Origin: Poseidonibacter parvus
GTDB lineage: Bacteria > Campylobacterota > Campylobacteria > Campylobacterales > Arcobacteraceae
Direction: 5' to 3'
Length of the DNA stretch: 64,000 nt
NCBI RefSeq assembly: GCF_001956695.1
Contig: NZ_CP019070.1
Coordinates: forward strand, 930,001-994,000
Under the pieces are notes generated by a model. It saw nothing but the letters and a program-made list of their open reading frames with translations, ran no database searches and had not been told where the DNA came from. This document shows, one piece after another, positions 1-64,000 of the stretch (the first letter of the stretch is position 1; each line of letters opens with the position of its first letter). Both the position numbers and the translations under genes were made by a program.

Positions 1-201
1 GGTAGACAAAGACATTTAGGTAAGAGACCACAAACAAGAGGTTCTGCAATGAACCCAATTGATCACCCGCATGGTGGTGGTGAAGGTAAAACTAACTCTG
101 GAAGACATCCTGTTACTCCATGGGGTATGCCAACTAAAGGTTATAAAACTAGAAAGAAAAAAGCTAGTGATAAACTAATCATTTCAAGAAAAAAGAAGTA
201 A
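1..201 (+). CDS. rplB: 50S ribosomal protein L2, 3' part
   Basis: The window opens inside this gene; 66 C-terminal residues and the TAA stop are present. They include the conserved L2 segment with the [13 protein letters not shown] motif, whose histidine lies close to the peptidyl-transferase centre in known ribosomes, and the basic tail. L2 binds 23S rRNA and is needed for subunit association. It is followed after 9 bases by rpsS, the usual S10-operon order. The 5' part lies outside the window. Confidence 0.97.
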
Positions 202-210
202 GGGTTTAAG

Positions 211-486
211 ATGTCAAGATCAATAAAAAAAGGTCCATTTATAGACGCACACTTATTAAAGAAAGTTCAAAAAGCTGTTGAAGCTAATGATAAAAAACCA
301 ATCAAAACTTGGTCAAGAAGATCTATGATCTTACCAGATATGATTGGACTTACTTTTAATGTGCACAATGGAAGAAACTTCGTTCCTGTAAATGTTACAG
401 AGAACCATGTTGGATATAAATTAGGTGAATTTGCACCTACTAGAACGTTTAAGGGCCATAAAGGTTCTGTTCAAAGAAAGGCGTAA
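211..486 (+). CDS. rpsS: 30S ribosomal protein S19
   Basis: 91 residues, the usual length. It begins [12 protein letters not shown], the family signature, and carries the [13 protein letters not shown] segment near the C terminus. S19 pairs with S13 in the head of the small subunit. It sits between rplB and rplV. The start is preceded by an AAGGG-type ribosome binding site. Confidence 0.98.
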
Positions 487-489
487 TTG

Positions 490-822
490 ATGGCAAGAGC
501 AATATTAAAATTTATTAGACTTTCTCCTACAAAAGCAAGATTAATTGCTAGAGAAGTTCAAGGTATGAATGCTGAATATGCAATCGCATCATTAGAATTT
601 ACTCCTAACAAGGCTGCTGGAATTATTTCTAAAGTAATTGCATCTGCTGTAGCAAATGCAGGTTTAGAACCAGAAAATGCTGTTATTACTTCTGCAAGAG
701 TTGATAACGGTCCAGTTCTTAAGAGATTTACTCCAAGAGCAAGAGGAAGTGCTTCTCCAAAGCATAAACCAACTGCACATATTATGATTGAAGTAGCTGC
801 TGCTGAAAAAGGAGACAAGTAA
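490..822 (+). CDS. rplV: 50S ribosomal protein L22
   Basis: 110 residues. The longest reading frame opens with TTG at 487, directly after the rpsS stop, but the ATG at 490 gives the expected [18 protein letters not shown] start. The conserved C-terminal hairpin ([16 protein letters not shown]) lines the nascent-peptide exit tunnel in known ribosomes. The last base of the stop is the first base of rpsC (TAATG), so the two are probably translationally coupled. Confidence 0.97.
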
Positions 823-1520
823 TGGGTCAAAAAGTTAATCCAATAGGTTTAAGATTAGGTATCAATAGAAACTGGGAATCAAGATGGTTTCCAAAATTTT
901 CTACAATGCCAGCAAACGTTTCTGAAGACGATAAAATTAGAAAATTCATTAAAAAAGAATTATACTATGCAGGTGTTGCATCTACTATCGTTGAAAGAAC
1001 TGCTAAAAAAATTAGAGTAACAATCGTTGCTGCTAGACCTGGTATCGTTATCGGTAAAAAAGGTGCAGACGTTGAGAAATTAAAAGCTAATCTTTCTAAA
1101 TTAGTTGGAAAAGAAATTGCTGTTAATATTAAAGAAGAGAGAAAACCACAATTATCTGGTCAACTTTCAGCTGAAAATGTTGCACAACAATTAGAAAGAA
1201 GAGTTGCATTCAGAAGAGCTATGAAAAGAGTTATGCAAAATGCACTTAAAGGCGGAGCTAAAGGTATTAAAGTTTCTGTTTCTGGTAGACTTGGTGGAGC
1301 TGAAATGGCTAGAACTGAGTGGTATTTAGAAGGTAGAGTTCCTTTACATACATTAAGAGCTAGAATTGATTACGGTTTTGCTGAAGCTCATACAACTTAC
1401 GGTTGTATTGGTATTAAAGTTTGGATCTTCAAAGGTGAAGTACTTGCTAAAGGTATTCCAGCTGAAAAAACTGAAGAAGAAAAACCAAAAAGAAGACCAC
1501 AAAAGAGAAGAGGTAAATAA
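822..1520 (+). CDS. rpsC: 30S ribosomal protein S3
   Basis: 232 residues. It begins [20 protein letters not shown], then has a KH RNA-binding domain with the GKKG loop ([12 protein letters not shown], residues about 77-88) and the C-terminal S3 domain ([26 protein letters not shown]). The tail is Lys/Arg/Glu-rich. S3 is part of the mRNA entry channel. It overlaps the rplV stop by one base. Confidence 0.98.
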
Positions 1521-1522
1521 TT

Positions 1523-1948
1523 ATGTTAATGCCTAAAAGAACTAAATATAGAAAAATGATGAAGGGTCGAAATAGAGGTAAAGCTTCTAGAGGAACTTCA
1601 TTAGCATACGGTGATATCGGTCTTAAAGCTGTTGAGCACGGAAGAATTGATTCTAGACAAATCGAAGCTTCAAGAGTTGCAATGACAAGAAAAGTTAAAA
1701 GACAAGCTAAAGTTTGGATTATGGTATTCCCTGACAAGCCTCTTACTGCTAAACCATTAGAAACAAGAATGGGTAAAGGTAAAGGTGCAGTTGATAAATG
1801 GGTAATGAATATCAAGCCAGGTAGAATTTGTTTTGAAATGGCTGGTGTTAGTGATGAGTTAGCAAGAGAAGCTTTAACTTTAGCAATGCACAAATTACCA
1901 TTTAAAACAAAAATTGTAACAAAAGATAGCGAAAATGAACTATACTGA
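1523..1948 (+). CDS. rplP: 50S ribosomal protein L16
   Basis: 141 residues. The start [19 protein letters not shown] aligns with the family start (MLQPKRTKFRKM in E. coli), so the ATG at 1523 is preferred over the one at 1529. L16 lies near the A site and organises tRNA binding. Its 3' end overlaps rpmC by 14 bases in another frame, an arrangement that suggests coupling. Confidence 0.97.
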
Positions 1949-2126
1949 TTTAAAAGACAAAAGCTTACAAGAGCTTACGGAATTATTAAAAGAAAAAAAG
2001 GTGCTTCTTTTTGAATTAAAAGCTAAGCTAAAAACTATGCAGTTAACAAACACTTCTGAATTAAGAGTGGCTAAAAAAGATATCGCTAAGATTCAAACAG
2101 CAATTACTGCAGCAAAAGCTAACTAA
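1935..2126 (+). CDS. rpmC: 50S ribosomal protein L29
   Basis: 63 residues, the normal size for this two-helix protein. The conserved core ([28 protein letters not shown]) is present. L29 sits at the tunnel exit, where it helps form the docking site for trigger factor and SRP. It starts inside the end of rplP. Confidence 0.96.
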
Positions 2127-2136
2127 GGATCTATAG

Positions 2137-2388
2137 ATGACACATAAAAGAGAGATTCAAGGTGTAGTGGTAAAAATTTCTGGAGACAAAACAGCTTCTG
2201 TTTTAGTTACTAGACAAGTTATTCACCCAAGATACCACAAAATGGTAAAAAGATTTAAAAAATATTTAGTTCATGACGAAAGAAATGAATTAAAACTTGG
2301 AGATAAAGTTGTAGCTGTTGAGTGTAGACCTTTATCTAAAACTAAATCTTTTAGATTAAAGACGATTGTATCTACAGGAGCTAACTAA
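2137..2388 (+). CDS. rpsQ: 30S ribosomal protein S17
   Basis: 83 residues with an OB fold. The conserved segments [21 protein letters not shown] and [30 protein letters not shown] are visible. S17 is a primary 16S rRNA binder. The stop overlaps the rplN start by one base (TAATG). Confidence 0.97.
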
Positions 2389-2756
2389 TGATTCAAAGTT
2401 TTACTAGATTAAATGTAGCTGATAATACAGGTGCAAAACAGATCATGTGTATTAAAGTTCTTGGTGGATCTAAGAGAAGATACGCAACTGTTGGTGACGT
2501 TATCGTTGCTTCAGTTAAGAAAGCTTTACCAACTGGTAAAGTTAAAAAAGGTCAAGTTGTTAAAGCAGTAGTTGTTAGAACACATAAAGAAGTTCAAAGA
2601 GAAAATGGTTCTTTAATTAGATTTGATGATAACGCAGCAGTTATCTTAGATGCTAAAAAAGATCCTATTGGAACAAGAATTTTCGGACCAGTTGCTAGAG
2701 AAGTTAGATATTCAGGTTTCATGAAAATCGTTTCACTTGCACCGGAGGTATTATAA
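2388..2756 (+). CDS. rplN: 50S ribosomal protein L14
   Basis: 122 residues, the exact family length. It begins [28 protein letters not shown], and the C terminus keeps [12 protein letters not shown]14 forms an intersubunit bridge. It starts on the last base of rpsQ and is followed by rplX after one base. Confidence 0.98.
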
Positions 2757-2757
2757 T

Positions 2758-2997
2758 ATGGCAATTAAATTAAAAATCAAAAAAGGTGATACTGTAAAAA
2801 TTATCGCTGGAGATGATAAAGGTAAAACTGGAGAAGTTATTCAAGTATTACCTTCTAAGAGACAAGTAATCGTTAAAGATTGCAAAGTAGCTAAGAAAAC
2901 TGTTAAACCTGATCAAGAAAAAAACCCAGATGGTGGTTTTGTTAATAAAGAGATGCCAATGGATATCTCTAATGTAACTAAAGTAGAAGGTGAGTAA
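2758..2997 (+). CDS. rplX: 50S ribosomal protein L24
   Basis: 79 residues. The ATG at 2758 gives [27 protein letters not shown], the KOW motif that opens L24. An upstream in-frame start at 2737 would add seven residues lying inside rplN and is rejected. The GGAGG ribosome binding site at about 2744-2748 fits the chosen start. L24 is an assembly initiator of the large subunit. Confidence 0.96.
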
Positions 2998-2998
2998 G

Positions 2999-3547
2999 AT
3001 GGCAGCAAGATTATTAGAAAGATATAAAGCAGAAATTAAACCAGTTTTAGAAACAGAGTTCCCAAAGAACAAAATGTTAACTCCTAAGTTAGACAAAGTA
3101 GTTATCTCTGTTGGTGCTGGTGAAGCAATGAAAGATAGTAAATTAATGCAAAACATTCAAGATACTATCTCTTTAATAGCTGGTCAACAAGCTGTTAAAG
3201 TTATTGCAAAAAAATCTGTTGCTGGATTTAAAGTAAGAGAAGGTTACCCTGTAGGAGTAAAAGTTACTTTAAGAGGTGAACAAATGTACACATTCTTAGA
3301 TAAACTTTGTTCAATCGCATTACCAAGAGTTAAGGATTTTAGAGGACTTAACAGAAATGGTTTTGACGGTAGAGGAAACTTTAACTTTGGTTTAGACGAA
3401 CAATTAATGTTCCCAGAAGTTGTATATGATAACATCATCACAACTCACGGTATGAATATTTCAGTTTCTACAACTGCAACTAATGATGCTGAAGCTTTCA
3501 GATTATTAGAGTTAGTAGGAATTCCATTTACTAAAGGAAGAGCGTAA
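2999..3547 (+). CDS. rplE: 50S ribosomal protein L5
   Basis: 182 residues from the ATG at 2999, one base after the rplX stop. A GTG at 2990 would overlap rplX and is less likely. Conserved L5 features include [11 protein letters not shown], [23 protein letters not shown] and the C-terminal [10 protein letters not shown]5 binds 5S rRNA and contacts the P-site tRNA. The stop overlaps the rpsN start by one base. Confidence 0.97.
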
Positions 3548-3732
3548 TGGCAAAGAAATCTATGATTGCAAAACAACAGAGAACTCCTAAGTTCTCTTCA
3601 AGAGCATATACAAGATGTTCTGTTTGTGGTAGACCTCACTCTGTTTACAGAGATTTTGGTTTATGTAGAGTTTGTTTAAGAAAAATGGCTAACGAAGGTT
3701 TATTACCTGGTGTTAGAAAAGCTAGTTGGTAG
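3547..3732 (+). CDS. rpsN: 30S ribosomal protein S14, zinc-binding type
   Basis: 61 residues, the short form of S14 with two CxxC pairs ([20 protein letters not shown]) that bind one zinc ion in the family. The longer zinc-free paralogue is not in this window. S14 lies in the small-subunit head. It begins on the last base of rplE. Confidence 0.98.
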
Positions 3733-3748
3733 GAGAATTTAAGCTATG

Positions 3749-4144
3749 ATGAATGATATAATCGCAGATGCTTTAACAAGAATTAGAAATGCAGCTCTAA
3801 GAAAATTAGATGTTGCAACATTATTACACTCAAACACTGTAGTTGGCGTTTTAAACGTTTTATTACAAAAAGAGTATATTACTGGATTCAAAGTTATTGA
3901 CGGTAAAAACAACAAAAAGACAATTCAAGTTGAATTGAAGTATGATGACAATGAAAAATCAGTAATTAATGAAATTACTAGAGTTTCTAAGCCTGGAAGA
4001 AGAGTTTACAAAAACGCTTCAGAAATTAAAAGCTTTAAAAATGGATACGGTACAATCATCGTTTCTACTAACAAAGGTGTAATTGCTAACGATGAAGCAT
4101 TTGCAGCTAAAGTTGGTGGCGAAGTTCTTTGTACTGTATGGTAG
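3749..4144 (+). CDS. rpsH: 30S ribosomal protein S8
   Basis: 131 residues from the second of two adjacent ATG codons (3746 and 3749); [15 protein letters not shown] is the family start. The C terminus keeps GGEVLCTVW, close to the usual GGE(I/L)LC(Y/T)VW. In E. coli, S8 represses spc-operon translation; whether it does so here cannot be read from the sequence. Confidence 0.97.
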
Positions 4145-4153
4145 GGAGTAATA

Positions 4154-4687
4154 ATGTCTAGAATTGGTAAAAAACCTATCGCAATTCCAGCTGGAATTGA
4201 AGTATCAGTTAATGGTACTGTTATTGATGTAAAAAAAGGGAACAAAGTTTCTTCAGTTGAAACTCATGGTAGAGTTGGAATTGAAGTTGCTGAAGGTAAC
4301 GTAGTACTTTCTAGAGTTGGAGAAACAAAAGAATCTTCAGCTTTCTGGGGAACTTATAGAGCTTTATTAAGCAATGCAATTGATGGATTAGCTACAGGTT
4401 TTCAAAAATCTTTAGAAATCAATGGTGTTGGTTATAGAGCTGCTGTTAAAGGTAAAGTTTTAGAACTACAATTAGGTTATTCACACCCAATTAATTTCGA
4501 AATCGAAGAAGGTTTAGAAATTACTGTTGAGAAAAACTTAATTCACGTAAAAGGTGCTGACAAACAACAAGTTGGTCAAGCTGCTGCAATTATTAGAGGC
4601 TACAGAAAACCAGAACCGTACAAAGGTAAAGGTGTGAAGTATACTGACGAGCATATCGTTAGAAAAGCCGGAAAAACAGCTAAGTAA
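4154..4687 (+). CDS. rplF: 50S ribosomal protein L6
   Basis: 177 residues with two homologous alpha/beta domains. It begins [17 protein letters not shown]; the C-terminal signature [11 protein letters not shown] is complete. L6 stabilises the sarcin-ricin region. An AGGGAG ribosome binding site precedes the ATG. Confidence 0.98.
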
Positions 4688-4698
4688 GGTATGACACT

Positions 4699-5058
4699 AT
4701 GAGTAGAGCAAAAGATTTAGCAAAAAAGAATTCATTAAGAATTAAAAGAAAAAAAAGAGTTAGAGGAAATATTTTTGGAACAGCAGAGTTACCAAGAGTT
4801 TCTTTCTTTAAATCTAATAAGTACATTAGTGCGCAAGCAATTAATGATGTTGAAGGTAAAACTTTAGCAGCAGTTAGTTCTCAAACAATGAATTTAAACG
4901 TGAATAAAGAAAATGCAGGAAAAGTAGCAGCAGAATTTGCTGGAACTTTAAAAACTGCAGGAATTGATACAGTAGTATTTGACAGAAATGGTTACCTTTA
5001 TCATGGTGTTGTTGCAGCATTCGCTGACGCACTTAGAGATAACGGTATCAAATTATAA
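4699..5058 (+). CDS. rplR: 50S ribosomal protein L18
   Basis: 119 residues with a basic N terminus ([29 protein letters not shown]) and the family C terminus [20 protein letters not shown]18 binds 5S rRNA together with L5. It lies between rplF and rpsE in standard order. Confidence 0.97.
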
Positions 5059-5067
5059 GGGTTAATG

Positions 5068-5508
5068 ATGGCAATTAATAGAGAAGACTTTGAAGAAGCA
5101 ATCGTTAAAATTGGTAGAGTTACAAAAGTTGTAAAAGGTGGTAGAAGATTTAGATTTACTGCTTTAGTTGTTGTAGGTGACAAAAAAGGTACTATTGGTT
5201 TTGGAACTGGTAAAGCTAAAGAGGTTCCTGATGCTATTAAAAAAGCATTAGATGACGCTTTTAAATCTTTAATCAAAGTTAATATTCATGGTACTACAAT
5301 TGCTCATGATATTGAACATAAATATAATGCAAGTAAAATCTTACTTAAGCCTGCATCTGAAGGTACAGGACTGATTGCTGGGGGAGCTGCTAGACCAGTT
5401 CTTGAGCTTTCAGGAGTAACAGATATTATTGCGAAATCTTTAGGTTCAAATAATCCAAATAACTTAGTACAAGCTACTGTTGAAGCATTAGCTAGAATTA
5501 AAGGATAG
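5068..5508 (+). CDS. rpsE: 30S ribosomal protein S5
   Basis: 146 residues from the second of two adjacent ATG codons; AAGG at 5057-5060 is better spaced for 5068 than for 5065. The conserved [22 protein letters not shown] and [22 protein letters not shown] segments are present. S5 affects decoding accuracy. The next gene is rplO; no rpmD lies between them, as is usual in Campylobacterota. Confidence 0.97.
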
Positions 5509-5512
5509 ATTT

Positions 5513-5911
5513 ATGGCATTAAATAATTTACAACCAGCACCAGGTAGTACTAAAAATACTAAAAGAGTTGGTAGAGGTCAAGGTTCAGGAATGGGTAAGA
5601 CTTCTACTAGAGGTCAAAAAGGTCAAAAATCTAGATCTGGATATAAAATCAAGAGACATTTTGAAGGTGGGCAAATGCCTATCCAAAAAAGAATGCCAAA
5701 AATTGGATTCTTTTCAAGAGTTGCAAAACCTTATTCTATCAATGTTGATAAAATCAAGCAAGTTGCAGCTTTAGAAGAAATTACAGTTGAGTCAATCAAG
5801 TCTGTATATAAATTATCTAAATCAGTTGTGAAAGTTAAATTAGTTGGATCAACTGCTAAAGATTTAGCATCAAAGATTAAAGACGAAAACGTTACAACTA
5901 CTGGTAACTAA
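5513..5911 (+). CDS. rplO: 50S ribosomal protein L15
   Basis: 132 residues. The Gly/Lys/Arg-rich N terminus ([28 protein letters not shown]) and [17 protein letters not shown] are typical of L15. L15 is a late assembly protein. It ends two bases before secY, the usual junction. Confidence 0.97.
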
Positions 5912-5913
5912 CC

Positions 5914-7176
5914 ATGAGTAAAGATCTAATAAATAAGATTCTTATCACATTAGGTTTTATATTTCTTTACAGGTTATTGGCATACGTGCCAGTACCTGGG
6001 GTTAATATAGACGTAGTAAAAGAATTCTTCGATTCAAATGCAAACAATGCATTAGGTCTTGTTAATATGTTCAGTGGTAATGCAGTTGAAAGACTGTCTA
6101 TCATATCACTTGGAATTATGCCTTACATTACAGCTTCAATTATTATGGAATTACTTGCAGCTACTTTCCCCGCACTTGGTAAAATGAAAAAAGAACGAGA
6201 TGGTATGCAAAAATATATGCAAATCATTAGATACGCAACTATTGTTATTACATTAATTCAATCAATTGGTGTTTCAATGGGTCTTAATTCACTAACAGGT
6301 CAAAGTGGTCAAAGTGCTATTTCTATAGATATGGATACATTTGTTGCTGTTTCATCAATTTCGATGTTAACTGGTACTATGCTTCTTATGTGGATTGGTG
6401 AACAAATCACACAAAAAGGTATAGGAAATGGTATTTCATTAATTATCTTCGCTGGTATTGTATCTGCAATTCCTAGTGCAATTGGTGGTACTATTGATTT
6501 AGTTAATAATGGACAAATGAACTTCTTAACAGTTATTGCTATTGTTGTTATTATTTTAGCAACAGTTGGTGCAATTATTTATGTTGAGTTAGGTGAAAGA
6601 AGAGTTCCAGTTTCATATTCAAGAAAAGTAATGATGCAAAACCAAAATAAAAGAGTTATGAATTATATTCCTATTAAGGTTAACCTTGCAGGTGTTATTC
6701 CAGCTATTTTTGCTTCGGCGATTTTAATGTTCCCAGCTACTATTTTACAAGGTTCTCAAAATGAGTATCTTTTAATCGTTGCTGATTACTTAAGTCCTGC
6801 ATCATATACGTTTAATGTATTTATGTTTTTATTTGTTGTTTTCTTTGCATTCTTCTATGCATCGATTACCTTTAATGCAAAAGATATTTCAGAGAATTTA
6901 AAAAAGCAAGGTGGATTTATTCCTGGTATTAGACCAGGAGCAGGTACAGCAGAATTTTTAAATGAAACTGCAAGTAGATTAACATTCTGGGGTGCAATTT
7001 ATTTAGGATTAATTTCAACTGCTCCATGGCTTATTGTTAAAGCTATGGGTGTACCTTTCTACTTTGGAGGGGTTGCTGTACTAATCGTTGTACAAGTTGC
7101 TATTGATACTATGAGAAAAATTGAAGCACAACAATATTCAAATAAATATGAAACGCTTAGTGCGGTTGGTCTATAA
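5914..7176 (+). CDS. secY: Protein translocase subunit SecY
   Basis: 420 residues with about ten membrane segments. SecY forms the protein-conducting channel in the inner membrane with SecE and SecG. The N-terminal RLLAYVPVPGVN and the loop with GERRVPVSYSRK are family features, and GIRPGAGTAEFLN lies before the late cytosolic region. It follows rplO by two bases and precedes map, so membrane insertion is made together with ribosomal proteins. Confidence 0.98.
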   Translation: MSKDLINKILITLGFIFLYRLLAYVPVPGVNIDVVKEFFDSNANNALGLVNMFSGNAVERLSIISLGIMPYITASIIMELLAATFPALGKMKKERDGMQKYMQIIRYATIVITLIQSIGVSMGLNSLTGQSGQSAISIDMDTFVAVSSISMLTGTMLLMWIGEQITQKGIGNGISLIIFAGIVSAIPSAIGGTIDLVNNGQMNFLTVIAIVVIILATVGAIIYVELGERRVPVSYSRKVMMQNQNKRVMNYIPIKVNLAGVIPAIFASAILMFPATILQGSQNEYLLIVADYLSPASYTFNVFMFLFVVFFAFFYASITFNAKDISENLKKQGGFIPGIRPGAGTAEFLNETASRLTFWGAIYLGLISTAPWLIVKAMGVPFYFGGVAVLIVVQVAIDTMRKIEAQQYSNKYETLSAVGL

Positions 7177-7181
7177 ATATT

Positions 7182-7943
7182 ATGGCAATCCCATTAAGAA
7201 AAGCAAATGAAATTGAAAAACTTCGCACTGCAAATATTGCAGTTGCGAAGACTTTAAACCATTTAGCGCAAAACGTTAAAGCTGGTATGACTTTGAAAGA
7301 AGTTGATGCCATGGGTGAAGCATTTTTAGATAATTTAAATGCTAGACCATCTTTTAAGGGCTTATACGGTTTTCCTGCTGCTATTTGTACTTCATTAAAT
7401 GAAGTAATCATTCATGGTATTCCATCAGATGTAGTTTTAAAAGAAGGAGATATCTTAGGTATCGACATTGGAACTGAAATTGATGGTTGGTATGGTGATG
7501 CTGCTATTACAATGCCTATTGGTAAAATATCAAAAGAAGATGAAGATTTAATTGCTTGTGCAAAAGATTCTTTATATCACGCTATTGATTCTATTCATGA
7601 AGGTATGAGATTCAAAGAACTTTCAAAATTGATAGAAGATTTTATTGTAAGCAGAGGTTATCAACCGCTTGTTAGATTCTGTGGACACGGAATTGGAAAA
7701 AAACCTCATGATGAACCTGAAATACCTAATTATATTGGGAATGGAAGTACTAAATCTGGTCCAAAAATAAAAAACGGAATGGTTTTTTGTTTAGAACCAA
7801 TGATTTGTCAAAAGGAAAGAGAACCAGTTATTTTAGATAATAAATGGGATGTTGTTTCTGAAGATGGATTAAGAGGTAGTCATTATGAGCATACAGTTGC
7901 CGTTGTAAACGGAAAAGCAGTAATATTAAGTACAGTAGACTAG
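7182..7943 (+). CDS. map: Methionine aminopeptidase, type I
   Basis: 253 residues. It removes the initiator Met from new proteins whose second residue is small. The metal-ligand pattern is visible: the two aspartates in GIDIGTEIDGWYGDAA, His in CGHGIGKKPHDEP, Glu in FCLEPM and Glu near the C terminus in HYEHTVAV. It lies between secY and infA as in many bacteria. Confidence 0.97.
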   Translation: MAIPLRKANEIEKLRTANIAVAKTLNHLAQNVKAGMTLKEVDAMGEAFLDNLNARPSFKGLYGFPAAICTSLNEVIIHGIPSDVVLKEGDILGIDIGTEIDGWYGDAAITMPIGKISKEDEDLIACAKDSLYHAIDSIHEGMRFKELSKLIEDFIVSRGYQPLVRFCGHGIGKKPHDEPEIPNYIGNGSTKSGPKIKNGMVFCLEPMICQKEREPVILDNKWDVVSEDGLRGSHYEHTVAVVNGKAVILSTVD

Positions 7944-7955
7944 GGAGATAGTAAA

Positions 7956-8174
7956 TTGGCAAAAGATGATGTAATTGTAATTGATGGTAAAGTAACAGAC
8001 GCACTACCAAATGCAATGTTTAAAGTAGAATTAGATAACGGTCATAATGTATTATGTCATATCTCAGGAAAAATGAGAATGCATTATATTAAAATATTAC
8101 CAAATGATAAAGTAAAAGTAGAAATTACTCCTTACTCTTTAGATAAGGGTAGAATCACTCACAGATATAAGTAA
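7956..8174 (+). CDS. infA: Translation initiation factor IF-1, TTG start
   Basis: 72 residues, the exact IF-1 length, with an OB fold. It reads [20 protein letters not shown] and ends [13 protein letters not shown]. The start codon is TTG at 7956, preceded by AGGGAG at 7942-7947; no ATG gives the right N terminus. IF-1 blocks the A site during initiation. It is the last gene of the ribosomal cluster here; rpmJ and rpsM do not follow. Confidence 0.96.
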
Positions 8175-8184
8175 TTATATCTTT

Positions 8185-8212
8185 TTAAATAAGGAATTCG
8201 TTCCTTATTTAA
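8185..8212 (+). terminator. Terminator of the ribosomal operon
   Basis: Arms TTAAATAAGGAA (8185-8196) and TTCCTTATTTAA (8201-8212) pair perfectly over 12 bp around a TTCG loop. It lies 10 bases after the infA stop. The downstream T tract is weak (TTTCTTC), but the hairpin is the only strong one in the region. Confidence 0.75.
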
Positions 8213-8266
8213 TTTCTTCAAAAATAAATAATCTACAATATAAAAATTCAAATTAAATATACATAA

Positions 8267-8350
8267 TTATGAAGCAGTAGTTTCAGATATTTCGCGTGCT
8301 TTTAAAAAAGTCATACCAAAGCTATTGCTCCATAAGTTTATATATTTAAA
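8267..8350 (-). pseudogene. Possible coding remnant after the HTH gene
   Basis: A 27-codon stretch open between two stops reads KYINLWSNSFGMTF followed by LKAREISETTAS. It has ordinary amino-acid composition, not the Lys/Asn/Ile/Phe bias of random A+T-rich DNA. It lies directly after, and one frame off from, the HTH gene ending at 8346, and has no start of its own. It may be the old C terminus of that gene or of a lost gene. I do not recognise the family. Confidence 0.3.
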
Positions 8351-8558
8351 TCACTCTATTTTTTGTAATATCTATTTCTTCTTCAATTAATTTTTTTTGT
8401 TTAATCATTGATTCTAAATGCATTTTTAAAATCTCTCTATCTTTATATGATTCTACGATAAACTCATATAGTTTTGGTCTATTCTTTTTCCAATTATGTA
8501 GAGTAGTTTTATTAACATCTAAATCAACTTCTAATTTACGTAAACTAGGTGTTGTCAT
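8346..8558 (-). CDS. Small helix-turn-helix protein
   Basis: 70 residues from the ATG at 8558, which has AGGAAT just upstream; the longer frame from 8624 adds a hydrophobic stretch without a ribosome binding site. Residues about 4-30 (SLRKLEVDLDVNKTTLHNWKKN) look like a helix-turn-helix, followed by a charged helix that could dimerise. It is divergent from the UDG-like gene, and three TTGTACAA palindromes lie between them, so it is a candidate local repressor. I do not recognise a named family. Confidence 0.6.
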   Translation of the reverse strand: MTTPSLRKLEVDLDVNKTTLHNWKKNRPKLYEFIVESYKDREILKMHLESMIKQKKLIEEEIDITKNRVI

Positions 8559-8584
8559 TACGATTCCTGATTTGATTTGAAAGA

Positions 8585-8676
8585 TTGTACAAAATATAAG
8601 GACAAATGTCAATAAAAATATCACATTTGTACAAATTATTGGAACAAATAATCATAAAAGAAAATTTTTTGTACAA
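8585..8676. promoter_or_regulatory. Three TTGTACAA palindromes, 42 bp apart
   Basis: TTGTACAA occurs at 8585-8592, 8627-8634 and 8669-8676. The steps are exactly 42 bp, about four helical turns, so all three face the same side of the DNA. The middle copy extends to ATTTGTACAAAT (8625-8636). A GACA-AA-TGTC repeat lies at 8601-8610, and ATTTGT/ACAAAT arms (8676-8691) span the start of the next gene. The spacing suggests cooperative binding, perhaps by the adjacent HTH protein. Confidence 0.55.
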
Positions 8677-8682
8677 TTTGTA

Positions 8683-9351
8683 ATGACAAATACAGTTAAA
8701 CAAAAACTTTTATATAATTTACATTCACTAAAATCCATGGGATATGATTATCACAAAACTATCGATTTACTTCCAAATGATATTAAGAATATAAAACTAC
8801 CTGATAATATTTTTACATTAAAATCTAATGTTGAAAACTGTTATTTATGTGAACTTTCAAAAAGTAGAAAAAACGTTCTTTTTGGAACGGGTAGTCTTCA
8901 TGCTAATGTTATGTTTATTTCTGATGAACCATCTAATAGTGAAGATGAGTTAGGTTCTTTTTATACAGGAAAAACTGGTGAGTTATTATCAAAAATGATA
9001 GAGAATGTATTAAATATAAAAAAAGAAGAAGTGTACATTACAAACTTAGTTAAATGTAAGAGTTCAAATTCATTAAATAAATTACATGTTGACTCATGTA
9101 ATGATTATTTACAAAAGCAAATAGAATTAATAAAACCAAAACTAATAGTTAGTTTAGGTGAGAATACATATTCTTATTTATTTAATGAAAAAGATAATTT
9201 TAGTCAAAATAGAGGAAAAGAACTTGTGTTTAATAATATTAAGCTAGTTCCTACTTTTTCAGCTAATTATTTATTGAGAAACCCTTCTTCAAAAAAAGAC
9301 GCATATTATGATATGCTTAGAATCAAAAATATATTGGAGCTTTCAACTTGA
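8683..9351 (+). CDS. Family 4 uracil-DNA glycosylase-like protein
   Basis: 222 residues. Four cysteines are placed like the Fe-S ligands of family 4 UDGs: CYLC at about 53-56, NLVKC and HVDSC. The fold motifs FYTGKTGELL, VYITNLVKCK and YLLRNPSSK are also recognisable. The active-site motifs differ: the usual GEAPG is SDEPS, and the HP of the second motif is replaced (FSANYLLR), so the catalytic His is absent. It may bind rather than excise uracil, or act on other DNA. No clear ribosome binding site precedes the ATG. It overlaps the lipoprotein gene by four bases. Confidence 0.75.
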   Translation: MTNTVKQKLLYNLHSLKSMGYDYHKTIDLLPNDIKNIKLPDNIFTLKSNVENCYLCELSKSRKNVLFGTGSLHANVMFISDEPSNSEDELGSFYTGKTGELLSKMIENVLNIKKEEVYITNLVKCKSSNSLNKLHVDSCNDYLQKQIELIKPKLIVSLGENTYSYLFNEKDNFSQNRGKELVFNNIKLVPTFSANYLLRNPSSKKDAYYDMLRIKNILELST

Positions 9352-10463
9352 AACATTTATTATCACTTATACTAATTACTGCTTTTTTTGTAGGTTGTTC
9401 TATAAAACAACAAGAAGTCGAAATCAAACTTCCTCCTAAAGAAAATATTGGTACTCCTGTAAATCCTACTGAAGAGAGAATTGAGGAGAATATTGATCCT
9501 TTAGAAGAAATAGAAATTATTGAAGATGAACTACCTAATATTGATAATAGTGAAGTAATGAAACTTGCATTTATTTATCCTTCTAAAATCGTAGCAAAAT
9601 ATGCGAAATCATCAATGAATACTGTTTTAGGATATTTTGATTATAAAAATATTAAATATGAAATAAAAGTATTTGATACAATATCTGAAGATCAACAAAG
9701 TATAGAAAAAGCTTTTTTAAGTGCAAGGGAGCAAGGTTTCTCAAATGTATTAGCTTTATTTACACCAAGAGTTACTGAACTTTTACATACTATTGATACT
9801 AATGATTTAAAAGTTTATTTACCACTTACAAATGAAGATTATATAACAAATGCTAAAAGCAATTTCTTTTATGGAGGAATCTCTTATAAAGACCAAATTT
9901 CTAAGTTATTAGAATATTCAAACACTAATAATACAATGTTTTATCAAAGTTCTTTTTTAGGAGATAAGCTAAAATCACTTTATGAAAATTTAACACCTGA
10001 TGTTAAGGTCGTAAAAGAGATTAAAAAGAAAAGAAACTACTTTAAAGGTATTGTTAAAGATTATAGAATTAGAAATTCAACTTTATTTTTAAATACTCCA
10101 ATTGTAAAAACATCTATTATTTTGTCACAATTAAGAGCTTATAGTATTTATCCAAAGGTTATACTTTCAACTCAAATAAATTATAATCCAAAGATTTTAA
10201 CTTTAACACAAGTAAAAGACAGAAGTAATTTTGTACTTGCTAGTTCTATTGATAATGTTGATGATAATTTAAGAGATACTCTTAACTCTTATGGTGCTGA
10301 TATTATTTATAACTGGGTTGATTATTCTACTTTAGTTGGAGTTAATTATTTGTATGATGGGAATCAATCAGGATTAATTGAAACTCAGATTGAGAATAAT
10401 CATGTTGTTTATAAACCAAAATTATTAAAAACTACATCGTTTGGCTTTTTAGAAATTAAGTAA
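9348..10463 (+). CDS. Lipoprotein with periplasmic-binding-protein-like fold
   Basis: 371 residues starting at TTG 9348, with GGAG about 10 bases upstream; the start overlaps the TGA of the preceding gene. A lipobox (FFVGCS) puts the acylated Cys at about residue 17, followed by an acidic, Pro/Glu-rich linker to about residue 70. The rest resembles a type I periplasmic-binding fold (MKLAFIYPSKIVAKYAKSSM), as in LpoA/LppC activators of penicillin-binding proteins. Membership of that family is an inference. It is probably anchored to a membrane facing the periplasm. Confidence 0.65.
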   Translation: MKHLLSLILITAFFVGCSIKQQEVEIKLPPKENIGTPVNPTEERIEENIDPLEEIEIIEDELPNIDNSEVMKLAFIYPSKIVAKYAKSSMNTVLGYFDYKNIKYEIKVFDTISEDQQSIEKAFLSAREQGFSNVLALFTPRVTELLHTIDTNDLKVYLPLTNEDYITNAKSNFFYGGISYKDQISKLLEYSNTNNTMFYQSSFLGDKLKSLYENLTPDVKVVKEIKKKRNYFKGIVKDYRIRNSTLFLNTPIVKTSIILSQLRAYSIYPKVILSTQINYNPKILTLTQVKDRSNFVLASSIDNVDDNLRDTLNSYGADIIYNWVDYSTLVGVNYLYDGNQSGLIETQIENNHVVYKPKLLKTTSFGFLEIK

Positions 10464-10507
10464 GATTTAGATAAAATCGCGGATATTTATATTTATGGAG
10501 TTTTGAA

Positions 10508-12253
10508 TTGAGAACACATTATTGTACAGAAGTTACAGAAAAAAACATCGGTGAAGAAGTTACTGTTGCAGGTTGGGTAAACAGCAGACGTGATCACGGT
10601 GGGATTATTTTTATTGATTTAAGAGATAAAGGTGGATTAGTTCAGCTAGTTGCAGATCCTGCTATTCTTCCTATTTCAGAAACAGTTAGAGATGAGTTTG
10701 TATTAGTTGCTAAGGGATCAGTAAGAGCTAGAGGTGAAGGATTAGAAAATCCTAACTTAGTTACAGGTAAGATTGAAATTGTTTTAAGTGAATTAACTAT
10801 TGAAAATAAATCAAAGCCTATGCCTTTTGATTTAAATGATGATAAAGTTAATGATGAAATTAAACTTAGAAATAGATTCTTAGAATTAAGATCAAAAAAA
10901 TCATTTGAGATTTTCCAATTAAGATCTAAAGCTGCTATTCAAGTTAGAAATACTTTAGATGAATTAGGTTTCTTAGATGTTGAAACTCCAATTTTAACAA
11001 AATCTACTCCAGAAGGTGCAAGAGATTATTTAGTACCATCAAGAGTTCATGGTGGAGAGTTTTATGCACTTCCACAATCACCTCAGTTATTTAAACAATT
11101 ATTAATGGTATCTGGATTTGACAAATATTTCCAAATTGCTAAATGTTTTAGAGATGAAGATTTAAGAGCTGATAGACAACCTGAATTTACTCAAATAGAT
11201 GTTGAAATGTCTTTTTGTGATCAAGAAGATGTAATTAAAGTTGCTGAAAAAGTAATTACTGATGTATTTACAAAATGTGGTAAACCAGTACCTTCAGAAT
11301 TTCCAAGAATGAGATACTGGGATGCAATGGAAACTTATGGTTCAGATAAACCTGATATTAGATTTGATATGCCATTAGTAGAAGTTATTGATATTTTTGC
11401 AAACTCTACAAATGAAATCTTTGCAGATATTGCAAAAGATAAAAAGAATAACAGAATTAAAGCACTTAAATGTCCAAATGGAGATAACTTATTCTCTAAG
11501 AGACAGATGAAAGGTTTTGAAGACTACGTTAGAAAATTTGGAGCAAAAGGTCTTGGTTACTTCCAAATGAAAGAAGATGGATTAAAAGGTCCATTAACTA
11601 AATTCTTCTCAGAAGCTGATTTAGAAGAAATTGTTAAAACTACAGAACTTGAAGTTGGTGATGTTGTATTCTTTGGAGCAGGTGATAAAAAAACTGTATG
11701 GGATTACATGGGTAGATTTAGACTTTACTTAGCTGAGCAAATGGATATTATTCCTGAAGATGCTTATGAGTTCTTATGGGTTGTTGATTTCCCAATGTTT
11801 GAAGTTGAAGATGGAAAAATGAAAGCACTTCACCATCCATTTACAATGCCTAAATCATTAGAAGATACAAGTGATTTAGAATCAATTGAATCTATTGCTT
11901 ATGATATTGTATTAAATGGTATGGAATTAGGTGGTGGATCTATTAGAATTCATAAAGAAGAAATTCAATCAAAAGTATTTGAACTTATGGGAATTTCAGA
12001 AGAAGAACAAAGAGAAAAATTTGGATTCTTACTTGATGCACTTCAATATGGAGCTCCATCTCATGGTGGTTTTGCAATGGGGCTTGATAGACTTATTATG
12101 CTTCTTGCTGGAACTGATTCAATTAGAGATGTTATTGCATTCCCTAAAACTCAAAAAGCACAATGTCTATTAACAGGTGCTCCATCACCAGTTGATGCTG
12201 AGCAGTTAAAAGATTTAAGTTTAAGAATAAGAAAAACTGAACAACAATCATAA
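10508..12253 (+). CDS. aspS: Aspartyl-tRNA synthetase, probably non-discriminating
   Basis: 581 residues, the bacterial type. An OB-fold anticodon domain ([19 protein letters not shown]) is followed by the class II core with motif 2 ([18 protein letters not shown]) and motif 3 ([16 protein letters not shown]), plus the GAD insertion between. The start is TTG at 10508 with GGAG seven bases upstream. Leu79 and Leu84 ([10 protein letters not shown]) match two leucines linked to relaxed Asp/Asn tRNA recognition in the H. pylori enzyme, so Asn-tRNA would be made through Asp-tRNA(Asn) and GatCAB; that part is inference. Confidence 0.96.
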
Positions 12254-12270
12254 ACTAAAAGGAAGTAGTG

Positions 12271-13059
12271 GTGTATAAACTTTTATTATTACTACTTCCA
12301 ACACTACTATTTTCAAAATTTCAAGTTACAACTAGCTTACCCTTTGAAGCTCATATAATTAAGCAAATCGGTCAAAATCATATTAGAATAAAAACAATTT
12401 CAAATAACTTTTCAAATAAAATTCTAGATTTAAGTCCAACAGAAATTTCTAGTCTTGCAGGAACTAGAGTATATTTTAATTTTGGTCTTGATATTGAGAA
12501 AGAATATGAAAAGATTTTTCTTAAATCTAGAAAAGAATTAAATGCTGTTAATATGTCTAAAGATATAAAAAAACTAAAATATGAAGGAGAAGATAATCCC
12601 TTTGTATGGCTTGATCCAATTTTGTTAAGAGAAGTTGCAAAAAATATTTATGAGACTTTATCTAAAATTGACCCTTACAATAAAAATGACTATGAAGCTA
12701 ATTATTATAATTTTTTAAATAAATTAGATGCTTCTTTTTTAGAGATAAAGAAAAAACTAGCAGATAGTGAAATTTACAATATTTTTGTTTTTGATGAAAA
12801 ATTTGACTATTTTGCAAAAAGATTTAAAATAAATAAATACATAAGAAAAAAAAGAATATTAAGCGCTTCAGAAATAAAACCATTAGTAAGATTTGTAAAA
12901 AAAAATCAAATAAAAGTTGTTTTTATAGAAGAGAATAAAAATATTAATTTTGCTAAGTCTTTATCTGGACATTCAAATATTTTAATAAAAACTTTTAACC
13001 CTTATGAAGAACTTCTTTTTTATAACTTATCAAAAATTGCACAAGAGTTTATTGAATAA
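12271..13059 (+). CDS. ZnuA-like substrate-binding protein lacking His ligands
   Basis: 262 residues starting at one of two adjacent GTG codons (12268, 12271); AAGGAAG upstream favours 12271. A signal peptide (LLLLLLPTLLFS) is present. The order of motifs follows cluster A-I metal-binding proteins, with FVWLDPILLREVAKNIYETL and FVFDEKFDYFAKRFKI. The metal histidines are gone: the DPHxWLDP histidine is Phe, the HDAFGYF histidine is Asp and the first site is Asp. No permease or ATPase gene lies nearby. It may bind another ligand or a metal with acidic residues. It lies 14 bases after aspS. Confidence 0.65.
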   Translation: MYKLLLLLLPTLLFSKFQVTTSLPFEAHIIKQIGQNHIRIKTISNNFSNKILDLSPTEISSLAGTRVYFNFGLDIEKEYEKIFLKSRKELNAVNMSKDIKKLKYEGEDNPFVWLDPILLREVAKNIYETLSKIDPYNKNDYEANYYNFLNKLDASFLEIKKKLADSEIYNIFVFDEKFDYFAKRFKINKYIRKKRILSASEIKPLVRFVKKNQIKVVFIEENKNINFAKSLSGHSNILIKTFNPYEELLFYNLSKIAQEFIE

Positions 13060-13180
13060 AAACAGATAACTTTTTAACACTATTAAATTATTTTTTCTAA
13101 TTGTATATTAATTTTACATATGTATATAATTATTATCTTCGCTATCCTATATAATTGATTAATAGATTATGGGAGAAATT

Positions 13181-15763
13181 ATGGATAATTCATTAATTAA
13201 TTACAAAGGGATAAATATAAAAAAAGATTTATACCCAATAATAAAATATATAGAAGATGTAGATAAATATAGAGAAGAGTTGGGACGATTAAGCTCATCA
13301 TGGGATGTTTTAGCATTACTTGGACAATTAGGTGATATAAACATTGATATAGAAAAAATAAAAGGTAACTTTTTAAACTTAACTTCAACACTACTAAATC
13401 ATTTAAGTGAACAACAAATTGATAAAGTTAGACATGAAATGAGATTTAAAGCACAAGTGGCTATTGATATAGTTATTAGAAACTTATTTGAAAGAACTGC
13501 GGATATTGGTTTTTTAGCTACAGATGATGATATTAGATATTTTCTAAAAAATTATGTTTCAAAATATGATGATAAAAGTAATGAATTAAGTCTTAATATG
13601 ATTGAAAGATTCAAAGAGTATGTTGAAAAATACTCTGTTTATTTTGATATTGTATTAGCAGATACAAAAGGTAATATTCTAGTTAGACTTGATGACTCAA
13701 CTGATGTTAAAAAGATTTCTTCAAAACAAGTTGAAAAAATTTTAAATACTTCTGAAGATTATGTTGAAACTTATAAATTTCACCATTTTTTACCTCAATA
13801 TAAAAAATCTCTTGTTTACTCATATAAAGTTACAGAAAATAATAGTCCAAATTCAAAGAATATTGGTATCTTATCTTTATGTTTTAAGTTCACAGGTGAG
13901 ATGAATGATATTTTTAATAATTTAATTGATGAATCTAACAAAGAGTGTTTAACAATACTTGATGAAGAAGGTTTTGTAATTGCATCAAGTGACAAAAATC
14001 ATATTCCTTTAAATGCACAGTTACCAATAATTATAAATGAAGAATATAAGTTAATTAGCTTTGCAGGACGTGATTATATAGCAAAAAGTTGTGATACAAA
14101 TGGCTACCAAGGTTTTATGGGATTAAAATGGTATGGACATATTATGATACCTTTAGAACATGCATTCTTAAGTGATGTTTTAAATGATATTAAATATGAA
14201 CCAAGTGTAATTGACGCAATGATATCAAATAAAGATCATTTTTCTAAAGATTTAAAAGATGTTTTTAATAAAAGTAATTCTATTCAAGACAACTTGAAAA
14301 GGATTATTTGGAATGGTAATATTGCACAGAGCAAATATAACTCTGTTAATAGAGACTTCTCAAAATCTTTATTAACTGAAATTGGATTAACAGGAACAAA
14401 AGCGAATGCATCGCTTTCAAATTTAAATCAAACAATAATAAGCTCAATTTTAAAAAATAGTGAATTTTTATCATCTTTAGCAATTGATATAATGGATAGA
14501 AACCTTTATGAAAGAGCTAACGATTGTAGGTGGTGGGCTTTAACTTCATATTTTAGGGAAGCTTTAGAAAATATTGAAAATATAAATACAAAAAAAGATG
14601 AATTATCATCCATTTTAAAATATATTAATGATTTATATACTGTATATACAAATATATTTATTTTTGATAAAAATGGAAAAGTTATTGCAGTTTCAAATAA
14701 AGAAGAAGAGTATTTACTAGGAAAAATAATTAATACAAAATGGGTGGAAGATACATTCACATTAAAAGATACTTCTAAGTATTGTGTATCAAATTTTGAA
14801 AAAACAAATCTTTATAATAATGAATCAACTTATATTTATTCTTCTGCAATAAGATCTATAAAAAACTCATCAAATATAATTGGCGGTATTGCTCTTGTTT
14901 TTGATTCTACCCCTGAGTTATATACAATGTTAGCTGACACCTTACCAAAACATTCTGATGGAAAAAAAGTTAATGGTATCTTTGCTGTTTTTACAAATAG
15001 AAATAAAGAAATAATTTCAACAACTAATAAAAGTTTAGAAATTGGAAGTCTTTTAAATTTAGAAGATGACTTTTTTAGTATTAATAATGGGACACAAAAA
15101 AGTAAAATTGTAAAAATTGCAGATACTTATTTTGCAATTGGAGTTAAATGTTCTTCTGGATATAGAGAATATAAAAGTGAAGCTGATGATTATAAAAATG
15201 ATATTTTATCTTTTACTTTTATTAAAATAGGAGAGGATAAGAATAATAATACATCTACTACTATAAATAAATATATTAATAATATAAATAAGAAAAAAAC
15301 AGGAAATAGTGTTGAATTAGCAACATTTAATATCGGAAGTAAATTTTTAGCAGTTAAGGCCAAATGTGTGATTGAGTCAATAGGAATTGATGATTTACAA
15401 TCTTCAATTGAAATGGATAAAACAAATCATTTTAAAGGTATGGTTATTTATAAAGAAAAGTTAATTGCAGTTTTAGATATTAGAGATTTTATAAATGAAG
15501 AAATAACTGATGATGAATTAAAGGATATAATATTATTAGAATATGATAAAGATAATATTGACCATTGTGTAGGAATTTTAGTATCTTCTTTAGAACATAG
15601 CTCTCTTGTAGAAGAAAAATCAATTCAACATATTCAAAACCATTTCTTAGGATCAGGAACACTAATTGAAAGTTTAGTTGATATTGATGAATATGAAAAG
15701 TCTAAAGTTGCAATGCTTTTAAATATTCAAAAACTAGATGAAAATTTAACTAAAAAGATTTAA
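13181..15763 (+). CDS. Soluble double-Cache protein with C-terminal CheW domain
   Basis: 860 residues from the ATG at 13181; GGGAGAA at 13171-13177 overlaps an upstream ATG (13169) and decides the start. Two similar sensor halves open with IDIVIRNLFERTADIGFLA (about 93) and IDIMDRNLYERANDCRWWA (about 435), each followed by Cache-like strands (FDIVLADTKGNILVRLDD, NIFIFDKNGKVIAVSN). The last 150 residues (from NSVELATFNIGSKFLAVKA) resemble CheW, which couples receptors to CheA. I see no membrane segment, so it would sense in the cytoplasm. No kinase or receptor signalling domain is present. Confidence 0.7.
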   Translation: MDNSLINYKGINIKKDLYPIIKYIEDVDKYREELGRLSSSWDVLALLGQLGDINIDIEKIKGNFLNLTSTLLNHLSEQQIDKVRHEMRFKAQVAIDIVIRNLFERTADIGFLATDDDIRYFLKNYVSKYDDKSNELSLNMIERFKEYVEKYSVYFDIVLADTKGNILVRLDDSTDVKKISSKQVEKILNTSEDYVETYKFHHFLPQYKKSLVYSYKVTENNSPNSKNIGILSLCFKFTGEMNDIFNNLIDESNKECLTILDEEGFVIASSDKNHIPLNAQLPIIINEEYKLISFAGRDYIAKSCDTNGYQGFMGLKWYGHIMIPLEHAFLSDVLNDIKYEPSVIDAMISNKDHFSKDLKDVFNKSNSIQDNLKRIIWNGNIAQSKYNSVNRDFSKSLLTEIGLTGTKANASLSNLNQTIISSILKNSEFLSSLAIDIMDRNLYERANDCRWWALTSYFREALENIENINTKKDELSSILKYINDLYTVYTNIFIFDKNGKVIAVSNKEEEYLLGKIINTKWVEDTFTLKDTSKYCVSNFEKTNLYNNESTYIYSSAIRSIKNSSNIIGGIALVFDSTPELYTMLADTLPKHSDGKKVNGIFAVFTNRNKEIISTTNKSLEIGSLLNLEDDFFSINNGTQKSKIVKIADTYFAIGVKCSSGYREYKSEADDYKNDILSFTFIKIGEDKNNNTSTTINKYINNINKKKTGNSVELATFNIGSKFLAVKAKCVIESIGIDDLQSSIEMDKTNHFKGMVIYKEKLIAVLDIRDFINEEITDDELKDIILLEYDKDNIDHCVGILVSSLEHSSLVEEKSIQHIQNHFLGSGTLIESLVDIDEYEKSKVAMLLNIQKLDENLTKKI

Positions 15764-15854
15764 TATCTATCTTTTATAGTAGAGGTTAAAAGATATTAAG
15801 GCACAATACGAAAAACATATTATAGATTTTAAAAATTATTAAAAAAGAAGAATT

Positions 15855-17624
15855 ATGAGTAATATTAATAAGCCAAATAAATTTTTACCTACTACTAAAG
15901 AAGAGATGAGTGAGCGTGGATGGGATGAGCTTGATGTTGTTTTAATAACAGGTGATGCTTATATTGATTCACCATTTATGGGAATTGCTGTAGTTGGAAG
16001 AATTCTTGAAGATATTGGTCTTCGAGTTGGAATTATTGGACAACCTGATGTAAATAGTGATGTTGATGTTAAAAGATTAGGTGAGCCAAAACTATTCTGG
16101 GGAGTAAGTGGTGGAAGTATTGATTCAATGGTTTCAAATTATACTGCTACAAAAAAGTTTAGAAACTCAGATGATTATACTGCTGGTGGAAAAAACGAAA
16201 GAAGACCAGATAGAGCAACTTTAGTTTATACAAACTTAATTAGAAGATATTTTAAAGGCACAGTGCCAATTGTACTTGGTGGAATTGAAGCTAGTCTTCG
16301 AAGATTAACTCACTATGATTATTGGTCTAATAAACTTAGAAAACCAATTTTATTTGATACAAAAGCTGATTACATGATTTATGGAATGGGTGAGCAAGCT
16401 ATTATAGATTTAGGAAACACTTTAAGAAATGGTGGTGATCCTAGAAATATTAGAGGACTTTGTTATATTTCAAAAGAACCAGTAGAAGATTATATTCAAA
16501 TACCAAGTCATCAAGAGTGTTTAGACGATAAAGGTAATTATATAGATTTATTCAAAACATTTTATGACAATAATGACCCTGTATACTCAAAAGGCTTATG
16601 TCAAGGTGTTGATTCAAGATATTTAATACAAAACCCACCAAGTGATCATATGGATGAAAAAGAAATGGATAAAATTGCATCTTATCCATATCAAAGAGAT
16701 GTACATCCTTATGATGGAAAACATGGAAAAGTTAAATGTTTAGAAACAATTAAGTTTTCAATTATGACACACCACGGATGTTGGGGAGAGTGTAACTTCT
16801 GTGCAATTGCTGCTCACCAAGGTAGAACTATTCGTACTAGAAGTGAAGAGAATATTTTAAAAGAAGCAAAACACTTTACAACTATTAAAGATTTTAAAGG
16901 AATTATTTCTGATGTTGGAGGACCAACAGCAAATATGTATGGTTATGAGTGTAAGAAAAAAGAAAAACTTGGAACTTGTGTTGATAACAAAAGATGTGTA
17001 GATGCACATAGATTATGTAGAACAATGAAAGTTGATCATAGTAGAAATATAAAATTATTAAAAGATATTAGACAAATACCTGGGATTAAAAAAGCTTTTG
17101 TAGCTTCTGGTGTTCGATATGATTTAATTACAGCTGATAAAAAACATGGAGAAAGCTATTTAAAAGAGATGGTTGACCATCACATTTCAGGACAAATGAA
17201 AGTTGCACCTGAGCATACAAATGATGAGGTTTTACATCACATGGGGAAACCAGGAAAACAAACACTTATTGATTTTAAAAAAATGTATGATGATTTAAAT
17301 AAAAAATCAGGTAAAAAACAGTTCTTAACATATTACTTAATAGCAGCGCATCCAGGTTGTGAAGAGAAACATATGCATGATTTAAAACAGTTTACTACAC
17401 ATGAATTAAAAATGAATCCAGAACAAGCCCAAGTATTTATTCCAACTCCTGGAACTTATTCTGCTGTAATGTATTATACAGAAATGGACCCTTTTACAAA
17501 GAAAAAAATATTTGTAGAAAAAGACCCAAGAAGAAAAGAAAAACAAAAAGAAATTGTAGTACCAAGAACAAACCATAATGTTGCACGTGCTAAAAAAATG
17601 GCAAATGCAGGAATGCAAGGATAA
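15855..17624 (+). CDS. ygiQ: YgiQ family radical SAM protein
   Basis: 589 residues. An N-terminal YgiQ domain ([20 protein letters not shown]) and [19 protein letters not shown] precede the radical SAM core with [13 protein letters not shown] (CX3CX2C, about 310), which would bind a [4Fe-4S] cluster and SAM. The C-terminal region is rich in basic residues. Family members are widespread but their substrate is not established. The gene ends 13 bases before adk. Confidence 0.93.
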
Positions 17625-17637
17625 AAGGAAAATATAT

Positions 17638-18222
17638 ATGAAGAAACTTTTTTTAATTATTGGAGCTCCTGGCTCTGGAAAAACAACTGATGCAGAATTA
17701 ATTGCTTTAAAACATGATTCAATCACTCATTATTCAACAGGTGATATGCTAAGAGCAGAAATTGCAAGTGGAAGTGAGCGTGGAGCTATTATTGATGCAA
17801 GTGTTTCAAAAGGAAATATTGTGCCTTTAGAGATTGTTATTGAAACAATTTTAAGTGCAATTAAAAATTCTCCTACAAATACAGTTGTAATTGATGGATA
17901 TCCAAGATCAATTGAGCAAATGACTGAACTTGATAAGTATTTAGAAAATGAAAATGAAGTATCATTGCAAAGTGTTATTGAAGTTGCTGTATCAAAAGAG
18001 ACTGCATTTCAAAGAGTACTTGGTCGTGCAGCAGATGCTGAGATTGTAAGAGATGATGATAATGAAGAAGTATTTTTAAATAGAATGAAATTATATACAG
18101 ATCCTTTAAAAGAAATCCAAGAGTTTTATAATAAAAAAAACCTTTTAAAACAAATTTCAGGTGAAGGTACTATTGAAGCAATTGTTAATGAAATGAATGC
18201 CTTTATACAAACAAAAATCTAA
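17638..18222 (+). CDS. adk: Adenylate kinase
   Basis: 194 residues from the ATG at 17638, with AAAAGGA upstream; a longer frame from 17578 lies inside ygiQ and is rejected. The P-loop [20 protein letters not shown] and VIDGYPRS are typical. It interconverts ATP, ADP and AMP. The region after [13 protein letters not shown] is short, as in adenylate kinases with a small lid lacking zinc cysteines. The stop overlaps the next start (TAATGA). Confidence 0.95.
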
Positions 18223-18983
18223 TGACAAGTAATAAAAAAGTTAATTTTTATAGTGTTATTATAGGAACAGAACTTTTAAATGGGCGTAGAAAAGATGCCC
18301 ATTTCCCTTTTTTAAATCAAGAACTTCTTAAACGAGGATGGGAACACAAAGCTTCTTTTGTAATAGAAGATGACCCAACATTAATGAATAATGTTTTTAA
18401 TCTTATTAAAGCTGATGAAAACTCAGTGATGTTTTGTTTTGGAGGAATTGGCTCTACACCTGATGATTATACAAGAGTAGCTGCTGCTAAAGCTTTTACA
18501 AACTATAAAATGGAGTTTCATGAAGAGGCTAAACAATTAATAGAAAATCAATTTAAAGAAGAAGCTTATCCTCATAGAATTCATATGTCTTATCTTCCAA
18601 TAAATGCAAAACTTTTAAAAAATGTAGTAAATAATGTGCCTGGATTTTATCTAAAGAAAAGATTTTTCTTTACTCCTGGATTTCCATCTATGAGTCAAGC
18701 TATGGTAGTAGAAGCTTTAGAAAAATACTACCCAACTTCAATACCAAAATATAGAGTGGTATTAACTGCATCATGTAGTGAAAATGACTTAATAGATGTT
18801 ATGCTAAAAGTATCAAAAGACTTAGACTTATCAGTATTACCTAAATTCAAAGATGAAAAAAGAAAAGCAGTTATTTCATTAGCTGGTTTTGACAAAAATC
18901 ATGTCGATGAAAATTTTGAATTATTCACAAACTTTCTAGAAAATAATAAAATTGAATATATATTAAAAGATATTAGTTTATAA
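18222..18983 (+). CDS. CinA/MoaB-type molybdopterin-binding domain protein
   Basis: 253 residues. The fold is that of the MoCF-biosynthesis domain: IIGTELLNGRRKD near the start, FCFGGIGSTPDDYTRVAAAKAF (about 67-88) and FFTPGFPSMSQAM. CinA proteins usually read GGLGPTxDD, so this belongs to the same superfamily. CinA N-terminal domains carry pyrophosphatase activity in some species; no C-terminal PncC deamidase domain is present. It overlaps adk by one base and is probably cotranscribed. Confidence 0.85.
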   Translation: MTSNKKVNFYSVIIGTELLNGRRKDAHFPFLNQELLKRGWEHKASFVIEDDPTLMNNVFNLIKADENSVMFCFGGIGSTPDDYTRVAAAKAFTNYKMEFHEEAKQLIENQFKEEAYPHRIHMSYLPINAKLLKNVVNNVPGFYLKKRFFFTPGFPSMSQAMVVEALEKYYPTSIPKYRVVLTASCSENDLIDVMLKVSKDLDLSVLPKFKDEKRKAVISLAGFDKNHVDENFELFTNFLENNKIEYILKDISL

Positions 18984-19086
18984 AAGAGTAATTGTTCTAA
19001 TTAGATAAATTTTATTCAATTTTTTATTTTAAAAATATTATTTTATAATATAATATAATTATATATTGAACAAAATAAGGATAAAC

Positions 19087-22050
19087 ATGAATTTTATTAA
19101 TAATTTAGCTATAAAGAAAAAGTTATTATTACTTGTTTCTTTACCGTTATTAGGATTATTATACTTCTCTTTTTCACAAAATATTACTATTTATAAAGAA
19201 ATAAGTAAGATTGAGAAAATAGAAGTGGGTATTGAGTTTGCACAAGCTATTTCTTTACTCTTACATGAAACACAAAAAGAAAGAGGTATGACTGCTGGTT
19301 TTATTGGTAGTAAGGGTGAAAAGTTTGCAGAATCATTACTTAAGCAAAGAAATTTAACTAATGAAAAAATGGAACTTTTTTTAATTGCAAAAGATAAAAT
19401 ACATAATTCTTCTCACTCTGAACGATTAGCTCAAAAGATTAATATTGTTATTGAAAGAATGCAAAACATTGAAAAAATTAGAAAAAGTGTAGATAATCAA
19501 ACTATCTCTCTTGTAAATGCAATCTCATATTATACAAATACAAATAAATTACTTCTAGATTCAGTTGTTGTCCTTTCCAAACTAACTGATAATGCTGATA
19601 TATCACAAAGAATTACTGCTTTTGCATCTTTTTTATTATCAAAAGAAAGAGCAGGAATTGAAAGAGCAATTGGAACTAATACACTAAGTAGAGATTCTTT
19701 TGCTCCAGGTATGAGAGAAAAACTTAATAAACTTGTATCTGAACAAGATTCTTATATAGCTACTTTTAAACATTATGCAACTAAAGACGCAATTGATTTT
19801 TACACTCAAACTGTTAAGGGAAAAGAAGTTGATGAGGTAAATAGAATTAGACAAGTTTTAGTTTCTTCTGTTGAAAAGCATAAAATAATAGCTTCTATTG
19901 GAGAATATGTTGGGTATGGTGGTATTATTCACAACTTTAAAAACTTTGTAATTAGAGGAGATGAAGAATACAAAATTAATGTTGATAATCAATATAAAGA
20001 GTTCCTAAAACTAATTAATAAATATAGAGAATTTCCAAATCTAAAGAGTGAAGAAATAGGTTTTTTAGATGTTGTTGAGAAAACTTTTAAAAAATACCAT
20101 AATGGCTTATCAAAAATTGAGTATGCGTATAAAAATAATATCGATATTAAAACTTTAGATAAAGATGTAAAAGTTCATGATACTGAATCGATGATTGCTT
20201 TATATAAATTAGGAATAAATCTATTTAGTGAAGAACCTACATATTGGTTCTCTACAATTACGAAAAAAATTAATCTTTTAAAAGAAGTAGATGATTATTT
20301 ATCTTCAAAAATGGTAAGTAATATTCATGCATTAAAAGATTCTTTTTATACAACATTTATTACAACTTTAATTTTTACAATTTTAGCATTAATTGTTGTT
20401 CTTATTATGGCTTCATACATTACTAGAAATATTAATGTTTCATTAGAAACATTTAAAAATGGATTATCTGACTTCTTTAAATACACACTTAGAGAAAAAG
20501 ATACAATTACAGTTTTAGAAGTAAAAAGTAAAGATGAATTTGGACAAATGTCTGAAGATATTAATGAACAAATAGAAAGAACTTCACAATTAATGGAACA
20601 AGATAAAGCAGTTGTTTCAGAGATTGATGATGTTATGAAAAAAGTAAAAAGTGGATTCTTCTGTTACACTATAAAATCTCATGGAGCTACATCTGAAGTT
20701 GAAGCTTTAAGAACAAATATAAATGAAATGCTTATTGATACTAAAGAAAAATTTGATTTAATCAATAAATTATTAGATGGTTATGCAAGTGGAGATTATC
20801 AATACTCTATAAATGAAAATCAATTGAATAAAATGGGTGGAGATATGGGATCTTTAGTTACTTCAGCACTTCTTTTAGGATCAAATATTTCTCAATTAGT
20901 TGCTATGATAACAAACTCTGGAACAGAATTGTCAAACTCTACAAATATTCTTTCTGAGGGTGCTCAAAAATTATCTTCTTCATCTACAAGCCAAGCAGCA
21001 TCTTTAGAAGAGACTGCCGCGTCAATTGAAGAAATAACTTCAACTATTAGATCTAATAATGAAAATATTATTCAAATGGCTTCTTTATCTGATGAATTAA
21101 ACAAGTCTTCAAGTACTGGAAAAGATTTAGCATCATTAACTTCATCATCAATGGATGAAATTAATGATAAAGTAACTGCTATTAATGAAGCAATTACAAT
21201 TATTGATCAAATAGCATTCCAAACGAATATTCTTTCACTTAATGCAGCTGTAGAAGCAGCAACTGCAGGAGAAGCTGGTAAAGGTTTTGCCGTTGTTGCA
21301 CAAGAAGTACGAAATCTAGCAAGTAGAAGTGCAGATGCTGCAAAAGATATTAAAACTTTAGTTGAAGATGCAAGTAATAAATCTAAGCATGGTAAAGAGA
21401 TATCTTCTAAAATGATTGATGGATATAATGAACTTAATGAAAAAGTTATTCAAACAAAAAATATTATAGATGATGTATCTGTTTCAAGTAAAGAACAAGA
21501 ATCTGGAATGATTCAAATTAATTCTGCTATTAATAATTTAGATAAAGTTACTCAAGAAAATGCACAAACTGCATCATCAATTGATACTTTATCTATTGAA
21601 GCAAAAGAGTTATCAAGAAGATTATTAGAAATTACAAAAAGTGCTAAATTTGAAGAAAAGACTTTAAATCAAGTTTGTGATGTTGAACTTATTGCAGATA
21701 TTGCAAAATATAAAAATGATCATATTAACTTTAAAGATAATAACTTCAAAAAATTAGATACTTTTGAATCTTGGAAAGTTGTTGATTGTCACTCTTGTAA
21801 CTTAGGAAAATGGATTGATTCTTGTGAAAGTAACTCTAGAATATTTGTAAATACATCAGCATGGAATCAATTAAAAATTGCACATGAAAATGTTCATCAA
21901 GGTGTTCAAAAATACATTGATGCAAATGCTAGTAGAGAAGACAATACTAAGTTAGCAAACTTATCAATAGGTATTGAAGCAGCTACTAAAGAAGTATTTA
22001 ATGGCTTAGATAATGTTCTTATAGAAAATTGTAAGTTAACAACAAAATAG
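19087..22050 (+). CDS. Chemoreceptor with NIT sensor and CZB domain
   Basis: 987 residues from the ATG at 19087 (ATAAGG six bases upstream); a TTG at 19066 is less likely. TM1 is at about 11-29. A NIT-type periplasmic domain carries [16 protein letters not shown], and TM2 ([16 protein letters not shown]) is near 430, followed by HAMP. The signalling hairpin is at about 708-725 ([18 protein letters not shown]). A chemoreceptor zinc-binding domain ends the protein ([12 protein letters not shown], then HENVHQGV), with the His/Cys pattern known to bind zinc. NIT domains sense nitrate or nitrite in some proteins; the ligand here is unknown. Confidence 0.92.
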
Positions 22051-22058
22051 ATAAAAGA

Positions 22059-22090
22059 TATAATAAGCCTTATTTAACAGGCTTATTATA
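22059..22090. terminator. Bidirectional terminator
   Basis: TATAATAAGCC (22059-22069) and GGCTTATTATA (22080-22090) form a perfect 11-bp stem with a 10-base loop, between the convergent chemoreceptor and Sel1 genes. The loop holds the stop codon of the Sel1 gene. T-rich DNA follows on the minus strand. Confidence 0.65.
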
Positions 22091-22555
22091 ATCTCCTATA
22101 TTCCAACCTTTATCTTTTGGATATTTTCCTAAATTATAATCTTTCCAAACTTTTTTACATACTTTATTTCCACGTGCATATTCACTTTTTGCAAATACAT
22201 TAGCTCTTCCAAAATTTGGAAAAACTCCTTTGCCACTTGCATACATATATGCTATATAACAGTTTGCATTGTATTCTTTTTGTTTAGAAGCTTCTTTAAA
22301 ATAATACAATGCTTTTTCATAGTCTTTTTCAACTGCAGCACCTATTAAGAAAAACCTTCCAATTAAAAGTTGTGATTTTGCATGATTTTTATTTACATTA
22401 TCTACTAAAATATTATAGGCTTTTTTTATATCATAATTTTTTGATTTTTTTGATGAGTATTTTTTTGCAAGTTTATACTTTTCTTCTAAGATATCAAAAC
22501 TTGTAGAATTTACAAGATTTGAAAAAATTAATAAAGATATGATTGTTTTTTTCAT
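22070..22555 (-). CDS. Exported Sel1-repeat protein
   Basis: 161 residues. The N terminus is a signal peptide (MKKTIISLLIFSNLVNSTSF). Two Sel1-like repeats follow: KSQLLIGRFFLIGAAVEKDYEKALYYFK and ANCYIAYMYASGKGVFPNFG. Sel1 repeats form helical pairs for protein contacts, as in the Hcp proteins of Helicobacter. Two cysteines in the mature part could form a disulfide. The role is unknown. It is transcribed alone, after a 440-bp gap. Confidence 0.75.
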   Translation of the reverse strand: MKKTIISLLIFSNLVNSTSFDILEEKYKLAKKYSSKKSKNYDIKKAYNILVDNVNKNHAKSQLLIGRFFLIGAAVEKDYEKALYYFKEASKQKEYNANCYIAYMYASGKGVFPNFGRANVFAKSEYARGNKVCKKVWKDYNLGKYPKDKGWNIGDYNKPVK

Positions 22556-22704
22556 TATATTATTCTTTTATATTAATATTAAATTTATTACAAATACAAG
22601 CATAAATGGTACTTTAACCTTATTCATTTAATTGCTAAAGTTATTATATCTAGAAAGAGCATATAATCAATAAAATTAAAGACTATAAATATATAGTGAA
22701 GTTT

Positions 22705-22977
22705 TTCACATATACTTTTCACATATTCTTTTAAGACCCTTTAAATAGAGCTTCTGAAAATAAAGTTTTTATATAAATTATTTGTATTTAATATGATAAT
22801 AAAAAATTGATTTTTTAAATCATATAGCTATAGAGACTTAAAAAAGGGGTTTTTGCTTTATTTATAAAGATTCTAAACTTATTTAGATTGGTATCCACTT
22901 TAGTATAATCTTTGATACCATCTGGTAAATTATCAATATATTTAAAAGAATTTAAATATATGTGAAAAGCATGTGAA
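22705..22977. repeat. Spaced inverted repeat in a 440-bp gene-free stretch
   Basis: 22556-22994 holds no convincing gene. TTCACAT, a 3-base spacer and CTTTTCACATAT (22705-22726) return inverted at 22958-22977 with a shorter spacer (ATATGTGAAAAG-C-ATGTGAA). Between them TGGTATC (22889-22895) and GATACCA (22914-22920) could pair, with a TATAAT inside the loop at 22904-22909. It could be a small RNA region or the remains of a mobile element; the sequence does not decide. Confidence 0.35.
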
Positions 22978-22994
22978 TAAGTATAGGTTTTCTT

Positions 22995-24839
22995 TTATTC
23001 TTCTTTAAAATAAGTTGAAATTACAATCGCATCTTTTTCGTTTAGAACTTCTTTTAACTCTTCTATTGAAGCATTTCTAATTTTCTCAAATTCTCCAAAA
23101 TATAAAAGAAGTTTTTTTACCTTTGCTTCTCCTATTCCTTTTATTTGAAGTAATGAAATTTGCTTATCTTCTTTTCTTTTTTGTTTTTTATGAAAGCTGA
23201 TTACAAATCTATGAGCTTCATCTCTTTGTCTTTGAACAAATTGTAATCTTTGATCACTTGTTTCTAGTTTTAAAGACCTGTATTCACCTTTTTCATCTTT
23301 ATAGTGAACAATATCTTTTGCAGCACCTTTTGCTCTATGAGCTTTTGCATCAACTTTTTCTTTTGCAATTGCAATAATATCTAAATTCACACCAGTTGAA
23401 TTAATAATATCATAGGCTAATTTTAGCAGTGCTGACCCACCATCTAATATCCAAAGATCAGGTGCTGGATTTTTCTCAAAACTATCAACCCTTCTCATTA
23501 ATATTTCTCTCATTTGAGAATATTCATCTTTTGATTCAAGATTATAGTGTCTGAAATCTTTTTTATCAAAGGCATTTAGTTCTTCATTCCAAACAACCAT
23601 AGCTCCAACAGTTGCTTGTCCCATCATATGTGAGTTATCATAGGTTTCAACTCTATGTGGAAGTATTTGAAGATTAAATAGCTTCTGAAGTTCTTCATAT
23701 ATAGTACTTTGATTTCTAGAGGAATCAATTCTAAGGAGTTCATCACAATTGTTAAGTGCAATTTGAATTAAATCTTTTTTCTTATCTTTCTTAGGATTAA
23801 CTAGTTTTATTCTTTTTTCAAATCTATTGTATAAAAACTCTTCTAAGTCATTTTTTTCTTCAATATCAATTGCTGTTAAAATCTCTTTTGGTAATAATGG
23901 AATTTCATTGTCATAATAATTTACAATAGCTCTTTTATATGCTTCATCTAAATCAATATTAGTTTCATCTTCTAAAAAATTTACTTTTATAAAATCATAA
24001 GAAGAAGAGGTTAGTTTTCCATCTCTTATAAACATTCTTACTATTACAGCTTTTTGTTTTGATGCTTTTATTGCAAATACATCAAGATTTTCATTTGTTG
24101 CTAGGTCCATACCTGATTTTATTTGTGATTTTTCAATTGTTTTAATTCTATCTCGAAGTTTCATTGCTTCTTCAAATCTAAAATCTTCAGAGTATTCAAG
24201 CATTTTTTCTTGAAGTTTTACAATTAATTTTGATTTATTATAAATATAATCAATAGCTTCTTCAACTATTTTATAATACTCACCTGTTGTTATTTTACCT
24301 TCACAAGGTGCATGACACCTTTTAATCTGATGAAATAAACATGCTTCTTTTCCTTTTATACATGATTTTTTTTGAACTAAAGGAACTATTTCATAAATAC
24401 TATCAAGCATATCACGAGAGCCAGTAGAATAGGGTCCAAAATATTTAATATTTTTATTTTTATAAACTTTTCTTGTAATTTCAAGTCTAGGGTAAAGTTC
24501 TGAGTAATCTATGTAAATGTATGGATAGGTTTTATCATCACGAAGTAAAATATTGTACTTTGGTTTTAGTTGTTTAATTAAAGAATTTTCTAAAATTAAT
24601 GCATCATGTTCATTTGGTACTACAATCCACTCAATACTAAAAGCTTCACTTATCATTTTATAAATTCTAGGACCTAATCTATCAGAAGGAAGTAGTTTTG
24701 GTGTAAATTTAAAGTAAGATTTAACTCTATTTTTTAGTACTTTTGCTTTTCCTATATATAGTAGTCTTCCATCTTTATCGAAGTATTGATAAACGCCAGC
24801 ATCATTTGGTAATTGTTTTAGTTTTTCTTCTAATTGCAT
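22995..24839 (-). CDS. uvrC: UvrABC excinuclease subunit C
   Basis: 614 residues. The GIY-YIG nuclease domain opens the protein (DAGVYQYFDKDGRLLYIGKAK) and makes the 3' incision. The UVR motif for UvrB contact is in the middle (EDFRFEEAMKLRDRIK), then comes the RNase H-like nuclease domain for the 5' incision (VETYDNSHMMGQATVGAMVV, DLWILDGG). A helix-hairpin-helix lies at the C terminus (LQIKGIGEAKVKKLL). Length is normal. It is divergent from the SRAP gene. Confidence 0.97.
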   Translation of the reverse strand: MQLEEKLKQLPNDAGVYQYFDKDGRLLYIGKAKVLKNRVKSYFKFTPKLLPSDRLGPRIYKMISEAFSIEWIVVPNEHDALILENSLIKQLKPKYNILLRDDKTYPYIYIDYSELYPRLEITRKVYKNKNIKYFGPYSTGSRDMLDSIYEIVPLVQKKSCIKGKEACLFHQIKRCHAPCEGKITTGEYYKIVEEAIDYIYNKSKLIVKLQEKMLEYSEDFRFEEAMKLRDRIKTIEKSQIKSGMDLATNENLDVFAIKASKQKAVIVRMFIRDGKLTSSSYDFIKVNFLEDETNIDLDEAYKRAIVNYYDNEIPLLPKEILTAIDIEEKNDLEEFLYNRFEKRIKLVNPKKDKKKDLIQIALNNCDELLRIDSSRNQSTIYEELQKLFNLQILPHRVETYDNSHMMGQATVGAMVVWNEELNAFDKKDFRHYNLESKDEYSQMREILMRRVDSFEKNPAPDLWILDGGSALLKLAYDIINSTGVNLDIIAIAKEKVDAKAHRAKGAAKDIVHYKDEKGEYRSLKLETSDQRLQFVQRQRDEAHRFVISFHKKQKRKEDKQISLLQIKGIGEAKVKKLLLYFGEFEKIRNASIEELKEVLNEKDAIVISTYFKEE

Positions 24840-24930
24840 TGTCGAATTTTACCAAAATAAACCTTTTTCTAAATGAAGATATTTAAATTTTATTATTATA
24901 TACTTCAAAAAAAGATACAAGAAGATTGAT

Positions 24931-25641
24931 ATGCCTGGACGATTAAGTATTTATGATGATAAAGTATTTAAAATAGATGCTTCAACTATAATTGAAAATG
25001 ATATGGTAGGGAAGTTAAACCCTAGATATAATATTCCTCCTACCACTCCAATTCCTGCTTTATTAAACAATGGTAACTATTTATATACACACTTTGGTTA
25101 TTTGCCTTCTTGGGCATCTTCAAAGACTTCTATGAATATGAATGCACGTAGTGAAAGTATTTTTGAAAAGAAAACTTTTCGTGATTCTTTTAAATATAGA
25201 CGCTGTATTATCCCAATTAATGGCTTTTTTGAATGGGCTAAAGAAGATAAAGAAAAAACTCCATATTTTGTAAGTGATATTAAAAATGATTATTTAGCAC
25301 TTGCAGGAATTTGGGATGAGTATTTTGATGTTGATTTAAATATGAAAATAGTTACAGTTGCACTTATAACTTGTGATGCAAATGAAAAACTTGGGAAAAT
25401 TCATCACAGAATGCCAGTAGTTTTAGAAAAGAAAGATTTTAATACTTGGCTAAATAATGATGATTTAAAAGAAGTAAATAAGCTATTTAATATTTATCCT
25501 AATGATAAAATACAAATTCATGAAGTAAGTGCTGAGGTTAACAAAGTTTTATTTGATATGCCTTCTTGTATTAAAAAGATAAAAAAGGTTGAAGAAAATA
25601 CTAAAGAAAAACAAGAAATAGGGCAGTTATCTTTATTTTAG
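24931..25641 (+). CDS. SRAP (YedK/HMCES-like) protein with Pro2
   Basis: 236 residues. The family shields abasic sites in single-stranded DNA by crosslinking through an N-terminal Cys exposed by Met removal. This protein starts MPGRLSIYDD, not MCGR, so residue 2 is Pro. The other active-site parts are kept: RYNIPPTTP, NARSE (about 71-75), NGFFEW (about 95-100) and IHHRMPVVL. Pro at the N terminus could attack the abasic aldehyde as in Fpg, or crosslinking may be lost. Its end overlaps the convergent kinase-like gene by four bases. Confidence 0.88.
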   Translation: MPGRLSIYDDKVFKIDASTIIENDMVGKLNPRYNIPPTTPIPALLNNGNYLYTHFGYLPSWASSKTSMNMNARSESIFEKKTFRDSFKYRRCIIPINGFFEWAKEDKEKTPYFVSDIKNDYLALAGIWDEYFDVDLNMKIVTVALITCDANEKLGKIHHRMPVVLEKKDFNTWLNNDDLKEVNKLFNIYPNDKIQIHEVSAEVNKVLFDMPSCIKKIKKVEENTKEKQEIGQLSLF

Positions 25642-26396
25642 TATTTTTCTTTTTTAAACCATAAAATCCAAAGGTTTTCATATATTATTTTATATGAAGC
25701 CAATTTTTTAATATCTCTTTTTCTGATTTTTTTGAAGTATCTTTTTAAAACTTTCTTTTCTTGTTTTTTATTTAATTTAAATTCAAAACAAATATTTGCT
25801 AAATCAAAGAATAAATCATTTACACATGCAAATTCCCAATCAATTAATTTTAAACTATTTTTATGAAATAAGACATTATTTATATTTATATCATGATGAG
25901 AAGTAACAGCCTCAAATTTGTATTTTTGTATTTTCTTTAACTCTTTTAGAGAATTTTTAACTGTTTTTTGTGATTTTTTATCTTTTAATATTTCTTTATA
26001 GTATTTAAAATCATCTTTTAAACTATATACTTTTTTATTCACTTTTATAGAATGAAGTTTTTTAATAGTATTTACTAAGTTATTTAAATCTTTATTTTTT
26101 AATTTGCTTTTATGTTTACCTTGTAAGAAGTCACAAATCATTAAAGAGTTTGCTTTATCTAAAAGATAAGGCTTTGCAGCAATACCTTTTAAATAAGCTT
26201 TTTTTTGAATAAGAAACTCAAATTCTCTACTATTTGCATCTTGGTGAGTATGTTTAAAAACTCTTATTAAATACTCTTTTTTATTACTTGTTAGTTTATA
26301 TATTGTATTACAAGTACCTTGATTTTTTAATTTTTTTAATTTTTTTAATTTTTCTTTTTTAAATAAACTATATTTTTCTAAATCATTAATCTTCAT
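25638..26396 (-). CDS. LicA/choline kinase-like phosphotransferase
   Basis: 252 residues. The kinase fold of the aminoglycoside/choline kinase family is recognisable: GTCNTIYKLTSNKKEYLIRV (ATP loop), the catalytic SHHDININNVLF (HxDxxxxN) and LIDWEFA, where DFG would be expected. Likely substrates are choline, ethanolamine or a sugar; thiamine kinase is another option. It is very Lys-rich with a Lys/Leu repeat near residues 16-25 over A/T runs. It lies nine bases downstream of the glutathione peroxidase gene on the same strand. Confidence 0.8.
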   Translation of the reverse strand: MKINDLEKYSLFKKEKLKKLKKLKNQGTCNTIYKLTSNKKEYLIRVFKHTHQDANSREFEFLIQKKAYLKGIAAKPYLLDKANSLMICDFLQGKHKSKLKNKDLNNLVNTIKKLHSIKVNKKVYSLKDDFKYYKEILKDKKSQKTVKNSLKELKKIQKYKFEAVTSHHDININNVLFHKNSLKLIDWEFACVNDLFFDLANICFEFKLNKKQEKKVLKRYFKKIRKRDIKKLASYKIIYENLWILWFKKEKY

Positions 26397-26404
26397 TTAT
26401 TATA

Positions 26405-26950
26405 CTAGTTCAAAAGCTTTTTAATATCATCTTCAATACTAGCTGGCGTTGTAGTTGAACCAAATCTATCAACAACTTTTCCTTCTTTATTTACTAAGAA
26501 TTTTGTAAAATTCCATTTTATAGCTTCTGTTCCTAGTATTCCTGAAGCTTCTTTTTTAAGATATGAATATAATGGAATTTCATTATCACCATTTACATCT
26601 ATTTTTGCGAACATATCAAAATCAACACCATATGTTAATGTACAAAATTCTTTTATTTCTTCATTAGATCCAGGCTCTTGATTTGAGAATTGATTTGAAG
26701 GAAATCCTAAAATCATAAAGTCTTCATTTTTATATTTCTTATATAAGTTTTCTAAACCTTCATACTGTCCTGTAAATCCACATTTACTTGCTACATTTAC
26801 TATTAGTAGAACCTTACCTTTATACTTTGACATTGATACTTCATTTGAATTTATATCTTTTACTTTAAAATCATAAATTGACATTTTATTTTCCTTTGCT
26901 ATTAAAATTGAAAGAGAAAGAATAAACATTAATATAATTCTTTGAATCAT
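26405..26950 (-). CDS. Glutathione peroxidase, cysteine type
   Basis: 181 residues. Peroxidase motifs are NVASKCGFTGQYEGLE (catalytic Cys), LGFPSNQFSNQEPG (Gln) and KWNFTKFLV (Trp and Asn). The usual family start is the internal Met at residue 23 (MSIYDFKVKDI), but an upstream Met gives a signal-like segment (IILMFILSLSILIAKE). Both ATGs have AAAGGA at the same distance, so exported and cytosolic forms may both be made. It reduces hydroperoxides; bacterial Cys forms often use thioredoxin. Confidence 0.92.
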   Translation of the reverse strand: MIQRIILMFILSLSILIAKENKMSIYDFKVKDINSNEVSMSKYKGKVLLIVNVASKCGFTGQYEGLENLYKKYKNEDFMILGFPSNQFSNQEPGSNEEIKEFCTLTYGVDFDMFAKIDVNGDNEIPLYSYLKKEASGILGTEAIKWNFTKFLVNKEGKVVDRFGSTTTPASIEDDIKKLLN

Positions 26951-27078
26951 AATATATTCCTTTTTTATTGGTATTTTAGCCTAAATTATTGTTAATTGGT
27001 ATAGTTTTTATATAGGTTTAGTTAAATAATTTTGTGTGAATTTAATAAGTTTTGTAATTTAGAAATTGTTAGTATAAA

Positions 27079-27155
27079 TGGTCGGAGTGAAAGGACTCGA
27101 ACCTTCGACCCCCTGGTCCCAAACCAGGTGCGCTACCAGGCTGCGCTACACTCCG
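27079..27155 (-). tRNA. tRNA-Pro (anticodon TGG)
   Basis: On the minus strand the acceptor CGGAGTG pairs with CACTCCG, followed by A and an encoded CCA. The anticodon stem CTGGT/ACCAG encloses the loop TTTGGGA, with anticodon TGG. The T arm has GGTTCGAGTCC. It stands alone between protein genes. Confidence 0.95.
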
Positions 27156-27172
27156 ACTGGTATTAGGTCGGA

Positions 27173-27201
27173 ATTTTAGTATTTTTTTGAAGATTTGTCA
27201 A
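27173..27201 (-). promoter_or_regulatory. Sigma-70 promoter of tRNA-Pro
   Basis: On the minus strand TTGACA (27201-27196) and TAAAAT (27178-27173) are 17 bp apart. The -10 box ends 17 bases before the mature tRNA 5' end, a good fit for a short leader. Confidence 0.7.
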
Positions 27202-27227
27202 GGCTTATTTTACTTTTTTTGATAAAA

Positions 27228-27698
27228 TTAGTTGTTTTTTACTATTTTTATTGAATTAACGTCTTCAACTAAGACTTCTAATACTCCATTTTTCATTTCA
27301 AAATAACCATCGCTTTTGATTCTATTTTTAGAATTGTAAATAAATTTATAGTTTTTATCAAATTTTACATCAATGAACTTATTCTTTTTTACTTCAATTC
27401 TTTCATTTTTGATATCATTTGCAGCAGCTTTTTGTAAAATATAAACAATTGCATATTTATCTTTTTTATATTTTGTATTCGAATCATCTTTCTTACCAGT
27501 ATAATCTTCATTATAAAAGACAAACTTGTCTTTTCCTAGTAAAAAACGTGCAATACTGTTTGTAACATCTGCTTCTAAATAATTGTCTTTTAGTGTATCA
27601 AAGTTTTTTATCGTACCAAGTGTTAAGCCTTGATATTTGATTGTATAACTTGCGAATGCAAGGTTTGTAAATAATAATATTGTTAATATGAATTTCAT
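27228..27698 (-). CDS. Exported DUF3108-like protein
   Basis: 156 residues with a signal peptide (MKFILTILLFTNLAFA). The mature part is mostly beta strands with many Lys, Asp and Asn (YTIKYQGLTLGTIKNFDTLKD). It resembles small periplasmic DUF3108-type proteins of Campylobacterota, but I would not insist on the family. No catalytic motif is visible. Confidence 0.6.
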   Translation of the reverse strand: MKFILTILLFTNLAFASYTIKYQGLTLGTIKNFDTLKDNYLEADVTNSIARFLLGKDKFVFYNEDYTGKKDDSNTKYKKDKYAIVYILQKAAANDIKNERIEVKKNKFIDVKFDKNYKFIYNSKNRIKSDGYFEMKNGVLEVLVEDVNSIKIVKNN

Positions 27699-27759
27699 TA
27701 GTTTCCTTTAAAAAAGCAATATTATATCTAAAATGTGAAGTTATTGTGGAAGAATAAAT

Positions 27760-28158
27760 TTATTTATTAATTCCAATCTTATTAGCAATATATGTATCAC
27801 AGCAGACATCATTATCTTCACTTGTTACCTCACCATGTTCACTTGCGTATGAAATACCCCAGTTGTACATCTCTTTAAATACACCTTTTAGTCTCGCCCC
27901 TGCAGGAGTTAATGAATATACTACCTTAGGTGGAACTTGAGGATATACTTCTCTATTGATAATATTTTTTGCTTCTAACTCTTTTAATTTTACAGTTAGA
28001 GTTTTTTGAGTTATATCTGACATTATTTCATGTAATTCTTTAAATCTTTTTTCTTCACTTAATAAGTGCCATATAATTGAAAGCTTCCATTTGTCATTAA
28101 AAATATCAGAGGTAAGAGCAACTGAACATTTATACTCTTTATCATTAACTTTATACAT
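27760..28158 (-). CDS. HxlR family transcriptional regulator
   Basis: 132 residues. A winged helix of the HxlR type is visible (DKWKLSIIWHLLSEEKRFKEL, ITQKTLTVKLKELEAKNII and VPPKVVYSLTPAG). A Cys near the N terminus (KCSVALT) matches the redox-sensing Cys of many members; CCDT near the C terminus adds two more. It is divergent from a nitroreductase/LLM/SDR operon and probably represses it in response to electrophiles or disulfide stress. Confidence 0.9.
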   Translation of the reverse strand: MYKVNDKEYKCSVALTSDIFNDKWKLSIIWHLLSEEKRFKELHEIMSDITQKTLTVKLKELEAKNIINREVYPQVPPKVVYSLTPAGARLKGVFKEMYNWGISYASEHGEVTSEDNDVCCDTYIANKIGINK

Positions 28159-28208
28159 TTAAAATCCTTTATATTGAAAGTATACAATATAAAACATTAA
28201 TATTCCTT

Positions 28209-28298
28209 ACTTACAAAAATTACTATAAGGCTAAATTAAGTATTAAATATGTAAACTTTCATTACTAACAAAAATTACAGTAAAGATAATTACTTTAC
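28209..28298. promoter_or_regulatory. Likely HxlR operator region
   Basis: Two copies of a 20-base element (consensus ACTWACAAAAATTAC followed by two variable bases and TAA) lie at 28209-28228 and 28264-28283 with 17 of 20 bases the same. The second runs into an inverted repeat, GTAAAG (28280-28285), seven bases, CTTTAC (28293-28298), just before the nitroreductase ribosome binding site. They lie between divergent genes. Confidence 0.55.
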
Positions 28299-28313
28299 AA
28301 AATGGAGATTAAA

Positions 28314-28976
28314 ATGGAAAATAAGTTTTTAGAAGCAATGAAATTCAGACATGCAACAAAAGAATTTGATGCTACAAAAAAGATTAGTGATGAAGATTTC
28401 AATCAAATTTTAGAATATGGTGTTTTAAGTCCAAGTTCTTTTGGTTTTGAACCATGGAAATTTATTGTAGTTCAAAATGAAGACTTAAGAGTAAAGTTAA
28501 AAGAATTTTCATGGGGAGCACAAGGAACACTTCCCACTGCAAGTCATTTTGTAATTATTTTAGCTAGAAAAGTTTCTGGAATGAAATATGATAGTAATTA
28601 TATAAAATATATGTTAAATGATATAAAAGAGTTTCCTAAAGATGTTCAAGAAATATATAGTGGATTTTATGAAAAATTCCAAAAAGAAGATTTTTCTTTA
28701 TTAGAAAATGATAGATATGTATTTGATTGGGCTTCAAAACAAACATATATAGCTTTAGCTAATATGATGACAGGTGCTGCTTATATGGGTATAGATTCTT
28801 GTCCAACAGAAGGTTTTGATTTAAAATTAACAGATAAGTTTTTAGAAGAAGATTTAGGTATTGATACTAATGAATATGGTGCTTCAGTTATGGTTCCATT
28901 TGGATACAGAAAAGAAGCTCCTAAACATGAAAAATCAAGACAAGACGTGGAAACTGTAAGCACATGGTATAACTAA
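28314..28976 (+). CDS. NAD(P)H-dependent nitroreductase, NfsB-like
   Basis: 220 residues from the ATG at 28314, which GGAG at 28304-28307 selects over the ATG at 28302. The family start (FLEAMKFRHATKEFDATKKIS) with the FMN-contacting RHATKEF, then LSPSSFGFEPWKFIVVQN, and the C-terminal MVPFGYRKE are typical. It probably reduces quinones, nitro compounds or related electrophiles with FMN. It heads a three-gene operon under HxlR control. Confidence 0.92.
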   Translation: MENKFLEAMKFRHATKEFDATKKISDEDFNQILEYGVLSPSSFGFEPWKFIVVQNEDLRVKLKEFSWGAQGTLPTASHFVIILARKVSGMKYDSNYIKYMLNDIKEFPKDVQEIYSGFYEKFQKEDFSLLENDRYVFDWASKQTYIALANMMTGAAYMGIDSCPTEGFDLKLTDKFLEEDLGIDTNEYGASVMVPFGYRKEAPKHEKSRQDVETVSTWYN

Positions 28977-29006
28977 TAGTTAAATATTATATTAAAGGAG
29001 TCCACT

Positions 29007-29969
29007 ATGGAAACTAAATACAAAGAAAGTTTTGAATCTATCAATAATGGATTTAATTCAGTTTTTCGTAATAATAAGCTAAGTATTGGACTTGTAATTC
29101 CTTTAGAGAATTACCCAAGATCACCAATTCCAACTATGGTTAATCAAATGGAAAAAATTCTTTTAGCTGAAGAATTAAATTTTAAAGCCATTTGGTTAAG
29201 AGATATTCCTTTTAATGACCCTTCCTTTGGTGATGTTGGGCAAATGTATGATCCTTTTTCATATTTAGGATACTTAAGTGCTAAAACTTCAAAAATAGCA
29301 TTAGGTGTTGGGAGTTTGATTTTACCACTTAAACATCCTGCAAATGTTGCAAAAGCAGCAGCTAGTATTGATACTTTATCAAATGGACGCCTTATTTTAG
29401 GAGTTGCTTCCGGAGATAGAGCAAAAGAATACCCTGCTATGAATATTGACTATGATAACAGAGGCAATAACTTTAGAGAAAGTTTTAAATATATAAATCA
29501 AATTTGGGAAGATTTTCCAATATTTGATAATGAATTTGGAAATCCAAATGCCAATTTAGATATGCTTCCCAAACCCACTAATCAAAAAGTACCAATGCTT
29601 ATTACTGGGGCATCACAACAAAGTCCTTCGTGGTTAGCTTCAAATGGTGATGGTTGGATAACTTATCCAAGACCTGTGCATACTCAAAAAATAATAGTAA
29701 ATCGAATTAGAGATAATGCAAAAGAAAACTATACTCAAAATAGACCAATCTCTCAATCTTTATATATAGATTTAGTAGAAGGTTTAAATTTTAGTCCACA
29801 ACCAATTCATTTAGGATATAGACTTAATGTTAAGCATTTAATTGAACATTTAAAATCGTTAGAAGCAATTGGTATTAATCATGTTGCTTTAAATCTACGT
29901 TTTAATCAAGCGGATATTGAAAAAACATTAAAAATTATTGGTGATGAAATATTGCCAGAATTCTCATAA
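29007..29969 (+). CDS. LLM class flavin-dependent oxidoreductase
   Basis: 320 residues of the luciferase-like monooxygenase superfamily. Visible features are LSIGLVIPLENYPRSPIPTM at the start, SKIALGVGSLILPLKHPANVAKAAASIDTLSNGRLILGVASGD and the late GGWITYPRP-like region DGWITYPRP. The pattern fits the TIGR03571-type subfamily. The substrate is unknown. It follows the nitroreductase by 30 bases, preceded by AAAGGAG. Confidence 0.9.
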   Translation: METKYKESFESINNGFNSVFRNNKLSIGLVIPLENYPRSPIPTMVNQMEKILLAEELNFKAIWLRDIPFNDPSFGDVGQMYDPFSYLGYLSAKTSKIALGVGSLILPLKHPANVAKAAASIDTLSNGRLILGVASGDRAKEYPAMNIDYDNRGNNFRESFKYINQIWEDFPIFDNEFGNPNANLDMLPKPTNQKVPMLITGASQQSPSWLASNGDGWITYPRPVHTQKIIVNRIRDNAKENYTQNRPISQSLYIDLVEGLNFSPQPIHLGYRLNVKHLIEHLKSLEAIGINHVALNLRFNQADIEKTLKIIGDEILPEFS

Positions 29970-29978
29970 GGAAAAACT

Positions 29979-30787
29979 ATGCAAAAAACTATTTTAATTA
30001 CAGGGTCAACAGATGGTATTGGATATTTAAGTGCTAAAACTTTTATAGAACAAGGACATAATGTAATTGTCCATGGTAGAAATTTTGATAAGTTAGAAAA
30101 AGTTAAAAAAAATTAGAAGCTTTTAAAACTTCAGGAAATATCTACAGTGTTTTAGGTGATTTATCAGTATTAAAAAATGTTGAGGTATTAGCTAATAGTA
30201 TTTTAAAGAAGTTTACAAATATTGATGTTTTAATAAACAATGCTGGAATTTACAAAACACAAGATGAAAGAACTGTAGATAGTTTTGATATTAGGTTTGC
30301 TGTTAGTACAATTGCACCTTATCTTTTAATGAAAAAATTACTTCCAATTTTAAGTAAAAATGCAAGAGTCATAAACTTATCTTCAGCAGCTCAAGCTCCT
30401 GTTGATCTAAATGCTTTAAAAGGAGATGTCCTTTTATCTTCTAGTAGTGAAGCTTATGCTCAAAGTAAATTAGCAATCACAATGTGGACAAATCATATGG
30501 CAAGTTTATTCAAAGATAATAACCCAATAATTGTAAGTATTAATCCAAAATCACTGCTTGCTAGTAAAATGGTAAAAGAAGCTTATGGAATACAAGGAAG
30601 TGACTTAAGTGTTGGTTCTGATATTTTAGTTCGTGCAGCACTTAGTGATGACTTTAAAGATGCTTCTGGAAAATATTATGATAATGATATTGCTTCTTTT
30701 TCAAATCCTCATCCTGATGCTTTAAATACTCAAAAATGTCAAGATTTAGTTGTTGAAATGGAAGCGATTATTCATAATAATAAATAA
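29979..30787 (+). pseudogene. SDR family oxidoreductase, frameshifted
   Basis: The first frame starts at ATG 29979 (AAGGA upstream) with the nucleotide-binding TGSTDGIG and stops at 30114-30116 just after eight A residues (30105-30112). With nine A the reading continues without a break to 30787, giving about 269 residues with NNAG (INNAGIYKT), INLSSAAQA and the catalytic YAQSK. So a single base is missing in a homopolymer. It could be a real inactivation, phase variation, polymerase slippage that restores some product, or a sequencing error. Confidence 0.85.
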
Positions 30788-30892
30788 AATTTAAATGACT
30801 GATTTAATTATCAGACTATTACATTATACTTTATTAGAAAATGAAGAAGAATCTATCATAGATTTTTATGTATCTATTAGAGTTATTTATAT

Positions 30893-31393
30893 TTACTTAA
30901 ATAGATTTGTTTTTTCAATCAAAATATCTTGATGATTAACAAACCTATCACATCTTAAGCCCTCTAACTTTTTACAAATTTCTTGCCATTTTTTTGTATG
31001 ACCCTGATTTTCATTAGAAAAGTTTCCTAATGCAAACATAATTGCATGAGCATATTCATGTGGCATTACATCATTTATCATATAATTTTCATTTTCTTTA
31101 AATCTTTTTTTATTCAAATATAAATTTATCTGTCCATTTTTTGAATAAACTGCCATTCCATATCTACTAGAATCTAATTCATCAGTAATTGTAATAGGAA
31201 AAACTCTTTTAATATTAAAATATTTATTTGTTAAATATTTTAACTTCTGATGTTTTTCATATACTTTTATTTGAATTTCTTTAGATAAAGGATTTGAGTT
31301 AAATGAGTAATCTTTATACCAAAGATAAGTAAGTAAGAAAGATGAAAGAATAACAACTACTAAGAAAAACTTTTTAAGTTGTTGAATAAACAT
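30893..31393 (-). CDS. Membrane-anchored SprT-like metalloprotease
   Basis: 166 residues. One N-terminal membrane segment (FFLVVVILSSFLLTYLWY) is followed by a domain with HEYAH (about 112-116) and a later His in NQGHTKKWQEICKKL, the zinc-site arrangement of SprT-like proteins. SprT relatives cleave DNA-protein crosslinks, but this one is anchored and so probably acts at the membrane. It lies eight bases after the membrane J-protein gene. Confidence 0.78.
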   Translation of the reverse strand: MFIQQLKKFFLVVVILSSFLLTYLWYKDYSFNSNPLSKEIQIKVYEKHQKLKYLTNKYFNIKRVFPITITDELDSSRYGMAVYSKNGQINLYLNKKRFKENENYMINDVMPHEYAHAIMFALGNFSNENQGHTKKWQEICKKLEGLRCDRFVNHQDILIEKTNLFK

Positions 31394-31401
31394 ATAATTA
31401 T

Positions 31402-31872
31402 TTATTCAACTGTTTTCATTAAAACATCACGATAATTATTTAAATCTTTCATCATGCTATCGTCGTTATCATTAATATCTGGATGATATTTTCTTGCTAA
31501 TTCTTTATATTTCTTTTTTATCTCTTCTTTTGTAGGAGAATGTGTAAAACCAAAGAAATCTTTTGCTTTTTGAACTTCATCAAATCTTGGGGCATTATTA
31601 AAACCATTAAAGTTTGAGTTATTAAAGCCTGAGTTATTGAAGTTTTGGAAATCATTTGGATTAAAACCTGCACCTTGTTTAAATTGAAAATTAAAACCAC
31701 TTGTTTTCATCTTCTTTTTTAAATTATAAATAAAGAAAAATCCAAGTATTAGAATAACCCCTATAATCATTAGAAATGTTCCAAAATTAGTAAAAATTAA
31801 GTATAAAATAAAAAATAAAATTGATAGTCGAACTATTCTATTAAAAATATATATAACTGTATTGTTTGGCAT
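31402..31872 (-). CDS. Membrane protein with C-terminal J domain
   Basis: 156 residues. Two hydrophobic segments (about 12-50) are followed by an Asn/Phe-rich linker (FNNSGFNNSNFNGFNN) and a J domain with the HPD motif (YKELARKYHPDIND) at the C terminus. The layout is like TIM14-type or DjlA-like co-chaperones that recruit DnaK to the membrane. It is probably cotranscribed with the SprT-like gene. Confidence 0.85.
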   Translation of the reverse strand: MPNNTVIYIFNRIVRLSILFFILYLIFTNFGTFLMIIGVILILGFFFIYNLKKKMKTSGFNFQFKQGAGFNPNDFQNFNNSGFNNSNFNGFNNAPRFDEVQKAKDFFGFTHSPTKEEIKKKYKELARKYHPDINDNDDSMMKDLNNYRDVLMKTVE

Positions 31873-32098
31873 AAAATATTAATCCTTTTTATAGTAGGCA
31901 GTATTATAGTATTGTTTGCACTATAATAAAATTAAACAAGTAAACTTATTTTAAACTTAAACTTAATAATTAGATGTGTTACAAAAGTAAGCATTAAAAG
32001 TGTAAATAATTGCTATTTTAATGCTATGTAATTTTTATCATAAAAATATCATATTTAAGGATTATTCTTTTTTTTGAAATAAAATCAAGGAGAATCTA

Positions 32099-33790
32099 AT
32101 GGAAATAGGTTTACAAGCATTTTTTGCTGCACTACCAATTTTTTTAGCAGGTATATTATTAGTAGGACTTCGAGTTTCTGCAAAAAAGGCAATGCCTTTA
32201 GTTTATATTGCAACAGTAGCTGTTGCATTCGTAGTTTGGGAAGTTTCATTCAATAGAGTTTTAGCTTCAACAATACAAGGTCTACTTATTACAGTTGCAG
32301 TTTTATGGATTATATTTGGAGCTATACTGCTTTTAAATACATTAAAACATTCAGGTGCAATTGCAGTAATTAGACAAGGATTTAACAATGTTAGTTCTGA
32401 TAGAAGAGTTCAAGTAATTATTATTGCATGGTTATTTGGTTCATTTATAGAAGGAGCTTCAGGATTTGGAACGCCAGCAGCAATTGCAGCACCATTACTT
32501 GTAGCAATTGGTTTCCCTGCAATGGCAGCTGTTATGGTTGGGATGATGATTCAAAGTACTCCTGTATCTTTTGGTGCAGTTGGAACTCCAATTTTAATTG
32601 GTGTAAATAAAGGCTTAGATTCGGATGGTATTGGCTTAACATTACAAACTATGGGTTCTTCTTGGGATCAATATTTACAAATCATTACATCACAAGTTGC
32701 AATTACACACGCTCTTGTAGGTACTTTTATTCCTTTATTTATGGTTGTAATGCTAACAAGATTCTTTGGTGAAAATAAATCATGGAGTGAAGGATTATCT
32801 ATTTTGCCTTTTGCAATTTTTGCAGGTATTGCTTTTACAATTCCTTATGCTTTAACAGGAGTTTATTTAGGTGCTGAGTTCCCATCATTAATTGGTGCAC
32901 TTGTTGGGCTTCCAATTGTTGTATTAGCAGCAAAAAAAGGTTTTTTAATTCCAAAAAACACTTGGGATTTTGCTCCAAAAGAAAAATGGCCAGTATCATG
33001 GGTTTCAAAATTTGAAGTTAAACTAGATGATTTAAGTTCAAAGGTTCCAATGTCTTTAACTAAAGCATGGATTCCTTATGTTTTAGTTGCTGTTATTTTA
33101 GTATTAACTAGAGTTTCTGATGAGGTAAAAGCTTTTGTAAAATTTTGGGTAATTCCATTTAAAGATATTTTAGGTGAGGGTTTAGGTTATTCTATTACTC
33201 CTTTATATCTTCCTGGTGGAATTCTAGTTTTTGTTGTTTTAATTACTTACTTTTTACATGGTATGAAATTTAAAGATATAAGTGCAGCTGTAGGTGAATC
33301 TTCTAAAGTAATGCTAGGAGCTGGGTTTGTTTTAATTTTTACAATTCCATTAGTTCGAATTTTAATTAATTCTGGAATTAATGAATCAGGTTTTGATTCA
33401 ATGCCTGTTGCTATGGCTAACTTTGTTGCAAGTTCTGTTGGGGATATTTACCCTGTGTTTGCTCCAATGGTTGGTGCTCTTGGTGCATTTATTGCAGGAA
33501 GTAATACTGTATCAAATATGATGCTAGCTCAATATCAATTTGGTGTTGCAGATGCACTTGGGGTTTCAACTGCATTTATGGTAGCACTTCAAGCAGTTGG
33601 AGCAGCAGCTGGTAATATGATTGCAATTCATAATGTTGTAGCCGCATCTGCTACTGTTGGATTATTAGATCAAGAAGGTGAAACTTTAAGAAGAACAATA
33701 ATTCCTACAATTTATTATTGTTTACTTGCTGGAATTATAGGTTTAATAGGAATGTATGTTTTAGGAATTACTGATCCTTTAATGAAATAG
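32099..33790 (+). CDS. lctP: L-lactate permease
   Basis: 563 residues with about 13 membrane segments, close to E. coli LldP (551). Family motifs include [37 protein letters not shown], and [17 protein letters not shown] near the C terminus. It imports lactate with protons. A strong AAGGAG precedes the start. No lactate dehydrogenase gene is adjacent. Confidence 0.94.
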
Positions 33791-33810
33791 TATATTTTAC
33801 TTAAAACTAA

Positions 33811-33838
33811 AAAAGAAAAGGTAAAAACCTTTTCTTTT
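33811..33838. terminator. Bidirectional terminator
   Basis: AAAAGAAAAGGT (33811-33822) and ACCTTTTCTTTT (33827-33838) pair over 12 bp around AAAA, with a T run after the plus-strand arm. It lies between lctP and the convergent DsbA-like gene, touching the stop of the latter. Confidence 0.8.
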
Positions 33839-34461
33839 TAAAAATATGTATTTTCTCTCATGTTCTCAATTTGAGCAAGCATTGCTTTATAATCGCCAAA
33901 TTGAATATTTATAGGATATATCTCTTTTTTATATTTTAAAACTAAAGATGGAAAACTGTTCACATAAAGCGAACGCCTAAAATTTAGTTCATTATTTAAA
34001 TCTTCTTCAATTTTTTGTGATTTTAAATCTTCTTCAAATTTCTTTTCATCCATTCCAATTTGTTTTGCAAGTTCAATCAAAGTTGAAGCATCACTTGGAT
34101 TTTTAGCTTTTAAATAATAAGCTTCTTGAATTGCTGTAATCATTTCATCTTCTAAGCCCTCGTATCTTGCAAGCATTGTTGCTTGACATGAAAGATAAGT
34201 TGAACGTCTAGGTGTATTTTCTCTCCAAAAGTTATAATTAAACTTTGTTCCTACTTTTTGTTCAATCTCATGCCAAATATTTTCAATCATTTCTCTTTGA
34301 TGTTGGGGCATTGGTTCAGTTGAGTGTGGAGCAAGGCCTCCAACTACATGAACTAGTTTAGTATCTTTACTTAAATTTTTTCGTAATTCATCAAGTGTTG
34401 GCTTAAAGGCATAACACCAAGAACACATTGGGTCATGCACATGATAAAGTGTGTAAACCAT
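33838..34461 (-). CDS. DsbA family protein
   Basis: 207 residues with the thioredoxin-like active site HDPMCSWCYAFKP (CSWC) near the N terminus and a helical insertion. No signal peptide, so it acts in the cytoplasm, as FrnE-type members do. SFPSLVLKYKKEIYPI holds the cis-Pro region. It may be a disulfide oxidoreductase or isomerase; the partner is unknown. Confidence 0.85.
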   Translation of the reverse strand: MVYTLYHVHDPMCSWCYAFKPTLDELRKNLSKDTKLVHVVGGLAPHSTEPMPQHQREMIENIWHEIEQKVGTKFNYNFWRENTPRRSTYLSCQATMLARYEGLEDEMITAIQEAYYLKAKNPSDASTLIELAKQIGMDEKKFEEDLKSQKIEEDLNNELNFRRSLYVNSFPSLVLKYKKEIYPINIQFGDYKAMLAQIENMRENTYF

Positions 34462-34576
34462 ATAAATCCTTTTTTATTTTTAAAATTTTTACTTTACAAT
34501 AATTGCACAATAATAGCATAGAATTTTGCTTTAAAAAAAATATTGTAGAATGTTATTCATATTTAAAGGAAAATTT

Positions 34577-34843
34577 ATGGATTACGAAGAATTTGAAAAA
34601 GCTGTTGATACATTAGGAATATTATCAAGATTATCAAAAAAAGATTTAAAACAAAAATATTTAAAACTTTCGAAAAGATACCATCCTGATATGCCAGAAG
34701 GAAGTGAAGAAAAGTTTTTAGAGATTAAAAAATCTTATGATTTGTTATCTGCTTATATGGATTCTTATTGTTTTACTTTTGATAAAGAAGAATTTTTACA
34801 ACAGTTTCCCTCATTTACAAATTATAAAAATTGGAATAGGTAA
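34577..34843 (+). CDS. Small J-domain protein
   Basis: 88 residues from the ATG at 34577, selected by AAAGGA at 34565-34570. Almost the whole protein is a J domain: LSKKDLKQKYLKLSKRYHPD holds helix II and HPD, followed by EEKFLEIKKSYDLLSAY. Such single-domain J proteins stimulate DnaK-type ATPases. It ends four bases before the DUF4139 gene. Confidence 0.85.
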   Translation: MDYEEFEKAVDTLGILSRLSKKDLKQKYLKLSKRYHPDMPEGSEEKFLEIKKSYDLLSAYMDSYCFTFDKEEFLQQFPSFTNYKNWNR

Positions 34844-34847
34844 AATT

Positions 34848-36311
34848 ATGAAAAAAATAAATATAGTAGTATCGTCTATAGTTTTAAGTACAGTTGCATA
34901 TGCGAATATAAATATTCAAAGTTTAGATATTTATAAAAACAAAACTTTTGTAAATCAAGAATTAAACACAACACAAAATAGTGTTGATTTAATAGGAAAA
35001 GTTAGATTTGAAGATATAAGATTCTTAAATAATGGAAATTGTAAAGTATCAAATGTATCTGTTGTAAGTGAAAACTATTCAAGTGATAGTTTATCTTCAC
35101 AAATTGCAGAATATCAACAGAAAGTTGCTTTTAAAAGCAATGAGATAACAAGTGTAAAAAATAGTTTAGAGCATTTAAATTCAATTAGATTTGAAAAAGG
35201 TGCAGTGAATTTAAAAAATATTAAAGAAGTTTCTACTTACACAAAAAATGAAATAGAAGCAAATTATAATTTAATATATAAACTACAATTAGAATTAAAA
35301 AAATATGATCAAGAACTAGCAAAATTAAAAAATAAGAAAAACACTAGTGTTTATTCAAAATTAAATTATGATGCAAGTTGTTCAAGTAATTCAAAGATTT
35401 TAGTTTCATATCCAAGTTATAATATATCAAAAAATAGTTTTTATGAAATAGATGTAAACTCAAAAGAAAAAAACTTAGAAATTAAAAACAAATCTTTTAT
35501 TACTCAAAGTTCAGGTTTTGATTTTGAAAATATTGATATAAATATGTATACATACAATTATTCAAATGCAGTTAATCCTCAAATATTTAGAGCAAATTAC
35601 TTAGATATAAAACCAGTTCTTTTAAGAAAAAATGTACAAGCTGATGTAGCTATGATGGAAATGGCAGCACCAATGATGAAAAGTAAAAGTGTTAGAGCAA
35701 TGCCTAGTTTTTCATATAATGAAACTACAACTAAAGCTTTTTTCAAAGCTTCTCATATTGATTTAAAAAGTGGAATTAAAAATGCAGTAACTTTTTCTAA
35801 TGATAAATTTAAAATAAAAAATAAAATTGAAATAGATGGATATTCAAGTTCAAATGCATTTTATAAAGTAGATTTTAAAAGTGATAAATTATATAGTACT
35901 CAAAATACAAAACTTTACTTAGATGGTACGTATATAGGTCAATCTTATATTAGAGAAATAAAGAAAGATAAAGAGACATCACTTTATTTAGGAATAAATA
36001 GTTTTATTGATGTGAAAAAAGATTTAATAAAAGATATGAAAGAAAAACCATTTTTTTCACAGTCAAAAATTAAAACTGAAAAGTCATGGAAATATGTAAT
36101 TACTAATAATTCAAATGAAGAAAAAACTATTACCTTAATTGAAAGAATTCCTGTTAGTAAACATGAAGATATAAAAGTTTCTTTAATTTCTAACACTAAC
36201 TACACAAAAAAAGAAGATAATGGTAAAATAAGCTATGATATAACTTTAAAACCAAGTGAAGAAAAAACAATTGATTTTGGATATATTGTAGAAAAACCTT
36301 ATAAAAAATAA
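34848..36311 (+). CDS. Exported DUF4139 domain protein
   Basis: 487 residues from the ATG at 34848; the longer frame runs through the J-domain gene. A signal peptide (MKKINIVVSSIVLSTVAYA) is followed by a central coiled coil with Lys/Leu heptads (about 75-170) and a C-terminal beta-rich DUF4139 region (KYVITNNSNEEKTITLIERIPVSKHEDIKV). One Met-rich stretch (MMEMAAPMMKSKS) stands out. It probably lies in the periplasm or outer membrane; function unknown. Confidence 0.75.
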   Translation: MKKINIVVSSIVLSTVAYANINIQSLDIYKNKTFVNQELNTTQNSVDLIGKVRFEDIRFLNNGNCKVSNVSVVSENYSSDSLSSQIAEYQQKVAFKSNEITSVKNSLEHLNSIRFEKGAVNLKNIKEVSTYTKNEIEANYNLIYKLQLELKKYDQELAKLKNKKNTSVYSKLNYDASCSSNSKILVSYPSYNISKNSFYEIDVNSKEKNLEIKNKSFITQSSGFDFENIDINMYTYNYSNAVNPQIFRANYLDIKPVLLRKNVQADVAMMEMAAPMMKSKSVRAMPSFSYNETTTKAFFKASHIDLKSGIKNAVTFSNDKFKIKNKIEIDGYSSSNAFYKVDFKSDKLYSTQNTKLYLDGTYIGQSYIREIKKDKETSLYLGINSFIDVKKDLIKDMKEKPFFSQSKIKTEKSWKYVITNNSNEEKTITLIERIPVSKHEDIKVSLISNTNYTKKEDNGKISYDITLKPSEEKTIDFGYIVEKPYKK

Positions 36312-36325
36312 AAGGAAAATTTAAT

Positions 36326-37183
36326 ATGTTTGATAGAAAAAAAATAGAAGAATTAATTTTAACATCTTTAGTTGCAGATGCTTATTCATTAGGTGCACAT
36401 TGGGTATATGATGAAAAGCAATTAAAAGAAAATAATCTAAACTGGGAAGAATTAAACAATCCCTTATCTGTATGGCATAAAGATAAAAAGGCAGGAGAGT
36501 TTACTCATTACGGAGACCAAACGTATTGGTTATATGAATTTTTAAAAGATAAAGATACATTTGATGAAAATGAATATTTAAAATATTGGGAAAGCAAAAT
36601 TGCTTCTTATAATGGTTATATTGATGGTTCAAGTAGAGAAACATTAGAAAATATTAAAAATGATGTAGTTCCAAGTGGTTCATCATCAACTGATTTATCT
36701 ATAGTTGGAAGAATTACTCCTTTACTTTTAGTTTCAAAAACAAAAGAAGAATTTATTTCAAATGTAGAAAAACTTGTAAAACTTACGCATAATTCACAAA
36801 AGTCAATTAATGCTTCAAAGTTTTTTGCTAAAGTTTTATTAGAAAGTCTTGAAAGCAAAGAAATAGAAACAATTTTACTTGAATTAAAAGAGCAAAGTGA
36901 TTCACATATTCAAGGGTTGATTTCAAGAGGTATTGCCTCAAAAGCAGAAGATACGTTTGATACAATTAGAACTTTTGGTCCAGCTTGTGATGTTGATGAA
37001 GGCTTCTCTGGAATAATTCACTTGTTAAGTAAATATTCAAATTTAAAAGATATGTTAATTTGTAATGCAAAAGCAGGTGGAGATTCAAGTGCAAGAGGAA
37101 TGATTGCATCAGTTATATTAATGGCTAATAAATCTATCAAACAAATTCCACAAAATTGGTTAGCAATTAAAGTAGTAATTTAA
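36326..37183 (+). CDS. ADP-ribosylglycohydrolase family protein, divergent
   Basis: 285 residues, all-helical. Family landmarks can be placed (LVADAYSLGAHWVYD near the start, YGDQTYWLYEFL, and AKAGGDSSARGMIASVI near the C terminus), but the metal-binding motifs are changed: TDDT corresponds to GDQT and GGDTDT to GGDSSA. The fold is likely, the activity uncertain. It follows the DUF4139 gene by 14 bases. Confidence 0.75.
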   Translation: MFDRKKIEELILTSLVADAYSLGAHWVYDEKQLKENNLNWEELNNPLSVWHKDKKAGEFTHYGDQTYWLYEFLKDKDTFDENEYLKYWESKIASYNGYIDGSSRETLENIKNDVVPSGSSSTDLSIVGRITPLLLVSKTKEEFISNVEKLVKLTHNSQKSINASKFFAKVLLESLESKEIETILLELKEQSDSHIQGLISRGIASKAEDTFDTIRTFGPACDVDEGFSGIIHLLSKYSNLKDMLICNAKAGGDSSARGMIASVILMANKSIKQIPQNWLAIKVVI

Positions 37184-37202
37184 TAATAAGAATAGGAATA
37201 AA

Positions 37203-37652
37203 ATGAAACGTACAATACTTAACTTTTTTAAAGACAAATTATATATTGAAATATCAATTGCAAGTGTGTTATTTATTATTGCACTTTCTATGGATATGCT
37301 TATGGATTTTATTATCTATATGTTATATTTTATAATCTTCTTGGAAATTGTAAGAGCAGTTGTTAATTATGTCAGAGAAGAAAGAGTAGTTTTATCTTTA
37401 TTAGTTGATGCGTTTATCATATTAGCTTTAAGAGAGTTTATTGTAAATGTTGTGAAAGTTAATAAAGAAGATTTACCCACTTTTGAAGCACTTTTTACAA
37501 GTTCGGTTAATTTAAACTTAATGGTTTTATCTGGTGTAATTATATTTTTATTGGTAGTTAGATTTTTATCTGTTAAAACTTCACAAAGATATTTATTTGG
37601 AAAAAAAGAAGTAGAAACAAATATAGAAGAAGTTGAACACTCTAGTAAATGA
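37203..37652 (+). CDS. psiE: PsiE family membrane protein
   Basis: 149 residues with four membrane segments (ISIASVLFIIALSMDMLMDF, IIYMLYFIIFLEIVRAVVNY, LLVDAFIILALREFIVNVV, LNLMVLSGVIIFLLVVRFL). The pattern and conserved ALREF fit the phosphate-starvation-inducible E family, whose function is not known. The stop overlaps the start of the radical SAM gene (ATGA). Confidence 0.8.
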   Translation: MKRTILNFFKDKLYIEISIASVLFIIALSMDMLMDFIIYMLYFIIFLEIVRAVVNYVREERVVLSLLVDAFIILALREFIVNVVKVNKEDLPTFEALFTSSVNLNLMVLSGVIIFLLVVRFLSVKTSQRYLFGKKEVETNIEEVEHSSK

Positions 37653-38494
37653 TAGAGTATAACCAACCTCTTTATAGACCTCCTGCAGAAGCTAATTCAG
37701 TTATCATACAAGTTACATTAGGATGCAGTTTTAATAAATGCACCTTTTGTACTATGTATGAATCTAAAGATTACAAAGTAAGAAAACTAGAAGATGTTTT
37801 TAAAGATATTGATACCATGGCTTCATTTTATCAAGATAGTGTAAAAATGTTTTTAGCTGATGGTGATGCTCTTAATATGGAAACAAATCATTTAATAAAA
37901 ATACTAGATTACGCATATTTGAAATTTCCTAAATTAAGACGAGTTTCTGTTTATGCTTCGGCTTTTAATTTAAATGATAAATCACTTGAAGAGTTAAAAC
38001 TATTAAAGGAAAAGGGTTTAAACTTAATTTATTATGGAATTGAAAGTGGATCTTATGAAGTATTAAAAAAAATACAAAAACCAATTTCACAAATAAAAAT
38101 GATTGATAGTTTAAATAAAGCCTATCAAGCAGGATTAAAAACCTCTGTTACTGTAATATTAGGATTAGCAGGTAAAAAATACTCCTTTGAGCATATTAAA
38201 GAAACTGCAAATATTATAAACCAGGTTAAAGTTACATATCTTTCTACTTTACAATTAATGTTAGAAGAGGGCAGATATCAAAAGTTTATAAAAAATTTTG
38301 ATGGAGGTTTTAAAATGTTAAATGAAAAAGAAATGCTAGAAGAACAAAAAAGCTTTTTAGAGCAGTTAAATCCTTCTAATAAAGTGATTTTTAGATCAAA
38401 CCATGTTTCAAATTCTTTAGCCCTTGCAGGAACAATACCAAAAGATAAAACAAGATTAATAGAAGAACTTAGTTTTATTTTAAAAAGTCTTTGA
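37649..38494 (+). CDS. Radical SAM protein with CX4CX2C motif
   Basis: 281 residues. The cluster motif is QVTLGCSFNKCTFCTMY, with four residues between the first two cysteines instead of three. NLIYYGIESGSYEVLKKIQKP is a typical radical SAM strand with the SAM-contacting region. The substrate is unknown. It overlaps psiE by four bases. Confidence 0.85.
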   Translation: MIEYNQPLYRPPAEANSVIIQVTLGCSFNKCTFCTMYESKDYKVRKLEDVFKDIDTMASFYQDSVKMFLADGDALNMETNHLIKILDYAYLKFPKLRRVSVYASAFNLNDKSLEELKLLKEKGLNLIYYGIESGSYEVLKKIQKPISQIKMIDSLNKAYQAGLKTSVTVILGLAGKKYSFEHIKETANIINQVKVTYLSTLQLMLEEGRYQKFIKNFDGGFKMLNEKEMLEEQKSFLEQLNPSNKVIFRSNHVSNSLALAGTIPKDKTRLIEELSFILKSL

Positions 38495-38509
38495 TAAACA
38501 TATATTAAA

Positions 38510-38531
38510 TTGTCAAGAAATTGTCAAGAAC
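38510..38531 (+). promoter_or_regulatory. Tandem 11-bp repeat, likely response-regulator site
   Basis: TTGTCAAGAAA (38510-38520) is followed at once by TTGTCAAGAAC (38521-38531). Head-to-tail repeats of 10-11 bp are the usual OmpR/PhoB-type binding sites. They lie about 70-90 bases before a small membrane-peptide gene and opposite the end of an OmpR-type two-component operon. A TTTACA at 38547-38552 and an A/T-rich -10 candidate at 38571-38577 are downstream. Confidence 0.5.
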
Positions 38532-38598
38532 TATTGCCTTTTTTTCTTTACAAAAAAGTTTTATAATTATTTATATAAAACAAATAAAAGGAAAAATC

Positions 38599-38682
38599 AT
38601 GGAAGAAGTAAAAAAAGTAGCTATATTTGTAATATTATCATTCTTAACTATTGGAGTAATCTCTTCAACTTTTGCAGGTTAG
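38599..38682 (+). CDS. 27-residue membrane peptide
   Basis: The reading frame starts with ATG after AAAAGGA (good spacing) and encodes MEEVKKVAIF then VILSFLTIGVISSTFAG. It has a charged N terminus and one hydrophobic helix, so it would sit in the inner membrane; cleavage after FAG cannot be excluded. Its TAG overlaps the stop codon of the histidine kinase gene on the other strand. It is not a known family to me. The repeat pair upstream and the kinase next door suggest a small regulator or target of that system. Confidence 0.55.
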   Translation: MEEVKKVAIFVILSFLTIGVISSTFAG

Positions 38683-40055
38683 AAAGTTATAGCAAATATA
38701 TTATATGAGTCTTTATATTTATAATTTAAGGTAAAATTATGAAGTTCAAGTATTTTATATACAATATTTAAGCCTAACCCATGTCCTTGCTGTTGGTTAG
38801 GCTCTCTTGTAAATGGTTGAATATAATATATTAAATCATTTGAAAGCTCACTTGCAATATTTTTTATATAAATTTGATTATTTTCTGTTTGTATAATAAT
38901 TGGAAATTCATCTGCATATTTTATTGCATTATCAATTAAATTTTTAAGTACAATAGTTAGATAATAAAAATCTCCCTCAATAAAAAAATCATTATTAATT
39001 ATTACTGTTACTTGAGATTCATCTTCAATAGCTAGTTTAGATAAAGATTCTAATATTAAGCTACTTACTTTAAATTTCTTCATTTTTAAGACTGCAAAAT
39101 TTAACTTTTCTCTTTCTAATAATTTACTTGTAAGTTTTTCAATATCATAAAAAATTGTGCTTATATCTTTAATAACTTCATTGTTATTAGTACTTTCAAT
39201 TTTTTGAAGCATGAACTTACCTTTTGCTATAGGAGTTTTTAGTTCATGACTTATATTTCTTAATAATTCTTCTCTTGAAGATATAATATCAGATTGTTTT
39301 TTTAAATAAGTATTTAAATTTTTTGTTATTTCACTAAGCTCATTATTTTCTCCAATATCAACATTTATTGTTTTATCACCATTTTTAAATAATTGCAAAA
39401 CACTTTGATTAAGTTTTTCAAGTTTATCTTTTATTCTATTAATGATTTTTGAAGAAAATATAAAACTAAGCAAAAATAAAAGAATGAATAATATAACTAG
39501 TTCTAGTTTTATAATATCTAGAAAATCATCTCTTTTATTTTGTGTCTGTTCAAGTTTATCTTGTAAGAATCTTTCTTCTAGTTCAAGTAATTTTTGAGTA
39601 TTAATATTTACTTGCTCAAACTCTTTATTAAAATTGTCAAAATTACTATGTTTATTTGAAACTAGAGTATATAAATCTTCTTTTATCTGTTTTTTCATTA
39701 GATTAAAATATGAAAAAATTAAATCTAAATTTTTCTTCTCTTCTCTTGATTCAGAATTATCTATTACATTATTTTTCTGAATATCTAAATCTTCAAAAAG
39801 TTTATCTGCTTTTTTTATTCTTTCATTTACAATTTGTATCTTGTCGTAATCAGTAGTAATATCAAGAACAATCCATGAAAAAGAATTATTAAACTCTTTT
39901 AATTTTTCTACTCTTATTAATTGTTCATACCTATGATTTTGTTGGTAGTTACTACTATTTAAATTATAAATTGTATAGAAAAAAACACCAATAATAAATG
40001 CCACTATTAATAAAATAAATGAAAATGTAAGAAGTAAACGTTTTCTAATTGTCAT
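38679..40055 (-). CDS. Sensor histidine kinase
   Basis: 458 residues from the ATG at 40055, which overlaps the response-regulator gene by 11 bases; a TTG at 40073 would add six residues. TM1 is about 7-28 and TM2 about 180-203, with a helical periplasmic domain between. HisKA has NISHELKTPIAKGKFM, then the N box NLIDNAIKYA and GHGLGLNIVYKI. The layout is like the ArsS kinases of Campylobacterota. The signal is unknown. Confidence 0.92.
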   Translation of the reverse strand: MTIRKRLLLTFSFILLIVAFIIGVFFYTIYNLNSSNYQQNHRYEQLIRVEKLKEFNNSFSWIVLDITTDYDKIQIVNERIKKADKLFEDLDIQKNNVIDNSESREEKKNLDLIFSYFNLMKKQIKEDLYTLVSNKHSNFDNFNKEFEQVNINTQKLLELEERFLQDKLEQTQNKRDDFLDIIKLELVILFILLFLLSFIFSSKIINRIKDKLEKLNQSVLQLFKNGDKTINVDIGENNELSEITKNLNTYLKKQSDIISSREELLRNISHELKTPIAKGKFMLQKIESTNNNEVIKDISTIFYDIEKLTSKLLEREKLNFAVLKMKKFKVSSLILESLSKLAIEDESQVTVIINNDFFIEGDFYYLTIVLKNLIDNAIKYADEFPIIIQTENNQIYIKNIASELSNDLIYYIQPFTREPNQQQGHGLGLNIVYKILELHNFTLNYKYKDSYNIFAITF

Positions 40056-40719
40056 AAAAAAATTTATACCCAATACCCCAAATAGATTTTATATATTTAG
40101 GTTCCTTTGAATCGTCATCAATTTTATATCTGATATTACTTACATGCATATCTACAGTTCGATTTTTTGTATCATCTTTAAGTGAACTTTGATTTACTAT
40201 ATCTTCTCTTGATATAGTTTTATTTAAATTATCTATAAATAATAAGAAGATTTCTTTTTCAATTTTAGTAAATTCTATTTCTTTATTATTTAAAAAAACT
40301 GTATCTTTATTTGTATCTATTTTTAATTCATGAATTTGAATATAGTTTGATTTATTATGTTTTTTTAATATAGCTTCTATTCTTAAAACTAATTCTCTAG
40401 GTTCATAAGGTTTTGAAAGATAATCATCAGTTCCAAGCTCAAAACCATAGATTTTATTTCCTATATCATCTCTAGCAGTTGAAATTATAATTGGGATATC
40501 TTTTATTTCTTTTAATTTCTTAAATAAATCAAAACCATCCATATTAGGAAGTCCTAAATCAAGAATAGCAATAATAAAATCATTTGAATTTTCTTTGAAG
40601 GTTTTTATAGCATCTAAGGGATTTGAAAAAGCACTACATGAATAATTATATTCTTCCAAATATTCATTTATCAATTTTTGTAAAACTAGGTCGTCTTCAA
40701 CAAGTAGTACTTTTTTCAT
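40045..40719 (-). CDS. OmpR-type response regulator
   Basis: 224 residues. The receiver domain has the acidic pair EDD, the phosphorylated Asp in AILDLGLPNMDG and Lys in YLSKPYEPREL. The C-terminal winged helix ends in KYIKSIWGIGYKF. It is translated together with the histidine kinase and lies four bases after a Lys-rich small gene. Confidence 0.95.
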   Translation of the reverse strand: MKKVLLVEDDLVLQKLINEYLEEYNYSCSAFSNPLDAIKTFKENSNDFIIAILDLGLPNMDGFDLFKKLKEIKDIPIIISTARDDIGNKIYGFELGTDDYLSKPYEPRELVLRIEAILKKHNKSNYIQIHELKIDTNKDTVFLNNKEIEFTKIEKEIFLLFIDNLNKTISREDIVNQSSLKDDTKNRTVDMHVSNIRYKIDDDSKEPKYIKSIWGIGYKFFYDN

Positions 40720-40723
40720 TGTT

Positions 40724-40969
40724 TTATTTGTTATGATTCTTTTTTAATTTAGCTTTTTTCTTAGCTTTTTTCTTTTTAGCTTCTTTTCTTTTTTCAAAAG
40801 CTTTTTTATCTTCTTTTTTTGCTTTTCTTTTCTTGTTAAGTTTAGTGATTTTTGGCTTTCTTTGTTTTTTTACAACTTCATAGCTTTTTTTCGTAACTTC
40901 TTCAGATTGAATTATTTCAGTAGATTCTTCTTGAATCTCATCTAACTGTAGTTCATCTTCGTGTGACAT
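40724..40969 (-). CDS. Lysine-rich small protein with acidic N terminus
   Basis: 81 residues. The first 25 are acidic (DELQLDEIQEESTEI); the rest is mostly Lys with Ala and Arg (KKRKAKKEDKKAFEKRKE). AGGAG precedes the ATG with good spacing. It is the first gene of the two-component operon. The composition suggests nucleic-acid or ribosome binding, like histone H1-like tails; function is unknown. Confidence 0.65.
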   Translation of the reverse strand: MSHEDELQLDEIQEESTEIIQSEEVTKKSYEVVKKQRKPKITKLNKKRKAKKEDKKAFEKRKEAKKKKAKKKAKLKKNHNK

Positions 40970-41067
40970 TATGTCTCCTCTTATAATAATAATGTGATTA
41001 TATCTCTTTTTTGTAATATTTTTAATAAAACATGAATTTGTAGTAGTTTAGGTGAGTGATATTTACT

Positions 41068-41089
41068 AGGCATGAAAGAATTCATGCCT
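41068..41089 (-). terminator. Terminator of the second lysine-rich gene
   Basis: AGGCATGAA (41068-41076) and TTCATGCCT (41081-41089) pair over 9 bp around AGAA, six bases after the minus-strand stop at 41095. No long T run follows, so strength is uncertain. Confidence 0.5.
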
Positions 41090-41094
41090 TTAAA

Positions 41095-41361
41095 TTATTT
41101 ATTTTTTTTAGCTGTTTTTTTCTTTTTTAAAGCTTTCTTTTTCTTATTTTGCTTTTTAGCTTCTTTTTTAGCTAACTTTTTTTTGTTAGTTTTTTTAGCT
41201 TCTTTTTTTGTTTTAGTCTTTTTAGAACTAGCTTTCTTTTCTTTTTTTATTTTTTTAGCTTTCTTCTCTTTTTTCTTTTTATCTTCTTTTTTAGTAGCTT
41301 TCTTTTTTTCAACTTTTTTCTTAGCTTTTTTTGTTTTTAATTCTTTTTCTTCTTTTGACAT
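41095..41361 (-). CDS. Extremely lysine-rich protein, 50 Lys of 88
   Basis: 88 residues, 50 of them Lys by my count, with Ala, Thr, Glu and Ser making up most of the rest, in irregular KKxxKK repeats. An AAGGAAAG ribosome binding site stands before the ATG. It resembles histone H1-like or Hc2-like DNA-binding proteins in composition. The opposite strand also has an open frame of Phe/Leu, an effect of the AAA/TTT runs. The real coding strand is taken to be minus because of the binding site. Confidence 0.65.
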   Translation of the reverse strand: MSKEEKELKTKKAKKKVEKKKATKKEDKKKKEKKAKKIKKEKKASSKKTKTKKEAKKTNKKKLAKKEAKKQNKKKKALKKKKTAKKNK

Positions 41362-41527
41362 TTGTCTTTCCTTATTTTAATTTTGAGAATAATATCATTT
41401 TTTATTAATAAAGTCAATAAATTATAGAGTTATTCTTTAAATTATAGATTTATTGCTTTAAAAGATTACTCTTATCATTAGTTATATTTTGATATACTCC
41501 ATTAAATTTTAATTTAAAGAAGTAAAA

Positions 41528-42622
41528 ATGATAAAAAAAATCACATTATTAGCACTATTAACTACATATGTTTTTTCTGCACAGAATGATTATAGTAAAG
41601 AGCAATTAGAAAAGATGATTGCTAAAATGGTTGTTTTAGGTTTTAAAGGTGAAAGTATTGATAAAAAATCTAAAATATATCAAGATATTAAAAAATATGA
41701 TTTAGGTGGAGTTATTCTTTTTGATAAAGATCCTAATAATAAGAAAAAAATCAAAAATGTAAAAAATCCTAAACAATTGCAAAATTTGACAAAACAACTA
41801 CAAAGTATAAATAAAACTAAACTTTTTATAGCAATTGACCAAGAAGGTGGAATTGTTCAAAGATTAAATAGTAAAAATGGTTTTATGTCAATCCCAAAAG
41901 CAAAAGATGTTTCTACAAAAGGTCTTTCATTCGCCAAAGATATATATAAAGATTTAGGAAAAATGTTAAATACTAATGGTGTAAATGTAAATTTTGCACC
42001 TGTTGTTGATTTGAATATTAATCCAAATAATACTGTTATTGTAAAACTAGGGCGTTCTTTTGGAAAAGATCCTAGAAAAGTTATTGAGTATTCTTCTGTT
42101 TTTATTGATGAATTAAAAAAGCAAAATGTAGTTTCTGTTTTAAAACACTTTCCAGGGCATGGTTCATCATTAGGTGATTCACACAAAGGCTTTGTAGATA
42201 TTTCAAATACTTGGGATGCAAAAGAATTAGAACCATATAAATATTTTATTAAAAATAATCAAGCTGATATGATTATGACAGCTCATGTTTTTAATAAATT
42301 TCTAGACCCAAAATATCCAGCAACATTATCCAAAAATATTAATACTAAACTATTAAGAAATAAGCTTAAATTTAAAGGTGTATTAGTTACTGATGATTTA
42401 CAAATGAGAGCAATTTCAAAGCATTATAGCTTAAAACAAACTGTAACTTTAGCTATAAATTCAGGTGTTGATATGCTTTTATTTGCTAATCAATTAGCAA
42501 AACCATTAAGTTTAGAAGAGATAATAAATACTATTTATTTACAAGTACAAAACAAACAAATATCAATAAAAAGAATTGAAGTTGCAAACAAAAGAATCAA
42601 TGCTCTAGTAAATAAATACTAG
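41528..42622 (+). CDS. nagZ: Beta-N-acetylhexosaminidase, NagZ-like, exported
   Basis: 364 residues, glycoside hydrolase family 3. Visible motifs are FIAIDQEGGIVQRL, NVNFAPVVDLNINP, KHFPGHGSSLGDSHKGF and the nucleophile Asp in GVLVTDDLQMRAI. A signal peptide (MIKKITLLALLTTYVFS) suggests export, unlike cytosolic NagZ of E. coli, so it may trim peptidoglycan in the periplasm. Confidence 0.92.
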   Translation: MIKKITLLALLTTYVFSAQNDYSKEQLEKMIAKMVVLGFKGESIDKKSKIYQDIKKYDLGGVILFDKDPNNKKKIKNVKNPKQLQNLTKQLQSINKTKLFIAIDQEGGIVQRLNSKNGFMSIPKAKDVSTKGLSFAKDIYKDLGKMLNTNGVNVNFAPVVDLNINPNNTVIVKLGRSFGKDPRKVIEYSSVFIDELKKQNVVSVLKHFPGHGSSLGDSHKGFVDISNTWDAKELEPYKYFIKNNQADMIMTAHVFNKFLDPKYPATLSKNINTKLLRNKLKFKGVLVTDDLQMRAISKHYSLKQTVTLAINSGVDMLLFANQLAKPLSLEEIINTIYLQVQNKQISIKRIEVANKRINALVNKY

Positions 42623-42640
42623 TGCATTGATAAAAAAGAC

Positions 42641-43666
42641 TTAATTAAAGTCAGGTTTTGGTGTATCTAAAGTTGATTCTGGTAATTGTGGATAAGTAAT
42701 TACCGGTTTTTTACCTTTTAATGAAGCTAAGAAATCTTTAATTTCATCTGCTTCTTGATCTGTAATAGTTATTCCTAATTGAACTGAACCCATTTCTTTA
42801 ATAGCTTCATTTAACGACCAGATTTGTCCATTATGGTAATATGGTGCTGTTTCTGTAATATTTCTTAAAGTTGGTGTTTTTACCATCCCTTGCTCATTTC
42901 CTGCAAAATCACCTACTGAAGCAAATTTGTATTTTGCTGCTAATTCAAAAGGTTGCATAGTTCCACCAATTGCAATACCATTGTGACATGAAGCACAACC
43001 TTTATCAATAAATGTATTTAAACCTTTTTTCTGTGCATCATTTAAAGCATTTTCATTACCATGTAAATAATCATCAAAAGGTGCAGGAGTAACAAGTGTT
43101 TTTTCAAATAAAGATATTGTTGATGAAATTAAATCAAAATCAATTTTTGCATCTTTACCATAAGCAACATTGAATTCTTTTACATACTCTGGAATTGACG
43201 TAATTCTTTTTTCAACTAATGATGCAGGCGCAGCCATTTCAGGTCCTGCTTCAATTGGTCCTTTTGCTTGGTCAGCTAAGTGAGGACTTCTTCCATCCCA
43301 AAACTGTGATTTAAAGAATACTGAATTATAAACTGTTGGAGAGTTTAAGTGATGAGGATTTGCAGTCCATTTATGTCCCACAGCAGCTGGAACACCATCG
43401 ACACCACCAAGTCCTAGGTTATGACATGTATTACATGAAATAATTCCACTTTTTGATACACGAGGATCAAAATAAAGTTTTTTACCTAGTTCAATTTTTT
43501 CTGCAGTTAATGGATTTTCTTTATCATCAATTAACTTTAAAAGTTCAGCATTGTTTGTTGGAATTGCTTTAAAGCCACTTTCTTTTGCTTTTGTAAGTAA
43601 AGAACTACTTGCAAACATAACACTAGCACTAAGTGCACAAATTGAGAGAGTTTTAATTATTTTCAT
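42641..43666 (-). CDS. Di-haem cytochrome c peroxidase
   Basis: 341 residues with a signal peptide and two haem sites, SCNTCHNLGLGG (about 80) and GCASCHNGIAIGG (about 228). TPTLRNITETAPYYHNG is also conserved in the family. It reduces hydrogen peroxide in the periplasm with electrons from cytochrome c. Convergent with nagZ. Confidence 0.95.
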   Translation of the reverse strand: MKIIKTLSICALSASVMFASSSLLTKAKESGFKAIPTNNAELLKLIDDKENPLTAEKIELGKKLYFDPRVSKSGIISCNTCHNLGLGGVDGVPAAVGHKWTANPHHLNSPTVYNSVFFKSQFWDGRSPHLADQAKGPIEAGPEMAAPASLVEKRITSIPEYVKEFNVAYGKDAKIDFDLISSTISLFEKTLVTPAPFDDYLHGNENALNDAQKKGLNTFIDKGCASCHNGIAIGGTMQPFELAAKYKFASVGDFAGNEQGMVKTPTLRNITETAPYYHNGQIWSLNEAIKEMGSVQLGITITDQEADEIKDFLASLKGKKPVITYPQLPESTLDTPKPDFN

Positions 43667-43837
43667 AATGTTTCCTTATTTTTTGTATAAGGTAATTATA
43701 TGACTTAAATTCTTAAATTGAAATAAAACATATAAGCTAAATAAATAATTATAATATAAGTCTTGGTTATAATAATTGATCTTGATAGAGAGTATTGTTT
43801 TAGTAGAAATTTATAATAAGTTATAAGAGAAAATCCC

Positions 43838-44623
43838 TTATAACTCTATTTCTAAAGCAATAGGGCAGTGGTCACTTCCCATAACATCATTTAGAATATA
43901 TGCATCTTTAATATTGTCTTTTAAATCATCACTTACATAAAAGTAATCAATTCTCCAGCCAACGTTATTAGCTCGTGCATTTGCTCTATAAGACCACCAC
44001 GAATAATGTTCAGGTTCATCACCAATTACATGTCTTAATGTATCAATATAACCTGCGGCTAATAGTTTATCCATCCATTCTCTCTCCATTGGTAAGAAAC
44101 CTGATGTCTTTTCATTTGCTTTTGGTCGTGCTAAATCAATTGCCGTATGCGCTGTATTTACATCTCCACAAACAATGATTGATTTTCCTTGTTTTTTTAA
44201 TTCCTCGCAATGGTTTAAAAACCTATCGTAGAATTCCATTTTATAGACAAGTCTTTCTTCTTTGCTTTGTCCATTTGGAAAATATACATTAAAAAATGCA
44301 ATATCTTTATCTCCTAATGTAAAATGAACTTCGTTTATTCTTCCTTCATCTAATACATCAACACTTGGACAAGTACAAGTAAAAGTTGTTTCAATATCAG
44401 TAAAAAGTGCTGTTCCACTTCGACCTTTTATTGCTGATTGTGAACCAAAAAGAGTTTTATACTCTTTTTCAAAAATTGTTGTAGGAATTTGATCAACTTG
44501 AGATTTTGTTTCTTGAACTCCAAGTAAATCAACATTTGCTTCATCAATCCATTTTAATGCTTCTTTTTTATCAACTGCTCTAATTCCGTTTACATTCCAT
44601 GATATAAATTTGTATGTTTTCAT
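43838..44623 (-). CDS. xth: Exodeoxyribonuclease III
   Basis: 261 residues of the AP-endonuclease family. SWNVNGIRA at the start, LGVQETKS, VCGDVNTAHTAIDLARP, WRIDYFYVS and GSDHCPI give the catalytic set. It cleaves at abasic sites and degrades 3' ends. It is transcribed alone. Confidence 0.96.
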   Translation of the reverse strand: MKTYKFISWNVNGIRAVDKKEALKWIDEANVDLLGVQETKSQVDQIPTTIFEKEYKTLFGSQSAIKGRSGTALFTDIETTFTCTCPSVDVLDEGRINEVHFTLGDKDIAFFNVYFPNGQSKEERLVYKMEFYDRFLNHCEELKKQGKSIIVCGDVNTAHTAIDLARPKANEKTSGFLPMEREWMDKLLAAGYIDTLRHVIGDEPEHYSWWSYRANARANNVGWRIDYFYVSDDLKDNIKDAYILNDVMGSDHCPIALEIEL

Positions 44624-44703
44624 CTTAAACCTTATAGTATTTAAATTCAGTATTTTGAATTTTTTGTATTATATCTAAGATGTTTTTATATTAAAGTTTT
44701 TTG

Positions 44704-46443
44704 CTATTTCTTTTCATTAAAAATAACTACTTTATTTCGACCACTATCTTTTGCCTCATATAATGCAATGTCAGCTCTTTTTAATAAACTATGTACATCT
44801 TTATCTTTATTTTCATCAAAAAGTGTAATTCCAATACTTACAGTAAAATTAATTAAAATATCTTTTTTTACTTCAATTTTAAGATTCTCAATTACTTTTC
44901 TTATTTTATCAGCAGTTTGATATCCTGCTTCAATTGGTGTATTAGGAAAAACAATAGCAAATTCTTCTCCTCCAATTCTTGTAATAACATCACTGTTTCT
45001 TAATAACTCTAATAAGTTGTCTGCAAGTTTTTTTAATACTTCATCTCCAATATCATGACCATAAGTATCATTAATATTTTTAAACTTATCTATATCCAAC
45101 ATAAGAAGACAAAGTTTTTCTTTTCTCCTAATTGCTAAGGAGATTAATTTTTCTATAGTATGTTCAAAATAACGTCTATTATAAAGATTTGTCAGAGGAT
45201 CTCTTAATGCCATTTCTTTTAATTTATTTTTTGAATTTTCAAGTTCTTTTGTTCTATTCTTTACTTTTATTTCCAATGTATTATTTATTTCTTTTAAGTC
45301 ATTTTTATAGATATTAATTATATTTCCGACTTTTCTCGAAATTAGAGTCATTATGATCATACTAAAAATTGTAATTAAAAATGAATATTCAATAACTTTT
45401 GAAATAGTGTAATCTAAGTTTTCCTTCATTAATAATTGTTTCTTTTTTATATTATTAAGCATAATACTATTGTACATACCAGTACCAATAGCCCAGTTAG
45501 TTTTTTTAAACAATTTAATATAAGAAATTTTTTCAGAAGGTTGTTTTGTAAGAGGATTAATCGTAGCTAAATAACTGATATATGAACCTTTTGTATTAAA
45601 TGCAGTATTAATAATTTCTTGTATTAATAACCTACCTTCAACAGATAAATTAAATCTATTTTTACCAATTAACTCTTTTTTAATATGAGAAATAGTGTTT
45701 CCTAATTTATCATAAGCAAAAATATAATTATTTTTGTCATAAGTAATAGTATTTAATAATTCTTGTAATTTGTTTTTTACATGTTCTTCTACATCTTCAT
45801 TGTATTTTGCACTACCTACAAAAATATTTAAAGGTTTAAATTTTTTCAAATATCCAATCTTTTGTTTTATAGTTGTTTCTTGTGGTTTATACCATTCCCA
45901 AGTTATATAACCATAATCATTTTTATCTAAAAAATTTATAAACTTATTTATTGTATTTTTTGCTTTATAATCTTTATAATCTTTATAGTTTATACCTTCT
46001 AAGTGAGGTAAGGGTGGATGTAAAACGGTAGTGCCTTCATCTGAGAAAATAAAATAATAACCAGATAAATTTTCATAAAATCTAAGATCTCTTAATTGAT
46101 TATTGATTTCTGAGAGAATAAGGTCTTTGCTTTTATCTTTATTTTTATTATAGGTATTTTTGATTATATTATAAGCAATGTCAACAATATTTTTAACATC
46201 TTCTTTTTCTGCTTCTATTTGTTGATTGTAATCTTTTTCTAAAAGACTTATAATATTATCTATTCTATTTTTAACTATTTCTTTTACTTTTATTTCTTCG
46301 TCAATTAATAATTGTTGAACTTCTGTTTTATATTGAGACTTTACTTCAGATATAAAAAGCTTTGTAAGAATAAATGATGTTAATATAACACCAAGTAGAG
46401 GAGTTAAAACAATAAAGTTTTTTATATTTCGTTCATTTAACAT
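44704..46443 (-). CDS. Membrane Cache diguanylate cyclase
   Basis: 579 residues. TM1 is about 9-30. The periplasmic part has two Cache-like units (LSGYYFIFSDEGTTVLHPPL and NYIFAYDKLGNTISHIKK), with TM2 near 350 and a short coiled coil. The GGDEF domain has the GGEEF active site (VITRIGGEEFAIVF) and the RNSD product-inhibition site five residues before it. It makes c-di-GMP. Its sensor resembles that of the kinase at 52318. Confidence 0.94.
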   Translation of the reverse strand: MLNERNIKNFIVLTPLLGVILTSFILTKLFISEVKSQYKTEVQQLLIDEEIKVKEIVKNRIDNIISLLEKDYNQQIEAEKEDVKNIVDIAYNIIKNTYNKNKDKSKDLILSEINNQLRDLRFYENLSGYYFIFSDEGTTVLHPPLPHLEGINYKDYKDYKAKNTINKFINFLDKNDYGYITWEWYKPQETTIKQKIGYLKKFKPLNIFVGSAKYNEDVEEHVKNKLQELLNTITYDKNNYIFAYDKLGNTISHIKKELIGKNRFNLSVEGRLLIQEIINTAFNTKGSYISYLATINPLTKQPSEKISYIKLFKKTNWAIGTGMYNSIMLNNIKKKQLLMKENLDYTISKVIEYSFLITIFSMIIMTLISRKVGNIINIYKNDLKEINNTLEIKVKNRTKELENSKNKLKEMALRDPLTNLYNRRYFEHTIEKLISLAIRRKEKLCLLMLDIDKFKNINDTYGHDIGDEVLKKLADNLLELLRNSDVITRIGGEEFAIVFPNTPIEAGYQTADKIRKVIENLKIEVKKDILINFTVSIGITLFDENKDKDVHSLLKRADIALYEAKDSGRNKVVIFNEKK

Positions 46444-46537
46444 TATAAGCCCTTCTATAGAATATAAATATAAAAAATATGTATTCTTTTAATTATGCCT
46501 TATTTTCTAAAAAAAGAACTAAAACAGTGTTATTTAC

Positions 46538-47107
46538 TTATCTAAGAGTATTTATATAGTTAATAAGTTGAATCATACAGTCTTCAAAATCTTGATTGTC
46601 TTGAGATTTTTTTGAAAGTAAAATTGCTCCTTCTATTGAAGCAATTAAAAATGTAGCACATTGTTGAGTGTTTGTATTTTGATTGATTTGATTTTTTTGT
46701 TTTGCTTTATTTAAAATAGAAATAAAAATCTCTTTCCATTTATTTAGAATTGAATTTAAAATATTTGTAAAATCTTCATCTTGATTTAAGTGCTCTTGTA
46801 AAAGGTTGCCAAGAGGACAACCTTCTATTAGATTAAAACTTTTTGTATCTTGTAGTATTGAGATTAAAATATCAATAAGATTTCCATCTTCATTTAAAAT
46901 TGTTTCCCATTTATTTTTTGTTCTTTGTTCTAGTTTTTCATCAATCATAGCAAGTACCATATCTTTTTTTGAGGGGAAATAATGATACATTGCCCCTTTT
47001 TTGACTTCAGCTCGTTTTAAAATATTTGCTAAAGATGCAGCAGAATATCCTGTACTAAATACTTCATGAAAGGTTGCGTCAATTAGTTTTTCTCTTACTG
47101 TACTCAT
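46538..47107 (-). CDS. TetR family regulator
   Basis: 189 residues. An N-terminal helix-turn-helix (ATFHEVFSTGYSAASLANILKRAEVKKGAMYHYFPSKKDM) is followed by a helical ligand domain. It is the last gene of a peroxiredoxin/HAD/TetR operon, and a palindrome on the operon promoter is its likely binding site. Confidence 0.92.
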   Translation of the reverse strand: MSTVREKLIDATFHEVFSTGYSAASLANILKRAEVKKGAMYHYFPSKKDMVLAMIDEKLEQRTKNKWETILNEDGNLIDILISILQDTKSFNLIEGCPLGNLLQEHLNQDEDFTNILNSILNKWKEIFISILNKAKQKNQINQNTNTQQCATFLIASIEGAILLSKKSQDNQDFEDCMIQLINYINTLR

Positions 47108-47148
47108 AGAACTCTTTTAAATTTTTTTGTATTATATCTTATATTAAT

Positions 47149-47820
47149 TTAATGATTTAATTGTTTTGCTAATTGTGTTAAAGAATCAACTGTAATAGTA
47201 GGCTGTATTTCCCATGGATCAAAAATAGCTTTGCTAGAACGTTGTATCCAAGCTGCTTTCATTCCTGCTGATATTGCTCCTGTTACATCAAAAGGATTTG
47301 AAGAAATTAGCCATGCTTCATTGCTTTTTACATTTGCACTTCTTAGAAAATGTCCATAAACAGCAGGTGAAGGTTTAAAAGTTTTTATATCATCTACACT
47401 AACAACGTCTAGGAATAATTCACTTATTCCTGCATTTATTAGTAGTTTTTCAACAGCTGCTTTTTTGCCATTTGAAAAAGCAAAAAGTCTAAAGCCTTTT
47501 TGCTTTAGTCTTTCAAGTGCAGGTTTTACATCATCAAAACTTGGTAAAATTGCATAAATTGCCATTAGTTCTTCTTTTTGTTTTGAAGATAATTCTACAT
47601 CGTGGAATTTACAAGAATACTCTAAAGCCTGAGCTGTACATACTTCAAACCCTACATAATTTTGCATATGACCTCTTCTAAAAGAGTATTCAAGTTGTTT
47701 ATCTCTCCAAGTTTGAGAAAAAATATTTGCTTTATTTGGAATGAACTTTTCAAGTAAAACTTGCACGCCATTTGTATTTATTAGTGTTCCATATACATCA
47801 AAAGCTAAAGTAGTATTCAT
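47149..47820 (-). CDS. HAD superfamily haloacid dehalogenase type II
   Basis: 223 residues. The nucleophile Asp is in LAFDVYGTLINTNG; FAFSNGKK, KPSPAVYGHF and SSNPFDVTGAISAGMKAAWI complete the set and match the type II L-2-haloacid dehalogenases. The natural substrate could be another small acid. It lies between the peroxiredoxin and TetR genes. Confidence 0.88.
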   Translation of the reverse strand: MNTTLAFDVYGTLINTNGVQVLLEKFIPNKANIFSQTWRDKQLEYSFRRGHMQNYVGFEVCTAQALEYSCKFHDVELSSKQKEELMAIYAILPSFDDVKPALERLKQKGFRLFAFSNGKKAAVEKLLINAGISELFLDVVSVDDIKTFKPSPAVYGHFLRSANVKSNEAWLISSNPFDVTGAISAGMKAAWIQRSSKAIFDPWEIQPTITVDSLTQLAKQLNH

Positions 47821-47852
47821 TGTAAACTCCTATATTTATTAATTATTTTTTA

Positions 47853-48506
47853 CTATTTTGCTGCTTTTATTGCATCAACAACATCTTGTGGCTCACATCT
47901 TTTTGTATAATCTTCATTAACAAATGAGAAAATAATCTCTTTATTTTTGTTGATTACATAAGTTGCAGGCATTGGTAATTCGTATGAATCTTCATCATTA
48001 TTTGCTGGAATGTCAATATTAAAACTTAAGTAAATAGGTCTTAATTCTTCTGCTAAAGAAAATACTAAACCATACTCTTTTGCAATTACGTTTTCATTAT
48101 CACTTAATACTTCAAAAGCTAATTCATTTTTTTCTTTTGTGCTTAGACTTGCATCTGGAGATTGTGGAGATACTGCTAATAGTTTTGCACCTAAACTAAT
48201 TAGTTCCTCATTTTTTTCTTGTAATGCTTTTAATTCTAAATTACAATACGAACACCAAACACCTCTATAAAAACTTACAACTGCAAAGTCATTTTCTTCT
48301 AAAGTTTCATATAAAGAAACTTCTTTCCCTACAGCATTTGGTAATTTCATATCAGGAGCTTTGTCTCCAACTTTTAAAGCATTTTTACTAATTGACTGTT
48401 CTTCTAGTTTTTTTGTAGCTTTTAACATGATTTCTTGTATTTCTAGTGGAGCTTTTTTCTTGAAAGCTTCTTGATAATTTTTAATTTCTTCTATTAATCT
48501 TGACAT
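47853..48506 (-). CDS. AhpC/TSA-like peroxiredoxin
   Basis: 217 residues from the ATG at 48506 with AAAGGAAA upstream; a longer frame from 48572 would cross the operator. The thiol site is VVSFYRGVWCSYCNLELKAL (CSYC). An N-terminal helical segment precedes the thioredoxin fold. It probably detoxifies peroxides. It is the first gene of the TetR operon. Confidence 0.88.
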   Translation of the reverse strand: MSRLIEEIKNYQEAFKKKAPLEIQEIMLKATKKLEEQSISKNALKVGDKAPDMKLPNAVGKEVSLYETLEENDFAVVSFYRGVWCSYCNLELKALQEKNEELISLGAKLLAVSPQSPDASLSTKEKNELAFEVLSDNENVIAKEYGLVFSLAEELRPIYLSFNIDIPANNDEDSYELPMPATYVINKNKEIIFSFVNEDYTKRCEPQDVVDAIKAAK

Positions 48507-48540
48507 TTTATTTCCTTTAATTTTTGTACATATTTTTAAA

Positions 48541-48591
48541 ACCAACCAGTTGGTCTGTTGGAATAATAACAAGAATCAAAACTTTTGTCAA
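48541..48591 (-). promoter_or_regulatory. Promoter and TetR-type operator of the peroxiredoxin operon
   Basis: On the minus strand TTGACA (48591-48586) and TATTAT (48568-48563) are exactly 17 bp apart. Eight bases further is ACCAAC-TG-GTTGGT (48554-48541), a palindrome placed over the transcription start region. A repressor bound there would block initiation. Confidence 0.7.
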
Positions 48592-48632
48592 GGTCTTTTT
48601 TGATTCTTATTTTATTTAGTTTATTTAAATAT

Positions 48633-48902
48633 TTATTTTGTAGGTTTTAAATCAGTTTTATCTTCAGTGATTTTCTTTTTCTTTTCTATAAGTTCTACTG
48701 GTTTATTAGGTGCTGTAGGCTTTTTTATACCAATATTACTTAAAGGATTAATCCTTATATTTGAAAACTTGTTCTTATTTGTTAATAGATTATCGCCTTT
48801 TCCTCCATGCATATCAATTTTCCCTGAGTTCTCACCTGTATAAGCATAGTTTGCAAAAAGTGATGTTGATAAAAGTAGGATAGTCATTAGTATTTGTTTC
48901 AT
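48633..48902 (-). CDS. Small exported protein
   Basis: 89 residues with a signal peptide (MKQILMTILLLSTSLFA) and a mature part of about 72 residues rich in Lys, Asn and Pro (GENSGKIDMHGGKGDNLL, KPTAPNKPVELIEKKKK). No Cys. I do not recognise it. A Gly/His stretch near the mature start could bind a metal, but this is weak. Confidence 0.55.
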   Translation of the reverse strand: MKQILMTILLLSTSLFANYAYTGENSGKIDMHGGKGDNLLTNKNKFSNIRINPLSNIGIKKPTAPNKPVELIEKKKKITEDKTDLKPTK

Positions 48903-49003
48903 TGTATTGTCTCTTTTTTTATAATTTTAAGAAATTATATCTTTTTTTGATAAATAAGGCATTATTGGGTATTTTAAATTTATATTAATATTTAGGAAAT
49001 TTT

Positions 49004-49717
49004 ATGAATGAACTACTTTTAGGTTTACTTACATTTTTCACTTCAACAATAGCAGGTGTTGTAGGAATTGGTGGGGGAATGATGCTAATTGCAATACTTC
49101 CAGCTTTTTTACCTTTAAATGCTTTAATACCTGTGCATGGATTAACTCAAATGTCAAGTAATTTTTCACGTGCAGTTTTTGGATACAAAGATGTACAATA
49201 TGAAACAATACCAAAGTTTTTGATAGGTTCTATTGCAGGAATTGCTCTTTTTGCTTCGATTTTATCTATGATTTCTTTAGAGTATGTTCCTTTATTTATT
49301 GGGGTTTATATTCTTTTATCTCTTTGGTCACAAAAGTTTAATGATAAGATTAAAAAATATGAAAACTACTATTTAGTTGGGTTTTTACAAACAGGTTTAT
49401 CTATAGTTGTAGGAGCAACGGGTCCTTTAACTATGACTTTACTTTTAAAAGATTATAAAGATAAAGACAAAGTTGTAGCAACAGGAGCAGCACTTATGAG
49501 TATTACTCATATTTTAAAAGTGTTCGTTTTTATGTATTTTGGTTTTGTATTTTTTGATTATATCGGAATTATTGTTGCAATGATAATTGGAGCAGTTGCA
49601 GGCTCTTATGCAGGAACAAAGCTAAGAGATAAAATAGATGGTAAAAAGTTTTTAATGCTTTTAAAAGTACTTCTTACAATTCTTGCTATTAAAGTTATTA
49701 TTGGTGTATTTCTTTGA
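49004..49717 (+). CDS. TauE/SafE family exporter
   Basis: 237 residues with about eight membrane segments. The family's repeated half has GVVGIGGGMMLIAILPAF near the start and VVGATGPLTMTLLLKDY in the second half. Such proteins export sulfite, sulfonates or related anions. The stop overlaps the MFS start (TTGA). Confidence 0.88.
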   Translation: MNELLLGLLTFFTSTIAGVVGIGGGMMLIAILPAFLPLNALIPVHGLTQMSSNFSRAVFGYKDVQYETIPKFLIGSIAGIALFASILSMISLEYVPLFIGVYILLSLWSQKFNDKIKKYENYYLVGFLQTGLSIVVGATGPLTMTLLLKDYKDKDKVVATGAALMSITHILKVFVFMYFGFVFFDYIGIIVAMIIGAVAGSYAGTKLRDKIDGKKFLMLLKVLLTILAIKVIIGVFL

Positions 49718-50901
49718 GAAAAACTTTTTTTACTAAAATAACTACATCAAAAGTTGCACTGCTTTATGTAATGTCTATTTCTATGGTTATTTCATTTTCA
49801 GCTTGGATGAGTTTACTTAATAACTTTACAATTGAAGTAGCTTCATTTAATGGAAGCCAAATTGGAATACTTCAAAGTTTAAGAGAAATTCCTGGCTTTC
49901 TTGCCTTTACAGTTATTTTGGTATTAGCTTTTATTGCACAACAAAGACTAGTTTATATTTCAATGCTTTTATTAGGACTTGGAACGGCAGTAACTGGCTT
50001 TTTCCCTAGTGCTTTTGGTTTGTATATGACAACAATTATTATGTCATTAGGGTTTCATTATTTAGAGACTTTAAATCAATCTTTGAGCCTTCAATGGCTT
50101 GATAAGAAAAAAGCTCCAATAATTTTGGGAAAAATATCTGCTGTTAAATCTTTTACAGGTCTTAGTGTATTTATTTTGATTTATATTTTGATGAATTATT
50201 TGGCACTTGAATATAAATATGTCTATTTAATTTTTGGAGGGATTACAGCAATACTTTCTATTGTTTGTTGGATTGCTTTTACACATTTTAAAGAGACAGT
50301 TATTCAAGAGCGTAAAATAAGACTTAAAAAAGAGTATTGGCTGTTTTACACATTAACTTTTTTGGCAGGTGCAAGAAGACAGATATTTGTAGTCTTTGCA
50401 GGATTTTTATTAGTTGAAAAATTTGGTGTAGATGTTCATAATATGGTTTTATTACTTTTTATAAATTCAGTTTTAAATATGTATCTAGCTCCTAAAATTG
50501 GAAAATTTATCTCAATTTTTGGTGAAAGAATAGCTTTACGATATGAATATATTGGACTTGTGATAGTTTTTATATCTTATGCTTTTGTTGATAATTTATA
50601 TATAGCTTTTGCACTTTATGTAATTGACCACCTTTTATTTGCAATGGCAATTGCACTTAAAACATATTTTCAAAAAATTGCAGACCCAAAAGATATTGCA
50701 AGTGCAAGTGCTGTTTCTTTTACTATAAATCATATAGCAGCTGTTTTCTTGCCAGTTTTATTAGGATTGGTTTGGTTATATTCTCACTCACTAGTATTTA
50801 TAATTGGCGGATTAATTGCTGTTATTTCTGTAGTTTTATCTTTTTTAATTCCTCGTAATCCCAAAAGAGGATTTGAGACTACTTTAGTTAAAGAAGTTTA
50901 A
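49714..50901 (+). CDS. MFS transporter
   Basis: 395 residues with about 12 membrane segments, starting with TTG at 49714 inside the end of the TauE gene. The loop HFKETVIQERKIRLKKEY after the sixth segment is basic, as in MFS proteins. Substrate unknown. Its 3' end overlaps the convergent AEC gene by 18 bases. Confidence 0.85.
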   Translation: MRKTFFTKITTSKVALLYVMSISMVISFSAWMSLLNNFTIEVASFNGSQIGILQSLREIPGFLAFTVILVLAFIAQQRLVYISMLLLGLGTAVTGFFPSAFGLYMTTIIMSLGFHYLETLNQSLSLQWLDKKKAPIILGKISAVKSFTGLSVFILIYILMNYLALEYKYVYLIFGGITAILSIVCWIAFTHFKETVIQERKIRLKKEYWLFYTLTFLAGARRQIFVVFAGFLLVEKFGVDVHNMVLLLFINSVLNMYLAPKIGKFISIFGERIALRYEYIGLVIVFISYAFVDNLYIAFALYVIDHLLFAMAIALKTYFQKIADPKDIASASAVSFTINHIAAVFLPVLLGLVWLYSHSLVFIIGGLIAVISVVLSFLIPRNPKRGFETTLVKEV

Positions 50902-51798
50902 AACTGCTATTATAAACAGTGCTGATATTAGTGTCTGCACTGTTATAATTGAAGACATTAAACCAATATTCCCACCAAGTTGACGAGCAAGTATAAAAGA
51001 ACTAGGCGCGGTTGGTAAAACTGAAAATATCAATAAAACTAAAATCATAGTATCATCTAAACCAAAGTATTTAGCTACACAAAACATAATTAGTGGTGTG
51101 ATTAAATGCTTTGCAAAAGAAGATGTGAAAATATCTTTTTTTGAAGCTTTAATCTCTTTTAAAACTAAACCAAAACCAACAGATAAAAGTCCTAAAGGAA
51201 GTGCTGCTTGTCCTAATATTTGTATTGTATTTTCTAAGATAATAGGTATATCAATTGATAGAAAATTAATACTTCCTCCAATAAAACATCCGATTATTAA
51301 GGGATTTGTAATAATAGATTTTACTAAATAAAGAAAAGTCAATTTACTTTGACTTATATATAAAGCAAAAATACTAATACATAAAACATTTATAAAAGGA
51401 ATTACAAATGTAAGTAAAATTGCAGCTAAAACAATTCCATTGTCTCCTAATACAGCATCTGCAAGAGCTAAAAAAACATAAGTATTAAATCTTATTCCAC
51501 CTTGCACTATTGAAGTAAATGAATCTTCTTGAAAGTTTAAAAATTTATTTAAAAACATCAATATTAGTAAAACTATAAATATTGTAATTAAAGCAGTTAA
51601 TACATAATTTACACTATTACTTGAATCAAGTGATGCAGTTGAAAGTTTATATATAAGTAATGAAGGCATTAAAACATAGTAAGTCAGTTTGTCAGCTTGT
51701 GGCCAAAAATCATATGATGGAAACTTTATTCTTTTAAAAAAATAACCAATCATAATAAGTGAAAAAATAGGAATAAGTGCTGTAAATATATGGATCAT
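50884..51798 (-). CDS. AEC family transporter
   Basis: 304 residues with about ten membrane segments. The family shows LIMIGYFFKRIKF near the start, an internal repeat, and SVLPTAPSSFILARQLGG near the end. Members export auxin or move organic acids; here the substrate is unknown. Confidence 0.87.
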   Translation of the reverse strand: MIHIFTALIPIFSLIMIGYFFKRIKFPSYDFWPQADKLTYYVLMPSLLIYKLSTASLDSSNSVNYVLTALITIFIVLLILMFLNKFLNFQEDSFTSIVQGGIRFNTYVFLALADAVLGDNGIVLAAILLTFVIPFINVLCISIFALYISQSKLTFLYLVKSIITNPLIIGCFIGGSINFLSIDIPIILENTIQILGQAALPLGLLSVGFGLVLKEIKASKKDIFTSSFAKHLITPLIMFCVAKYFGLDDTMILVLLIFSVLPTAPSSFILARQLGGNIGLMSSIITVQTLISALFIIAVLNFFN

Positions 51799-51857
51799 GA
51801 ATACTCTATAATGTGCTGATTTATTAAGGTGTTAGAAAATTAATTAAAAAATTGTAC

Positions 51858-51878
51858 TAGGATATTAAAAGTATCCTA
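51858..51878 (-). terminator. Terminator of the 42-residue ORF
   Basis: TAGGATA (51858-51864) and TATCCTA (51872-51878) pair around a seven-base loop that holds the stop codon; six T follow on the minus strand after GTACAA. Confidence 0.5.
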
Positions 51879-51993
51879 ATACTTTGTGATGTTTATATAA
51901 AAAGCTTTTTGATACATCAAAAAATTCTATAAAAATAGAATTTATTTCATCAATCATGCTTCTTTTTACACTAGAATTTGAAAATGTAGTCAT
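51865..51993 (-). CDS. 42-residue small protein
   Basis: The frame begins at ATG 51993 with GAGAAAGGA upstream at good spacing and ends inside a terminator hairpin, so it has all the parts of a transcribed gene. It reads MTTFSNSSVKRSMIDEIN and then a Phe-rich, basic stretch. No family recognised. It fills the otherwise gene-free interval 51799-52112. Confidence 0.45.
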   Translation of the reverse strand: MTTFSNSSVKRSMIDEINSIFIEFFDVSKSFLYKHHKVLGYF

Positions 51994-52112
51994 AATAAAT
52001 CCTTTCTCTTTTGATAATTATAATTAGTTTTAATTTAAATGTAAAGTATTTTTTATAAATTACTTTAAATTTCTTAACTTTATGTTAAAATTAAGAAAAA
52101 CAAAGGATTAGA

Positions 52113-52301
52113 ATGTTTGTACAATTAAATGAAAGAGTTTTTTTAAACTTAAATAAAATCACAAGAACAAAAATTGACCATGTTGAAGATGGAATTAGAG
52201 TAAGATTCTATGAAGGTCAAGATCAAGTTGCAAAGTCACAAAGATTTGATGATGTAAAAAAAGCTGAAAAATGGTTGAAAAAACTTCTTAAGAGTGCATA
52301 G
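52113..52301 (+). CDS. Small conserved-looking protein
   Basis: 62 residues, with AAAGGA before the ATG. It is a mix of short strands and one helix (MFVQLNERVFLNLNKITRTK, DVKKAEKWLKKLLKSA). It resembles small hypothetical proteins of Campylobacterota; the function is not known. The histidine kinase gene follows 16 bases later. Confidence 0.65.
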   Translation: MFVQLNERVFLNLNKITRTKIDHVEDGIRVRFYEGQDQVAKSQRFDDVKKAEKWLKKLLKSA

Positions 52302-52317
52302 CTAAAAGGATTATTAA

Positions 52318-54231
52318 ATGAACTTAAAAAATGAAAGCAAATTACTTTTTATAATTAGATATGCTCTACCATTTTTTATTTTAATAATCTCAATATTTGC
52401 AACTTTATTTTTACATTCTCAAAGTAAATCTGATTTTGAGAATGTAAAAAAAGAAATCGAAGAAAAATTTATTCAAAATAATAAATTAATCATAAAAGAA
52501 CAAATTGAAACAATTTATTCTCAAATTATTTCAAAGCAAGAATCTACAGAAAAAAATCTAAAAGAATCCCTTCAATCAAGAATTTATGAAGTTCATTTGA
52601 TAGTCTCAAATATTTATAAAAAATATAAAGATACTCACTCTAAAAAAGAAATAAGAGATATTATAAATGTGATTATAAAATCAATTAAATTTAATGATAA
52701 TAGAGGCTACTTTTTTATTTATGATAAAAATGCAACTGGTGTTATTCATCCTTTATTACCTGATTTTGAAGGAAAGAATTTAGTAAATCTTCAAGATAGT
52801 AAAGGTGAGTTTATATTAAAAGAATCCTTAGATTTATTAGAAAATAATGATGAATCATTTCAAGAGTGGTATTTTAGAAAAGATAAAAATGATTTGAACG
52901 ATTATAAAAAAATTGGTTTTATAAAAAATATTTATGAATTAGATTGGTTTATAGGAACTGGCGAATATATTCAAGATTTTACAAAAGAAGTAAAAAAAAG
53001 CATTTTAGATGAGTTTAATTTAATAGATTTTGATAATGCTAATAAATATCTCATAATTATAGATGAAAATAATAAATATATAAAACATACAAACAGTGAA
53101 CTTCTTGGTAAAAGTATTAGTGCTGCTGCAAAAAAATATAAAGTTAATATTAATACACAAGAAGTACGAAATATTTCAAAAGCTGGTGGATATATAACTA
53201 TTAAGTTTCCAAAACCTAATAATATTACACCAAGATTAAAAATAATATATAGTAAACTAATACCAAAATGGAACTGGATGATTTCAACTGGTTTTTATGT
53301 TGATGAAGTGCAAGTTTTAATTGATAAAGAAAAAGAAAAATTCGCTAAAAAACATGATAATGAATTAAAGAATATTTATTTACTCTCTTTGCTAGTTACT
53401 TTTGCACTTTTACTAATATCTTTTCTTATTTCTAAGCTTATTGAAAAAAGATTTAATGAATATAAATTAAATATAAATAAACAAATAAAAGAAAATCAAA
53501 AACAATATGAATTACTTTCTCAAAAATCTAAACTTGCAGCAATGGGAGAGATGATAGGAAATATTGCTCATCAATGGCGACAGCCTTTATCTGTAATTAC
53601 AACAGCTTCTTCTGGAATAAAAATACAAAAAGAAACAGATTTATTGACTGATAAAATTTTATTTGATTCTTTGGATATTATTATCTTAACATCTGAGCAT
53701 TTATCAAATACAATTGAAGATTTTAAAGATTATTTTAAGCCAGATAAAGAGAAAAGTATTTTTCTTATTGAAAAACCTATTAAGAAAACTTTTAGGCTTT
53801 TATTATCACAATCAAATATTAAAAAAGTAACTTTTATAAAAGATATAAATACTTTAAAAATTGAAGGATATGAAAGAGAACTTTTACAAGTTTTATTAAA
53901 TATTTTAAATAATGCAATAGATGCTTTTGCTGAGGATACGAAGAATAAATACATATTTGTTAGTGCATATGAGAAAAATCAAAATGCAATTATTGAAATA
54001 AAAGATAATGCAGGAGGAATAGAAAAAGATTTATTAAAAAGAATTTTTGAACCTTATTTTACTACAAAACATAAATCACAAGGTACAGGTCTTGGACTGT
54101 ATATTTCTCAAGAGATAATATCTAGGCATATGAATGGAAAAATTGAAGCTAAAAATACAAGTTTTACTTATAATGATGAAAAATATACTGGAGTTAAATT
54201 TTGTATTATTCTGCCTCTTCTTAAAGATTAA
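52318..54231 (+). CDS. Cache sensor histidine kinase
   Basis: 637 residues. TM1 is about 10-30 and TM2 about 355-375. The periplasmic part has two Cache-like units (RGYFFIYDKNATGVIHPLL and NKYLIIIDENNKYIKHTN). The phosphorylated His is in NIAHQWRQPLSVI, the ATPase has NILNNAIDAF, and FEPYFTTKHKSQGTGLGL holds the G boxes. No response-regulator gene is adjacent, so the partner is elsewhere. Confidence 0.94.
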   Translation: MNLKNESKLLFIIRYALPFFILIISIFATLFLHSQSKSDFENVKKEIEEKFIQNNKLIIKEQIETIYSQIISKQESTEKNLKESLQSRIYEVHLIVSNIYKKYKDTHSKKEIRDIINVIIKSIKFNDNRGYFFIYDKNATGVIHPLLPDFEGKNLVNLQDSKGEFILKESLDLLENNDESFQEWYFRKDKNDLNDYKKIGFIKNIYELDWFIGTGEYIQDFTKEVKKSILDEFNLIDFDNANKYLIIIDENNKYIKHTNSELLGKSISAAAKKYKVNINTQEVRNISKAGGYITIKFPKPNNITPRLKIIYSKLIPKWNWMISTGFYVDEVQVLIDKEKEKFAKKHDNELKNIYLLSLLVTFALLLISFLISKLIEKRFNEYKLNINKQIKENQKQYELLSQKSKLAAMGEMIGNIAHQWRQPLSVITTASSGIKIQKETDLLTDKILFDSLDIIILTSEHLSNTIEDFKDYFKPDKEKSIFLIEKPIKKTFRLLLSQSNIKKVTFIKDINTLKIEGYERELLQVLLNILNNAIDAFAEDTKNKYIFVSAYEKNQNAIIEIKDNAGGIEKDLLKRIFEPYFTTKHKSQGTGLGLYISQEIISRHMNGKIEAKNTSFTYNDEKYTGVKFCIILPLLKD

Positions 54232-54291
54232 AGCACACTTTTTATATACTTTTGTTTTATATGATTTTAACACAAAAACAAAAGGCAAATA

Positions 54292-55701
54292 ATGCAAGAA
54301 GAACACAGAATTGAAAAAGATTTTTTAGGCGAAAAAGAGATAGAAAAAAATGCTTATTACGGAATACAAACATTAAGAGCAAAAGAAAATTTTGATATAA
54401 CAAATACAGATATATCTTTATTTCCAACTTTTATTAAGTCACTTGCAAAAGTTAAAAAAGCTTGTGCTTTGACTAACTTCGAATTAGGTGATTTAAATGA
54501 TAGACAAAGAGATGCTATTATTCAAGCTTGTAATGAAATAATAGATGGAAAGTTTCATGACCAGTTTATAGTTGACCCTATTCAAGGAGGAGCTGGAACT
54601 TCAACTAATATGAATGCAAATGAAGTTATTGCAAATAGAGCCTTAGAAATTCTTGGTGAAAAAAGAAGTGCTTATCATATTATTCATCCTAATAATCATA
54701 TCAATATGAGTCAATCAACAAATGATGTATATCCTACAGCCATTAAAATCACACTTTATGAATTAATTTATAGATTGAAAGATTCACTTCGATATTTAAG
54801 AGATTGTTTTCATGAAAAAGCACATGAATTTAAAGATGTTTTAAAAATGGGAAGAACTCAACTTCAAGATGCCGTTCCTATGACACTTGGACAAGAGTTT
54901 AAAACTTATGAAGTTATGATTGATGAAGATATTTTTAGATTAAGAGATGCCCAAGCAATGCTTAAAGAAGTTAACTTAGGTGCAACTGCAATTGGTACGG
55001 GAATTAATACAAAAGACTCATACCAAAGAAAAGCAATAAGTAATTTAAGAGAAGTAACAGGTATTGATTATGTAAGTGCTGGAGATTTAATAGAAGCTAC
55101 ACAAGATACAGGCGCTTTTGTTCATATTTCTGGAATCTTAAAAAGAGTTGCTATTAAAATTTCTAAAATTTGTAATGATTTACGTCTTTTAAGCTCAGGA
55201 CCACGTGCTGGATTTAATGAAATAAATCTTCCAAAAGTACAACCAGGTTCTTCAATAATGCCAGGAAAAGTAAATCCTGTTATTCCTGAAGTTGTAAACC
55301 AAGTTGCTTTTGAAGTAATTGGTGCTGATGTTACGATTTCAATGGCTAGTGAAGGGGGACAATTACAATTAAATGTTTTTGAACCAATTATTGCTTATAA
55401 ACTTTTTACTTCAATTAATATGATGAGACGTTCATTTTATACTCTTGCTGATAAGTGTGTAAAAGGAATAACTGCAAATGAAGATATTTGTATGGAATAT
55501 ATTTTAAACTCAGTTACAATTGTAACTTCATTAAATCCAATTTTAGGTTATGAAACATGCTCAGCAATCGCTAAAGAAGCCTTAGCAACAAACAGAAGAG
55601 TTTATGATATTGTCTTAGAAAAAGAACTATTTACAAAAGAAGAATTAGATAAACTTCTTCATCCAAAAAATATGGTTCATAATTATTCGAGTGTACTATA
55701 A
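54292..55701 (+). CDS. aspA: Aspartate ammonia-lyase
   Basis: 469 residues. It splits aspartate into fumarate and ammonia. The superfamily signature GSSIMPGKVNPVIPE (about 318) carries the catalytic Ser, and MSQSTNDVYPTA and GTGINT support aspartase rather than fumarase. Fumarate can feed the reductive branch in Campylobacterota. The stop overlaps the asparaginase-like gene by one base. Confidence 0.95.
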   Translation: MQEEHRIEKDFLGEKEIEKNAYYGIQTLRAKENFDITNTDISLFPTFIKSLAKVKKACALTNFELGDLNDRQRDAIIQACNEIIDGKFHDQFIVDPIQGGAGTSTNMNANEVIANRALEILGEKRSAYHIIHPNNHINMSQSTNDVYPTAIKITLYELIYRLKDSLRYLRDCFHEKAHEFKDVLKMGRTQLQDAVPMTLGQEFKTYEVMIDEDIFRLRDAQAMLKEVNLGATAIGTGINTKDSYQRKAISNLREVTGIDYVSAGDLIEATQDTGAFVHISGILKRVAIKISKICNDLRLLSSGPRAGFNEINLPKVQPGSSIMPGKVNPVIPEVVNQVAFEVIGADVTISMASEGGQLQLNVFEPIIAYKLFTSINMMRRSFYTLADKCVKGITANEDICMEYILNSVTIVTSLNPILGYETCSAIAKEALATNRRVYDIVLEKELFTKEELDKLLHPKNMVHNYSSVL

Positions 55702-56195
55702 TGAATGTAACTATCATAAACACAGGTGGAACTTTTAATAAAAGATATAACCCTTTAAAAGGAATTCTAGAAGTTCCAAGCGATAATATTGCTTTAAATA
55801 AAATCATTGAATCTTGTCATAATGTAAACTTTGAAATTAAGAATATAGTTTCAAAAGATAGTTTGGATATGGATGATAATGATAGACAAGTTATTACAAA
55901 AGCTGTAAATGAAACAGCAAATGATAATATTATTATAATTCATGGAACAGATACTGTTGATTTAACATCAGCATTTTTAAGACAGCAAGTAAAAAATAAA
56001 AAGATTGTGTTTACAGGTGCAATGGTTCCTATGAGTATTGATGAAGTTGAAGCGACAATGAATTTCTCGCAAGCTTTAGGCTTTTTAAGTGCAAATGTTG
56101 AAAATGGAATATATCTTGCTATGCATGGTGTTGTAGTTGATGCTTCTAAGTTGGTTAAAAATAGAAAAGAAGGAAAATTTTTAATTCAAGAGTAA
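55701..56195 (+). CDS. Single-domain asparaginase-like protein
   Basis: 164 residues, half of the 320-350 of type I/II asparaginases. The N-terminal domain is whole: INTGGTFN carries the first catalytic Thr, IIHGTDTVD the second Thr and Asp, then TGAMVPMSIDEVEATMN; a Lys near VVDASKLVKNRK may be the proton relay. The C-terminal domain is absent without any trace in the next DNA. It is coupled to aspA, which fits asparagine to aspartate to fumarate. Confidence 0.85.
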   Translation: MNVTIINTGGTFNKRYNPLKGILEVPSDNIALNKIIESCHNVNFEIKNIVSKDSLDMDDNDRQVITKAVNETANDNIIIIHGTDTVDLTSAFLRQQVKNKKIVFTGAMVPMSIDEVEATMNFSQALGFLSANVENGIYLAMHGVVVDASKLVKNRKEGKFLIQE

Positions 56196-56215
56196 AGCCT
56201 AGGCTTTTACTCTTG
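56187..56215. terminator. Bidirectional terminator
   Basis: CAAGAGTAAA-GCC, TA, GGC-TTTTACTCTTG forms a nearly perfect hairpin with one bulged T. It lies across the stops of the convergent asparaginase-like and ferritin genes. Confidence 0.7.
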
Positions 56216-56716
56216 AGTTGGATCTACAAAACTTCTAGAAGCTAGTTCTTTATCAATTGTATACAATCCATAACCATTATCTCCAACAAGCTTAATATGG
56301 TCAATAATCTCTCCAACAGTTGCTTCTTCTTCAACTTGTTCTGTTACATACCATTGCAATAAATTATATGTAGCATGATCTTTATCTTTCATTGCTAAAT
56401 CAGATAAGTTATTTAAATTTTTTGTCATAGTTTGTTCATGTGCTAATGACTTTTTAAATACATCAAGTAATGATTTATATTCTACTTTAACAGCGTCAAT
56501 TGTAGGAAGTGAGAGTTCTACATTTTGATCTTCAAGATATTTAAATAATTTCATACCATGAGATACTTCTTCTTGATATTGAATTAAAAACCAAGATGCT
56601 GCACCATTAAACCCCTCTTTAGATGAATATGCACTCATACCTAAATAAATATATGCTGAGTGAAATTCTTTATTTAATTGTATAATTAATTCTTTTTGTA
56701 ATGCTTTACTAATCAT
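56207..56716 (-). CDS. ftn: Non-haem ferritin
   Basis: 169 residues, four-helix ferritin. Iron-site residues are seen in EFHSAYIYLGMSAY, FLIQYQEEVSHGMKLF and TEQVEEEATVGEI. It stores iron as a 24-mer. Found next to aspartate metabolism and near the iron/redox-associated cyd-sod region. Confidence 0.95.
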   Translation of the reverse strand: MISKALQKELIIQLNKEFHSAYIYLGMSAYSSKEGFNGAASWFLIQYQEEVSHGMKLFKYLEDQNVELSLPTIDAVKVEYKSLLDVFKKSLAHEQTMTKNLNNLSDLAMKDKDHATYNLLQWYVTEQVEEEATVGEIIDHIKLVGDNGYGLYTIDKELASRSFVDPTQE

Positions 56717-56828
56717 TGTTACTCCTTAAAGGTTTATTATACATTAATTTTAGTAATTGTTCTTTAAAATACTCCTAACAAAAGTTTAGATAAAATGGGC
56801 AAAAATATATAATATAGGAAAATACAAT

Positions 56829-57749
56829 ATGGCAATTTATACATGTGGACATACAACTCCTGATTCAGACTCAATCTGTTCAGCGATTTCATTAGGATAT
56901 TTATTAAATAAAATTGGACGTGAAGCAATTCCAGCACGTCAAGGTCCTGTTTCTCCTGAAACTCAATTTATTTTAGATAAGTTTGGTTTTGAAGCACCAT
57001 TATTAAAAACTGAATTTGCAGGTGAAGAATTATTTATCACTGATTATTCAGACAAAGGTCAAGCACCTGCTGATATTGATCAAGCGACTGTAGTTGGTAT
57101 CGTAGATCATCATAAATTAGGTGATATTACAACTTCAACTCCATTAGAGTGTTGGATTAGACCTGTTGGTTGTACTAATACAATTGTAAAAGAAATGTAT
57201 GATTATCATGGTGTTGAAATTCCAGTAAATATTGCAGGTATTATGTTATGTGCAATTTTATCTGATACTGTAATTTTTAAATCACCAACTTGTACTCCAA
57301 TTGATATGAAAATTGTAAAAGAATTAGCGGAGATTGCTGGTATTAATGATTTTGCTGCACTTGGAATGGAAATGTTTAAAGTTAAATCAGCAGTTGAAGG
57401 TGTTCCTGTTAGAGATTTAATCTTAAGAGATTATAAACCTTTTGATATGCACGGAAATGCTGTTGGAATTGGACAACTTGAAGTAATTGATTTGGCTATT
57501 TTTGATTCAATAAAAGATGATTTAGAAGCAGATTTAGAAGACTTAAGAGCAGAAAAGAATCTTCATACAGCATGTTTAATCTTAACTGATATTATGAAAG
57601 AAGGTTCAGAAATTTTAGTAGCTTCTGTTGATAATTCAATTTTTGAAACAGCATTTAATAAAGAATTAGTTGATGGAAAAGTTTGGTTAGATGGGTGTTT
57701 ATCTAGAAAAAAACAAATTATTCCTTTCTTAGAACCAGCATTTGCTTAA
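56829..57749 (+). CDS. ppaC: Manganese-dependent inorganic pyrophosphatase
   Basis: 306 residues, family II pyrophosphatase of the DHH superfamily. CGHTTPDSDSICSA, VGIVDHHKLGD and the C-terminal LSRKKQIIPFL are typical. It hydrolyses pyrophosphate with Mn. AGGAAA precedes the ATG. Confidence 0.96.
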   Translation: MAIYTCGHTTPDSDSICSAISLGYLLNKIGREAIPARQGPVSPETQFILDKFGFEAPLLKTEFAGEELFITDYSDKGQAPADIDQATVVGIVDHHKLGDITTSTPLECWIRPVGCTNTIVKEMYDYHGVEIPVNIAGIMLCAILSDTVIFKSPTCTPIDMKIVKELAEIAGINDFAALGMEMFKVKSAVEGVPVRDLILRDYKPFDMHGNAVGIGQLEVIDLAIFDSIKDDLEADLEDLRAEKNLHTACLILTDIMKEGSEILVASVDNSIFETAFNKELVDGKVWLDGCLSRKKQIIPFLEPAFA

Positions 57750-57756
57750 ATGCTTT

Positions 57757-57781
57757 AAATAATCCCTTCTTGGGATTATTT
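57757..57781 (+). terminator. Terminator of ppaC
   Basis: AAATAATCCC (57757-57766) and GGGATTATTT (57772-57781) form a 10-bp stem with loop TTCTT, followed by a T run. It is eight bases after the ppaC stop. Confidence 0.85.
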
Positions 57782-57794
57782 GTCTTTTTTTAAC

Positions 57795-58385
57795 TCAAAA
57801 GTTTATTATAGTTAATAAGTCTTTTTTACTATTTATTTGTTTCTCATAAGCTTGTATCCCTTTTGAAAGTAGTGAGTTTTTCAATCCTTCTCCTATCTTA
57901 CTTGATACAAATACATTTACATTAAAATCTAAAAATATTTTAGGTAAAACAATTGCAGGTTTTGAGTTATTTATAAAAACTTCATTTTCAAATACTTTTA
58001 TTAAAGTTACATCATTTTCTTGCATTTTATAAATATGTATAAATTCATCAGTTGCTAGCATAGATTCAAAATCATTTTTATTAGAACTACAAATAGCAAC
58101 AATATAACTTGTACTTTCGTCTTCAATTGATATCTTATTTCCATATACTATTGCTCTTGTCAATTTTTGTCTTGCATTTTTTAATATTCTAGTAAATGTA
58201 GGTCTTGAAACTTGCATACTAATAGCAGCTTCTTCTTGATATAAATCTAAAATATCCATTAAATATATAGCTTCCATCTCTTCATTTAATAAAGTACTAA
58301 CTGCATTATATTTTTTATTTTCAGGAACAAACTCTTTAAATGATGGTTTAAAAGTTAAGTTTCTCTTTGTTTTTTCTCTTCCCAT
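57795..58385 (-). CDS. DUF134 regulator with NifX-like sensor domain
   Basis: 196 residues. The N-terminal DUF134 domain has a helix-turn-helix like sigma region 4 (LLNEEMEAIYLMDILDLYQE, SMQVSRPTFTRILKNARQKL). From about 90 a NifX/NafY-like alpha/beta fold follows (YIVAICSSNKNDF, FVSSKIGEGLKNSLLSKGIQA), a class known to bind Fe-Mo cofactor precursors or Fe-S units. AAGGATAAT precedes the ATG. It is divergent from the cyd operon, whose promoter carries a large palindrome; it is the probable regulator. Confidence 0.85.
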   Translation of the reverse strand: MGREKTKRNLTFKPSFKEFVPENKKYNAVSTLLNEEMEAIYLMDILDLYQEEAAISMQVSRPTFTRILKNARQKLTRAIVYGNKISIEDESTSYIVAICSSNKNDFESMLATDEFIHIYKMQENDVTLIKVFENEVFINNSKPAIVLPKIFLDFNVNVFVSSKIGEGLKNSLLSKGIQAYEKQINSKKDLLTIINF

Positions 58386-58430
58386 TATTATCCTTGTTTA
58401 AAATAATATCTAAATTCTCTTGAAATATTC

Positions 58431-58475
58431 TTGACATATGTTCAATAAAGTGTTATCATTTTGAACATATGTCAA
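58431..58475. promoter_or_regulatory. cyd promoter with perfect 15-bp inverted repeat
   Basis: TTGACATATGTTCAA (58431-58445) and TTGAACATATGTCAA (58461-58475) are exact reverse complements, centres 30 bp apart, about three helical turns. Each arm holds ACATATGT, itself a palindrome. A sigma-70 promoter lies within: TTGACA at 58431-58436, 17 bp, TATCAT at 58454-58459. The left arm covers the -35 box and the right arm the start region, a repressor layout. Confidence 0.85.
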
Positions 58476-58489
58476 CAAAAGGAGATTTT

Positions 58490-58702
58490 ATGTTGAATAT
58501 CAAAAATATTTACTCTTTTTATATTAATGGTTTTAAAAACATGACTATTGGAAAAACATTATGGAAACTCATATTAATAAAACTATTGGTTATATTTCTT
58601 TTTCTTAACTATTTTGTACATGATAAATCTTTAAAAAGTGAATATAAGACATATGAGGAAAAAGTTGATTTTGTATATAAAAATTTAACTAAAGAAAATT
58701 GA
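58490..58702 (+). CDS. DUF4492 membrane protein of the cyd operon
   Basis: 70 residues from the ATG at 58490, which AAAGGAG at 58478-58484 selects over the ATG at 58469. It reads IYSFYINGFKNMTIGKTLW followed by a membrane helix (LILIKLLVIFLFLNYFV), the pattern of DUF4492 proteins found before cydA in Campylobacterota and Bacteroidetes. Its role is unknown; assembly or stability of the bd oxidase is a reasonable guess. cydA follows 10 bases later. Confidence 0.82.
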   Translation: MLNIKNIYSFYINGFKNMTIGKTLWKLILIKLLVIFLFLNYFVHDKSLKSEYKTYEEKVDFVYKNLTKEN

Positions 58703-58712
58703 GGATAATAAA

Positions 58713-60242
58713 ATGGAAGAACATTTAGTTGATTGGTCAAGAGCACAGTTTGCACTTACTGCAATGTATCATTGGATATTCGTTCCATTGACATTGGGGC
58801 TTGGTTTTATTGTAGCTATTATGGAAAGTATTTATGTAAAAACAAATGATGAATTTTGGAAAAAAACAACAAAATTTTGGATGGGTTTATTTGCAATAAA
58901 TTTTGCTATTGGAGTTGCAACAGGAATTATAATGGAGTTTGAGTTTGGTACAAACTGGGCAAATTACTCTTGGTTTGTAGGTGATATTTTTGGTGCACCT
59001 TTAGCGGTTGAAGGTATTTTAGCATTTTTTATGGAAAGTACTTTTTTTGCTGTTATGTTTTTTGGATGGGATAAAGTAAGTAAAGGTTTTCATCTTCTAT
59101 CAACTTGGCTAGTAGCTGTTGGTTCAAACTTATCAGCACTTTGGATTTTAGTTGCAAATGGATGGATGCAATATCCTGTTGGAATGACTTTTAATCCAGA
59201 TACTGTAAGAAATGAAATGAATAACTTTTGGGATGTTTTATTCTCACCTGTTGCAGTTAGTAAGTTTTTGCATACAATTGCTAGTGGTTATGTATTAGCT
59301 TCTTTATTTGTAATTGGTATTAGTTCATGGTATTTATTAAAGAAGAGAGATATTTTATTTGCTAAAAGATCTATTATTATAGGTTCTACTTTTGGACTTA
59401 TTACTTCGCTTTTTTTAATTTTAAGTGGAGATGAGTCAGCTCATCAAGTTGCACTTAAACAACCTATGAAACTTGCAGCAATGGAAGGATTATATGAAGG
59501 AACAACAGATGCAGGAATTGTGGCTATGGGAATATTAAATCCTAAAAAAACAATTTCAAATGATGAAGAACCTTTTCTTTTAGAAGTAACAGCTCCTTAT
59601 GCACTTTCACTTCTAGGGTATCACGATATACATGCTTTTGTCCCTGGAATTAAAGATTTAGTTTATGGAAATGTAGAACAAGGAATTATCAGTACACAAG
59701 AGAAAATGCAAAAAGGAAAACTTGCAGTTCAAGCTTTAGAAAATTATAAAGAAGCTAAGAAAGCAAAAAATGAAGATCAATTACTTCAATCAAAAGCAGT
59801 TCTTGATGAAAATATGAAGTATTTTGGTTATGGACATATTAAAAAAGTAGAAGATGTAGTTCCTCCTGTTGCTATTAGTTTTTATTCTTTTCATATTATG
59901 GTTGCACTTGGTTCTTGGTTTACACTACTTTTTACAATGGTATTATTTTTTGCAACAAAAAGAGATATTTTGAAATACCCATTACTTTTAAAAGCAGCTT
60001 TATGGAGCATTCCTTTAGGTTATATCGCAAGTGAAGCTGGATGGGTTGTTGCAGAAGTTGGAAGACAACCTTGGGCTATTCAAGATTTAATGCCAGTTGG
60101 AATTGCTGCTACTAAAATAGCTACAACAAATGTAATGATAAGTTTCTTTATTTTTGCAACTTTATTTACAGTATTACTAATTGCAGAAGTGAAAATAATG
60201 ACTAAACAAATAGGTCTTGGATCTGAAAGTAAGGAGCATTAA
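58713..60242 (+). CDS. cydA: Cytochrome bd oxidase subunit I
   Basis: 509 residues. A haem-ligand His is in AMYHWIFVPLTLGLG near the N terminus; GRQPWAIQ (about 450) is the bd signature. The Q-loop between GDESAHQV and YFGYGHI is long, as in E. coli CydA. The enzyme reduces oxygen with quinol at high affinity. It is followed at once by cydB. Confidence 0.97.
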   Translation: MEEHLVDWSRAQFALTAMYHWIFVPLTLGLGFIVAIMESIYVKTNDEFWKKTTKFWMGLFAINFAIGVATGIIMEFEFGTNWANYSWFVGDIFGAPLAVEGILAFFMESTFFAVMFFGWDKVSKGFHLLSTWLVAVGSNLSALWILVANGWMQYPVGMTFNPDTVRNEMNNFWDVLFSPVAVSKFLHTIASGYVLASLFVIGISSWYLLKKRDILFAKRSIIIGSTFGLITSLFLILSGDESAHQVALKQPMKLAAMEGLYEGTTDAGIVAMGILNPKKTISNDEEPFLLEVTAPYALSLLGYHDIHAFVPGIKDLVYGNVEQGIISTQEKMQKGKLAVQALENYKEAKKAKNEDQLLQSKAVLDENMKYFGYGHIKKVEDVVPPVAISFYSFHIMVALGSWFTLLFTMVLFFATKRDILKYPLLLKAALWSIPLGYIASEAGWVVAEVGRQPWAIQDLMPVGIAATKIATTNVMISFFIFATLFTVLLIAEVKIMTKQIGLGSESKEH

Positions 60243-61376
60243 ATGGGTTTTGGAACATTAGAACTTTTAACACTTCAACAATATTGGTGGATGATAATAT
60301 CTTTATTAGGTGGTCTTTTTGTGTTTATTATGTTTGTACAAGGTGGACAAACTTTAATGGATAAATTAAGTGATAGTGAAATAGAAAAAACTATGTTAAT
60401 TAATAGTATTGGAAGAAAATGGGAATTAGGTTTTACAACTTTAGTTCTGTTTGGTGGTGCTTTATTTGCAGCTTTTCCACTATTTTATGCAACTAGTTTT
60501 GGTGGAGCTTATTGGGTATGGTTAGCTATTTTATTTTGTTTTATTATTCAAGCTGTAAGTTATGAATTTAGAACAAAACCTAATAATTTTCTAGGACAAA
60601 AAACATATGAAATGTTTTTAAAAATCAATGGAAATATTGGAACTTTTTTATTAGGAGTTGCTATTAGTACATTTTTTAGTGGGAGTGAGTTTATAGTTGA
60701 TTCAAACAATTTTGTAGATTGGCAAAACCCACTAAGAGGTTTAGAATCACTACTTAATCCATATAATTATTTACTAGGCTTTGCGCTTGTATATTTAGCA
60801 AAAATAAGTGGAGCTTTATATTTTATTAATAATATTGATCACCATGAAATAAGACAAAGAGCTGTTTTATCTATTAAAACAAATATGATTTTCTTTTTAC
60901 TCTCGTTTTTAAGTTTTATGACTTGGATTCTTATAAAAGATGGATATGCAGTTGATAGTGAAGGTTTTGTGTCTATAGAAAGATTTAAATATTTTCAAAA
61001 TTTTATTGATATGCCAATTGTTTTAGTTATGTTTTTAATAGGTGTAGCAATGGTAATTATTGCTGTATTTGTTACAGTTATTTTTAGAAAAACTTGTTGT
61101 ATTAAGACAGGTGGAATTGGAATAGTTCTTACTGTAATGGCTGTTTTATTAAATGTTGGATTAAACAACACAGCTTATTATCCTTCAACAGTTGACTTAC
61201 AAAGTAGTCTTACAATAGTAAATAGTTCAGGAAGTCATTATACTTTGATAACAATGTCTTATGTATCATTGATGGTACCTTTTGTATTAGCTTATATTAC
61301 TTACGCTTGGTATAGCATGGATAAAGTAAAAATTACAAAAGAAGAAATTCAATCTCCTGATTCTCATAATTATTAA
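60243..61376 (+). CDS. cydB: Cytochrome bd oxidase subunit II
   Basis: 377 residues with about eight or nine membrane segments. YWWMIISLLGGLFVFIMFVQGGQTL at the start, NSIGRKWELGFTTLVLFGGALFAAFPLFYA, and FEFRTKP-like YEFRTKPNN are family features. It stabilises the haem domain of CydA. The ATG directly follows the cydA stop. Confidence 0.97.
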   Translation: MGFGTLELLTLQQYWWMIISLLGGLFVFIMFVQGGQTLMDKLSDSEIEKTMLINSIGRKWELGFTTLVLFGGALFAAFPLFYATSFGGAYWVWLAILFCFIIQAVSYEFRTKPNNFLGQKTYEMFLKINGNIGTFLLGVAISTFFSGSEFIVDSNNFVDWQNPLRGLESLLNPYNYLLGFALVYLAKISGALYFINNIDHHEIRQRAVLSIKTNMIFFLLSFLSFMTWILIKDGYAVDSEGFVSIERFKYFQNFIDMPIVLVMFLIGVAMVIIAVFVTVIFRKTCCIKTGGIGIVLTVMAVLLNVGLNNTAYYPSTVDLQSSLTIVNSSGSHYTLITMSYVSLMVPFVLAYITYAWYSMDKVKITKEEIQSPDSHNY

Positions 61377-61389
61377 AAAGGTTAAAAAT

Positions 61390-61491
61390 ATGGAATATTT
61401 AAGTGAATTAATTTGGTTAAGTCTTTGGCCCGTGGTTATATATCTAGGATATAAAATCTCAATAATAAACGCAACAAAGGAAATAAAATGA
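61390..61491 (+). CDS. 33-residue CydX-like membrane peptide
   Basis: It starts at ATG 61390 after AAAAAGG and overlaps the NifX-like gene in an ATGA junction at 61488. It reads MEYLSELIWLSLWPVVIYL then GYKISIINATKEIK: one hydrophobic helix with a charged C terminus. Small one-helix subunits (CydX, CydS) support bd oxidases elsewhere; the sequence is not clearly homologous, so the assignment rests on position, size and topology. Confidence 0.65.
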   Translation: MEYLSELIWLSLWPVVIYLGYKISIINATKEIK

Positions 61492-61892
61492 TTGCAATAC
61501 CAGTAAAAACAAATAAAGAAAATACAGCAGTGTCAACAATGTTCGGGAAAGCTAAATATTTTGCTTTAATCTCAAATGATAAAATAGAAATTATAAGAAA
61601 TGAGCATGCAGGTGGAAGAGCAGTTGCGACATGGTTAAAAAGTATGAATGTAGATATCCTTATAACTTCTCATATGGGTGATAATCCATTTTCTGTACTT
61701 TTAGAAATGGGAATAAAAGTTTATTTTGCCGGAAACGAAAGAATTGAAATGAATGATGTTTTATTAAAATATGCAGATGGAGAATTACCACCTTTAACTT
61801 TAGAGAATTTTAAAACACTTATGAAAGATGATTTACACAATAATCGTAAATCAAAAAATAAAGAATTAAATAAAAGTTCTATATTTATTTAG
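61488..61892 (+). CDS. Stand-alone NifX/NafY-like protein
   Basis: 134 residues; the first 110 form a dinitrogenase Fe-Mo cofactor-type domain (MIAIPVKTNKENTAVSTMFG, KYFALISNDK, SHMGDNPFSVLLEMGIKVYF). A short basic, Asn/Lys-rich tail follows. No nif genes are in the window. The same fold ends the DUF134 regulator upstream, so the two may bind the same Fe-S or other cofactor, or each other. AAAGGAA lies before the ATG. Confidence 0.85.
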   Translation: MIAIPVKTNKENTAVSTMFGKAKYFALISNDKIEIIRNEHAGGRAVATWLKSMNVDILITSHMGDNPFSVLLEMGIKVYFAGNERIEMNDVLLKYADGELPPLTLENFKTLMKDDLHNNRKSKNKELNKSSIFI

Positions 61893-61941
61893 TTTATAGT
61901 AATATTAATGCTTATATTAATTTAAACAAAAAGGATAAAAA

Positions 61942-62517
61942 ATGAAACATGTATTAATGACTTTACCTTATACTTCAGATGCATTAGAACCATTAATGTC
62001 AAAAGAAACTTTAGAGTTTCACTATGGAAAACACCACCAAACTTATGTTAATAAATTAAATGAATTAATTGAAAATACTAAATATGAAAATTTATCATTA
62101 AATGAAATAATAAAAACTTCAGAAGGTGGGGTTTTTAATAACGCAGCACAAGTTTCTAACCATGATTTTTTCTGGAATGGTTTAACTCCTAATCAAACAA
62201 ATATTCCTTCAAATCTTGAAGATGAGTTAGTTAAAGCTTTTGGAAGTGTTGAAGAATTTAAAAAAGAATTTACGGCAAAAGCAATAGGACAATTTGGTTC
62301 AGGTTGGGCTTGGTTGGTTCAAGATGAAAATAAAAACTTAAAAATAATTACAACTTCAAATGCACAAACACCAATTCAAAGTGATTTAAAACCACTATTA
62401 GTATGTGATGTTTGGGAACATGCTTATTATATAGATGTAAGAAATGCAAGACCTGCTTATTTAGAAAATTTTTGGAAACTTGTTAATTGGAATTTTGTAG
62501 AAAAAAACCTTGATTGA
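61942..62517 (+). CDS. sodB: Superoxide dismutase, Fe type
   Basis: 191 residues. The metal ligands are in HYGKHHQTYV, SNHDFFWNGL, and DVWEHAYYIDVRN (Asp and His). Gln in FNNAAQV marks the iron form. It removes superoxide in the cytoplasm. It lies 49 bases after the NifX-like gene and could be cotranscribed with the cyd genes. Confidence 0.96.
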   Translation: MKHVLMTLPYTSDALEPLMSKETLEFHYGKHHQTYVNKLNELIENTKYENLSLNEIIKTSEGGVFNNAAQVSNHDFFWNGLTPNQTNIPSNLEDELVKAFGSVEEFKKEFTAKAIGQFGSGWAWLVQDENKNLKIITTSNAQTPIQSDLKPLLVCDVWEHAYYIDVRNARPAYLENFWKLVNWNFVEKNLD

Positions 62518-62518
62518 T

Positions 62519-62543
62519 TAATATTTGATTGTAATCAATATTA
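62519..62543 (+). terminator. Possible terminator after sodB
   Basis: TAATATTTGATT and AATCAATATTA pair around GT with one bulged T, two bases after the sodB stop; only a short T run follows (ATTTTG). Confidence 0.4.
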
Positions 62544-62596
62544 TTTTGAAGTAAGTAAGTTATAATCACTGATAATTTATATTATAAGGCTAATTT

Positions 62597-63031
62597 ATGA
62601 AAAAATACTCTTTATTTATTTTATTCTTTATTTTAACTTACTGTTGTAATGCTCAAATGTTTAATGAAAGTGAATCTATTATAAAAGATACAAATACAAA
62701 TTTATTATGGGAAGACACAAAGGAAGCTAAGAGTATAAAAAGAACTTTTAAACAAGCTAATGATTATTGTAAAAATTTAGAGCTAGATGGGCATAAGAAT
62801 TGGAAAGTACCAGGTTTTATGCCTTTATTTTCACTTGTTGATACAAAAGTTTATAATCCTACTTTATCAAAAAAATTTAAATATTTTGTTTCTGATAATT
62901 ACTGGACAAGTAAAACTTTTGGACATGCTACAAGTGGCGAAGCTTTTGTTATAAACTTTCTTTCTGGTGCTTTTAATAGGGAATTGATGGAAGACAAGTT
63001 TTTTGTAAGATGTTACAAAATTTTAAAATAA
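62597..63031 (+). CDS. Exported Lcl-domain (DUF1566) protein
   Basis: 144 residues with a signal peptide (MKKYSLFILFFILTYCCNA). The rest is a Lcl C-terminal domain: DTNTNLLWEDTKEAKS, CKNLELDGHKNWKVPG, YWTSKTFGHATSGEAFVINF and the closing FFVRCYK. Two Cys (YCKNL, RCYK) could pair. In Legionella such domains bind glycosaminoglycans; the role here is open. Confidence 0.85.
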   Translation: MKKYSLFILFFILTYCCNAQMFNESESIIKDTNTNLLWEDTKEAKSIKRTFKQANDYCKNLELDGHKNWKVPGFMPLFSLVDTKVYNPTLSKKFKYFVSDNYWTSKTFGHATSGEAFVINFLSGAFNRELMEDKFFVRCYKILK

Positions 63032-63042
63032 GAGAAAATAGA

Positions 63043-64000
63043 TTATTTATATTCTATTTTCTCATTAGAAGCTAAAAGTGCTCCACAAAGTTGATATAAA
63101 ATTCTAGCACCTACATTTTCATCCCATCCATTTTTACTAGTTCCAACCTCACATAAATCAAAACCAATAATATTTCTTCCACTTTTGACTATTAAAAATA
63201 TTAGATACTCAAGTTGTGAAAAACTAAGACCACTAGGAACTGGTGTACCTGTATTTGGGCAGTTAATTGGTTCTAGACCATCAATATCAATTGATAAGTA
63301 AACATTATTTGGAAGCTGTTCAATATATGGAGTAAAAACTTCTTTTAAAGATTTTCCATTTGCTAATTCTTCTTTCATTTGTGAGTCATATAAACAAGAA
63401 CCTTTATTTCCATAATCTTTTAATCTATTTGCTTCTTCACTTGAATAATCTCTAATTCCAAATTGAACAAGTTTTGAGATTTTTTTACATTCATTCATTG
63501 CATTATAAAAAATAGAAGCATGAGAATAGGTAAAGCCTTCATAAGCACATCGTAAGTCATGATGAGCATCGACATGAAGTATTCCAAAATCTTCATCTTG
63601 TGTATCATTTAAAGCTTTTATAAGACCAAGTGGTGAAGAGTGATCACCACCTACAACGCCAACAGATTTACCTTTTTTGATTTGTTTGATTGCTTTTTTA
63701 TAAACAGAAGTATTTAAAATATCTGATGCCTCATTTACAAATTTGAGTGCTTTTTTATCTTCATTACCTTTTTCTATGGCATCTATTACTTTAATAGCTT
63801 TTTTTCTAGCTTTATTGCTTAACTCTAATAAATCCTTATCAGTTTCAAGCATAGCAATACCAGCAGTATAAGGTTTAATATAATGGTAGTTTTCTACATC
63901 AAGTTGATGACTTGAAAGTTTAATAGCATCAGGAGCTTTTGCTGTACCTTGTCCATATGACACTGTAGCTTCCCAAGGAACTGGTATTAAAACTAAAGAA
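63043..64000 (-). CDS. speB: Agmatinase, 5' end cut by the window
   Basis: About 319 codons lie in the window; the coding frame runs past a GTG at 63963 up to the window edge (VPWEATVSYGQGT), so the true start is outside. Mn ligands of the ureohydrolase family are in GGDHSS, HVDAHHDLR and SIDIDGLEP; GTPVPSGLSFSQL is typical of agmatinases. It converts agmatine to putrescine and urea. A related ureohydrolase cannot be fully excluded. Confidence 0.88.
   Translation of the reverse strand, partial: SLVLIPVPWEATVSYGQGTAKAPDAIKLSSHQLDVENYHYIKPYTAGIAMLETDKDLLELSNKARKKAIKVIDAIEKGNEDKKALKFVNEASDILNTSVYKKAIKQIKKGKSVGVVGGDHSSPLGLIKALNDTQDEDFGILHVDAHHDLRCAYEGFTYSHASIFYNAMNECKKISKLVQFGIRDYSSEEANRLKDYGNKGSCLYDSQMKEELANGKSLKEVFTPYIEQLPNNVYLSIDIDGLEPINCPNTGTPVPSGLSFSQLEYLIFLIVKSGRNIIGFDLCEVGTSKNGWDENVGARILYQLCGALLASNEKIEYK

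Follow-up and report, generated by a model that had tools for sequence, protein, structure and literature searches.

Palindrome pairs on a cytochrome bd promoter as predicted operators of an adjacent DUF134 regulator

Results

The window, a stretch of 64,000 nucleotides of the Poseidonibacter parvus genome, carries two palindromic sites on the promoter of a cytochrome bd (cyd) operon, and comparison across genomes makes a strong sequence-based case for assigning them as operators of the divergently encoded DUF134 protein. This protein is quite probably a local repressor, sensing cluster or redox state, that would control the cyd/NifX operon through the two sites.

Organisation of the cyd locus

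The regulator gene (57795..58385, minus strand) encodes a protein of 196 aa with an N-terminal DUF134 helix-turn-helix and a C-terminal NifX/NafY/ORP-like domain. The target operon, on the plus strand, begins with a gene for a small DUF4492 membrane protein (58490..58702; PF14899, E=4.7e-25), which has AAAGGAG before its start, and continues with cydA (58713..60242; PF01654) and cydB (60243..61376; PF02322, and TIGR00203 above cut-off), encoding subunits I and II of cytochrome bd oxidase. After a gap of 111 nt follows a NifX-like gene (61488..61892, plus strand; PF02579, E=4.6e-15). No intrinsic terminator was found on the plus strand between this gene and cydB, and the NifX-like gene is probably the last gene of the cyd operon. 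Its product and the regulator are the only two PF02579-type proteins in the window's genome.

Directly after the NifX-like gene lies a gene for an Fe/Mn superoxide dismutase (61942-62517), which is possibly part of the same oxygen-related cluster. Almost every cyd locus of the host family (the bacterial family of the window's genome) has the DUF4492 gene ahead of cydA, with the regulator present or absent, and the product of this gene may be a small subunit of bd oxidase.

Two near-palindromic arms on a near-consensus promoter

The sequence-only reading had reported two perfect 15-base arms lying on a TTGACA-N17-TATCAT promoter, and both are indeed there: TTGACATATGTTCAA (58431..58445, plus strand) and TTGAACATATGTCAA (58461..58475, plus strand) are exact reverse complements, separated by 15 nt. 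The cyd promoter itself (58431..58459, plus strand) consists of TTGACA (58431-58436), a 17-bp spacer and TATCAT (58454-58459); it scores 11/12, and TG precedes the -10. Each arm, taken singly, is near-palindromic around ACATATGT. The first predicted operator, with its core at 58434-58441, overlaps the -35 box, and the second, with its core at 58465-58472, lies directly past the -10, over the expected start point. The distance of 30 bp given in the earlier reading is right for the arm centres; between the ACATATGT cores it comes to 31 bp.

Perfect 15-nt inverted-repeat matches within 100 nt occur on average 0.05 times per Markov-simulated window, compared with two places in the real one. The second of these is a 16-nt repeat (TTTTTACATTCTCAAA at 52408-52423 and TTTGAGAATGTAAAAA at 52435-52450, with an 11-nt loop) within the start of a sensor-kinase-like ORF (52318-54231), and is unrelated to the cyd arms. 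When the 2.87-Mb genome was searched with the 15-nt arm, no further copy was found at 0 or 1 mismatch; matches with two mismatches number 27, versus 16 for the reversed control pattern, and look like background. The half-site plus core, TGAACATATGT, has four exact copies genome-wide, two at the cyd arms and two within coding sequences, and because of the location of the latter two we rejected a wider regulon in the window's genome.

Conservation of the operator pair with the regulator

Among 104 genomes of the host family, 48 encode the DUF134-NifX-fold regulator. The pair, searched for as TTGACATATG-N23..27-CATATG, is found in 45 of these 48 and in none of the 56 genomes lacking the regulator (Fisher p = 3e-26, with kinship ignored); the reversed pattern, used as a control, has no matches in the host-family genomes. 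Reading the regions upstream of the regulator in 29 relatives revealed the pair in all but two, L030, where a contig end cuts off the flank, and L035, where the right site is degraded. Fifteen aligned regulator-cyd intergenic regions share 14 invariant columns (TTGACATATGTTCA plus CATATGT) in variable surroundings, so that ACATATGT pairs, which the sequence-only reading had proposed looking for upstream of cyd genes in related species, are present there. All regulator-linked promoters keep TTGACA-17-TAnnAT, with the cores 30 or 31 bp apart.

The conserved unit in these alignments is two copies of a palindromic operator, with TGAACATATGTTCA as the ideal form, rather than a long inverted repeat. 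In the close relatives of the window's genome the second site is TGAACATATGTCAA, which gives the inverted repeat; elsewhere it is TGAACATATGTTCA, a perfect palindrome, or CGGACATATGTTCA/CGGTCATATGTTCA, which makes the pair a direct repeat. Conservation of the arms in relatives, as first proposed, thus applies to the pair of palindromes; the inverted arrangement is specific to this lineage, and direct repeats occur in other genera. The left half of site 1 reads TTGAC instead of TGAAC, presumably because this site must double as the -35 box. With perfect 15-nt arms around a 15-nt loop, the repeat could also be taken for a DNA cruciform or an RNA hairpin (a terminator or attenuator), a reading that is extremely improbable: the left arm is upstream of the expected start point and so would be outside the transcript, and we rejected the reading on the finding that the pair is a direct repeat in many relatives.

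Two relatives, L033 and L037 (about 2110-2190), have three palindromic operators, spaced by 29-31 bp, before a NifX-like gene, the third following at a distance of 29-30 bp. Pattern matches remote from the regulator (L055, L061 and L081) were not accepted as true sites and are taken as chance because they lack a -10 at the right place. The match at L081 (G059:C14:22294-22334), a TTGACATATGTTCC...TGAGCATATGTTCAA pair far from DUF134 genes and without a fitting -10, would be either chance or a second target.

The sites follow the regulator rather than cyd

Of the host-family genomes, 40 encode cydA. The sequence-only reading had linked the arms to cyd; the pair does lie on regulator-linked cyd promoters, but it is the regulator that the sites follow. 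Among the cyd promoters read that have no adjacent regulator, no operators were found. One genome (G030, L090) contains two cydAB operons, one with a DUF134 regulator and operators and one lacking both. Regulators of a paralogous group (identity about 35-43%) lie opposite a NifX-like gene of ~110 aa in the neighbourhood of htpX; cyd is absent there, and the operators are the same. In L031 the operator promoter is separated from DUF4492-cydAB by NifX-like genes. In the genomes compared, the operators are therefore linked to the presence of the regulator, whether the apparent target is cydAB or a NifX-like gene alone. Since operators accompany regulators without cyd and are missing from cyd promoters without a regulator, DUF134 and a NifX-like gene appear to form the basic circuit, which cydAB would have joined in some lineages.

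The palindrome resembles the SOS box of Gram-positive bacteria, the 12-bp cores being nearly the same, but it differs from that box in flanks and target genes. Its core GAACATATGTTC fits the Firmicutes LexA consensus, CGAACATATGTTCG (PMC2248561). A LexA site is nevertheless extremely unlikely here: the sites are tied to the presence of DUF134 and not to DNA-repair genes, and no match to PF01726, the LexA DNA-binding domain, was found in the window's genome, while control genomes were positive. The LexA reading was rejected given a genome without LexA.

Domains and fold of the regulator

The regulator belongs to the DUF134/UPF0251/COG1342 family (PF02001), with a match of 57.3 bits (E=2.3e-15) against a Pfam cut-off of 27. 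Many members of this family are short, single-domain proteins; the window's regulator differs from them in its additional NifX-fold domain. Its AlphaFold (AF2) model, with a mean pLDDT of 86.5, has a helix-turn-helix followed by a C-terminal domain. Model helices span residues 49-55 and 60-80, and a recognition helix of the SRxTF type is present, in which S, R, T and R are invariant in an alignment of regulators. A single cysteine, Cys99, is shared by all 19 aligned regulators. By sequence, the closest solved-structure relative of the helix-turn-helix is Bacillus subtilis DeoR of the SorC family (7bhy, 8r7y; E=1.4e-6); the similarity covers only about 38 residues, and the effector domain of DeoR is different.

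The C-terminus matches PF02579 (Nitro_FeMo-Co) at 20.9 bits, which is below the curated cut-off of 26.3. The best solved matches to the model in Foldseek are 2re2, 2yx6, 9ian and 1p90, with 2wfb, the orange protein, lower, and the modelled C-terminal domain can be assigned to the NifX/NafY-type fold. Several NifX/NafY-type proteins are carriers of metal-sulphur clusters. The regulator shares its predicted fold with the NifX/NafY/ORP carriers (PF02579; 2re2, 9ian, 1p90, 2wfb), and the target operon ends in a protein of this type; the carriers have no DNA-binding domain, unlike the regulator, whose own match to their family falls short of the cut-off.

DUF134 promoters in other taxa

The same palindromes are frequent at other DUF134 genes of Campylobacterota, in the gene's own promoter or a divergent one, whether the protein has two domains or is short (about 90 aa). 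Where short DUF134 genes appear to control themselves, the sites lie over the -35 and the start region. These positions bear on the reading in which DUF134 binds the sites as an activator or dual regulator, at its own or the cyd promoter, instead of as a simple repressor. A candidate -10 of the regulator's own promoter (TATTAT, 58403..58408, minus strand), an element also seen in close relatives, would place the left operator centred near -41, a typical position for an activator; no -35 match was found for this candidate promoter. The -41 spacing is not kept among relatives, so the earlier proposal that the left arm also lies within the promoter of the divergent regulator gains a fitting -10 in the window and loses the fixed distance, and is plausible only. 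At the cyd and short DUF134 promoters, a protein bound over the -35 and start region should block polymerase, and a cyd promoter this near to consensus should not need an activator. We therefore regard activation or dual control as unlikely, and repression as the better reading.

Scanning 84,980 species genomes with an alignment of the DUF134 domain gave 80 loci in many phyla; a contig search with the regulator alone as query had no matches. In the 160 nt upstream of these loci CATATG is seen 81 times versus 3.6 expected, and it is present at 60 of the 80. Outside Campylobacterota it ranks first in enrichment among all 4096 hexamers (30 seen versus 0.9 expected, at 29 of 40 loci), with different flanks, such as TGAGCATATGCTTATAAT, TTGGCATATGCCAATA and similar. 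At least 45 of the 80 loci have a NifX-like ORF nearby. A further 60 DUF134 loci, most of them chosen by HMM score from the phyla of Smithella and of a Bacteroidetes genome, have CATATG upstream in 12 cases and lack it in 48, with none in the 28 loci of the set from the Bacteroidetes genome's phylum. For two subgroups without CATATG, hexamer enrichment revealed no clear substitute motif. The presence of CATATG at only 12 of these 60 loci led us to reject a universal DUF134 operator; judged from the upstream sequences, CATATG-centred palindromes are present at many DUF134 promoters in other phyla and missing from the rest.

Covariation of the recognition helix with an operator base

In the recognition helix, written SRxTF-x-X, residue X was compared with operator position -3. 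Where X is Arg, G occupies -3 in one half-site or more at 53 of 54 loci; where X is Asn, it does so at none of six, which have T instead (Fisher p = 1e-7 overall and 2e-6 outside the phylum, kinship being ignored in both). The records that contain the Asn loci carry the labels Omnitrophota, Thermoanaerobaculaceae, Aminicenantes, Kiritimatiellales and Chlorobiaceae. Two genomes have both Arg- and Asn-type paralogues, each with matching operators (L247/L234 and L251 in one, L248/L218 and L252 in the other). The rule that Arg goes with G and Asn with T was fixed before the further loci were fetched, and all ten new Arg-type sites have a G half-site. A second rule, relating residue X1 to base -1 (S, T or A with A, and G with G), had fitted the earlier loci and failed on the new ones, the exceptions being L224/L250 (SRQTFSN with G) and L252 (SRATFAR with G).

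The covariation is circumstantial evidence that points to DUF134 itself as the reader of the sites. Binding by DUF134 is deduced here from sequence, which leaves room for another, unlinked transcription factor using the same sites; we consider this very unlikely, because the sites show tight phylogenetic linkage to DUF134, gene losses included, and in other phyla covary with its recognition helix.

Discussion

The locus has the makings of a classical local-repressor operator pair, in that palindromes on the core promoter are conserved together with the adjacent regulator gene. In the mechanism that we favour, one DUF134 dimer would bind each CATATG-centred palindrome, a reading in line with the sequence-only proposal of two dimers, which the comparative evidence supports. 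Cores 31 bp apart are separated by about three turns of B-DNA, which would put the two dimers on the same DNA face, covering the -35 box and the region past the -10. These are usual positions for repressor sites, and the placement of site 1 on the -35 and site 2 past the -10 favours repression, in which RNA polymerase would be kept off the DUF4492-cydAB-NifX promoter. The NifX-fold domain would sense a cluster or redox state, with the invariant Cys99 as a possible sensing residue; the change sensed would cause release from the DNA, yielding more bd oxidase and more of its NifX-like companion.

A broader proposal is that DUF134 proteins are widespread transcription factors that would recognise CATATG palindromes through a helix-base code (Arg to G and Asn to T at -3) and sense metal-sulphur clusters through a fused or co-encoded NifX-fold protein, with cytochrome bd captured in this lineage. 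We advance this tentatively, as a reading whose chances fall a little below even.

To our knowledge, DUF134/UPF0251/COG1342 proteins are known only as predicted DNA-binding proteins. In the open-licence PMC literature we found none of DUF134, UPF0251, COG1342 and DUF4492 described as a regulator, and no operator, regulon or signal for DUF134/UPF0251/COG1342. The family would thus gain a concrete DNA target and a minimal regulon, together with a specificity rule that can be tested. As the sites accompany DUF134 across genomes, they suggest which DNA sequence the protein reads, and its function becomes directly testable. According to a review, A. butzleri has no FNR/CRP homologue, and its other regulators are without reported functions (PMC6682613); for this group the DUF134 protein is offered as a candidate regulator of cytochrome bd. 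The combination of a putative NifX-fold sensor with a NifX-like target suggests that the status of metal clusters may be linked to the choice of terminal oxidase.
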